The translations under genes were made by a program, and so were the position numbers. 34,361 nt of DNA from assembly GCA_021373025.1 (NCBI GenBank), contig JAJFTL010000032.1, forward strand, positions 1 to 34,361, read 5' to 3'. How positions within the stretch are numbered: the first letter of the stretch is position 1; every line of letters starts with the position of its first letter. This document shows positions 1 through 34,361 of this stretch, one piece after another. The DNA is from a bacterium (GTDB taxonomy: Bacteria; Caldisericota; Caldisericia; Cryosericales; Cryosericaceae). The notes under the pieces were generated by a model, which saw nothing but the letters and a program-made list of their open reading frames with translations, was not told the origin of the DNA and searched no databases.

Positions 1-513
1 GACAAGGCTGAACGTGGCGTCGGCGTATCCCTGTTTTGTGACCCTCCCAACATAGGTCCCTTCCGCCAACCCCTCCATGGTGAACGAGCCGTCCGCACCG
101 GTTGTGACAGCAGTATTCCAGACGGTCACCGTGGCTCCGGCGACCGGCAGCCCGCCACACGTGACAGTCCCTGCGCCAAGAAATAGTGGCACTACCGAAA
201 TGGATGGAGGAAGCTCAGCCAGATCGGTCACCTGCAGGAATGCCTTCTGATATCCCGTTGCCTCCACGCTGAGCTGCAGGCGGTCTGCTTGAACCATTCC
301 TGAGGCCATTCCCGTCCCGTCAGAAGTGAGGACCTGGGCATTTCCCGAACCGCCGAACGTCACGGTGGCACCTGGCACCCCTTTTCCAGAATACGAAGAA
401 ACGATCTGAAGGGAGACGGATACCCTGCGGGCGCAGCCGCTCAACCCCATCCCCACAACCAGCAAGGCAATGCCCAGCGCCAGCACCTGGCGCACCATGC
501 TCCTCTTGATCAT
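1..513 (-). CDS. Lipoprotein with carboxypeptidase-regulatory-like domains (partial, runs off window)
   Basis: The open frame from the ATG at 513 reaches the window edge without a stop (171 codons visible). The N-terminus is a lipoprotein signal: basic residues, a hydrophobic stretch, then a lipobox ending GLSGC with the lipidated Cys at residue 27. Two beta-sandwich-like repeats follow (about 35-90 and 110-171), each with the pattern 'V.GA.VT...T..DG...' and '..GY' typical of CarboxypepD_reg or Ig-like extracellular domains. The start is supported by GAGGGG seven bases upstream, inside the end of the preceding gene. It lies 3 bp after the UPF0316 gene and is probably cotranscribed with it. 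It is likely a surface-exposed, membrane-anchored protein; the binding partner is unknown. Confidence 0.7.
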   Translation of the reverse strand, partial: MIKRSMVRQVLALGIALLVVGMGLSGCARRVSVSLQIVSSYSGKGVPGATVTFGGSGNAQVLTSDGTGMASGMVQADRLQLSVEATGYQKAFLQVTDLAELPPSISVVPLFLGAGTVTCGGLPVAGATVTVWNTAVTTGADGSFTMEGLAEGTYVGRVTKQGYADATFSLV

Positions 514-516
514 TGT

Positions 517-1047
517 TCAACCCCTCGCTATACGGTGTACGTGTCCGCCCATGGTCGTACGTGTGTCTAGTACGGACACAAAGGCGTCTGGCGCCAACTC
601 CTGAAGTGTCACATTCAGAAGCGGGATATTCTTGCGCATGACGGTTGTCAGGATAATCGTCCTGGTCTTGTCCATACCCGATCCGGCAATCGTCGTAATG
701 CCAAAGCCACGATCGCGCAGGTAATAGGCCAACCGGTATGGATCATCGTTTGGAATGATCAGCCAGGTCTGATTGCCGATAGCCAGCTTCTGTTCCAGCC
801 ACATCCCAAATATGGCCCCGCTGGAATATCCGAACGCGTAGCCCAACATCTTGTAGATCGTCATGTTGGTCAGGACTTGTGACAGGGCCAGCAGGAACGT
901 ACATACCTCGAGGAAGCCGAAGACAAATGTGTAGAACCGGTTTCCCTTGACCATGTAGTTCATGAAGAGCGTCTGGAGTGTCTGGTCCACAAACTTGATG
1001 CCAAACACGATTGCGAACGACTCGACAAACATCCAGAGCTGCGCCAT
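517..1047 (-). CDS. UPF0316 (DUF5698/DUF2179) membrane protein, YebE-like
   Basis: A 176-residue protein with about three hydrophobic membrane segments in residues 1-85, then a soluble domain of about 90 residues containing 'RDRGFGITTIAGSGMDK' and a run resembling DUF2179. This membrane part plus DUF2179 order and length match the UPF0316 family (Bacillus YebE). The function of the family is unknown; DUF2179 domains may bind small ligands. The ATG at 1047 has GGGAGG five bases upstream. First gene of a two-gene unit with the lipoprotein at 1-513, preceded by a good promoter at 1080-1107. Confidence 0.75.
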   Translation of the reverse strand: MAQLWMFVESFAIVFGIKFVDQTLQTLFMNYMVKGNRFYTFVFGFLEVCTFLLALSQVLTNMTIYKMLGYAFGYSSGAIFGMWLEQKLAIGNQTWLIIPNDDPYRLAYYLRDRGFGITTIAGSGMDKTRTIILTTVMRKNIPLLNVTLQELAPDAFVSVLDTRTTMGGHVHRIARG

Positions 1048-1079
1048 CCAAACCTCCCGTTCCTGACCTGACGTGTTTC

Positions 1080-1107
1080 AGTATAGTGCTCACCTGCGGG
1101 CACACAA
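1080..1107 (-). promoter_or_regulatory. Sigma-70-type promoter for the UPF0316 gene
   Basis: On the minus strand TTGTGT (1107-1102), a 16-bp spacer and TATACT (1085-1080). The predicted start is about 25 bases before the ATG at 1047. Confidence 0.55.
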
Positions 1108-1128
1108 GCGAGTCTCCACGAAGGGCGG

Positions 1129-1147
1129 GTAGCCATGAAGTGGCTAC
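1129..1147. repeat. Short hairpin upstream of the RAYT gene
   Basis: Perfect 7-bp inverted repeat, GTAGCCA / TGGCTAC, with a 5-base loop. It lies just before the RAYT promoter and might be a remnant of a REP-type palindrome, but no second copy was found in the window. No U-tract, so not an obvious terminator. Confidence 0.5.
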
Positions 1148-1176
1148 TTGAAATATCGCGCCGCTGTGGATAACAT
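1148..1176 (+). promoter_or_regulatory. Sigma-70-type promoter of the RAYT gene overlapping a DnaA box
   Basis: TTGAAA (1148-1153), 17-bp spacer, TAACAT (1171-1176). The exact DnaA box TGTGGATAA at 1165-1173 covers the end of the spacer and half of the -10, so bound DnaA would be expected to compete with RNA polymerase. The regulatory effect is inferred. Confidence 0.45.
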
Positions 1177-1207
1177 GTGGGTAGTGTGGATTATTCCTTC
1201 ATCCACA
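1165..1207. promoter_or_regulatory. DnaA-box cluster in the RAYT gene leader
   Basis: One exact box, TGTGGATAA (1165-1173), and two one-mismatch boxes, TGTGGATTA (1185-1193) and TCATCCACA (1199-1207). The latter two form a perfect 8-bp inverted repeat (1184-1191 / 1201-1208) with a 9-base spacer. The cluster ends about 10 bases before the Shine-Dalgarno of the RAYT gene. Confidence 0.65.
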
Positions 1208-1228
1208 CGACCGGCCAGAGGAGGGTTC

Positions 1229-2125
1229 ATGCATCGACGGCTGCACATAGAGTTTCCGGGGGCCGTCTCCCTGGTCTCCTGTACAAGCCGGCCCGGCAGG
1301 GCCATTATCAGCGACGACGCTGACGTTCTCCAATTCCTGGACGACCTCGCAGTAGTCGTCGCAGCCCTGGAGTGGCGTATCTATGCCTGGTGCATTCTGC
1401 CAGACCGCTGCAGCTTTGTCGTGCAGACCCCGAATGGCGATCTCGGCAAAGGCATGCGACGCTTCAGCAGCACCTACACCCGACACGTCAACCGCCAGAG
1501 CAACCTCTCCGGAAAGATCTTCACGGGACCCCCGAACGTCATTGTGCTTGACCCAGACACATGGCTGCTGGGAGTCTGCCGACATGTCCTCCTCCTGCCT
1601 GTGACATCCGGCCTTGTCACATCACCCGACACCTGGCCCTGGAGCAGCTACCAGGCAGCAATTGGAAAGAACCCGCTGCCCGATACCGCATGGTCCACCG
1701 AGGATCTCCTGTCTCGATTTGGCAAAACACGCGAGCAGGCAATCATTGCCTATACGGACTACATGCAGCCGGACACTGTCTGGCAGGACCCGCTCGCACA
1801 TGTTTCTGCCCCGGGGTTTCTCGGCTCACAGGCGTTCGCAGATGAGATAGCTCACCATCTTGCATGGCGTGCGTCCGATCCGGCGGTCGCAGGCGCGCTT
1901 CTGCTGCTCACTCGACCGCCGCTCTCCCAAATCTTCGGTCACGATGTCAGGAACGAACACTCCCAGCTTCCCTACCGCGTTATGGCGGCTGTGCACCTCG
2001 GCTATCCGGCCGTACAAATTGCCCGCTATCTGGGAGTCCACCCATCTACCGTCGCCAGGTATCTGCGTTCGGCACAGCAAATGACAGGCTATCATCGCTT
2101 CCACCAGACAAAGGACTCCTCCTGA
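1229..2125 (+). CDS. RAYT-like (Y1 transposase family) protein with lost catalytic residues and C-terminal HTH
   Basis: The first 180 residues align by motif with REP-associated tyrosine transposases: 'R..IEFPGA', a 'P.WPWSSY' block (136-141) and 'GM.R....Y' (75-83). The catalytic parts are gone. The HUH metal motif, normally 'MPNHxH', reads L-P-D-R-C-S (57-62). The nucleophile motif, normally 'RYIHLNPVRAGLV', reads R-H-V-L-L-L-P-V (118-125), with His119 in place of Tyr. Residues 250-283 form a helix-turn-helix ('QIARYLGVHPSTVARYL'). The reading frame is intact over 298 residues, which points to selection for a DNA-binding role rather than decay. The start at 1229 has AGAGGAGGG just upstream; an in-frame ATG at 1148 lies inside the promoter. 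The protein cannot be a working transposase if the alignment is right. Confidence 0.75.
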   Translation: MHRRLHIEFPGAVSLVSCTSRPGRAIISDDADVLQFLDDLAVVVAALEWRIYAWCILPDRCSFVVQTPNGDLGKGMRRFSSTYTRHVNRQSNLSGKIFTGPPNVIVLDPDTWLLGVCRHVLLLPVTSGLVTSPDTWPWSSYQAAIGKNPLPDTAWSTEDLLSRFGKTREQAIIAYTDYMQPDTVWQDPLAHVSAPGFLGSQAFADEIAHHLAWRASDPAVAGALLLLTRPPLSQIFGHDVRNEHSQLPYRVMAAVHLGYPAVQIARYLGVHPSTVARYLRSAQQMTGYHRFHQTKDSS

Positions 2126-2132
2126 GAGGAAG

Positions 2133-2173
2133 ACGATACGCTCCATAGCCACCCGGACCGAGGGGCGTATCGT
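2133..2173. repeat. 9-bp inverted repeat just after the RAYT gene
   Basis: ACGATACGC (2133-2141) and GCGTATCGT (2165-2173) are perfect complements separated by 23 bases. It begins 7 bases after the RAYT stop. It could be a terminator hairpin (no clear U-tract) or a REP-like element, since RAYT genes are normally flanked by such palindromes. Confidence 0.5.
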
Positions 2174-2202
2174 TCAGGCCACTTACCAACACTTCTTAGA
2201 GT

Positions 2203-2211
2203 TTATCCACA
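2203..2211. promoter_or_regulatory. Exact DnaA box
   Basis: TTATCCACA, the consensus 9-mer, in the gap between the convergent RAYT and PspC genes. It partly overlaps the 10-bp palindrome CACAATTGTG (2208-2217). Confidence 0.6.
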
Positions 2212-2236
2212 ATTGTGCTGGCCTTTTAGCCCCCAC

Positions 2237-2620
2237 TTACTGTGCAGGGTTCAGCGGGATCACCAGCCAGCAGATGAGATACAGCAGCACCCCCATGCCC
2301 CAGGCAATACCCAGCAGGGCCCAGGCAATGCGTACGATCGTCGGATCGATGTCGAAGTACTCTGCCACACCCGCGGCCACCCCAGCGATCACCTGATTCT
2401 TGCGCGAGCGGTAAAGCCTCTTTGGGGAGTCATAACCGACATGTGCAGACGTCGGGTGCTCTGTCTGTGAATGCTGGTTCTGAATATTGGGTTGAACCCC
2501 TGCACAGGCTGCACACATGATCTTGCCATCCACCATGACAACTTCCTCCCGAGCCAATGCCTTGCCACATCTCGTGCAGATACCGACTGCCTCTTCATCT
2601 GGCCTGTCAAAGCTCTTCAT
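2237..2620 (-). CDS. PspC-domain protein with N-terminal zinc ribbon
   Basis: 127 residues. Cys15/Cys18 and Cys36/Cys39 form two CxxC knuckles of a zinc ribbon. After a polar linker comes a PspC domain (about 66-125): 'RLYRSRKNQVIAGVAAGVA' then 'YFDIDPTIVRIAW' and a hydrophobic segment. PspC proteins act at the membrane in envelope-stress (phage-shock) responses. It is the last gene of the sigma-factor operon, and its ATG overlaps the previous stop (ATGA, 2617-2620), with GGGAGG nine bases upstream. The zinc-ribbon/PspC fusion is also seen elsewhere; its ligand is unknown. Confidence 0.85.
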   Translation of the reverse strand: MKSFDRPDEEAVGICTRCGKALAREEVVMVDGKIMCAACAGVQPNIQNQHSQTEHPTSAHVGYDSPKRLYRSRKNQVIAGVAAGVAEYFDIDPTIVRIAWALLGIAWGMGVLLYLICWLVIPLNPAQ

Positions 2621-3147
2621 TTTTGCCTACCTCCCTTGATAAGAACAGCCAGCCCAAGGACAATAAACAGTCCTCCAACTGCCGATTTGCGAATGATGTT
2701 GATTGTCTGGAGAGAGAAAATGTCCAACCCCGAGAGAAATACCAGCGTGCCGAATGCGACAGCTACCACACCCCACAGCAGCGCATGCCGCTGTGCTGTG
2801 CCCTCCACTGCTTCTAACAGCGAGGACAGAAGTATGGATAGCCCAACGGAGCCCAAGGCTGCTCCGACGAACGTGGTGAAGCCGAAACGCATAATCTCAG
2901 TCGCCTGCAGGAGCACAATAATGCCCACGAAGCCGAGCATGGAACTCCACAATACTGTTTCACGCGCCCTGTGCTGGAAGCCCACCACGGTGCCATAGAC
3001 GCCCAGCAGGATCACAAATACCGCCAGGGGAACAAGAATCCCGAAGTGGTACCCCGACTGCGGAAACGCTTGCAGGAGAAAGTGTGCTCCAAACACGATC
3101 AGCAGAGCTCCCAATGCAACGCGCCGATCATTAGTGCTGTTGTTCAT
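2617..3147 (-). CDS. Polytopic membrane protein of the ECF operon (LiaI/LiaF-like membrane domain)
   Basis: 176 residues with about six hydrophobic segments and short charged loops. The pattern of paired helices starting 'RRVALGALLIVFGAHFLL' resembles the membrane part of LiaF/DUF5668-type proteins, which typically accompany toastrack and PspC domains; this is a family resemblance by eye. The start and stop overlap both neighbours by ATGA (3144-3147 and 2617-2620), with TGGAGG upstream of the ATG. Probably part of a membrane complex with the preceding toastrack protein and the following PspC protein. Confidence 0.6.
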   Translation of the reverse strand: MNNSTNDRRVALGALLIVFGAHFLLQAFPQSGYHFGILVPLAVFVILLGVYGTVVGFQHRARETVLWSSMLGFVGIIVLLQATEIMRFGFTTFVGAALGSVGLSILLSSLLEAVEGTAQRHALLWGVVAVAFGTLVFLSGLDIFSLQTINIIRKSAVGGLFIVLGLAVLIKGGRQK

Positions 3148-4013
3148 TGCCGTACCTCCATAAGCTGAATCTGTCCAATTGCACTTTCAACATTCACCAC
3201 AAGCTGCGGGCTGACCTGTGCCTGCGCCAGCCGGTTAAGGTAGGACCTGCCTCCCGTGTCAATGAATCCCGTGGACAGGACACTGCCCACAATGTTCTTG
3301 ACGACAACCTGTGCTCCCATGCTGCCAGGAACGCTCAGCGTCCCGCTTCCCACCACCGACTTCAGCATCGCCTCGCACTGCCGATTGAGCGACCCCGACA
3401 GGTCGAGATCATAGCGTCCGGTGATGTTCCCGATGACAAGCTCTGCCATGTTCAGATTGCCGAGACGCACTGCCGACAACCCCCCCATGGCACTCTCAAT
3501 CTGCACGAGGTCTACCCTCGATCCGGGTTTTGAGGCGTCTAGCTCGAGCGAGGAGGAGACACCTGTCACACGAAGCTCCTTCAGCCACACCTGGTCCATC
3601 ACCAGCTGACCTCCCCCGACAATGGTCAAGATCAGCGTCCCACGCTCGGGAATGACAAGCGTTAGTTTCCTGGGTTGCGTCTGGAGAGCTGATGCAGTAT
3701 CAAGGCGCAATCCAACTGTTCCGGCCGACCTCCGACCATCCCTCCGAAACCCGTCGCTGCCAACGACGATGGTTGCGGTGTCCGCGCCAGCTGACGTCTC
3801 CAGCACAATCTCCAGATGATCTCCTGTCACTGAGATACTGCTCGTGGGGCCGCCCGGAAGCTCGATGCTTGTCCCCGGCGCATAGGATGGCCCAAACACA
3901 AGCCCCCCGCTCGCGAGAACACCAACAGCCACGGATCCTGCAACAATCAGACTGCCGACTGCCACCGCAACAATGATGCGCCGACGACGGCCCCCCGAAG
4001 CAACGGGGATCAT
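3144..4013 (-). CDS. Membrane-anchored toastrack (DUF4097/LiaF-C-like) protein
   Basis: 289 residues from the ATG at 4013. A basic stretch (GGRRRR) precedes one membrane helix (about 13-35). The rest is a long beta-rich region with repeating 'L.V..V.G...V', 'G.L.L..S.' and 'VESAIG' elements, as in the toastrack or adhesin-like beta-helix family (DUF4097 and LiaF C-terminus). The start at 4013 forms an ATGA overlap with the upstream stop and has GGAGG nine bases before it; a longer start at 4031 is possible but lies within that Shine-Dalgarno region. In known systems such domains sense or gate envelope damage. The topology suggests an extracytoplasmic sensor domain. Confidence 0.65.
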   Translation of the reverse strand: MIPVASGGRRRRIIVAVAVGSLIVAGSVAVGVLASGGLVFGPSYAPGTSIELPGGPTSSISVTGDHLEIVLETSAGADTATIVVGSDGFRRDGRRSAGTVGLRLDTASALQTQPRKLTLVIPERGTLILTIVGGGQLVMDQVWLKELRVTGVSSSLELDASKPGSRVDLVQIESAMGGLSAVRLGNLNMAELVIGNITGRYDLDLSGSLNRQCEAMLKSVVGSGTLSVPGSMGAQVVVKNIVGSVLSTGFIDTGGRSYLNRLAQAQVSPQLVVNVESAIGQIQLMEVRQ

Positions 4014-4480
4014 GCAACACTTCCTCCGCATGCCGGCTCAAAGCGACGAATACTCCTCCGCCCAAACAGGTGCTCACTCAGCGCAAGACTGCCCAGCAGC
4101 GCTCCGCTCATCCCCATGAGCGTGAAAAAGAGTGCCACCGATTTGACCTGAACGACATTCGGACCCATGAAGAGCTGAAGTACCTTCAGGAAAACAAAAG
4201 AGTGCGCGGCGAACAGATATGCTCCGGCCAGGAACACTCCGGTAAACAGCACGCCAAAGGCCAGCGCCCCCACGAGAACGACGACCGGCTCTCCATTTCT
4301 CATTCTTCTGGCCAGAAATCCCGCCAGCAGGCTGCGCCGTCTGTCCTCTTCCCATGCATCAATACGTCTCCATACCTCACGGGAGAAGTCCGGCGGGGGC
4401 ACAATGTCCGGACGACATGATAGCGCCGCCGAAACCATACGCTCCAGTTCCTCATCTGTCATCGTCCATGGGCCATTCAT
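4010..4480 (-). CDS. Putative anti-sigma factor, membrane protein
   Basis: 156 residues. The N-terminal 60 residues are cytoplasmic and helical, including 'PPPDFSREVWRRIDAWEE', a style common in anti-sigma proteins. Two membrane segments follow (about 66-90 and 108-132) and a short basic tail. The zinc-binding HxxxCxxC motif of ZAS anti-sigma factors is absent. The function rests mainly on position: it starts on the stop of the ECF sigma gene (ATGA, 4477-4480), the usual place for the cognate anti-sigma factor. It could instead be an unrelated membrane partner. Confidence 0.55.
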   Translation of the reverse strand: MNGPWTMTDEELERMVSAALSCRPDIVPPPDFSREVWRRIDAWEEDRRRSLLAGFLARRMRNGEPVVVLVGALAFGVLFTGVFLAGAYLFAAHSFVFLKVLQLFMGPNVVQVKSVALFFTLMGMSGALLGSLALSEHLFGRRSIRRFEPACGGSVA

Positions 4481-4992
4481 CCCACACCTCGGTCATGCAG
4501 CGCTTCAATTTGTCTCTTTAACGCTGTGCGCGCACGAAACAGCCGGACCTTCGCTGCGCCTTCCTGGATGCTCAGGCGTTCAGCAATTGTGGCAAGCGAG
4601 CAACCTTCGGCATAAAACATCGTCAACAAGGCACTCTCTTCTGCTGAAATTCTTGTCATTGCCTCAACAACCTCCTGCTGCATCCACTCATCGTCCCCAT
4701 CCGGCGCCGGAGATAGCAGAAGCCGTTCATCCGGTAGGCTCCCGCCATTGCGCGCCGACCTGCGCCAATAGTCGACGACGCAGTTGTACGCGATTGCCAT
4801 CATCCACGGGAGAAACGGGCGGCTTTTGTCGTATGTGCCAAAGCGCCTATAGGCAAGGAAGAACGCCTCCTGTGCAACATCCGACGCAGCGCTTCGATCG
4901 TGGACCTTGCTGGCCACAAATGCATAGACGGGGCGCTCGCTCTGCTCCATCAGCCGGGAAAAGAGCTCGCGGTCATTTTCTGCTGCTTCCAT
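4477..4992 (-). CDS. ECF-type RNA polymerase sigma factor
   Basis: 171 residues with region 2 (about 12-80; 'SAASDVAQEAFFLAYRRF', 'FLPWMMAIAYNCVVDYWRR') and region 4 (about 108-163; 'LTMFYAEGCSLATIAERL', 'KVRLFRARTALKRQI'). There is no region 1 or 3, as in group IV (ECF) sigma factors. The ATG at 4992 has AAGGAG seven bases upstream. It heads a five-gene operon in which every junction is a 4-base ATGA overlap. A promoter-like GTAAC-N17-CGTA lies upstream (5064-5039), and the same spacing occurs before htrA, which fits autoregulation. Confidence 0.92.
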   Translation of the reverse strand: MEAAENDRELFSRLMEQSERPVYAFVASKVHDRSAASDVAQEAFFLAYRRFGTYDKSRPFLPWMMAIAYNCVVDYWRRSARNGGSLPDERLLLSPAPDGDDEWMQQEVVEAMTRISAEESALLTMFYAEGCSLATIAERLSIQEGAAKVRLFRARTALKRQIEALHDRGVG

Positions 4993-5038
4993 GCACGAGC
5001 TCCTTCGGCGGTTGACTCCCGTACGTGTTCACCACAGG

Positions 5039-5064
5039 TACGGTGATACCAGCAAAAAGGTTAC
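5039..5064 (-). promoter_or_regulatory. Candidate ECF-sigma promoter of the sigma operon
   Basis: Minus strand: GTAAC (5064-5060), 17-bp spacer, CGTA (5042-5039). The -35 'AAC' and the CGTA -10 are features of many ECF promoters (for example sigma-W). The same two blocks with the same spacing precede htrA at 14496-14471. Confidence 0.55.
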
Positions 5065-5072
5065 AGCAAAAG

Positions 5073-6590
5073 TCAGTGCACGCCCGGGCCAACTGCCTCG
5101 AGATATCCACGATCCAGCAGCCACTCAAAGATCTTGCCAGCTTTGGCATAGGAGTAGCGCTCTTCGACGTCCTTGTAGCCCAGCTCGATCATCTGATTAT
5201 CTTCGATCAGGAAGAGGAGCTGAACGATGATGTTTCCACCTTCGGGGGCATCGCGGTTCTTGTCGATGTACAGGTTCAGGATGTCGAAGTGTGGGATGTG
5301 GTGAGGGTTCACCGCGCCTTCACGAACGGCATTCGCGATCTTCTCCTCAAGCTGCGCAGTGTCGTGGTAGTCCTTGACGATGATCAGGGCTACGTCCGCA
5401 TCGTATTCGATGTCGCCACCTCCTGTACAGTTGAACATCGTGGGGCGCTCCCTGGACACTTCCGTGTCAAGACGGCAGCCATCCTTGTCGAAGGAGGAGA
5501 CAGCCACGATGGGGGACTGCAGTTCGGTGGAAAGCTGGGCAATGAGCCCTGATACCTCATCGACCTGCTTCTGCATGCTGGCATAAGGGTTGACGGTCGG
5601 CACCTTCTGCAGGTAATCGATGAAGATTGCGCAGCGGTCGGCGTGGTGCGCATCCATGATGCCATACGCGACACTGCGGATGTGTTCAATGGTGTCCAGG
5701 CGGTCGCCCTCGAAGAGATAGAAGTTGTCCATATAGGTGGACATTTCCCGAATCCCTTTGTTGAAACGGGCCACCAGTTCCGCCTGGGTTCTGATATCGC
5801 CAGACTGAAGCAGCAGCGGGTTGATAAGAGACTCCTGTGACAGCACACGAGCGAGCAGGACATGCTTGGTCTGCTCATAGGAGTAGTAGAGAACTGGAAC
5901 CTTTTCGTTGCGTGCGACCAGCGTTGCGAGGCGAAGCATGAGGTTTGTCTTTCCGCGCCGAGGGGCCCCGGCGAGTGCGTAGTAGAAGCCGGGGCGCAAT
6001 CCAGAAATCGCGATATTCAGGTTGTCATATGGCGCGACACTCATACCCATGATGGAAGGCCGGTTCGCATCGCGCGTGCGGACGTCCTCGACAAATCGCA
6101 GCAGGTCATCGCGGACAGGCTCCTGCCTGTTCTGCGATGACAAGCGGACAACCTGGCGTAATTGCTCAGAGATGTCGGAAGCAAAGTCCTCGACGCGGCG
6201 ATTCTGTTTCTCTCCTTCGGTAAAGCCATTGATGCTGTCAGCAATCGTGCGCAGTTTGCGACGTGCAGAGCGCGTCTTCAGGACATCCAGCAGGTCGATC
6301 AGCGTCGTCATGTCCTCACCGCCCGCTTCGACCAGCTTTTCAGCCAGCGCAGCTACAGGAGGCGCAACGCGCCGCTCCTCGGTAAGATAGGACATGAACA
6401 GAGGGAGATCGATTGTGTGCCCCTCGCCCTTGTGGTTGGAATAATACCATACGAACGCGTCATAGATCGATCTCAGATCTCCGTTTTCAATAAGCGACGA
6501 GGTCATGCCAAGCTCCTGCAGCTTCTCCAGATGCTGTGAGGCACCCAGTACTCCAGCCAGCAGCCGGAATTCAGTCCTGTCTGTCGTCAC
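5073..6590 (-). CDS. DnaB-like helicase (divergent RecA-fold hexameric helicase)
   Basis: 505 residues. The N-terminal 110 resemble the DnaB N-domain ('LLAGVLGASQHLEKL', 'IENGDLRSIYDAF'). The C-terminal RecA fold has Walker A GAPRRGKT (208-215), the catalytic-Glu block 'LYYSYEQ' (Glu239), Walker B 'AIFIDYLQK' (321-329), the 'RPTMFNCTGGGDIEYDADV' stretch equivalent to DnaB 'RPxLSDLRESGxIEQDAD', and 'KNRDAPEGG', equivalent to the DnaB arginine-finger loop 'KQRNGPxG'. It starts with GTG at 6590 (TTAGGAGG upstream) 10 bp after the GerMN gene. Its place beside dnaA and a DciA-family loader makes it a candidate replicative helicase, but the motifs are divergent and another DnaB may exist elsewhere. 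Confidence 0.75.
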   Translation of the reverse strand: MTTDRTEFRLLAGVLGASQHLEKLQELGMTSSLIENGDLRSIYDAFVWYYSNHKGEGHTIDLPLFMSYLTEERRVAPPVAALAEKLVEAGGEDMTTLIDLLDVLKTRSARRKLRTIADSINGFTEGEKQNRRVEDFASDISEQLRQVVRLSSQNRQEPVRDDLLRFVEDVRTRDANRPSIMGMSVAPYDNLNIAISGLRPGFYYALAGAPRRGKTNLMLRLATLVARNEKVPVLYYSYEQTKHVLLARVLSQESLINPLLLQSGDIRTQAELVARFNKGIREMSTYMDNFYLFEGDRLDTIEHIRSVAYGIMDAHHADRCAIFIDYLQKVPTVNPYASMQKQVDEVSGLIAQLSTELQSPIVAVSSFDKDGCRLDTEVSRERPTMFNCTGGGDIEYDADVALIIVKDYHDTAQLEEKIANAVREGAVNPHHIPHFDILNLYIDKNRDAPEGGNIIVQLLFLIEDNQMIELGYKDVEERYSYAKAGKIFEWLLDRGYLEAVGPGVH

Positions 6591-6600
6591 GTTCTTCCTC

Positions 6601-7956
6601 CTAACGCGAGAATGGTTTGCCTATATAGTAGCCCCCTGGCAGGAAAGATACAGCTCCATTCACGGTCATCTGCAAGGACGTGACCGATGGCACCTCTGTG
6701 AACGTCAGCCGCAGCTGCTGCACGAGAAGCGCCTCTTCCAGGAGATCCGCAGACAGTGGCTTGATAGTGAGCGAAAGCTTGAGCATGCCGGAGTTGTCCT
6801 GTATGGACATTCCCATAATGCGAGTGCCCGGCGGAACAAATGACACATCCCCTGCGGGAGGTTCAGCCAACAGTGCGATCGCTTCAGAGATCATAGCGTT
6901 CCGACTTGTCAGTGCCCGTTTCTGCAGCACCACATTCAGCACTGGCAGCCTATCGTCATCCACCTTGGCCAAACTGTAGACAGCAACGGCCGTCCCCGCT
7001 TCAAGACGACCATCAAGGCGATACAGCGGATTCCACACATTCAGATACCCGAACATTTCATGCACAGTCTGCCCATCGACTGTCAGGCGCACGCGGCTGA
7101 TTCCTGGCAGCCTGGTGAGCGTCAGAACCAGGCACTCCTTGAACTCCTCGGCCTGGCCCGCTCCCATACTCACCCTCATGATACTGTTCTCAAAGTCGAC
7201 AGTGACGGTGTGGCCGGAAACAGTGACTCCTCTGAGAACACCGGCGTCCGGCAGGGGGCTGGCAAGGCTGGCGTGTACCGGCCCGGCCACAAGCGCTTTC
7301 ACTACCTGAAACGCCATCTGGGAACGTGTCAGTCCACTCGGGAAACTCCGAACTTCCACGGCGTACCGCCCGTCGCCCAGCACAAAATAGAGATCTACCG
7401 GCTGTCCCTTGTCCAGTACGGCCTCATTCACTGCGAGTTCGCGCCGCGTCTTTACAAAAGACAGAAACGTCCCCACATCCCTTCCCTCGACCGAGAGCTC
7501 CACCGAGTGAACATCAGGAAGGCTGATCAGCGAATTGACCAGTTGCCAGTAGAGAGCATTCTCTTCGGCAAATCCCATGGGCCGCTGTTCGCGCGCGGTA
7601 CCCAAAACGGCCTGCAGGATGCCCCCTGGCAGCAGGACCGCACTGCGGGCAGTCAATCCCACCGGCACAGCTGTGGCAAGATTCTGCCCCGTGGGAGGAG
7701 TCCGCAGCAGGTCGATCATGGCGGCCACCTGTTCTACTTGGCGGGAAGGCAGCTTGACAACGGAAGGCCCCCTCACCAGTTCGTGCGTTGATGCATCAAG
7801 ATACCAGAGGACCACGGGCACGGTGCGCCCGCCAGCCTGCTGGAAGCTGGAACCAAAAACAATAGCCAGCACTAGTGCAAGAACGAGAATGAGGGCCCCT
7901 CCATCTGGAGCCCGCCGCCTCCCCTGTATCCTGCCCCGTCTGGTACGAGTGATCAT
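6601..7956 (-). CDS. Membrane-anchored protein with three GerMN-like domains
   Basis: 451 residues. A basic N-terminus and one membrane helix (about 20-38) precede three repeats of the GerMN type (about 45-165, 185-310, 325-445). Each repeat has a 'V.LYF....' opening strand, a helix of the form 'A..LL..P', and a final 'V.S..L.V.G..V' strand. GerMN domains occur in spore germination protein GerM and in lipoproteins such as LpqB; they are extracytoplasmic. No spore genes are seen here. AGGAG lies 11 bases before the ATG. It is divergent from dnaA and is followed by the DnaB-like gene. Confidence 0.7.
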   Translation of the reverse strand: MITRTRRGRIQGRRRAPDGGALILVLALVLAIVFGSSFQQAGGRTVPVVLWYLDASTHELVRGPSVVKLPSRQVEQVAAMIDLLRTPPTGQNLATAVPVGLTARSAVLLPGGILQAVLGTAREQRPMGFAEENALYWQLVNSLISLPDVHSVELSVEGRDVGTFLSFVKTRRELAVNEAVLDKGQPVDLYFVLGDGRYAVEVRSFPSGLTRSQMAFQVVKALVAGPVHASLASPLPDAGVLRGVTVSGHTVTVDFENSIMRVSMGAGQAEEFKECLVLTLTRLPGISRVRLTVDGQTVHEMFGYLNVWNPLYRLDGRLEAGTAVAVYSLAKVDDDRLPVLNVVLQKRALTSRNAMISEAIALLAEPPAGDVSFVPPGTRIMGMSIQDNSGMLKLSLTIKPLSADLLEEALLVQQLRLTFTEVPSVTSLQMTVNGAVSFLPGGYYIGKPFSR

Positions 7957-7974
7957 GTCTGTTTCTTCTCCTGA

Positions 7975-8003
7975 TTGCCCCGGGTCTCCATTTCGTCTAT
8001 ACT
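7975..8003 (+). promoter_or_regulatory. Sigma-70-type promoter of dnaA
   Basis: TTGCCC (7975-7980), 17-bp spacer, TATACT (7998-8003). The predicted start near 8010 gives a leader of about 155 bases before the dnaA ATG. No DnaA box is visible at this promoter. Confidence 0.5.
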
Positions 8004-8090
8004 ATATCACATAAACCGGGCCCATATTGGCCGGACGTGTGCCGGAATCCCATCACAAAGGCGGGATAGCTGGTTTAGAGTATATGTTTG

Positions 8091-8138
8091 GAGAACCCAT
8101 ACCGAGACTGGAAGGCTTCCGACTCTGGATGGGTTCTC
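8091..8138 (+). promoter_or_regulatory. Stem-loop in the dnaA leader
   Basis: GAGAACCCAT (8091-8100) and ATGGGTTCTC (8129-8138) form a perfect 10-bp stem; the 28-base loop contains GGAAG/CTTCC. The structure ends 15 bases before the dnaA Shine-Dalgarno (GGGAG, 8154-8158), so it could affect translation. Confidence 0.5.
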
Positions 8139-8164
8139 TTGCGCGAGAGCAAAGGGAGCAGAGC

Positions 8165-9505
8165 ATGGAAGAACAACAATTGGATTCTTGGCAGCACCTG
8201 CTCGATATTTTCAGCAAGCAACTCGCGCGCCCGACGTTCGAGATGTGGTTCAAGAACGTGACGACGCTCCATGAAGACGCATCTTCACTGACGATCGGGG
8301 TTCCCAGCGAGTTTGCAAGGGACTGGATCGTCAGCCGGTACTACGATGTGATCAAGGAAACGATCGACACCATCAAGGGCCAGCCAACCACTATTATGGT
8401 CGAGGTTGTGCAACAGCAGCCGGAAGAGCTTTCCACGGAACCCGGTTTGCTGCCGCACAACAATACGCTGATTCTGAATCGACGCTACAACTTTGAGAAC
8501 TTTGTCGTCGGCGCCGGAAACCGCCTTGCCTTTGCAGCCTGTAACGCCGTTGCAGCCAATCCAGGCAACGTCTACAACCCGCTGTATATCTATGGAGGAG
8601 TCGGACTGGGCAAAACCCATCTGCTCCAAGGCATCGCTCACTATATCCTCACTCAGTCCCCTGACAAGAAGATCGTCTATACGACCGGGGAGAAGTTTAC
8701 AAACGAGGTAGTCAGTTCCATTCAGAATGCACGCAATAACAACGCTGTCATAGAGAACTTCCACAAGGAGACACGGGGAGCTGACATCCTGCTCATCGAT
8801 GACATCCAGTTTCTGGCGGGAAAGGAGAGGACACAGGAGGAGTTCTTTCATATCTTCAACGCGCTCTATGATGCACACAAGCAGATTGTCATCACCTCCG
8901 ATGTTCTGCCCAAGGAGATCGCCACGCTGGAGGAGAGGCTCACGTCACGCTTCGAATGGGGCCTCATCGCCGACATCAGTCGTCCAGACTACGAGACGAA
9001 GGTCGCCATCCTGAAAAAAAAGGCTGAACTGGACAAGATCGACGTGCCGCCAGAAGTCCTGGAGTATATCGCCGCCAACATCGGAAGCAATATCCGCGAG
9101 CTCGAAGGAGCCCTGATGCGCGTCCTTGCAACAGCCTCGCTCACCAACGAGGAGGTAACACTTCCCTTCACCGAGGAAACACTGAAGGATATCATCCCGG
9201 TGATCAACCGGCCTGTCACAATCGACGCCATCATGCAGGCAGTTTCCTCGTACTTTCATATCTCCGTCGCCGACCTGCAGGCCAAGCGGCGCAGCCAGGA
9301 CGTTGCCATGCCGCGGCAGATTGCAATGTACCTGAGCCGCGATCTGACCGAGGCTTCTCTACCCTATATTGGTGATAAGTTTGGTGGCCGGGATCACACA
9401 ACCGTCATCTATGCCTGTCAGAAAATCCAGCAGGAAATCAAGACCGATGATACGCTGAGAGCATTGATCGATAGCTTGGTGAAGCAGCTGAAAAGAGGTG
9501 AGTAA
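8165..9505 (+). CDS. dnaA: Chromosomal replication initiator DnaA
   Basis: 446 residues from the ATG at 8165, normal length for DnaA. Domain I (1-75) contains 'ARPTFEMWFKNV'. The AAA+ domain (about 105-325) has Walker A GGVGLGKT (144-151), Walker B 'ILLIDDIQFLAG' and the sensor 'LTSRFEWGL'. Domain IV ends with the DNA-binding signature 'GGRDHTTVIYA'. The start has GGGAG six bases upstream; a longer in-frame extension (to 8027, including an ATG at 8084) is open but lies across the leader stem-loop and is not DnaA-like. It binds the DnaA boxes listed here and opens the origin. DnaN follows after a 186-bp gap with clustered DnaA boxes. Confidence 0.97.
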   Translation: MEEQQLDSWQHLLDIFSKQLARPTFEMWFKNVTTLHEDASSLTIGVPSEFARDWIVSRYYDVIKETIDTIKGQPTTIMVEVVQQQPEELSTEPGLLPHNNTLILNRRYNFENFVVGAGNRLAFAACNAVAANPGNVYNPLYIYGGVGLGKTHLLQGIAHYILTQSPDKKIVYTTGEKFTNEVVSSIQNARNNNAVIENFHKETRGADILLIDDIQFLAGKERTQEEFFHIFNALYDAHKQIVITSDVLPKEIATLEERLTSRFEWGLIADISRPDYETKVAILKKKAELDKIDVPPEVLEYIAANIGSNIRELEGALMRVLATASLTNEEVTLPFTEETLKDIIPVINRPVTIDAIMQAVSSYFHISVADLQAKRRSQDVAMPRQIAMYLSRDLTEASLPYIGDKFGGRDHTTVIYACQKIQQEIKTDDTLRALIDSLVKQLKRGE

Positions 9506-9691
9506 CGTGTGGACAACGTATGTTCACGCTGTCATTGTGGACAGTGTTGATAACCTGCGCAAGTTATCCACAGCTGCCTCCACAGCCACAAGACTCCCTG
9601 CAACAGACATCAGCCTTCCTATCAACACTACCAACCACCTTATCTTGATGCTTATGAAGAGAAGAGTCTTTTCATATTAAAAGGAGGAACG
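9506..9691. other. Probable oriC (dnaA-dnaN gap) with DnaA-box cluster
   Basis: Boxes: TGTGGACAA (9508-9516), TGTGGACAG (9536-9544), TGTTGATAA (9545-9553) and the exact TTATCCACA (9564-9572). The first three are near-consensus and in the same orientation; the last two face each other around a 10-base spacer. The stretch nearer dnaN is AT-richer (about 9640-9684) and ends in the dnaN Shine-Dalgarno AAGGAGG (9681-9687). Coding strand switches from - to + at the adjacent dnaA gene. An unwinding element is not sharply defined by eye. Confidence 0.7.
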
Positions 9692-10771
9692 ATGAAGTTT
9701 ACCGCAAAAGCCGAAGGTTTAAGTAGGAAACTGACACAACACGCCAAGGTGATACAGCAGAAAAGCTCGACTTTTACATCGGATGCCGTTCTTCTTGTTG
9801 CTGATGGTACAGTTCTCAAGTTTACAAGCACAGACCTCACAACCTATTTGACAAATGCAGAGCCAGCTGAAGTTTCAGAGGCAGGGCGAGCCCTCGTTCC
9901 ATTCAAGTTTCTGAGGGATATTATCTCGGTCCTTTCCGGGGAACTGACAATCGAGGGAGATGAGAAGAAGCTTCAGATTTCCTCAGGAAAGGCTCATTAC
10001 GATTTGTCCTGTTATCAGATGGATACCTTTCCATCAGTACCTGATATCAGGGAAGGGCGGGAATATGACTTCAGTCTGAGTGAGTACACTTCAGCCATCG
10101 ACCGGGTCCTTCCTTGTGTTGAGCGCAATGAAAAGCGCCGGCTCGAGTTTCAGGGTATTCTCGTGGAGCAGACAAAGGAGTATTTCCGTTTCGTCGCGAC
10201 TGATTCGCGGCGGCTCGGGTATGTTCAGTTTGATTTCAAGCGGGAGCCACTGCGCTCTATTGTTCCGACGAAGGTCTTCGAATCATTTAAGCCCACCGCA
10301 GATGTACACATCGTTGTGACCGAAGATGAATGCAAGTTTGTATCTGGGGATACTGAGATTGTCTCTATGCTCATTGGTGCTGAATTTCCCAACTACAATG
10401 ACATTATCCCAAGGGAGTGGGAGTATACGGTGACGATCAAGAAGTCGGAGCTTCTTGATGCACTGCGGCGTGTTGGTGCCGTTGTATTTGGCGGAACCGA
10501 TGTCATTACCCTCTCTTTCAAGGAAGGACGTCTTACTGTTCAAGGAACTGCGCAAGATCAAGGCGATGCCCGGGATGAGCTTGGTTATGAGGGAGATGCG
10601 GGGGGCCTGTCGGTGTCGTTCTTTGGAACGAAGCTTCTGGACGGCATTTCAGCAGTCGCCACCGAGAATGCCGAGATGCATATGAACAGCGCCATTCACC
10701 CTGTGGTCATCAAGGACCAGGGCAAGGAAGATTTTCTGTACCTCGTGATGCCCCACAAGCAGATGGAATAG
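9692..10771 (+). CDS. dnaN: DNA polymerase III sliding clamp (beta subunit)
   Basis: 359 residues, the usual clamp length, with three repeats of the clamp fold. Recognisable blocks are 'VLLVADGTVLKFTSTDL', 'RLEFQGILVEQ', 'FVATDSRRLGYV' and the C-terminal 'DFLYLVMPHK' resembling the usual 'YVLMPMR' end. Start chosen from AAGGAGG four bases upstream. It encircles DNA and tethers the replicative polymerase. RecF follows 17 bp later. Codons look more AT-rich than in the neighbouring genes. Confidence 0.95.
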   Translation: MKFTAKAEGLSRKLTQHAKVIQQKSSTFTSDAVLLVADGTVLKFTSTDLTTYLTNAEPAEVSEAGRALVPFKFLRDIISVLSGELTIEGDEKKLQISSGKAHYDLSCYQMDTFPSVPDIREGREYDFSLSEYTSAIDRVLPCVERNEKRRLEFQGILVEQTKEYFRFVATDSRRLGYVQFDFKREPLRSIVPTKVFESFKPTADVHIVVTEDECKFVSGDTEIVSMLIGAEFPNYNDIIPREWEYTVTIKKSELLDALRRVGAVVFGGTDVITLSFKEGRLTVQGTAQDQGDARDELGYEGDAGGLSVSFFGTKLLDGISAVATENAEMHMNSAIHPVVIKDQGKEDFLYLVMPHKQME

Positions 10772-10788
10772 CGGCTCCAGCAACGGGA

Positions 10789-11856
10789 ATGTTTCTGGAA
10801 TCGATGTGGGTACAGGGGTTCAGGGCACTGGCTGAACAGCGCCTTGAGTTCACTGCACCTGTTACTGTCATCCAGGGTGGCAACGGGACTGGCAAGACGA
10901 CACTCCTTGACGCCGTGTACTTCCTGGCGTCAGGCAAGTCCTTTCTCGGACTGGCCAACGCAGAACTCATCCGGGATATGAACCCGTATTTTGTCGTCGC
11001 TGGCCAATATCGCGCGCTGGACGCTGTGACGGGCGGTGTTGTCAATCATGCGGTACAGGCGATGTTTACGTCCGAGGGACGCAAAGAGCTGCGCATTGAT
11101 GGTACTGTCTACAGGGGATTCATTCATCTTGTTGGCGGGTTGCGTGTGGCCTCCTTCAATTTCAATTCAGTTTTTCTGGTAAAAGGACTGCCGTCGGCGA
11201 GGCGCCAGTTCATCAATCTCCTCGTCGCCTCGAGTGACCGGGTGTATCTTGAGACTCTTTCGGCGTATACAGAGGTGATGGCTCATAAGAATGCCGTCTT
11301 GCGGCAGTCGAGTTTCACGACACCCGATATGTCACTGCTGGATCTGTTTGATGAACAGATTGTCCGCCTGTCGACGGCGATCTATGCGAAGAGGCGTGCA
11401 GCTCTTGCTGTCATAGATCGGGCAATGAGACAGCTGGTCTCCAGCGGGCTGTTTGGAGTGTTTAAGGATCTTGTCATCGCGTATGAGCCGCGGGCGATTT
11501 CTGTTGATTCGATCCGCGCCCTGCGGGATCGCGAGCTGGCCAGGCACGCATGCCTGGCAGGGTGTCACTTGGACGATTTCTCCCTTCTGCGCAGCGGAAA
11601 GCAATTTCGGGAGAGTGCCTCTCTCGGAGAAGCCAAGGTGGCAGCGTTGCTGCTGACTCTTGCCGGTGCCGAATTTACCCGCGCCGCTACTGGAGAATAC
11701 CCCATCCTTCTGCTGGATGATCTGGAAGGCGATATCGATATGGCCAATCTGGATCGGGTGCTACATCTGGTCACACAATTTGATCAGGTCTTCATTACCT
11801 CGTTCGATGCCGCCCGTCTTGGAAGCGGGCTGAATGCACAGTCAGTCAACCTGTGA
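10789..11856 (+). CDS. recF: DNA replication/repair protein RecF
   Basis: 355 residues. It begins 'MFLESMWVQGFRALAEQRLEF', matching the RecF start 'MxLxxLxLxNFRNY'. Walker A GGNGTGKT is at 30-37. Near the C-terminus are the SMC-type signature 'LGEAKVAALLLTLA' and Walker B 'YPILLLDDLEGDID', where RecF usually has 'LLDDVxSELD'. It lacks a clear Shine-Dalgarno at 10789, so translation may be coupled to dnaN, 17 bp upstream. RecF helps load RecA at gaps; the dnaA-dnaN-recF order is ancestral in bacteria. Confidence 0.92.
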   Translation: MFLESMWVQGFRALAEQRLEFTAPVTVIQGGNGTGKTTLLDAVYFLASGKSFLGLANAELIRDMNPYFVVAGQYRALDAVTGGVVNHAVQAMFTSEGRKELRIDGTVYRGFIHLVGGLRVASFNFNSVFLVKGLPSARRQFINLLVASSDRVYLETLSAYTEVMAHKNAVLRQSSFTTPDMSLLDLFDEQIVRLSTAIYAKRRAALAVIDRAMRQLVSSGLFGVFKDLVIAYEPRAISVDSIRALRDRELARHACLAGCHLDDFSLLRSGKQFRESASLGEAKVAALLLTLAGAEFTRAATGEYPILLLDDLEGDIDMANLDRVLHLVTQFDQVFITSFDAARLGSGLNAQSVNL

Positions 11857-11876
11857 AGAACTGAAGCGGAAACGAT

Positions 11877-12440
11877 ATGCAACGCATTGGAGACGTCATC
11901 GATCAGATGCGGCGCACCGGACTGCTGGACAAGGGCATCAAGGTCCAGTCCCTAAGGGATGTTTGGCCGGCGATCCAGTCGCTGTGGAGTGAACGCACCA
12001 TTGGTGCATATGTGGGGCGCAATTCTCATCCGGCACAGTTCAAGAATGGCACGTTGATGATACTCTGTGCCAACTCCTCCATCATGCAGGTTCTGGCAGA
12101 ACAGAAGGGGCTCATTATCGAGCGCCTCAATGCCCAGATGGGAGGAAAGCTTGTGACGGACCTTTCCTTTGGTCTTGATAACATTCACGAGGTGCGTGTC
12201 CGTCACGTAGCCTCAGCGCCTGGTTCTGTCAATCCCGCTGATTCGGAATCGCTTGCTGCTATGGTGAAGTTGTCTCCAGAACAGGAAGAGGCAGCGGAGA
12301 AGGCAGTGCAGGTCATCCAGGATCCAGCACTTCGGGTTTCGTTTCTGCATGCCTATGAGGCGTGGCTGCGTTGGAATATCTGGCACAGCCAGGAACAACA
12401 GAAACGTCGTACAAAACGAACGCTGCCCCATAAATACTGA
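11877..12440 (+). CDS. dciA: DciA-family (DUF721) helicase-loader-like protein
   Basis: 187 residues. The first 110 contain the DUF721 pattern: an N-terminal helix, a 'VWPAI.....RTIGAYVGRN' region, a strand pair with 'GTLMILCANSSIMQVLAEQKGLIIERLNAQ' and a final 'VRHV'. DciA operates with DnaB in bacteria lacking DnaC or DnaI. The C-terminal 70 residues are helical and basic and not clearly conserved. It sits 20 bp after recF, the common position for this family. With the DnaB-like gene at 5073-6590 it gives a plausible initiation pair. Confidence 0.8.
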   Translation: MQRIGDVIDQMRRTGLLDKGIKVQSLRDVWPAIQSLWSERTIGAYVGRNSHPAQFKNGTLMILCANSSIMQVLAEQKGLIIERLNAQMGGKLVTDLSFGLDNIHEVRVRHVASAPGSVNPADSESLAAMVKLSPEQEEAAEKAVQVIQDPALRVSFLHAYEAWLRWNIWHSQEQQKRRTKRTLPHKY

Positions 12441-12442
12441 CA

Positions 12443-12625
12443 GTATCCACAGGCTCTGTGGATAACTTTGCGGTGCGCAGGGACCTCGTATTCAGTGAGT
12501 CTGCCGATGTTTGGGATGCTGCAGGAGCCAGCGAAGTGCAGTGAACTGGGAACCCAGCATCAATAGAGTGTATGCGGTATTGTCCGTCACGTAGTCCACA
12601 GGGATTCACAGCATCCTGTGGATAA
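12443..12625. promoter_or_regulatory. Second DnaA-box cluster between dciA and mgsA
   Basis: GTATCCACA (12443-12451) and exact TGTGGATAA (12457-12465) face each other and form a 9-bp inverted repeat. TAGTCCACA (12592-12600, two mismatches) and exact TGTGGATAA (12617-12625) form another facing pair. No gene is supported in 12441-12692. The cluster could be a second origin element, a DnaA-titration site, or regulate mgsA, whose promoter lies about 35 bp further on. Confidence 0.65.
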
Positions 12626-12659
12626 CCCGGCAACAGTGAATGCACACATCGACAGGTCG

Positions 12660-12686
12660 TTGACTCCAGCACTGGCAAGCTACAAT
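12660..12686 (+). promoter_or_regulatory. mgsA promoter, apparently leaderless
   Basis: TTGACT (12660-12665), 15-bp spacer, TACAAT (12681-12686), then 6 bases and the ATG at 12693. Transcription would begin at or beside the start codon. No Shine-Dalgarno is present. Confidence 0.5.
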
Positions 12687-12692
12687 AAACGT

Positions 12693-13094
12693 ATGAGAAC
12701 AAAAGTTGCATTGATTGCTCATGACCGCAAAAAGCCCGAGATGATCGCGCTGTGCAGGGATTACAAGGACATGCTGGCTCAGGAGGAGCTGGTTGCTACT
12801 AAGAGCACAGGACGCCTCATCCAGGAATTGACCGGTTTGAGCGTCACCATGGTGAACTCAGGGGAGAAGGGAGGAGACCTCCAGATTGGATCGATGATCG
12901 CATCCGACGACGTCAAAGCTGTCGTTTTTCTCAGAGATCCGCTGACAGCACACCCGCACGAACCAGATATCAATGCCGTGCTGAAAATCTGCGACGTTAA
13001 CGATGTTCCTCTTGCCACTAACACGTCGACGGCCAGGCTTGTTCTGGGGCACCTGAAGGATCTGCAAAACACACCTGAACCATCTTCTACCTAG
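12693..13094 (+). CDS. mgsA: Methylglyoxal synthase
   Basis: 133 residues (family usually 130-150). Conserved features are 'ALIAHDRKKPEM' (6-17), 'STGRLIQELTG' (38-48), the 'GEKGGDLQIG' block with the catalytic Asp62, and 'HPHEPDINAVLKICDVNDVPLATN' with His89. It converts dihydroxyacetone phosphate to methylglyoxal and phosphate, a bypass of lower glycolysis under phosphate limitation. The ATG at 12693 was chosen because 12618 and other upstream codons lie in DnaA boxes and the family starts here. The usual gene after recF/dciA in many bacteria, gyrB, is not present. Confidence 0.93.
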   Translation: MRTKVALIAHDRKKPEMIALCRDYKDMLAQEELVATKSTGRLIQELTGLSVTMVNSGEKGGDLQIGSMIASDDVKAVVFLRDPLTAHPHEPDINAVLKICDVNDVPLATNTSTARLVLGHLKDLQNTPEPSST

Positions 13095-13104
13095 CAACAC
13101 AAGA

Positions 13105-13136
13105 AAAGACCCCGGCCACAAACTGCCGGGGTCTTG
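13105..13136. terminator. Bidirectional terminator between mgsA and htrA
   Basis: AAGACCCCGG (13106-13115) and CCGGGGTCTT (13126-13135), extended one pair into a 10-base loop. On the minus strand the stem is followed by TCTTTTCTT-like sequence, so it fits best as the htrA terminator, and weakly serves mgsA. Confidence 0.7.
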
Positions 13137-13162
13137 CATGATGGGACAGGTGGAACAGGTGA

Positions 13163-14419
13163 CTACTGACTAAGAGGCTTCAAGGTCACACTGAAGGTCT
13201 TTGTGGCGCCGCCACGATTTACAACAACCTGGACCGTGTCGCCAACATTCTTCGAGCGAATATAGCTCAGGACTGCGTCGATGGTTATCATTGTCCTTCC
13301 GTCGATGGCCGTAATGACATCGCCTGCCTTGATTCCAGCGGCAGCAGCGCCGGAGCCGGGGACGACTTGGACGACATACACGCCCTGCGTTGCCTGGACA
13401 TTGTATTCTTGCGCGATGGATGTGGTGAGCGTCGTTCCCTGGATTCCGAGCGCGGGCCAGATCATCTTGCCGTTCTCAATGATGGCCTCATACACCTTGC
13501 GTGCCGTGTTGATCGACACTGAGAACCCAAGGCCCTGTGAATTCTCGTAAATCATGGTGTTGATGCCGACGACGCGACCCGAAAGGTCGACCAGTGGTCC
13601 TCCCGAGTTGCCTGGGTTGATGGCGGCATCGGTTTGGACGACACCCACCAAAGTCTCGGTCTGAGAGACCTGAATATTGCGCTCGAGAGCCGAGATGATG
13701 CCAGTTGTCACCGTCTGGCTGAGGCCATAGGGATTTCCGATGGCAATGACCTTCTGACCGACGGTCAGTTGTGACGAATCCCCCAGTTGTACGGTCGGCA
13801 GGTTGGTCGCGTTGATCTTCACCACGGCGACATCACTCGTGCTATCCGCGCCCACCACTTGACCGCTGAAGTCGCGCCCATCCTTGAGTACGACGGTGAT
13901 CTTGGTGGCGCCCTCGACGACGTGGTTGTTCGTGAGCACGTAGCCGTCAGGGGTGATGATGAAGCCTGAGCCAAGCCCCGGCTGCTCGTAGGCTCCGAAG
14001 CCAAATGGGCTTTGGCTGACTGCTGTGATATTGATCTGAACGACGGCAGGAGAAGCAATCTTGACAGCATTTTCAATAGCCTGCTCTTCCGTCGTGACGA
14101 CCGTTGTGCTGGAACCCGGATTAACAGGCGTTGTCAATGAAACGGCCCGCGCCCATGGGAACGTTCCCGGGTTGGACATGACGATGTAGTTGCCAAGGAT
14201 GCCACCCAGCACACTGCCGACCAGCAGTCCTATAATCAAGCCCCAGACCAGGAGAACTCGGCCGGGATTGGATGGCGGGGCTGGCCGCGGTGGTGGAACG
14301 TGCGCTCCATACTCCTGAGGGGTGGCGTGAGCCTCCCGCGAAACAGAGCCCTCCACTGTATTCGGTTGGCCGGTTTCCTCTTCGTCATCTGGTCTGATGA
14401 AGCCATTCTCATCAATCAT
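13163..14419 (-). CDS. HtrA/DegP-type serine protease with PDZ domain
   Basis: 418 residues from the ATG at 14419 (GAGGAGG seven bases upstream; the ATG at 14434 lies within that Shine-Dalgarno region). A disordered acidic/Pro-rich N-terminus (1-52) precedes a membrane anchor (about 55-80). The trypsin-like domain carries His166 ('TNNHVV'), Asp196 ('SDVAVV') and Ser272 ('NPGNSGGP'). A PDZ domain occupies about 325-415, including 'GSGAAAAGIKAGDVITAIDG'. It is an extracytoplasmic quality-control protease. Its promoter shares GTAAC-N17-CGTA with the ECF operon. Confidence 0.93.
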   Translation of the reverse strand: MIDENGFIRPDDEEETGQPNTVEGSVSREAHATPQEYGAHVPPPRPAPPSNPGRVLLVWGLIIGLLVGSVLGGILGNYIVMSNPGTFPWARAVSLTTPVNPGSSTTVVTTEEQAIENAVKIASPAVVQINITAVSQSPFGFGAYEQPGLGSGFIITPDGYVLTNNHVVEGATKITVVLKDGRDFSGQVVGADSTSDVAVVKINATNLPTVQLGDSSQLTVGQKVIAIGNPYGLSQTVTTGIISALERNIQVSQTETLVGVVQTDAAINPGNSGGPLVDLSGRVVGINTMIYENSQGLGFSVSINTARKVYEAIIENGKMIWPALGIQGTTLTTSIAQEYNVQATQGVYVVQVVPGSGAAAAGIKAGDVITAIDGRTMITIDAVLSYIRSKNVGDTVQVVVNRGGATKTFSVTLKPLSQ

Positions 14420-14455
14420 ATTGTACCTCCTCAACTGCAGCAGCGATCGGCTGCC

Positions 14456-14513
14456 ATATACACCTGTATATACGCAACTGTGCCATATTTCGTTACTGAA
14501 AGTGTGACGAAAT
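14456..14513. promoter_or_regulatory. Two inverted repeats over the htrA promoter
   Basis: ATATACA-CC-TGTATAT (14456-14471) lies at the -10 and just downstream of it. ATTTCGTTAC (14487-14496) and GTGACGAAAT (14504-14513) with a 7-base centre (9 of 10 pairs) cover the -35. These look like operator half-sites, but no regulator is identified. Confidence 0.4.
14471..14496 (-). promoter_or_regulatory. Candidate ECF-sigma promoter of htrA
   Basis: Minus strand: GTAAC (14496-14492), 17-bp spacer, CGTA (14474-14471). Same blocks and spacing as the ECF sigma operon promoter at 5064-5039. The predicted start is about 45 bases before the htrA ATG. Confidence 0.5.
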
Positions 14514-14537
14514 TGCTGTGGCGACGTTAGGAGGCCA

Positions 14538-16097
14538 CTATGGCAGCAGGGTCACCGGCTGCCCATGTTCCAGAAGGGTGACCATGGTACCAAACTGTTC
14601 GACGTAGCGTTCCGCGTGTTCGGTGTGAATCGGGTATACACGCCTCGGACCAAGCTGCTCCACGATCCGGAAGAGGTCTTTCTGTGCAGCATGCCCGGAC
14701 GCGTGGATGTGCACCGAATCCATGCCGCTGAGGTTCAGCCAACGGGCGAGGCGATCCTGGCTCCAGGCCATTTCCTCGTTGAATGCTTCTGCAGAGGAGT
14801 GAATATACAGAGAGCCTTGCACAGGACGCAGGTCGCACAGCTCCTGGATGTCCCAGTAGCCCAGGGAAAGGAGATATTCGGACTGGAGGTTTCTGACGTC
14901 GGCTGCCCGGACCACACGGGGACAGGAGCCGTTCAGCACATCAGCTACTGCGTCTCGTCGGTCGGCAGGGTCGAGTGCGTCAGGGTCCTGTCCGGCAAAA
15001 CGCAGGAGGGTCGAGCGTGCCCAGTCCTTCTCGATGTCTTTCCTGTCGTAGGTTCCGCTGCCGCTGCGCTTGACATAAAGGACCAGGTCCGGGTCGCTGA
15101 GGTCGATAGTGTTGTAGCCTGCGTCCTGTGCCAGTCTAACAATGAAGGCGTCCCGCGGAAGGATGGCCAGCCTGCGTCCGGTGGCATGCGCGACGCGCTG
15201 GAAGGTCATGAGCCGGTCCAGATCTTTCATGCCGAAGTCTGCAATCACCAGTCCCCGGGCACGCCGAACTTCCCCGATCGCCTTGTCCTCAACCTCCTGC
15301 TCGGACCAGAAGGCGAAGCGGCGGCGGAATGCCGGCTCCAGAGGTTCTTCCTGATGGCTGGCCTGGAGGTTGGTTCCCTCGATCAGCAAGGCATCGGGAT
15401 GAACTGTGGCGAGTTTCTCGATCGTCTCCTCGGTCACGTGGCCCATACGGCCGTGAAACCGAAGGTCTCCCGAGTAGACCAGCGTTCCACCCTCATGCTC
15501 AATGAGATAGGCGCAAGCTCCGGGAATGCTGTGGTCGACCGGAAAGGGAGTAACCCGACAGTCGGGAAACTCCACCGAACCGGTCAGGTTGATGAGCTCT
15601 CGTCGACCGTGCTTGTTGGCCCCCAGGTTCGGCCGCACGATAAAATCCGTCACACCATTCTCGGGTCCTGTGGTAAACTGCGTCTCTTCGACGGCGCGCA
15701 GCATGGCTGCAGTGACAGGCGTGGCATACAGAGGGATGGACTCGTTCAGGAACGAGATGGAACCGGTATGATCAACGTGAGCGTGCGTGATGAAGCAGGC
15801 CGCGATATGTCCCGGGTCCGTCAGTTGTTTCGCCAGGTCCGGCTGCATGTCCTGCAGGAGCGCCATGAGGTCGGAGCGGTAGAGGTTCAGTTTGGGCAAC
15901 AGCCCCGTCGTCAGGTAGTCGGTGAGGCCAGCCGAAATGCGAGGCGTGAGGAATTCCTCGAAGTAGGCGCCCATCGTCGTGTAGTTCAGCCCAAAATCGA
16001 ACAGCAGACGTGTCGCGTCAGGAGAGGTGCCCGCCTCAAACAGCAGCTTGGTGCCGCCAATCGTGGTGGCGCCATCCAGCATAGTGAACCGTGCCAT
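14538..16097 (-). CDS. RNase J-like metallo-beta-lactamase/beta-CASP nuclease
   Basis: 519 residues. The MBL motif is 'THAHVDH' (His105, His107, Asp109, His110); further motifs include 'PVDHS', 'YSGDLRFHG', the beta-CASP motif 'HIHASGHA' and the C-terminal 'PIHTEHA'. This is the order in RNase J and archaeal beta-CASP enzymes. Two insertions (about 45-75 and 340-400) are not typical of B. subtilis RNase J. It probably processes or degrades RNA, but DNA cannot be excluded. AAGGAGG lies before the ATG. It is the last gene of the minus-strand run 14538-19368. Confidence 0.8.
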   Translation of the reverse strand: MARFTMLDGATTIGGTKLLFEAGTSPDATRLLFDFGLNYTTMGAYFEEFLTPRISAGLTDYLTTGLLPKLNLYRSDLMALLQDMQPDLAKQLTDPGHIAACFITHAHVDHTGSISFLNESIPLYATPVTAAMLRAVEETQFTTGPENGVTDFIVRPNLGANKHGRRELINLTGSVEFPDCRVTPFPVDHSIPGACAYLIEHEGGTLVYSGDLRFHGRMGHVTEETIEKLATVHPDALLIEGTNLQASHQEEPLEPAFRRRFAFWSEQEVEDKAIGEVRRARGLVIADFGMKDLDRLMTFQRVAHATGRRLAILPRDAFIVRLAQDAGYNTIDLSDPDLVLYVKRSGSGTYDRKDIEKDWARSTLLRFAGQDPDALDPADRRDAVADVLNGSCPRVVRAADVRNLQSEYLLSLGYWDIQELCDLRPVQGSLYIHSSAEAFNEEMAWSQDRLARWLNLSGMDSVHIHASGHAAQKDLFRIVEQLGPRRVYPIHTEHAERYVEQFGTMVTLLEHGQPVTLLP

Positions 16098-16124
16098 CGC
16101 AACACCTCCTTCGTCGTGCAGTGT

Positions 16125-16970
16125 TCAGCCCGCCTGGTGTGATGATGGGGTCAGGCCTGCAAATGGAGCGATCTGTTGCAGCCGTTCCAAGAGGACATAA
16201 TCCGTGAGGTCGATGCCAAGAGGTGTGACGCTGATGTACCCGTTTGCCACGGCAGTCACATCGGTGTCTTCCTGGGGGATCGGGGGAATGTCCCCTCCTA
16301 TCCAGTAGATGGGTGCGCCAAACTGGTCGGTGCTCGGCGTGACACGATGGGCATAACGGCGCCGGCCCTGACGGACGATCTTGACCCCCTTGACGTTGTC
16401 CAGAGGACAGTTGGGTGCGTTGATATTCAGAAACAGACTCCCGTTCAGATCGCAGTTGAAGCTTTTGACAAGAGGCCTGTTGGTGTCTATGAGGCTGGGA
16501 ATCATAGGGAGCAGCTGCTGCATGAACCAGACGGCGGGGCTGAAATCGAAGCCTGCTGCAGGTCCTCCTGGTGAGAATGCTGTCGAGAATGCGACACTGG
16601 GATAACCGGACAGGAAAGCCTCATATGCGCCGGAGACAGTGCCCGAGTACGGCAGGTCATCGCCCAGATTGTCGCCATGATTGATGCCGGAGAAGACCAG
16701 GTCCACATGATCTTTGATAAGCATGTCGAGGCCCAGCATCATGCAGTCGACGGGAGTGCCCGAGACCGCCCAGGCGTCAACGCCGGGGCGCACGTAGTCC
16801 TCGACCCTGTTTGCCCGTAGCGGTTTGTGCATGGTGAGGGAGTGCCCCTTGGCGCTCTGGGGCGAGGCAGGGGCGACAACGGAGACCTTGTATTCGTCAG
16901 GTATTGCGGCGATCAGTGCCTGGATTCCCTGGGCCCATAGTCCATCATCATTGGTCACAAGGATGTGCAT
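16125..16970 (-). CDS. surE: 5'-nucleotidase SurE
   Basis: 281 residues. The N-terminal 'ILVTNDDG' (3-10) supplies the metal ligands Asp8 and Asp9; 'APASPQSAKGHSLT' and 'SGINHGDNLGDDLPYSGTVSGA' are diagnostic SurE motifs. It dephosphorylates nucleoside 5'-monophosphates and is linked to stationary-phase survival. Length is slightly above the usual 250-270, with a longer C-terminal tail. AAGGAGG precedes the ATG by four bases. It lies 9 bp after the rhomboid gene. Confidence 0.95.
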   Translation of the reverse strand: MHILVTNDDGLWAQGIQALIAAIPDEYKVSVVAPASPQSAKGHSLTMHKPLRANRVEDYVRPGVDAWAVSGTPVDCMMLGLDMLIKDHVDLVFSGINHGDNLGDDLPYSGTVSGAYEAFLSGYPSVAFSTAFSPGGPAAGFDFSPAVWFMQQLLPMIPSLIDTNRPLVKSFNCDLNGSLFLNINAPNCPLDNVKGVKIVRQGRRRYAHRVTPSTDQFGAPIYWIGGDIPPIPQEDTDVTAVANGYISVTPLGIDLTDYVLLERLQQIAPFAGLTPSSHQAG

Positions 16971-16979
16971 ACCGCCTCC

Positions 16980-17663
16980 TTAGACATAGTACTCAACACG
17001 TGGTGTCCTGTGCCTGGAAGCGAACCAGGCTGCCAGCACACCAAAAAGGAACCCGCCGACGTGTGCCCAGACGGCAACGCCCTGGGCGGCACCATAGGTG
17101 CCCTCGAAGAGCTGCATCAGGAACCAGATGCCGAGGAAGATCCAGGCCGGGATTTGGACAGACGTGATGAAGATGAAGACGACAAGCGTGTGTATCCTGG
17201 CTGTCGGATATAGGAAGAAATACGCCCCCATGACAGCGGCGATGGCACCGCTCGCTCCGATCGTCGGCACCTGAGACGATGGGCCCGAGAGCATATGGAA
17301 CAACGCTGCGACGACCCCGCCCACCAGGTAGAAGAGCAGGTACTTGCCGTGGCCAAGATAGTCCTCGATGTTGTTGCCAAAGATCCACAAGAACAGCATG
17401 TTGCCCAGGATGTGGCTCCAGCTGCCGTGGATGAACATGGACGTGAAGATGCTCAGAAAGTATGGCGCAACCGCCCCGGTTGGAGCCTGATACGCTCCTG
17501 TCAGAACACCTGGGATGAAGGCATACTGATAATAGAAGGTGTCAAGAGCCTGTCCGGTGCCGAGAGAAAGCTCCAGGAGCCATACCAGCGCGTTGGCCAG
17601 AATAAGGAGAAACGTGACCAGCGGAAACGTTCGCGTGGGTTGGTCGTCACGAATCGGGAGCAT
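16980..17663 (-). CDS. Rhomboid family intramembrane serine protease
   Basis: 227 residues with about six membrane segments. The catalytic dyad is Ser138 in 'IGASGAIAAVMG' and His201 in 'WAHVGGFLFG'; the oxyanion-side 'HGSWSHILGNMLFLWIFG' (79-96) is typical. The large first loop (about 41-66) between helix 1 and the core is usual for rhomboids of this type. It cleaves membrane protein substrates, unidentified here. No strong Shine-Dalgarno; the ATG is 3 bp after the MTA phosphorylase stop, so translation may be coupled. Confidence 0.93.
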   Translation of the reverse strand: MLPIRDDQPTRTFPLVTFLLILANALVWLLELSLGTGQALDTFYYQYAFIPGVLTGAYQAPTGAVAPYFLSIFTSMFIHGSWSHILGNMLFLWIFGNNIEDYLGHGKYLLFYLVGGVVAALFHMLSGPSSQVPTIGASGAIAAVMGAYFFLYPTARIHTLVVFIFITSVQIPAWIFLGIWFLMQLFEGTYGAAQGVAVWAHVGGFLFGVLAAWFASRHRTPRVEYYV

Positions 17664-17666
17664 AGA

Positions 17667-18473
17667 TCAGCTGACGCTGGCGCCGTCAAGGGCGTGGAAA
17701 CAAGTGCAGTCCTCGTCAGGTCCGGGGATCTGGGGAATCATTTCCTCAATGATCGTTACCAGGTTCTTCAGGTTTGCCTGGAATGCCTTGAGTACCGCTT
17801 CATTGCTGACCGGCTCGACCGTGCCCTCGGCAACGAGGCCGGCATCGTAGTCGGTGATGACCGAAATGTTGCAGTAACACATGGCCTGTTCCCGTGCAAG
17901 CGAGACCTCGGGATACTGTGTCATATTGACGGTATGCCACCCCATATGCGTGAACCAGATGCTCTCGGCCTTGGTCGAAAAGCGTGGCCCCTCGATAACG
18001 ACACAGGTCCCGCCGTCGTGGACGGGTAGTCCCAAACGCCTGACGGTCGCAACGGCGATCTTGTTGAGAACAGGGCAGTAGGGATCGGCAGTCGAAACAT
18101 GGGTGACAACCGGGCCATCGTAGAAGCTCGTGTTCCCACGGCGCGTGCGGTCGACGAACTGATCGGTCACGACGAGGTCTCCTACCTTGATGTCCGGCTG
18201 CAGGGACCCAACGGCGGTTGGGGCAATAATGCGCCGGACACCCAGCGATTTGAGAGCCCAGATGTTGGCACGGTAGTTGATCATGTGTGGTGGAAGCTGG
18301 TGATGCTTGCCGTGACGCGGGAGGAACGCGATTTTGCGTCCTGCAATCTCACCCAGCGAGATGAGGTCGGAAGGGGCGCCATACGGGGTCTGGACCTTGA
18401 TGTCCTGGGCGTTTTCCAACAGAGAGTAAAATCCGGAACCACCAATGATTCCGATTTCAGCACGTTGTTCCAT
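17667..18473 (-). CDS. mtnP: S-methyl-5'-thioadenosine phosphorylase (PNP/MTAP family)
   Basis: 268 residues from the ATG at 18473 (AAAGGAG seven bases upstream). Features of MTAP: 'IGIIGGSGFYSL' (7-18), 'LPRHGKHHQLPPHMINYRAN', 'EGPRFSTKAES' and 'NMTQYPEVSLAREQAMCY', followed by 'TDYDAG' with the catalytic Asp. It splits methylthioadenosine to adenine and methylthioribose-1-phosphate, recycling the by-product of SAM-dependent polyamine synthesis and of radical SAM chemistry. Methylthioinosine or another 6-oxopurine nucleoside remains a possible substrate. Confidence 0.9.
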   Translation of the reverse strand: MEQRAEIGIIGGSGFYSLLENAQDIKVQTPYGAPSDLISLGEIAGRKIAFLPRHGKHHQLPPHMINYRANIWALKSLGVRRIIAPTAVGSLQPDIKVGDLVVTDQFVDRTRRGNTSFYDGPVVTHVSTADPYCPVLNKIAVATVRRLGLPVHDGGTCVVIEGPRFSTKAESIWFTHMGWHTVNMTQYPEVSLAREQAMCYCNISVITDYDAGLVAEGTVEPVSNEAVLKAFQANLKNLVTIIEEMIPQIPGPDEDCTCFHALDGASVS

Positions 18474-18549
18474 AGCGTTCTCCTTTGAGTTGCACAGCGC
18501 GACTGCGCGAAGTTGTCTCCATATGCAGTATACCAGTAAAAGGCACGCA

Positions 18550-19182
18550 TTAAAGGCTACGAGTATGCTCCCGGCGTGACAGCACGATGAGGGCGATGGC
18601 AAGAGCGGCACTTGTCCCCAGAGCGATGAAGAAGTAACTCATAAAGTATTGCTCTGGAAAGAGGCGAATCAGACCGGAATCCGCAGGGAGCAGCCAGAAG
18701 TCGTTGGTGAACGCAAGCTGATGAAAAGCTATAAAGATGGCGTCGAATCCGACAGTGGCCGAGGCAGTGCCCAGCAGGGCGATCAGCGAAAGTACGGTGA
18801 CTCCCACAGTCCGTGCAGCACGCTTGCGGTCCATTTGCCGTCGGCGCAGGAAGACACCAAGTAGCAGTGTCAGAAGGCATGATGCAATGGCTGTCAGATA
18901 GACCGCCTGGAAAATCCTCTGCACATCAACCATGTGCGCAATCTCTGTACTTGAATAGAAGCCATCGCCTGGCAATGGAGTGCGAAACGCGAGATACTTG
19001 AGCACGCTGGCGGTGCGAGAGGAGGCTTCTGCAGGTGTAAAGCGAGGAGCAGGCCCACCAGTCGTGCCGACCAGAAAGAGGAGCAGACGCTGGAGCGGCA
19101 TGAAGTTGACGAGCAGCGAGAAGGGCACGAGCAGTACGGTCACCGTTGCCGTGATGGTGAAGGCGGTCACAAGAGGGAACAC
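18550..19182 (-). CDS. DUF1461 (TIGR01906-like) integral membrane protein
   Basis: 210 residues, four membrane segments and an extracytoplasmic loop. The block 'FHQLAFTND.W.LP.....I.LFPEQYFM' near residues 150-180 is the hallmark of TIGR01906/DUF1461; 'EIAHMVDVQRIF' (about 83-94) is also a conserved part. Function of the family is unknown. The start is GTG at 19182, 3 bp after the preceding stop and without a clear Shine-Dalgarno, so coupling is likely. Confidence 0.8.
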   Translation of the reverse strand: MFPLVTAFTITATVTVLLVPFSLLVNFMPLQRLLLFLVGTTGGPAPRFTPAEASSRTASVLKYLAFRTPLPGDGFYSSTEIAHMVDVQRIFQAVYLTAIASCLLTLLLGVFLRRRQMDRKRAARTVGVTVLSLIALLGTASATVGFDAIFIAFHQLAFTNDFWLLPADSGLIRLFPEQYFMSYFFIALGTSAALAIALIVLSRREHTRSL

Positions 19183-19185
19183 TGT

Positions 19186-19368
19186 CTAGTCGAACAGCCC
19201 AAGCAAACAAGAACGGATGTGAATACCCAGCAGATTGCAGGCCTCGCCGATGTATTTTGGATCGACGTTGAGCGTGCGGGCAAGCGCAAGGGCGTCGCCG
19301 CAGTCGATGAATCCATCTGTTGCTGCCTTGAGCAGTGCATCGCGAACTTCTTGCGAGACATCTTCCAT
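19186..19368 (-). CDS. Small conserved-looking helical protein
   Basis: 60 residues. Two or three amphipathic helices ('ALALARTLNVDPKYIGEACNL' resembles a helix-turn-helix) and the C-terminus 'IRSCLLGLFD' with two Cys in the protein at about 43 and 54. AGGAGG five bases before the ATG at 19368 and close spacing to the next gene show it is real. I have seen similar small domains ending in 'CQLGLF'-like sequence but cannot assign a function. Confidence 0.6.
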   Translation of the reverse strand: MEDVSQEVRDALLKAATDGFIDCGDALALARTLNVDPKYIGEACNLLGIHIRSCLLGLFD

Positions 19369-19438
19369 GTGAGCCTCCTGGCCTTGGTTGTGTGAGTCAA
19401 CGTGCCGACGCTACAGTGTGCCATCGGCGGGCATTTTT

Positions 19439-20059
19439 TCAAGCGTGGCGCAACACGGGGAGAAGGCTGAGCACGGACGCCTCGACCGTCTCAATGAAGG
19501 CGGAATCCTCTGCTGATCCTGAAACCTGGTTCACGTGGGGATTCCAGTCTCTGAGCAGTGCAAGGAGCGCTGCCTCCTCGGGGGGAGTGCAAGCGGGAAA
19601 TCTGTTGATGACAACCAGATCCGCGCGAGCGGCCATGATGCCTGTATCAGGTTTCATTTCTGGAGAGAGAGGACAGCGCAGCACATACATGGTGACGGAT
19701 CGATTGGGCAAGGGCGTGCAGTAGCCTTCAATGAGAAAACGCGTTTCCGGTGGCCATGTGTCAATGGCCGATAGAACTGCCTCGTCGGTCTCCGAGCGAG
19801 GCCCATCGAGGAGCAAGATGTCGGACAGGGGTGGCAGCAGCGGAGAGCGAATGGATTGATGCAAACGCCCGGTGTCTCCAGCGCCGGCAGGCAGCGTGCC
19901 CGCTGCAAGAGACCGGGTCACGAGGTGAGAGCTGTGCCGGGATAACTTGATATAAACATCAAATGGAAGATCGTGAACCAGCGATCTGCAGATCGCTGTC
20001 TTGCCAGAGTGACTGGACGAGGAATGAACGATAAGGATGCAGTGGCATTCCGAGGTCAT
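19439..20059 (-). CDS. P-loop NTPase, possibly MobB-like
   Basis: 206 residues from the ATG at 20059 (CAGGAG nine bases upstream). 'VHSSSSHSGKT' (11-21) is a P-loop in which the first Gly is replaced by Ser. 'VYIKLSRHSSH' and 'GAGDTGRLHQS' resemble the positions of MobB-type nucleotide-binding proteins, and 'ADLVVINRFP' resembles a G4-like NKxD site. So it may bind GTP or another nucleotide. No cofactor-biosynthesis genes accompany it, apart from the radical SAM operon that is divergently transcribed. Confidence 0.45.
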   Translation of the reverse strand: MTSECHCILIVHSSSSHSGKTAICRSLVHDLPFDVYIKLSRHSSHLVTRSLAAGTLPAGAGDTGRLHQSIRSPLLPPLSDILLLDGPRSETDEAVLSAIDTWPPETRFLIEGYCTPLPNRSVTMYVLRCPLSPEMKPDTGIMAARADLVVINRFPACTPPEEAALLALLRDWNPHVNQVSGSAEDSAFIETVEASVLSLLPVLRHA

Positions 20060-20104
20060 GGCTGTATACTCCTGTAGTGACTCATTGCGGTACTCGCTGC
20101 CGAA

Positions 20105-20132
20105 TTGCTGTTTGTCTTCATGTACAGATAAT
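20105..20132 (+). promoter_or_regulatory. Possible divergent promoter for the HD-GYP operon
   Basis: TTGCTG (20105-20110), 16-bp spacer, GATAAT (20127-20132). Its -10 overlaps the -10 of the minus-strand promoter, so the two would exclude each other. Confidence 0.35.
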
Positions 20133-20156
20133 ACACGGGGCGTGCACTGATAGCAA
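20128..20156 (-). promoter_or_regulatory. Sigma-70-type promoter for the P-loop NTPase gene
   Basis: Minus strand TTGCTA (20156-20151), 17-bp spacer, TATTAT (20133-20128). The predicted leader is about 60 bases. Confidence 0.5.
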
Positions 20157-20194
20157 TGCACGGCAGATGACGAACAGAATGACGTAATCCGGAG

Positions 20195-20210
20195 GTGGTT
20201 CGTGAACCAC
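20195..20210 (+). promoter_or_regulatory. Hairpin over the start codon of the HD-GYP gene
   Basis: GTGGTTC (20195-20201) and GAACCAC (20204-20210) are complementary. In RNA, a 6-bp stem with a CGUG loop would hold the GTG start (20202) in the loop and cover the end of the GGAGG Shine-Dalgarno (20191-20195). Confidence 0.35.
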
Positions 20211-21545
20211 AAGGTACTGGTCGTCGAGGACGATCTCGAAAACCTGCATCTCTACGGCGAGATGCTGCGGCGAGCGGGCTATGAAGCTATTAGTGCAAGC
20301 ACTGGCTGGGAGGGTATCGACCTCGCCGTGAGGGAGCATCCAGAGTTGATCCTGCTCGATCTCAAGCTGCCGGACATCACGGGGCTCACTATCCTTGAAA
20401 CCCTGCACGCTGCCATGTCTACGAAGGCCATCCCCATCATTGTCGTGTCCGCGATCAGCAAGGACGACGATGTCATAAAGGCGATGCAGATTGGCGCATT
20501 CGACTATATGATCAAGCCAGTCACGTATGAGGACCTGATCCGCAGGATTGAGGTTGCTCTGTTCTCAGAGGATCGCAAGAGCGAAGGAGAAGAGGCGCCC
20601 GTGCTTGTCATTGAGGATAATCTGGCCGATGGCGAAGCTCTGTCGGAACAGCTGGGCAGCTGGGGATATCAAGTGAGCTGGGCGAAGAGCGGCCGAGAAG
20701 GCATCGAGCAGGCTGCCACTGGGGAGTTCGATGCTGTCCTCGTGGATGGGCTCCTGCCCGATATTGACGGGTTTGATGTGGTGAAGGAGATCCGCAGAGG
20801 CGAGCGTCTTGGCATTACGCCCATTATCATGTTGACGGTATTATCCGGTATGGTTGACAGGCTCAAGGGGTTCGAGAGCGGTGTCGATGAGTTTCTCAAC
20901 AAGCCAGTAGCATGGGAAGAACTGCGCGTCCGCTTGCGCTCGCTGATGCACCTGCGGGGCATGGCCAAGCAGCGTGTAGCACTCTCTGAGGTGGTCGGTG
21001 TCATTACGAACGCCATTGAATTGGCGGAAGCGACGGAGCCACGTCACAACCAGAAGGTTGCCAGCATCAGCGTGATCCTGGGCAAGAGGATGAACGTGAG
21101 AGGGCACGGACTATGGATACTGGAGATGGCCGGTTCACTGCATGACGTAGGAAAACTGGCCGTCCGGCGGGACATCCTGCTCAAGCCAGGCAAGCTCGAT
21201 GCCGAGGAGTGGGCCGAAATGCAACGACACAGCGAATATGGCGAACGAATTATCAGGCCGGTTCACGGATTCAGTGAAGTAGCAGATATTGTCCGACACC
21301 ATCATGAAAAGGTGGATGGTTCAGGGTATCCTGATCATCTGAAGGGGGATCAGGTACGCCTTTCTGTGCGGATTGTGGGTGTCGCCGATTGTTATGAGGC
21401 GCTGACAAGTGATCGTCCATACCGCATGGCCTATTCGCGGACCCAGGCACTGGAAATCCTTCGCAGGGAGACGGATCAAGGACATTGGGATCCACAGGTC
21501 ATCGCTGCCCTGTCGGATTCGCTTGATGAGCTTGACAATCTGTAG
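20202..21545 (+). CDS. Response regulator with two receiver domains and an HD-GYP domain
   Basis: 447 residues. Receiver 1 (about 3-120) has 'VVEDD', 'LILLDLKLPDITG' (phospho-Asp) and 'YMIKPV'. Receiver 2 (about 132-250) has 'VIEDN', 'AVLVDGLLPDIDG' and 'FLNKPV', so both look able to be phosphorylated. The C-terminal HD-GYP domain (about 270-440) has 'SLHDVGK' and 'HHHEKVDGSGYP', the residues for di-iron binding and cyclic di-GMP hydrolysis. No partner kinase lies in the window. The start is GTG with GGAGG, and translation may be masked by the hairpin over the start codon. Confidence 0.93.
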   Translation: MNHKVLVVEDDLENLHLYGEMLRRAGYEAISASTGWEGIDLAVREHPELILLDLKLPDITGLTILETLHAAMSTKAIPIIVVSAISKDDDVIKAMQIGAFDYMIKPVTYEDLIRRIEVALFSEDRKSEGEEAPVLVIEDNLADGEALSEQLGSWGYQVSWAKSGREGIEQAATGEFDAVLVDGLLPDIDGFDVVKEIRRGERLGITPIIMLTVLSGMVDRLKGFESGVDEFLNKPVAWEELRVRLRSLMHLRGMAKQRVALSEVVGVITNAIELAEATEPRHNQKVASISVILGKRMNVRGHGLWILEMAGSLHDVGKLAVRRDILLKPGKLDAEEWAEMQRHSEYGERIIRPVHGFSEVADIVRHHHEKVDGSGYPDHLKGDQVRLSVRIVGVADCYEALTSDRPYRMAYSRTQALEILRRETDQGHWDPQVIAALSDSLDELDNL

Positions 21546-21580
21546 GTGGCCCGTCATGGGCCTGGAAGGAAGGTCACTTC

Positions 21581-21838
21581 GTGAATGTTGAAGTTCAGGC
21601 AATATTGTTTCCTTATGATGGCTCGCGCACGTCGTCTGTCATCAAGCAGTTCGAAAGCGCGCTCGAGGAAGCCGGCATCCGGTGTGTCGTCGGGAACATG
21701 GCAATCAGCTGCTATGGCGAGGTGGAAGCCGTTTTTTCGTCGATCAGCAGCGCATATCGGGCAATAGCCGCGACAGATAGAGTCAGCATTTCACTTGTCA
21801 TTGCCAACGATATGCCGCAGATAGGCCGAAGGGCCTGA
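21581..21838 (+). CDS. Thiamine-binding-protein-like (DUF77/YqgV) small protein
   Basis: 85 residues with the alternating strand-helix pattern of the MTH1187/YqgV family: 'VEVQAILFPYDGS', 'VIKQFESALEEAGIRCVVGNMAISCYGEVEAVFSSISSAYRAI' and a final strand 'RVSISLVIAND'. These proteins bind thiamine or related compounds. The GTG start has GGAAGGAAGG upstream. It lies 35 bp after the HD-GYP gene and 5 bp before the radical SAM gene, so it shares their transcript. The family call rests on pattern only. Confidence 0.5.
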   Translation: MNVEVQAILFPYDGSRTSSVIKQFESALEEAGIRCVVGNMAISCYGEVEAVFSSISSAYRAIAATDRVSISLVIANDMPQIGRRA

Positions 21839-21843
21839 GTGTC

Positions 21844-22713
21844 ATGGGATTTACGTGTGTCCCTCGTGGGACTCTTCCTGTGTCCGTCACAGGGGGGACA
21901 TGTGCGCTCTCCTGCAATCACTGCAATGCGCATTATCTTCAGCATATGGTTCCCGTGAACGAGGCGCGGCGTGTGCTCGAAACGGGCCGCTATCCAAGCA
22001 TCCTCCTTTCGGGAGGGAGTGACTTGACCGGTCGCCTGCCGCTGATGGAGCACCTGGCTTTCATCCAATGGGTACATGACAGGGGGATACGCATCAACGC
22101 CCATGTAGGCCTCCAGTCTGACGAGGACATCCGGGTCCTATCTCCGTTGTTCGACAAGGTCTCACTCGATTATGTGTGGGACGATGACACCATCCACGAG
22201 GTCTATCACCTACGGCACTGCTCTGGGGCCGACTACCTGCATGCGGCTCAGAGCTGGCTTGAAGGCATGTGGATGGACGAGCAGGCAAAGACACTTTCTG
22301 CGGGAGACCGCACTCGGGCGACGGCTCTCGCACAGGCCAGACAGAGGATAAACCTTCACTTGACGATTGGCCTCAAGGGAGGAGTCGTGGCAGGCGAATA
22401 CGCTGCGATTGATTCACTGGTAGCCTTTCAGCCGGCATCGCTGGTTTTTCTGATCCTTATTCCAACTGAGGGGACGGTCTATGCAAATGCTCCCCTTGTG
22501 CCCATCCGCGACGTGGAATCCATAGTTCAGTATGCACGGCAGAAGCTTCCAGAAACAGATCTCATCCTGGGATGCATGCATCCCAGGGCCGCCGGCTATG
22601 GGCGGCAGCTCGTTGACATTGCAGAGCGGTACCGCTTCCGTGGCGTGGTCAACGAGAAGTTTGCTGAGGGAGATGTGGAGCGGGTGGAGGAATGCTGTGT
22701 CTTTCACTGCTGA
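21844..22713 (+). CDS. Radical SAM protein, LipS-type lipoyl synthase subunit (first of pair)
   Basis: 289 residues. The radical SAM cluster motif CxxxCxxC is at Cys20, Cys24 and Cys27 ('CALSCNHCNAHY'). The start 'FTCVPRGTLPVSVTG' and the Cys-containing tail ('GCMHPRAAG', final 'ECCVFHC') fit the LipS1/LipS2 group, two-protein lipoyl synthases described in archaea and annotated often as biotin synthases. Extra cysteines (5, 285, 286, 289) may ligate an auxiliary cluster. It is followed by a second radical SAM gene, as expected for that pair. I cannot say which of LipS1 or LipS2 it is; another radical SAM function is possible. Confidence 0.6.
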   Translation: MGFTCVPRGTLPVSVTGGTCALSCNHCNAHYLQHMVPVNEARRVLETGRYPSILLSGGSDLTGRLPLMEHLAFIQWVHDRGIRINAHVGLQSDEDIRVLSPLFDKVSLDYVWDDDTIHEVYHLRHCSGADYLHAAQSWLEGMWMDEQAKTLSAGDRTRATALAQARQRINLHLTIGLKGGVVAGEYAAIDSLVAFQPASLVFLILIPTEGTVYANAPLVPIRDVESIVQYARQKLPETDLILGCMHPRAAGYGRQLVDIAERYRFRGVVNEKFAEGDVERVEECCVFHC

Positions 22714-22746
22714 GGTTGTGGCCTGAGGGCAGGGGGTGAGCGGACG

Positions 22747-23766
22747 ATGATGCGTGCCAGTATCGGAACGTTGGCAGTGCTCGGGCTGCGTAACATTCAC
22801 ATGTCGGCTGTGCCAACGACGGCGTATCTCATGACCGGCGACCGCTGTACCGGGGACTGTGCCTATTGTGGCCAGGGCCGCAGCGTCGCAGGGGATCACA
22901 ACTACCTGTCGCGCGTTACGTGGCCAGAGGTACGGGAGGAGCAGCTGATCGCGGCGTTGACTGCTCATCCGGGGGCATTTCGGCGGATCTGCTTCCAGAC
23001 CACGGCATCGCGGGGCGTTCTCCGGCAGCTGCTGTTGCTTGTTCCGCGCGTTCGTCAGGCAAGCGGGCTCCCCGTATCCGTTTCCTACCGGGTGACGCGG
23101 GACGACGAGGCCGATCAGCTTTTTGCTGCAGGAGTGGAGCGCATCGGTATTGCCATCGACTGTTGTTCAGAGAGCCTGTACTCTTCTGTCCGCGGGGGAA
23201 GACTGGCGGAATCGAAGGCTCTGGTAACACATCTGGCCGCCAGGTACCCCGGACGCATAACAACACATCTCATTATTGGCCTTGGGGAGACTGAGCGCGA
23301 AGCTGCCGAACTCATCTTGGAGCTGCGCCGTTGTGGCGTGCTCGTTTCACTGTTTGCATTTACGCCCGTCGCTCGAACGCGCATGGAACACAGGAGCCCC
23401 CCAGCTCTCATCTCGTATCGGAAGCTGCAGTTTCTGGTTGGAGTTTTGGATGCCGGGGGAGGAGAGGTCCTCGACATCACGTATGGTGACGGCGGCAGGA
23501 TCCGGAGTTTCGGCCTCAGTGAGGCCCGAATGAGGTCGATGGTACAAGAGCAGTTTATGTTTGTGACACATGGATGTGCCGGGTGCAACAGGCCTTTCTA
23601 TACGGAGGCTCCCGGAGGCATCATGTTCAATTTTCCTAGCGTTCCGGGAGATACCGCAGCGAGGGAGATCAATGAGTTCATCGATGGTCTGAAACAGGAT
23701 GGCTTTGTGTTTCAGGACTCCGGAGACGCCAGTGCGGCAGCGGGAAACACGCGGGTGTTCCGATGA
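22747..23766 (+). CDS. Radical SAM protein, LipS-type lipoyl synthase subunit (second of pair)
   Basis: 339 residues. CxxxCxxC at Cys34, Cys38 and Cys41 ('CTGDCAYCGQGR'), like biotin synthase 'CPEDCxYCxQ'. The C-terminal motif 'THGCAGCNRPFYTEAPGG' provides two further Cys and strongly resembles the LipS signature region. 'LIIGLGETE' and 'LFAFTPV' are TIM-barrel strand motifs. Two ATG codons in a row (22747, 22750) follow GGGGGTGAG. Both radical SAM genes would act on a protein-bound octanoyl group to make lipoyl; no lipoylated enzyme or octanoyltransferase is in the window. Confidence 0.6.
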   Translation: MMRASIGTLAVLGLRNIHMSAVPTTAYLMTGDRCTGDCAYCGQGRSVAGDHNYLSRVTWPEVREEQLIAALTAHPGAFRRICFQTTASRGVLRQLLLLVPRVRQASGLPVSVSYRVTRDDEADQLFAAGVERIGIAIDCCSESLYSSVRGGRLAESKALVTHLAARYPGRITTHLIIGLGETEREAAELILELRRCGVLVSLFAFTPVARTRMEHRSPPALISYRKLQFLVGVLDAGGGEVLDITYGDGGRIRSFGLSEARMRSMVQEQFMFVTHGCAGCNRPFYTEAPGGIMFNFPSVPGDTAAREINEFIDGLKQDGFVFQDSGDASAAAGNTRVFR

Positions 23767-23784
23767 ACGACCTGGTGAGTGCAG

Positions 23785-23816
23785 TAAAAAACGCCCCGGC
23801 GACGAGTCGGGGCGTT
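23785..23816 (-). terminator. Terminator of the parAB operon
   Basis: AACGCCCCG (23790-23798) and CGGGGCGTT (23808-23816), 9-bp stem. On the minus strand it is followed by T6 (the A-run at 23786-23791), 15 bases after the parB stop. It may also stop the plus-strand radical SAM operon, though no T-run follows there. Confidence 0.8.
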
Positions 23817-23830
23817 GCCGTTGCTGGGAG

Positions 23831-24706
23831 TTATGCCTGGTCGCCCCTGGAATCTTCGCGTGGGTTGAGAATACTCAGGATGCGCAGCAGATCCTCCTGG
23901 TTGAAGTAGCTGATCTCGATGACACCTTTGTTGACCTTGCCGCGTATATTGACCCGTGTCGCCAGCAGTTTCTGCATCGTTTCCTGGATGTTGACGAGAG
24001 CAGCGTCCGGCCGGGGTTTTGCGCGAACCTTACCGCCCAGGACGCGTCGCACGAGAGCTTCCGTCTGGCGCACAGAAAGCTGCTTCTGCACGATCTCTGC
24101 CAGCACTGCGCCAAGCTGCTGTTCATCCTTGAGAGGAAGGAGTGCGCGGGCGTGTCCTGCCGTGATGGTCTTGTTTTCCAGCGCTGTGCGTGCTGCCTCG
24201 GGGAGGTCCAGGAGGCGAATGAGGTTTGCTACGGTGCTGCGATCCTTGCCGAGGCGCCGCGCAAGTTCGTCCTGGGTCGTCTGGAACCGGGTGAGGTAAT
24301 TGTTGAAGGAGGCTGCGACCTCAATGGGTGAGAGGTCCTCGCGCTCCAGATTCTCCGACAAGGCAATCTCGATGGCAGTCCGGTCGTCGATGTCTTGGAT
24401 AGTCACGGGAATCTGTTCGACACCAACGTGAATGGCTGCCTGAAACCGCCGTTCGCCGGCAACGATCTCGAAGTGCCCGTCTTTGGGGCGCACGATAATG
24501 GGTTCCAGGATGCCGTGGCTGCGAATGCTTTCTCCCAGCGCATCAAGTGCTGCCTCATCAAAGTGGCGACGCGGTTGAAGCGGCGAAGGGACGATCTCGT
24601 TCCGTGGAAGCAGATGGGTTGTCACGTCGACCGCCGTGCCTGGCGGCGCCTGTTCGCTGGCAAAGAGAGCATCAAGCCCCCTTCCTAAACGTTTATTGGT
24701 GTTCAC
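23831..24706 (-). CDS. parB: Chromosome partition protein ParB
   Basis: 291 residues. 'RLGRGLDALF' at the N-terminus is the ParA-stimulating start of chromosomal ParB. The CTP-binding N-domain has 'QPRRHFDEAALDALGESI', 'IVAGERRFQAA' and 'ALSENLEREDLSPIEVA'. The HTH region follows ('TQDELARRLGKDRSTVANLIRLL', 'ITAGHARALL'). It binds the parS at 26219-26236. GTG start with AAGGAGG nine bases upstream, overlapping the end of parA by 14 bases. Confidence 0.96.
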   Translation of the reverse strand: MNTNKRLGRGLDALFASEQAPPGTAVDVTTHLLPRNEIVPSPLQPRRHFDEAALDALGESIRSHGILEPIIVRPKDGHFEIVAGERRFQAAIHVGVEQIPVTIQDIDDRTAIEIALSENLEREDLSPIEVAASFNNYLTRFQTTQDELARRLGKDRSTVANLIRLLDLPEAARTALENKTITAGHARALLPLKDEQQLGAVLAEIVQKQLSVRQTEALVRRVLGGKVRAKPRPDAALVNIQETMQKLLATRVNIRGKVNKGVIEISYFNQEDLLRILSILNPREDSRGDQA

Positions 24707-25457
24707 GGGATTCTACCTCCTTGGCGAGTCGCCGGTACGCCTCGGCGCCGGCGGAGAGGGTATCGTATTCCAGGATAGTCTTTCCATAACTGGGCGCTTC
24801 GCTCATGCGGATGCTCCGAGGAATGACAGCGGTGAAGACGATTTCTCCAAAATGCTTGTCGAGTTCCTCCTTGACCTGTGCGGACAGAATGGTTCTCTTG
24901 TCATACATCGTCACCAGGATGCCAAGGAGACTCAAATCGGGGTTCATACGCTGCTTGACGAGACTGATCGTTCGTAACAGGTGCGTGAGGCCCTCGAGTG
25001 CATAATACTCACTCTGAATCGGAATGATAACCTCGTGTGCAGCCGTAAGTGTGTTGAGGGTCAGTAGTCCGAGCGAAGGGGGACTGTCAATGATAACGTA
25101 GTCCCATGAGCTGTCCAGGGGCGCCAGCATATTGCGAAGCATGAATTCGCGGTGCTCCATGCCCGCAAGTTCGACCTCAGCAGCTGCCAGATCGATCGAC
25201 GATGGCATCAGAGAGAGGTTGCGCTCATGGGTAGCCTGGATTGCTTTTTCGACCGGGTCATCGGACAGGAGGCAAGTGTAGACGCTCGATGAGAGCTCTG
25301 CAGCGTTGAACCCCAGACCAGTGGTCGCGTTAGCCTGTGGGTCGAAGTCGATGAGCAGGACGTGGTGGTTGAGCTCGGCCAGGGACGCGGCGAGCGACAG
25401 GGCGGTCGTCGTCTTGCCGACACCCCCTTTCTGATTGGCGATAGCGATTGTCCTCAC
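24693..25457 (-). CDS. parA: Chromosome partition ATPase ParA (Soj)
   Basis: 254 residues. It begins 'TIAIANQKGGVGKTTT' with the deviant Walker A and signature Lys10; Lys15 contacts the phosphate. 'LLIDFDPQANATTGLG' and 'YVIIDSPPSLGLLTLN' are the other nucleotide motifs. Short-form ParA without an N-terminal HTH. GTG start with AGGAGG eight bases upstream; its GTGA overlaps the rsmG stop. It works with ParB on parS to separate replicated origins and may regulate DnaA, as Soj does in Bacillus. Confidence 0.96.
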   Translation of the reverse strand: MRTIAIANQKGGVGKTTTALSLAASLAELNHHVLLIDFDPQANATTGLGFNAAELSSSVYTCLLSDDPVEKAIQATHERNLSLMPSSIDLAAAEVELAGMEHREFMLRNMLAPLDSSWDYVIIDSPPSLGLLTLNTLTAAHEVIIPIQSEYYALEGLTHLLRTISLVKQRMNPDLSLLGILVTMYDKRTILSAQVKEELDKHFGEIVFTAVIPRSIRMSEAPSYGKTILEYDTLSAGAEAYRRLAKEVESREHQ

Positions 25458-26203
25458 GGTCCATTCCTCCTGTTTGGCCAGCCAACGATTGCCGGTGTCA
25501 TCTGCAGTATGACGAGTTTGGACTTGCGTTCAATGCCGGGAAGGGCGTAGCCAACGACCGTAGCTGAGCAGTGCAGACGCTGGAGCTTGGCTACGAATGG
25601 CGGATCATGCAGTTCGGCGAGATCGCGTTCGCCCTTCCAAAGGACCAGTCTGCCATCCCCTGCCAGGAGGGGAAGGGCATACTGAAGTACCGTGGCAATA
25701 TGGGCGACGCCTCGGGCCGTGATCATGGCGAATGCATGTGGAGGAAGGTGCGTGGCCGAGTCTTCGACACGTCCGTGGACGACACGGGCATGGCGGAGGG
25801 GAAGTTCGTCGACGAGACTCTGCAGAAAACGTGCCTTCTTGCCAATAGACTCAGACATCGTGACTTCGCACTCTGGCCAGGCAAGAGCAAGCGGAATGGC
25901 AGGAAAGCCTCCTCCGGTCCCGATGTCGAGCAAGGAAGCCGGTGCATCCATTCCAGCCAACAGGGGGGCGAGCGAGTCACGGACATGAGTTGTCAGCAGG
26001 TGATGGGGATTGGCATCGGCGGTCAGGTTCATAGCCGTGTTCGCCCGGGCCAGACTGACCAGAAAGGCGGTGAGGCCCGACGCGAATGCCTGTGTTTGCA
26101 GAAGGGGTCTCGCGTCACTGGGCAGCGTCTGGACAAATTCACCAATGGATGCTCGAACCAAAGGAAGAAGTTGTGTTGCATCTATCGATTCACCTGTAGC
26201 CAT
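25454..26203 (-). CDS. rsmG: 16S rRNA (guanine-N7) methyltransferase RsmG
   Basis: 249 residues from the ATG at 26203. The SAM-binding motif 'LLDIGTGGGFPAIPLA' and the downstream 'KKARFLQSLVDEL' and 'ITARGVAHI' blocks are typical of RsmG/GidB, which methylates 16S rRNA G527. The start at 26203 has GGCGGGG eight bases upstream; an ATG two codons earlier (26209) is less well spaced, and the frame extending further upstream crosses parS and is noncoding. First gene of rsmG-parA-parB, a common order near bacterial origins. Confidence 0.93.
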   Translation of the reverse strand: MATGESIDATQLLPLVRASIGEFVQTLPSDARPLLQTQAFASGLTAFLVSLARANTAMNLTADANPHHLLTTHVRDSLAPLLAGMDAPASLLDIGTGGGFPAIPLALAWPECEVTMSESIGKKARFLQSLVDELPLRHARVVHGRVEDSATHLPPHAFAMITARGVAHIATVLQYALPLLAGDGRLVLWKGERDLAELHDPPFVAKLQRLHCSATVVGYALPGIERKSKLVILQMTPAIVGWPNRRNGP

Positions 26204-26218
26204 GCACATACCCCGCCT

Positions 26219-26236
26219 GTGTTTCACGTGAAACAC
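26219..26236. promoter_or_regulatory. parS centromere site
   Basis: GTGTTTCACGTGAAACAC, an 18-bp perfect palindrome containing the canonical parS TGTTTCACGTGAAACA (26220-26235). It lies between the exporter gene and rsmG, 16 bases upstream of the rsmG ATG. This is the ParB loading site; the position suggests ParB could affect rsmG-parAB expression. Confidence 0.93.
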
Positions 26237-26244
26237 CGTGCTGC

Positions 26245-26718
26245 CTAAAACCACGTTGCCAGGACGCCATTGATGATTCCCACCGAAACCAGGAACACGA
26301 TCACGCACGCCCCCAACACACCAAGTGAGATACTTGCGATGGCGAGAGGCTTCTTCATGTGGATAAGCTCGGCGATGAAGCATCCGGTGTAGGCCCCAGT
26401 TCCCGGCAAGGGTATCGCTACGAACACAGCGAGTCCGATGAAGAGTCCATACCGGACAAGAGTGGACCGGCTGCGCACCGTAAGGCGCGACCGATAGCGC
26501 TGAAACCAGGCCCACCTCGATAGGATGGCCAGGGCAGGCTTCTCCACCAGGTAGAACAGTGGAGCGATGGAAAGGTTCGCAAGCGTTGCCACCAGCAGTG
26601 CCTGCCATGCCTGCATCTTGAGAACGCCAAGTGCGTAGGGCAGGGCACCACGAACCTCAACACCCGGGATGAGGGTGATCAGAAAGATGCTCAGGATATT
26701 TCTCAACAGCATGTCCAT
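26245..26718 (-). CDS. Small multidrug export-like membrane protein (PF06695-type)
   Basis: 157 residues from the ATG at 26718. Features: 'ITLIPGVEVRGALPYALGV' near the N-terminus, and 'VAIPLPGTGAYTGCFIAELI' in the centre, with about four membrane segments. This pattern matches the 'putative small multidrug export' family, whose substrate is unknown. The ATG follows TATACT by six bases with no Shine-Dalgarno, so the mRNA looks leaderless; a second in-frame ATG is at 26712. The C-terminal half contains an exact DnaA box. Confidence 0.75.
   Translation of the reverse strand: MDMLLRNILSIFLITLIPGVEVRGALPYALGVLKMQAWQALLVATLANLSIAPLFYLVEKPALAILSRWAWFQRYRSRLTVRSRSTLVRYGLFIGLAVFVAIPLPGTGAYTGCFIAELIHMKKPLAIASISLGVLGACVIVFLVSVGIINGVLATWF
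26358..26366. promoter_or_regulatory. Exact DnaA box inside the exporter gene near parS
   Basis: TGTGGATAA within the coding sequence (encoding part of Leu-Ile-His-Met), 122 bp from parS. It may be chance, though exact boxes are rare outside the origin. Confidence 0.4.
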
Positions 26719-26724
26719 TTCTTG

Positions 26725-26752
26725 AGTATAGATGTGCTGTGAGAGGTTGCAA
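26725..26752 (-). promoter_or_regulatory. Promoter of the exporter gene, apparently leaderless
   Basis: Minus strand TTGCAA (26752-26747), 16-bp spacer, TATACT (26730-26725), then 6 bases before the ATG at 26718. Confidence 0.55.
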
Positions 26753-26760
26753 CGCGAACA

Positions 26761-26789
26761 TTGCAAATTCTTGCTCACAACGATACAAT
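26761..26789 (+). promoter_or_regulatory. Sigma-70-type promoter of the DUF4388 gene
   Basis: TTGCAA (26761-26766), 17-bp spacer, TACAAT (26784-26789). Start near 26796, then GGGAG (26816-26820) and the ATG at 26827. It is divergent to the exporter promoter. Confidence 0.6.
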
Positions 26790-26826
26790 AAGTGGACGAT
26801 GTGCACACTGGAACTGGGAGTCAATC

Positions 26827-27447
26827 ATGCTTGAGGGAAAGTTTGGCAACAATCAGGTGGACGAGGTTCTCCAGACAGTTGTGCGGAGTGCGGGAACGGG
26901 ACGGCTCAGTCTTGATGGTACGTCGATTTTTGGGGGTCATATTCAGGCAACCTTCTATCTTGAGAACTCGTGCGTGGTTCACGTAGAAACCGGTGCCGGC
27001 ACACGCTTGACCTCGATGATCGACCTGTTCTGCCTGAAAGAGGGGACCTTCTCGTTTGCGAGCGGTGAAAGGTCACCGGCGCGCGACCAGTCGGTCCCGG
27101 TCGCTGACATCATGCTTCAGGTGACGGCAGCTCTCGACGAATGGAATGCCATGCGCCAGCGCCTTGGTTCACTGGACGCAGTGTATTCTTTGAGGGCGGG
27201 CGGGGCAGTGTCGGACTTCACGCTGACCCGCGAGCAGTGGCGAGTCATGGCTCGGCTGGACGGCAAGACATCGCTGCGTGAGCTTGCCCGCGTGATCGGG
27301 GCAAGCAGCGTCGCTGTAGCGAAGACAGTGTATGGGTTTGTCGAGGCGGGACTTGCAGCCGAAGTCGAGGCGGTGAGCCCCGCGGTAGAACCAGACCAGG
27401 AAGTATCACCCCGCCGCGGGTTCCTCGGTCTCTGGAGTCGCAGGTAG
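26827..27447 (+). CDS. DUF4388 protein with C-terminal winged-helix-like region
   Basis: 206 residues. The N-terminal DUF4388 domain (about 1-95) has 'VDEVLQTVVRSAGTGRLSL', 'ATFYLENSCVVHVET' and 'DLFCLKEGTFSF'. Such domains occur in PatA-like regulators and gliding-motility systems. Residues 130-185 ('LTREQWRVMARLDGKTSLRELARVIGAS', 'AKTVYGFVEAGL') look like a winged helix. GGGAG six bases before the ATG. It lies 9 bp before the IMPDH-like gene and shares its transcript. Confidence 0.7.
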   Translation: MLEGKFGNNQVDEVLQTVVRSAGTGRLSLDGTSIFGGHIQATFYLENSCVVHVETGAGTRLTSMIDLFCLKEGTFSFASGERSPARDQSVPVADIMLQVTAALDEWNAMRQRLGSLDAVYSLRAGGAVSDFTLTREQWRVMARLDGKTSLRELARVIGASSVAVAKTVYGFVEAGLAAEVEAVSPAVEPDQEVSPRRGFLGLWSRR

Positions 27448-27456
27448 GAAGCAGAC

Positions 27457-28347
27457 ATGCCAGCAGGATTCCGGGACGGTCTCTTCTTCGACGACGTCAT
27501 GCTGCTTCCGCGGCGCAGCGAGGTAACCTCGGCCAATGTCAGCCTTGTATCCCGGCTCTCGAAAAATGTTGAGTTGTCCCTTCCATTCATTGCCTCGGCA
27601 CGACAGCCTGCAGCAGACTATCGCTTGGCTTCAACTGTTGCACGGTTGGGCGGCATCGGCATCATCCCCGCTGTTGGAAGCGTTGAGGACCAGGTACATG
27701 AAGTGCGCAAGGTCAAGGAACTCATGGGCAGGGACGAGCATGCCGCGTGCGACCTGAAGGGACGGCCGATCGTCGGAGCACTTGTCGATCTTGAGCGGGA
27801 CGACATTATCGAATGGATAGGGTTGCTTGCCGAAGTGTGGACAGACGTTATCGCTGTTGATGTGCCACATGCCGACCATGCCGGGCTTCTTGAGAAAATT
27901 CGAGCAGTGAAAGCCGAGTACGACTGGCTGACCCTGATGGTTGGCAGCGTACAGACGCGGGCTGGCGCAAAGGATGTTATCGATGCGGGTGCCGACATCG
28001 TCGTCGTTGGGAGTGGATCCAGTTCGCTGACAGAGGCGACCGAGCTTTCGGGCGTCGGTGTCCCGGAGTTCTCTGCACTTGTGGAAGTCGCGGACGTTGC
28101 CTCTCTCTATGGCAGACCAATCGTCTGCAACCTGGGGGTCCGCTCTTCTGCGAGCGTCGTCAAGGCACTTGCCGCCGGAGCAGCAGCCGTCGTGCTCAAT
28201 TCACTAACCCCTGATACTGCCTCCCGGCTGGTCGAAGAGACCGCAGCGCAGGTGCGCGAGAGTTTGAGCTACGTCGGTGCGCGAACTATCCCAGAACTGC
28301 GCGAGAAGGCAGAGTTCATCCGCATCCACCCTCCGTATTCTGGCTGA
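27457..28347 (+). CDS. IMPDH/GMP-reductase-family TIM barrel lacking the catalytic Cys loop
   Basis: 296 residues. The barrel follows IMPDH: 'FDDVMLLPRRSEV' (11-23), 'GGIGIIPAVGSVEDQVHEVRKVK', 'VDVPHAD' with Asp135, 'DAGADIVVVGSG' (176-187), 'GVRSSASVVKALAAGAAAVVLN' (227-248) and 'YVGARTIPELREKAEFIRI' at the end. The CBS pair is missing, explaining the short length. The catalytic loop (IMPDH 'GPGSICTTR') is replaced by S-G-S-S-S-L-T-E, without Cys; the only cysteines are 98 and 224. The 'AMDTVTE' segment is replaced by 'SARQPAAD'. It probably cannot oxidise IMP, and may be a sensor or a new enzyme. No second guaB is seen here. Confidence 0.8.
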   Translation: MPAGFRDGLFFDDVMLLPRRSEVTSANVSLVSRLSKNVELSLPFIASARQPAADYRLASTVARLGGIGIIPAVGSVEDQVHEVRKVKELMGRDEHAACDLKGRPIVGALVDLERDDIIEWIGLLAEVWTDVIAVDVPHADHAGLLEKIRAVKAEYDWLTLMVGSVQTRAGAKDVIDAGADIVVVGSGSSSLTEATELSGVGVPEFSALVEVADVASLYGRPIVCNLGVRSSASVVKALAAGAAAVVLNSLTPDTASRLVEETAAQVRESLSYVGARTIPELREKAEFIRIHPPYSG

Positions 28348-28410
28348 ACACGGACGACGATTGCCTCGCCGAGCAGGCGGGGGAACCACATGAGAGAACG
28401 AATTTGCGAC

Positions 28411-29871
28411 TCAGCGCTCCTTGACGACCTGCAGGTACCTGGCTGACTTGTCGATGATGCCCTGCAAGTCTGCACCATGATCACGCATGAACACCATGTA
28501 GTCGACGCACTCGTGCGTCATGACCTCGCCGGGAACGGTGATTGGGATGCCAGGGGGATAGGGAGTGACAAGCTCTGCGATGATGCGTCCGACGGAATCC
28601 TCCATCCGGACGCGCTCTCTCTTTGCATAGTATGCCTCAAATGGAAACAGGACCATCTCCGGAATGGCAGGGATGGGCGGCGGGGGTGCGATACTTGAGG
28701 ATTTGCCACGCCGCTTCCGGGCAATGTCCTCAAGTGCCTTGACGAAAATGTCGACTGTCTCGGGCGGCGTGCCAATCGTGATAAATGCCAGGATGTTCTC
28801 GAGATCGGACAACTCAATCTCAACGTTGTAGTCCCTGTTTAACATCTCCTCGACTTGGAAACCAGTCAGCCCCAGTCTTGAAACATGTACCGTCAGTTTG
28901 GTCAAGTCGACATCATAGATAGCCTCGGTGTGGGCCCGCTCTCTGCCAGGTGCAACGAGTCCATCGATGTTGTTGATGCGCCTGCGGGCGTCCTCGGCAA
29001 GGTCAATCGCACGTGCGAGCAAGTCATGGCCGTTGGTGGCCATCTGCATGCGGGCAACGTCGAGAGCTGTCATGAGGATGTAGGAAGGAGATGAAGTCTC
29101 CAGCATCGTGAGTGTGGCTCGTACCAGTTCCTTGTCCACGCGCCGTGAGCCCAGATGCAGCATGGACGTCTGGGTGAGGCCGGACAGCGTCTTGTGCGTG
29201 CTCTGCACCACCATGTCTGCGCCCGCGTCGACGGCGCTCCTGGGTAGGTCTGGATGAAAATGAAAATGGGAGCCGTGGGCTTCGTCGACCAGGATGCGCC
29301 GGCCGGTCGCATGTGCCTTCTGAACGTAATAATCGATGTCGGCGCTGATACCGAAGTAGTTGGGATTGGTGAGAAAGACCGTCTTGGCCTCTGGATGGTC
29401 GCGGAGCACGCGCGCAAACGTCTTCTTGGAAGGAAATGTCTGGAATTGCAGCAGACGGTCTTCCTCAGCCTCGAGGTAGATGGGCCGCAGCTCATTGAGG
29501 ATCAATGCTCCGTACATCGATCGATGTGAATTGCGCTGGACGATGACGCGGTCATAGGGGTCGCAGGTGGACAGCAACATCGCCTGATTGCCGACGGTCG
29601 ATCCGTTGACCAGGAAGAAGGATTCGATCGCGCCGTATGCTTCAGCTGCCAGTTCCTGTGCCTCCCTGACCACCCCGATAGGGCGGTGGAGATAGTCGAG
29701 GCCTTCGACTTCTGTCAAGTCCGACAGGAACACGTTCTCTCCCCAAAACTCCTTGAGGCGTGGATGGATGCCTTGGCCTGCCATGTGGCCTGGCATATGC
29801 AGACCAGCCCGGTGCTTGCCTATGTATGCCTGGACGGCATCAAAAAAAGGGGTACGGCTTTGATCGCTCAT
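28411..29871 (-). CDS. speA: Orn/Lys/Arg decarboxylase family PLP enzyme
   Basis: 486 residues. The PLP lysine is Lys227 in 'STHKTLS'; 'LVDEAHGSH' (195-202) holds the cofactor Asp196 and the stacking His199. 'GLHMPGHMAG' and 'NGSTVGNQAM' are family motifs, and the C-terminal 'YPPGIPITVPGE' is typical. Length fits the Bacillus SpeA/YaaO group of biosynthetic decarboxylases. Arginine is the likeliest substrate, but lysine or ornithine is possible. The MTA phosphorylase at 17667-18473 would recycle MTA if polyamines are made. The ATG is placed 7 bases after TACACT with no Shine-Dalgarno. Confidence 0.85.
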   Translation of the reverse strand: MSDQSRTPFFDAVQAYIGKHRAGLHMPGHMAGQGIHPRLKEFWGENVFLSDLTEVEGLDYLHRPIGVVREAQELAAEAYGAIESFFLVNGSTVGNQAMLLSTCDPYDRVIVQRNSHRSMYGALILNELRPIYLEAEEDRLLQFQTFPSKKTFARVLRDHPEAKTVFLTNPNYFGISADIDYYVQKAHATGRRILVDEAHGSHFHFHPDLPRSAVDAGADMVVQSTHKTLSGLTQTSMLHLGSRRVDKELVRATLTMLETSSPSYILMTALDVARMQMATNGHDLLARAIDLAEDARRRINNIDGLVAPGRERAHTEAIYDVDLTKLTVHVSRLGLTGFQVEEMLNRDYNVEIELSDLENILAFITIGTPPETVDIFVKALEDIARKRRGKSSSIAPPPPIPAIPEMVLFPFEAYYAKRERVRMEDSVGRIIAELVTPYPPGIPITVPGEVMTHECVDYMVFMRDHGADLQGIIDKSARYLQVVKER

Positions 29872-29878
29872 AGAGAAG

Positions 29879-29906
29879 AGTGTACCGGCTGGATATGGTC
29901 TGTCAA
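29879..29906 (-). promoter_or_regulatory. Promoter of the decarboxylase gene, apparently leaderless
   Basis: Minus strand TTGACA (29906-29901), 16-bp spacer, TACACT (29884-29879), then 7 bases before the ATG at 29871. The 7 bases contain no purine-rich Shine-Dalgarno. Confidence 0.55.
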
Positions 29907-29942
29907 CGAGTCAGGGTGAACCATACCCGTGTACGTCTGGTG

Positions 29943-30635
29943 TCAGAAGGACTGTCCAGGTTCCAGCACGATGCAACGAGCGCTCGTCGACGATTCTACC
30001 TTCTGCTTGAATACTTGCGGATCAGCGGCGATGGTAGGGAAGGTGCCATAGTGCATTGGGATCACGGTCTGCGGAGCAAGCATCTTGACAGCTTCGACAG
30101 CATCGTCGATGCCCATCGTGAAATTGCCGCCGATCGGGAGGAGTGCGACGTCAAGTGGATGGAGACGGCTGATGAGCTGCATGTCGAGAAATACACCCGT
30201 GTCCCCGGCATGGTAAATCGTCCGTTCTGTGGACTTGATGATGAAGCCGCAGGGATTTCCCGTGTAGATGATGTGACCGTCTTCCCTCACCGAAGAGCCG
30301 TGCAGCGCCTGTGTCAGGAAGAGTTCGCCGAATGGAAATGTGTGGTTGCCCCCGATGTGCATCGGATAGACGTTGGAGACACCTTTTCCAGCAATGTAGG
30401 TGGCCAGTTCTGACGGTGCGACGACCATTGCGCCGGAGCGCTGTGCGATGGCTACGGTGTCACCCAAATGGTCCACGTGGCCGTGTGTGACCAAAATGAA
30501 GGCAGGATGGAGCTCTTCAAGGCTGATGGAAGATCGTGGATTGCCGGAGAGGAATGGATCGATGAGAATATCGCCGGCAGAAGTTGCTATCAAAAAGGCT
30601 GAGTGTCCAAGATACGTAAGCCGTTCGTAAGCCAT
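29943..30635 (-). CDS. UPF0173 metal-dependent hydrolase (MBL fold)
   Basis: 230 residues from the ATG at 30635 (GGAGGTG eight bases upstream). 'YLGHSAFLI' and 'ILIDPFLSGNP' are the first strands; 'VTHGHVDHLGD' is the HxHxDH metal motif; 'IYHAGDTGVF' and 'IPMHYGTF' complete the site. This is the UPF0173 family, with no established substrate. It lies 71 bp upstream of the decarboxylase, which has its own promoter. Confidence 0.9.
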   Translation of the reverse strand: MAYERLTYLGHSAFLIATSAGDILIDPFLSGNPRSSISLEELHPAFILVTHGHVDHLGDTVAIAQRSGAMVVAPSELATYIAGKGVSNVYPMHIGGNHTFPFGELFLTQALHGSSVREDGHIIYTGNPCGFIIKSTERTIYHAGDTGVFLDMQLISRLHPLDVALLPIGGNFTMGIDDAVEAVKMLAPQTVIPMHYGTFPTIAADPQVFKQKVESSTSARCIVLEPGQSF

Positions 30636-30655
30636 CTGGTGTACACCTCCAGTTG

Positions 30656-30683
30656 ATTCTACCTCACCATGCCCGCACGTCAA
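30656..30683 (-). promoter_or_regulatory. Sigma-70-type promoter of the UPF0173 gene
   Basis: Minus strand TTGACG (30683-30678), 16-bp spacer, TAGAAT (30661-30656). The start is just before the Shine-Dalgarno. Confidence 0.55.
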
Positions 30684-30708
30684 GCGCGTCCAGTGCCCGC
30701 CAGAGAAT

Positions 30709-30735
30709 TTGAAATTGTCCAAAATGTGGTATGCT
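30709..30735 (+). promoter_or_regulatory. Extended -10 promoter of thrB
   Basis: TGGTATGCT (30727-30735) contains the extended -10 TGn; a weak -35 TTGAAA at 30709-30714 is 15 bases upstream. Confidence 0.4.
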
Positions 30736-30819
30736 ATCTCAAGCATTTCGTTTTACGACATTGATACTGCGGCAATAACCTCTCGTCGAGGAATTGCAGG
30801 CGCGGTGGAGGAAAGTGAT

Positions 30820-31749
30820 ATGATCAGCAGAGTGGCAATCAGCGTTCCCGCAAGTACGGCCAACCTTGGACCGGGATTTGATACGTTTGGTCTTGCGCTT
30901 GATATGCGCAGTACGTATGCAGTTGAGGTGCTCCCGACGGGAGAGCAGTCGAGGATTCACTATGAGGGCATGGGCGCAGACGTCCTCAACGAAAAAGGGT
31001 TCAAATTTGTACGGGATGTGCTAGACCACTACGAACACGCAGAAGCCGTGCATCTCCCTCCGATGAGTATCAACGTCGATACGGGAATTCCCCTGACACG
31101 AGGCCTGGGCTCGAGCGCGAGTGCGATTGTGGGCTTCCTGACCTGCTTCGATGTGATCGTCCATGGCCAGCTGGATACGGGAAAGATCCTCAAGTATGCG
31201 ATTGGAATTGAGGGACATCCCGACAACGTCGCAGCATCGCTTGTAGGCGGCTTTATCATTGCTGCGAGCGACAAGAGCGAGGTAGCCTACATGAGGGTTG
31301 TCCCTCAGAATCTCAAAGTAGTTGTCACGGTTCCCTCCAGCTTTCTCTCCACGAGAAAGGCTCGCGCCTGCCTTCCCGACAGCTATTCACGCAAGGACGC
31401 CGTATTCAACATCGGTCGGGCTTCCATGCTCTCTGCCTCTATCTTCAGCGGCAACTACGATCTGCTGTCATTTGCCCTGCATGACCGCCTGCATGAGCGC
31501 TATCGCGAGAAGCTTATCACAGGTTTCCATGAAGTATCGCACGCTGCTGTGCGAGCTGGAGCATATGGTAGTTTTCTGTCGGGCGCAGGGCCCAGCATCG
31601 CCGCTCTCGCTGAACCTGCAAAGGCAGAGAAGATTGGCAAGGCGATGCAGAAGGCCATGGTCCAGCTGGACGCGGGAGCTGAAACATTTGTCCTTGATGT
31701 TTCCGCCCAGGGTGTGATTGTATTGAGTACGAAAGACGTTCAGGCATAA
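30820..31749 (+). CDS. thrB: Homoserine kinase
   Basis: 309 residues from the ATG at 30820 (GGAGG eight bases upstream). GHMP-kinase motifs: 'VPASTANLGPGFDTFGLAL' (8-26), the ATP-binding 'PLTRGLGSSASAIVG' (about 92-106) and 'SFLSGAGPSIAAL' near the C-terminus. It phosphorylates homoserine for threonine synthesis. No threonine synthase or homoserine dehydrogenase lies beside it. A terminator follows at 31772. Confidence 0.93.
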   Translation: MISRVAISVPASTANLGPGFDTFGLALDMRSTYAVEVLPTGEQSRIHYEGMGADVLNEKGFKFVRDVLDHYEHAEAVHLPPMSINVDTGIPLTRGLGSSASAIVGFLTCFDVIVHGQLDTGKILKYAIGIEGHPDNVAASLVGGFIIAASDKSEVAYMRVVPQNLKVVVTVPSSFLSTRKARACLPDSYSRKDAVFNIGRASMLSASIFSGNYDLLSFALHDRLHERYREKLITGFHEVSHAAVRAGAYGSFLSGAGPSIAALAEPAKAEKIGKAMQKAMVQLDAGAETFVLDVSAQGVIVLSTKDVQA

Positions 31750-31771
31750 CCCGGTCTTGATTCGAGTTCTG

Positions 31772-31803
31772 AACCGCCTGCCTTTTCGGACAGGCGGTTT
31801 TTC
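31772..31803 (+). terminator. Rho-independent terminator of thrB
   Basis: AACCGCCTG (31772-31780) and CAGGCGGTT (31791-31799) with a 10-base loop, followed by T-run to 31802. Confidence 0.85.
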
Positions 31804-31827
31804 ATCATGTGGCATATTTCGTTGGAA

Positions 31828-31853
31828 GGCCACAAAGTGGCTTCAAAAGCCAC
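31828..31853. repeat. Overlapping alternative hairpins
   Basis: GTGGCTT (31837-31843) can pair with AAGCCAC (31847-31853) across a 3-base loop, or with the upstream GGCCAC (31828-31833) across AAA. The two structures exclude each other. Confidence 0.4.
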
Positions 31854-32041
31854 GCTCACGACCGGCATCACAAAATGTGGCCCTGAGAGACTATTTCAGA
31901 CGTTTTGCCGTATCCCTGCACGTTTTTTGCTCGTTCATGTCGGTGAGGGGCATCTTTTGCACACAGCAGCTTGCAATGCGGGGTTCAAGACTTCATCCTG
32001 AGAATGGACTGTCTGTTGTCTTTTGCACAGTTCCTGACAGG

Positions 32042-32107
32042 TTGTCCACCATGCGATAGTGCACGATTGCACCATTTGTCCACATAATCAACAGGGCCTG
32101 TGGAAAA
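32042..32107. promoter_or_regulatory. DnaA-like box cluster
   Basis: TTGTCCACC (32042-32050), TTGTCCACA (32076-32084) and TGTGGAAAA (32099-32107). The last two each differ from the consensus by one base and face each other around a 14-base spacer, as in the pairs after dciA. Confidence 0.45.
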
Positions 32108-32111
32108 CGGT

Positions 32112-32156
32112 AATTGTGAATCCCCCTAGTACCTGGTACTAGGGGGATTCACAATT
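32112..32156. repeat. 45-bp palindrome with 22-bp arms
   Basis: Arms 32112-32133 and 32135-32156 are exact complements around a single base (32134). The outer ends read AATTGTGAATCC and GGATTCACAATT. It lies 27 bases beyond the stop of the minus-strand PLP enzyme and may be its terminator, although the following ACCGTTTT is a poor U-tract. No second copy seen in the window. Confidence 0.75.
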
Positions 32157-32183
32157 GGGCGAACAGCGGATCGGGAGATGCGG

Positions 32184-33656
32184 TTACAGCTTTGCTAGCA
32201 GCCCCGTCCTCTCGTTGAACTGGTCAATGAGGTCGTCGAATGCTGGAGCGGCGGTCCAGATCTGTTCCCAGAATTCAGGCTCCCATAGCTCGCGCAGCTC
32301 TTCTGCCGTCTTTCCCTGCTGCTCGACCCAGGTGAAGTACTTGAGATTGTGCAGCTGCTTGCGGTCGCGATAGTTGAGTTCACGATACCAGTCGGTCAGC
32401 ACACCCTCGAGGTATCTGGCATAGTCGAGCGCCGCATCCATCTCCGTGTAGGGACCGTACTGAGCCCGCATCTCTTCAAGGCGGGACTGGTACATGGCTG
32501 CAGAATCCGTGAAGACCGTGAACACAACATCGTTCTCGTCCATCTCTTCGTACTTGGCCATCTTGATGGACGCGACGAGGTTGGCCAGAGAGGAGATGCC
32601 CAGCAGGTTGAGCTGTTCGACAACCGCATGGGGAACGCCCTTCTTCTCCAGGTACGCCTTGCCTGCTTCCTCGTTGAAGAGGCGCAGCAGGCGCATCGGG
32701 TATTCGTCGTCGATCGCCGCTACCGCGTCCGTGTTGCGGACGTTATGGATCCATGGTACGTGCTTGTCGCCGATGCCTTCGATACGATGTGCCCCGAATC
32801 CGTTTGCGTACAGGGTTGGGCACTGCAGGGCTTCGACTGCGGTGATATGGCTGTATGGGTAAACCTTTTTGAGGTATTCGCCTGCGCTGATGGTGCCTGC
32901 CGATCCAGTGGCGGAGACATACCCGGCCATGCGCGAACGCGGTCCCTTGATGAGGTTGAAAACCTGTTCGAAGGCTGATCCGGTCATTGTGTAGTGCCAC
33001 AGAGCATTGCCGAACTCCTCAAACTGGTTGAACACGACGACGCCGTCGCCCCGGGTAGCCTTGAGTTCATGTACCTTGTCGTAGATCTCCTTGACGTTGG
33101 ACTCGGAACCGGGGGTCGCAATGACTTCTTTGGTCCCGATCTCGCGCAGCCAGTCGAAGCGTTCCTTGCTCATCTCCTGTGGCAGGATGGCAACAGCGTC
33201 CGTCGCCAGCAGGGCGCAGTCGAAAGCGCCGCCGCGGCAGTAGTTGCCGGTGGACGGCCAGACGGCTGCCTGACGGGTCGGGTCGAACTGACCGGTCACG
33301 AGGCGTGGGACGAGGCAGCCGAACGCAGCGCCGACCTTGTGCGCTCCTGTCGGGAAGTACTTGCCCACAATACCGACGACGCGAGCCTTGATGCCCGTGA
33401 TGGAACTGGGAATCTCCAGATAGTTGACATCGCCGAACAGTCCGGTCTCGACATCGTTGTGCCACGTGATGCGGAACAAATTGACGGGGTTGATATCCCA
33501 CAGACCAACACCCTTGAGGCGGGCTTTGATCTTGTCAGGGATGAGCGACGGGTCTTTCTGCTGTGCAAACGTGGGAATGATGATATTGCGTTCCTGAGCT
33601 CGCTTTACAGTTTTTTCCAGAACATCTTCGTGGATGGTCATGTCAAATATAGCCAT
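32184..33656 (-). CDS. Fold-type-II PLP enzyme (TrpB/cysteine-synthase superfamily), substrate unknown
   Basis: 490 residues. 'YFPTGAHKVGAA' carries the likely PLP lysine, 'PSTGNYCRGG' binds the substrate and the cofactor, and 'SATGSAGTISAGEYL' holds the phosphate loop. This is longer than cysteine synthase (about 310) and TrpB (about 400), with an extra helical C-terminus from about 400 that is rich in Trp, Tyr and Glu. No adjacent pathway genes except a kinase-like gene upstream. AGAGGAG precedes the ATG by seven bases. I cannot name the substrate. Confidence 0.7.
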   Translation of the reverse strand: MAIFDMTIHEDVLEKTVKRAQERNIIIPTFAQQKDPSLIPDKIKARLKGVGLWDINPVNLFRITWHNDVETGLFGDVNYLEIPSSITGIKARVVGIVGKYFPTGAHKVGAAFGCLVPRLVTGQFDPTRQAAVWPSTGNYCRGGAFDCALLATDAVAILPQEMSKERFDWLREIGTKEVIATPGSESNVKEIYDKVHELKATRGDGVVVFNQFEEFGNALWHYTMTGSAFEQVFNLIKGPRSRMAGYVSATGSAGTISAGEYLKKVYPYSHITAVEALQCPTLYANGFGAHRIEGIGDKHVPWIHNVRNTDAVAAIDDEYPMRLLRLFNEEAGKAYLEKKGVPHAVVEQLNLLGISSLANLVASIKMAKYEEMDENDVVFTVFTDSAAMYQSRLEEMRAQYGPYTEMDAALDYARYLEGVLTDWYRELNYRDRKQLHNLKYFTWVEQQGKTAEELRELWEPEFWEQIWTAAPAFDDLIDQFNERTGLLAKL

Positions 33657-33683
33657 ATCGTTCTCCTCTTGTCAAAGAATCCT

Positions 33684-33711
33684 AATATAGGGCATCAAAC
33701 GGGTCGTGCAA
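33684..33711 (-). promoter_or_regulatory. Sigma-70-type promoter of the PLP-enzyme gene
   Basis: Minus strand TTGCAC (33711-33706), 16-bp spacer, TATATT (33689-33684). It gives a leader of about 20 bases containing the Shine-Dalgarno. Confidence 0.6.
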
Positions 33712-33746
33712 GCTAACTGCTAAGACTAGCACTGCCAGACCGTTGT

Positions 33747-34361
33747 TCAACCCTTTGTGGTGAAGAGTGTGACCAGACGTCCGGTCGTCTCTCGAAGCGC
33801 GGGGCCAAGCAGCAGGGGGTCCAGCGTCTTCTCTGGCTCATTGTGAAACACGGCAAATGGAAGATCGTGATCCCGAACAGTAATGTATCCTTCATCCTGT
33901 CCGCCGGATAGGATCCCCCAGTCGTCAGTCCTGTAATATCGGTCCATCTTGGCATCGTCGAGCGAGTGATAGAGGATGGAGTCGGCCTGATCGGGGCGAT
34001 ATCTGCGGCGGTTCTTCCGGAGGGATTCCTCAAAGGAAACATCGATATAGAGGATGGCGGCACGACTCAGCAATTCGTCCGAGAAGTGCTGCAACGCATT
34101 TCTGTAGCAGCCGTCCCCACCCCGAGAAAACTCCACCAGAACCGTGTGCTGCTCAAGCAGCGACGGATCGCGTGCCAGCTTCTTGCGGAAATCCAGGTCA
34201 ATACGCTCGATGAAGAAATCCCAGATGCGGTCGTCCAGGAAGTACAGCTGCTGGTCCGTGTCTCGCCTGCCCAGACCCACATGTTCGCGGATGGCATCAT
34301 TCTCGAAGGTCTGCCAGACATAGACAAAGTCGTCCAGTTCTTCGAACGGTGCGATATGATA
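33747..34361 (-). CDS. Kinase-like protein, C-terminal part (partial, runs off window)
   Basis: The frame remains open to the window end (204 residues visible). No start is supported: the GTG at 34280 is in the middle of the frame, and 'YHIAPFEELDDFVYVW' continues upstream. Residues around 'SRAAILYIDVSFEESLRKNRRRYRPDQADSILYHSLDD' resemble the strand, lid and basic helix of a P-loop kinase after its Walker B. The P-loop should lie beyond the edge. The substrate is unknown. Confidence 0.5.
   Translation of the reverse strand, partial: YHIAPFEELDDFVYVWQTFENDAIREHVGLGRRDTDQQLYFLDDRIWDFFIERIDLDFRKKLARDPSLLEQHTVLVEFSRGGDGCYRNALQHFSDELLSRAAILYIDVSFEESLRKNRRRYRPDQADSILYHSLDDAKMDRYYRTDDWGILSGGQDEGYITVRDHDLPFAVFHNEPEKTLDPLLLGPALRETTGRLVTLFTTKG

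Follow-up and report, generated by a model that had tools for sequence, protein, structure and literature searches.

IMP dehydrogenase (IMPDH), or GuaB (Pfam PF00478, NCBIfam TIGR01302), is recognised by a (beta/alpha)8 barrel, a catalytic cysteine in the motif GxGSxCTTR and a mobile flap that carries an Arg-Tyr pair. The roles of the Cys, Thr321, Arg418, Tyr419 and Glu431, numbered as in T. foetus, are described in PMC2525682. According to this paper, the GMP reductases GuaC and GuaB1 keep Thr321 and Glu431, and their flap is truncated and has no Arg-Tyr pair. The catalytic Cys is kept in these enzymes as well.

Dead copies of metabolic enzymes that have turned into regulators are already known. 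In trypanosomatids, inactive copies of deoxyhypusine synthase and of AdoMetDC, the latter known as the prozyme, are kept for a regulatory role, and PMC3663545 describes how a dead paralogue tunes deoxyhypusine synthase. IMPDH itself has been modelled together with a regulator in the integrative model IMDH-CODY (PDB 9a6q); a paper on this type of method discusses, in its accessible part, CodY-YppF and not the IMPDH-CodY pair (PMC11383924). Among the titles and abstracts of the open full-text literature, a body outside which most subscription papers fall, no dead bacterial IMPDH paralogue with a regulatory role was recognised. One paper of that literature mentions DUF4388.

The locus considered here lies in the window, i.e., the whole stretch of 34,361 nucleotides that was analysed, which belongs to a genome of the genus Cryosericum. 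On its forward strand, an open reading frame at 27457-28347, running from ATG to TGA, encodes a protein of 296 residues. This protein, called IMPL below, is classified as an IMPDH-fold pseudoenzyme from its reading frame, Pfam and NCBIfam matches, alignment and structure model. Like the trypanosomatid proteins, it is an apparently inactive copy of a metabolic enzyme that has been kept; but those dead paralogues act on an active sibling, whereas IMPL is tied to the gene of a DUF4388 protein. The IMDH-CODY model likewise differs from this locus, as it contains a full IMPDH and a different regulator.

Fold and catalytic residues of IMPL

IMPL has the barrel of the IMPDHs. It matches PF00478 over residues 8-250 (E 4.2e-63), and its AlphaFold2 model, built with 10 sequences, has a mean pLDDT of 82.8 and a pTM of 0.84, with low confidence at residues 195-200, the counterpart of the Cys loop. 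A Foldseek search with this model ranks IMPDHs first, and VIA-align superposes it on the B. anthracis IMPDH 3usb_A over 276 residues (Z 36.6, rmsd 2.2). Besides the fold, IMPL shares with GuaB the N-terminal FDDVLL-like strand, the order of the barrel and the C-terminal YVGARTIPELREKAEF-like signature, so that the barrel framework and C-terminal signature noted in the preliminary description are indeed present. Family models nevertheless set IMPL apart from the working enzymes. Its best NCBIfam match, IMP dehydrogenase (TIGR01302), reaches 174.6 bits against a curated equivalog cut-off of 481.5, and the GMP reductase models give 38-118 bits (best 117.6 of 675) against cut-offs of 344-675.

IMPL was compared with the GuaB of the same genome (G000, the window's genome) across nine intact orthologues. 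Unlike GuaB, IMPL lacks the CBS pair, the catalytic Cys, Thr and Asp, the Arg-Tyr pair of the flap and most of the C-tail. The CBS insert, which spans 111-113 residues in the four CBS-bearing GuaBs compared and 111 in the genome's own GuaB, is missing between residues 92 and 93 (junction in the alignment at 27732-27733, forward strand like all features below). The catalytic Cys, Cys314 of GuaB, is replaced by Thr192 (codon aca, 28030-28032) in two orthologues, those of the window and of G004, and by Ala in the seven others. In all nine, GuaB Thr316 is changed to Ala, Arg317 to Thr, Met61 to Arg, Asp62 to Gln and Gly370 to Asn, and the Asp of the IADGG motif (GuaB Asp347) is Asn225 (28129-28131); Gly348 has become Leu or Met. 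Furthermore, IMPL lacks, at the junction of residues 254 and 255 (28218-28219), a flap segment of 57-59 residues (57 in the own GuaB) with Tyr394, Met397, Arg410, Tyr411 and Glu422, leaving gaps in the columns of the flap Arg and Tyr in 9/9. Met61, Asp347, Gly348, Gly370, Tyr394 and Met397 of GuaB presumably line the IMP site. In T. foetus numbers, every intact orthologue thus lacks or has exchanged the equivalents of the catalytic Cys, of Thr321 and the following Arg, of the IADGG Asp and of Arg418, Tyr419 and Glu431. IMPL resembles the GMP reductases in its truncated flap, but it has none of the Cys, Thr321 and Glu431 that these enzymes keep. Judged by its sequence, IMPL does not qualify as a working IMPDH or as a GMP reductase.

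These results bear out the earlier view of an IMPDH-like protein in which the Cys loop and the CBS domains are absent and the cofactor side is changed. By contrast, the S-G-S-S-S loop whose conservation had been put forward as a check is found in only two of the nine orthologues, while seven have S-G-F-S-S; the invariant part of the loop is G-S-G-x-S-S. A sequencing error or an artefact of a single genome was considered as well and is rejected, since the same losses and the same architecture recur in nine intact orthologues. The absence of the CBS pair alone is not unusual, as this trait is shared with IMPL by three class members (the IMPDHs of G023, G037 and G040; 362-364 residues) whose Cys loop and DGG and DRY motifs are intact.

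Canonical GuaB and the relationship of the copy

The preliminary description had suggested looking for a normal guaB, and a canonical GuaB is indeed encoded at another place in the genome. GuaB with the Cys loop and the DGG and DRY motifs occurs in 13 of 15 Cryosericum genomes, including the window's own, and in eight of the nine that carry an intact IMPL, so that IMPL is not needed for the IMPDH reaction.

Some genomes show peculiarities. In G004 (94% complete), the single GuaB detected (L032 4662-6158) has GPSSISATR in place of GPGSICTTR and DRC in place of DRY, i.e., both the catalytic Cys and the flap Tyr, which are kept in the 13 other GuaBs of the genus that were read, are replaced. G008 (80% complete) yielded no GuaB; both of the matches obtained there are pieces of a damaged IMPL. 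The guaB frame of G014 (L036 4656-7184) encodes 843 residues with the IMPDH part at the C-terminus, which may be either a fusion or an over-extended frame. In the wider class, G015, G016, G019, G020, G028 and many other near-complete genomes, of families f2/f3, yielded nothing with the IMPL query at E 0.001, which may point to frequent loss of guaB in the class.

IMPL and the Cryosericum GuaB are identical at 93 of 295 positions (31.5%). In a FastTree phylogeny of IMPDHs, from which a fragment (G295) and the extended reading frames of GuaB in G014, G010 and G012 had been dropped, IMPL falls outside the Cryosericum GuaB clade on a branch of 1.19, with weak placement. This identity and this position, with the reservation that the branch is long and weakly placed, disfavour a recent duplication of the own GuaB. 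An origin from a virus or plasmid was rejected too: tblastn matches among plasmids and phages all stay below 60% identity and 80% query coverage, eight of the ten plasmid matches among those listed are annotated as guaB and the ten phage matches listed carry no annotation. A scan of viral contigs found no relative of IMPL in 82 candidate stretches.

The same comparison bears on the idea that IMPL enters mixed tetramers and tunes active GuaB, as the dead paralogue does for trypanosomatid deoxyhypusine synthase (PMC3663545). IMPDHs are tetramers, according to PMC4342496, IMPL keeps the barrel and the trypanosomatid case provides a precedent. However, its low identity to GuaB, its position outside GuaB in the tree and the loss of the C-tail and flap argue against such a subunit. 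Moreover, guaB is not among the genes conserved around IMPL, a search of G008 yielded no GuaB and the one in G004 is altered. We therefore regard this role as improbable.

Linkage, distribution and selection of the two-gene unit

Directly upstream of IMPL lies a gene, probably one for signalling, at 26827-27447, whose start (ATG 26827) was set by conservation. It encodes a protein of 206 residues with a DUF4388 domain at residues 4-107, followed by about 100 C-terminal residues that possibly form a winged helix. We take DUF4388 to correspond to the PATAN domain. The protein matches PF14332 with E 1.4e-9 and 38.5 bits, above the gathering cut-off of 25, and the family is matched in all ten DUF4388 orthologues, with E-values up to 0.5. 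The two genes are separated by a spacer of 9 nucleotides (27448-27456), which has the same length in the ten loci compared. A promoter-like site, TTGCAA-17-TACAAT (26761-26789), ends 37 nucleotides before the DUF4388 start; it is a match of a consensus scan rather than proof, and the only one on the forward strand in 26600-28600, where the scan of both strands gives three sites against a mean of 0.5 in shuffled sequences. The DUF4388 protein and IMPL would be made together.

The linkage is strict. In a sample of 15 Cryosericum genomes, the window's own included, IMPL orthologues are present in 11, nine of them intact, and the DUF4388 gene lies directly upstream in 11/11 loci; whether this adjacency is constant was one of the checks put forward in the preliminary description. 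Intact pairs occur in G000, G001, G002, G004, G005, G010, G011, G012 and G013. In G008, only IMPL is damaged, by frameshifting indels, and its DUF4388 neighbour is intact. In G009, both genes contain indels, while an open frame covers at least 85% of the query for each of the neighbours ParA, ParB, RsmG, Orn/Lys/Arg decarboxylase and GHMP kinase. This damage indicates that the pair is dispensable and that the DUF4388 gene can outlive IMPL. In two further genomes, G007 and G014, both genes are absent together from a locus that is otherwise collinear. In a tree built from five neighbour genes, G007 sits next to G001 within the carriers, so that both genes were lost there, while G014 stands on the longest branch of this tree and either loss or primary absence would account for it. 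No IMPL match was found in G003 (73% complete) and G006 (61% complete), and the locus was recovered in neither: both lack a match to the decarboxylase, and only a ParA relative of 33% identity occurs in G003.

All IMPL orthologues found belong to the genus Cryosericum. None was found in 54 genomes of the phylum outside the genus, and among 386 genomes of wider relatives no match from outside Cryosericum exceeds 156 bits in a profile search (cut 1e-36) in which the orthologues score 455-647. A pattern scan of genome_contigs, which relied on just two peptide patterns and can overlook distant relatives, returned 12 relatives among 78 stretches: nine from the genus and three Facklamia/Globicatella loci (32% identity), of which the two that were read are canonical IMPDHs.

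IMPL is under purifying selection. Its median dN/dS is 0.084 over 45 pairs (ten rows, including the damaged G009 copy) and 0.081 over the 28 pairs that remain when G000, G014 and G009 are left out; the DUF4388 gene has a median of 0.147 (41 pairs). Six neighbouring genes range from 0.037 to 0.167, and the value of IMPL lies inside this range. It follows that a decaying gene without function, which the damaged copies of G008 and G009 and the absence from G007 and G014 could suggest, is very hard to reconcile with nine intact copies constrained like their neighbours, and we consider it highly improbable.

The barrel face, the putative DUF4388 partner and possible roles

Four residues of IMPL, Asp135 (27859-27861), Gly185, Gly187 and Ser190, are invariant in 9/9. 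In V. cholerae IMPDH, Asp-250 binds the nicotinamide ribose, and this Asp and two Gly contact the nicotinamide ribose and carboxamide (PMC4342496). By our own reading of the alignment, the Asp135 column would be that of Asp-250, and the two Gly would likewise fall in the same places. These four residues allow for a leftover nucleotide site, and thus for a sensor to which a purine nucleotide or NAD(H) would bind without turnover and which would signal to the DUF4388 protein. A conserved ligand pocket was sought through the conservation of the active face and was not found in the eight genomes compared with GuaB, G004 having been left out because its GuaB has no Cys. Of the residues in the active-face loops, 34/53 are invariant in IMPL against 44/52 in GuaB (p 0.025), while the helices and opposite loops are alike (105/146 and 103/146). 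The difference between faces is not significant inside IMPL alone (p 0.30) and has p 0.064 inside GuaB; the comparison is a single, small test whose loop borders come from the structure model. The active face of IMPL, no more conserved than the rest of the protein and less so than that of GuaB, argues against a conserved ligand pocket, and the counterparts of the residues assigned above to the IMP site are changed or missing. A sensor therefore appears unlikely.

The same barrel could also have acquired a different chemistry. Purifying selection and a barrel face with five new, invariant polar residues (R49, Q50, E193, N225 and N248) speak for an enzyme of this kind, but there is no excess conservation of the active face and the flap-bearing segment is missing, which leaves this reading rather improbable. 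The lower conservation of the active face is explained no less well by a role as scaffold or partner than by a ligand pocket. Because its catalytic machinery is gone, the copy is probably a binding partner rather than an enzyme. The reading that we favour, with a little more confidence than doubt, is that IMPL, an IMPDH-fold protein without catalytic activity, is made with the upstream DUF4388 regulator and serves as its protein partner. The lost catalytic residues and flap, purifying selection, strict linkage and joint absence of the two genes speak for it. The damaged copies of G008 and G009 count against it, as do the modest tree support and differing neighbourhoods of the DUF4388 gene, a second DUF4388 with a GTPase in Cryosericum (see below) and the poor model of the DUF4388 protein.

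Under this partner reading, IMPL and the DUF4388 protein would bind each other, and the latter would be the output part, as an adaptor or by binding DNA. Its description as a DUF4388/winged-helix protein is firm for the first domain; a winged helix in the C-terminal half is likely but unproven, as HTH matches there are below threshold (MarR_2 in 5/10 orthologues, best E 0.014) and the structure model has low confidence (pLDDT 50). Residues 131-181 additionally match the PADLOC CARF3 model (E 0.0012), and a search by sequence for a relative of solved structure found none.

Related DUF4388 proteins mostly have another kind of neighbour. A Ras/Arf-like GTPase (Pfam ATP_bind_1, Arf or Ras) adjoins a DUF4388 protein of comparable length in 13 of the 15 loci examined from families f3 and f4 of the class. 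The Cryosericum DUF4388 partner comes out as sister to the GTPase-linked f3 clade, with a support of only 0.835, and shares an LDEWN stretch with f3 DUF4388. The neighbourhoods differ, being parAB/rsmG in Cryosericum versus PFK/TldD for the f3 type. For example, in G028 and other class-mates (L061 4539-6726) a DUF4388 gene lies between the genes for phosphofructokinase and a Ras/Arf-like GTPase, downstream of two TldD/PmbA genes. At the Cryosericum locus, the place of an adjacent small GTPase gene is taken by IMPL, and no GTPase of the f3/f4 type was matched in the 15 Cryosericum genomes at E 0.001. The GTPase system as such has not been lost, since another Cryosericum DUF4388 heads a triad with Roadblock and an MglA-like GTPase, the latter being too distant to show in that search. 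In the window's genome, this triad lies at L136 4366-5975, between the genes for peptidase M18 and a radical SAM protein. The f3/f4 pairs and the triad share with the IMPL locus an upstream DUF4388 protein of 180-213 residues, but their partner is a Ras/Arf-like GTPase versus an IMPDH fold here. IMPL would then supply the binding or switching function that the Ras/Arf-like GTPase may supply to related DUF4388 proteins. That the dead IMPDH barrel actually took over from such a GTPase as the switch that partners the DUF4388 regulator is a more doubtful proposal, and we hold it only as a tentative extension.

For annotation, PF00478 alone would count the IMPL gene as purine biosynthesis. If the pairing with the DUF4388 protein is physical, an enzyme fold would have been recruited, in a poorly cultured phylum, into a module that is elsewhere linked to small GTPases. 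Should the replacement also prove true, a pseudoenzyme of guanine-nucleotide synthesis would do the job of a guanine-nucleotide switch.
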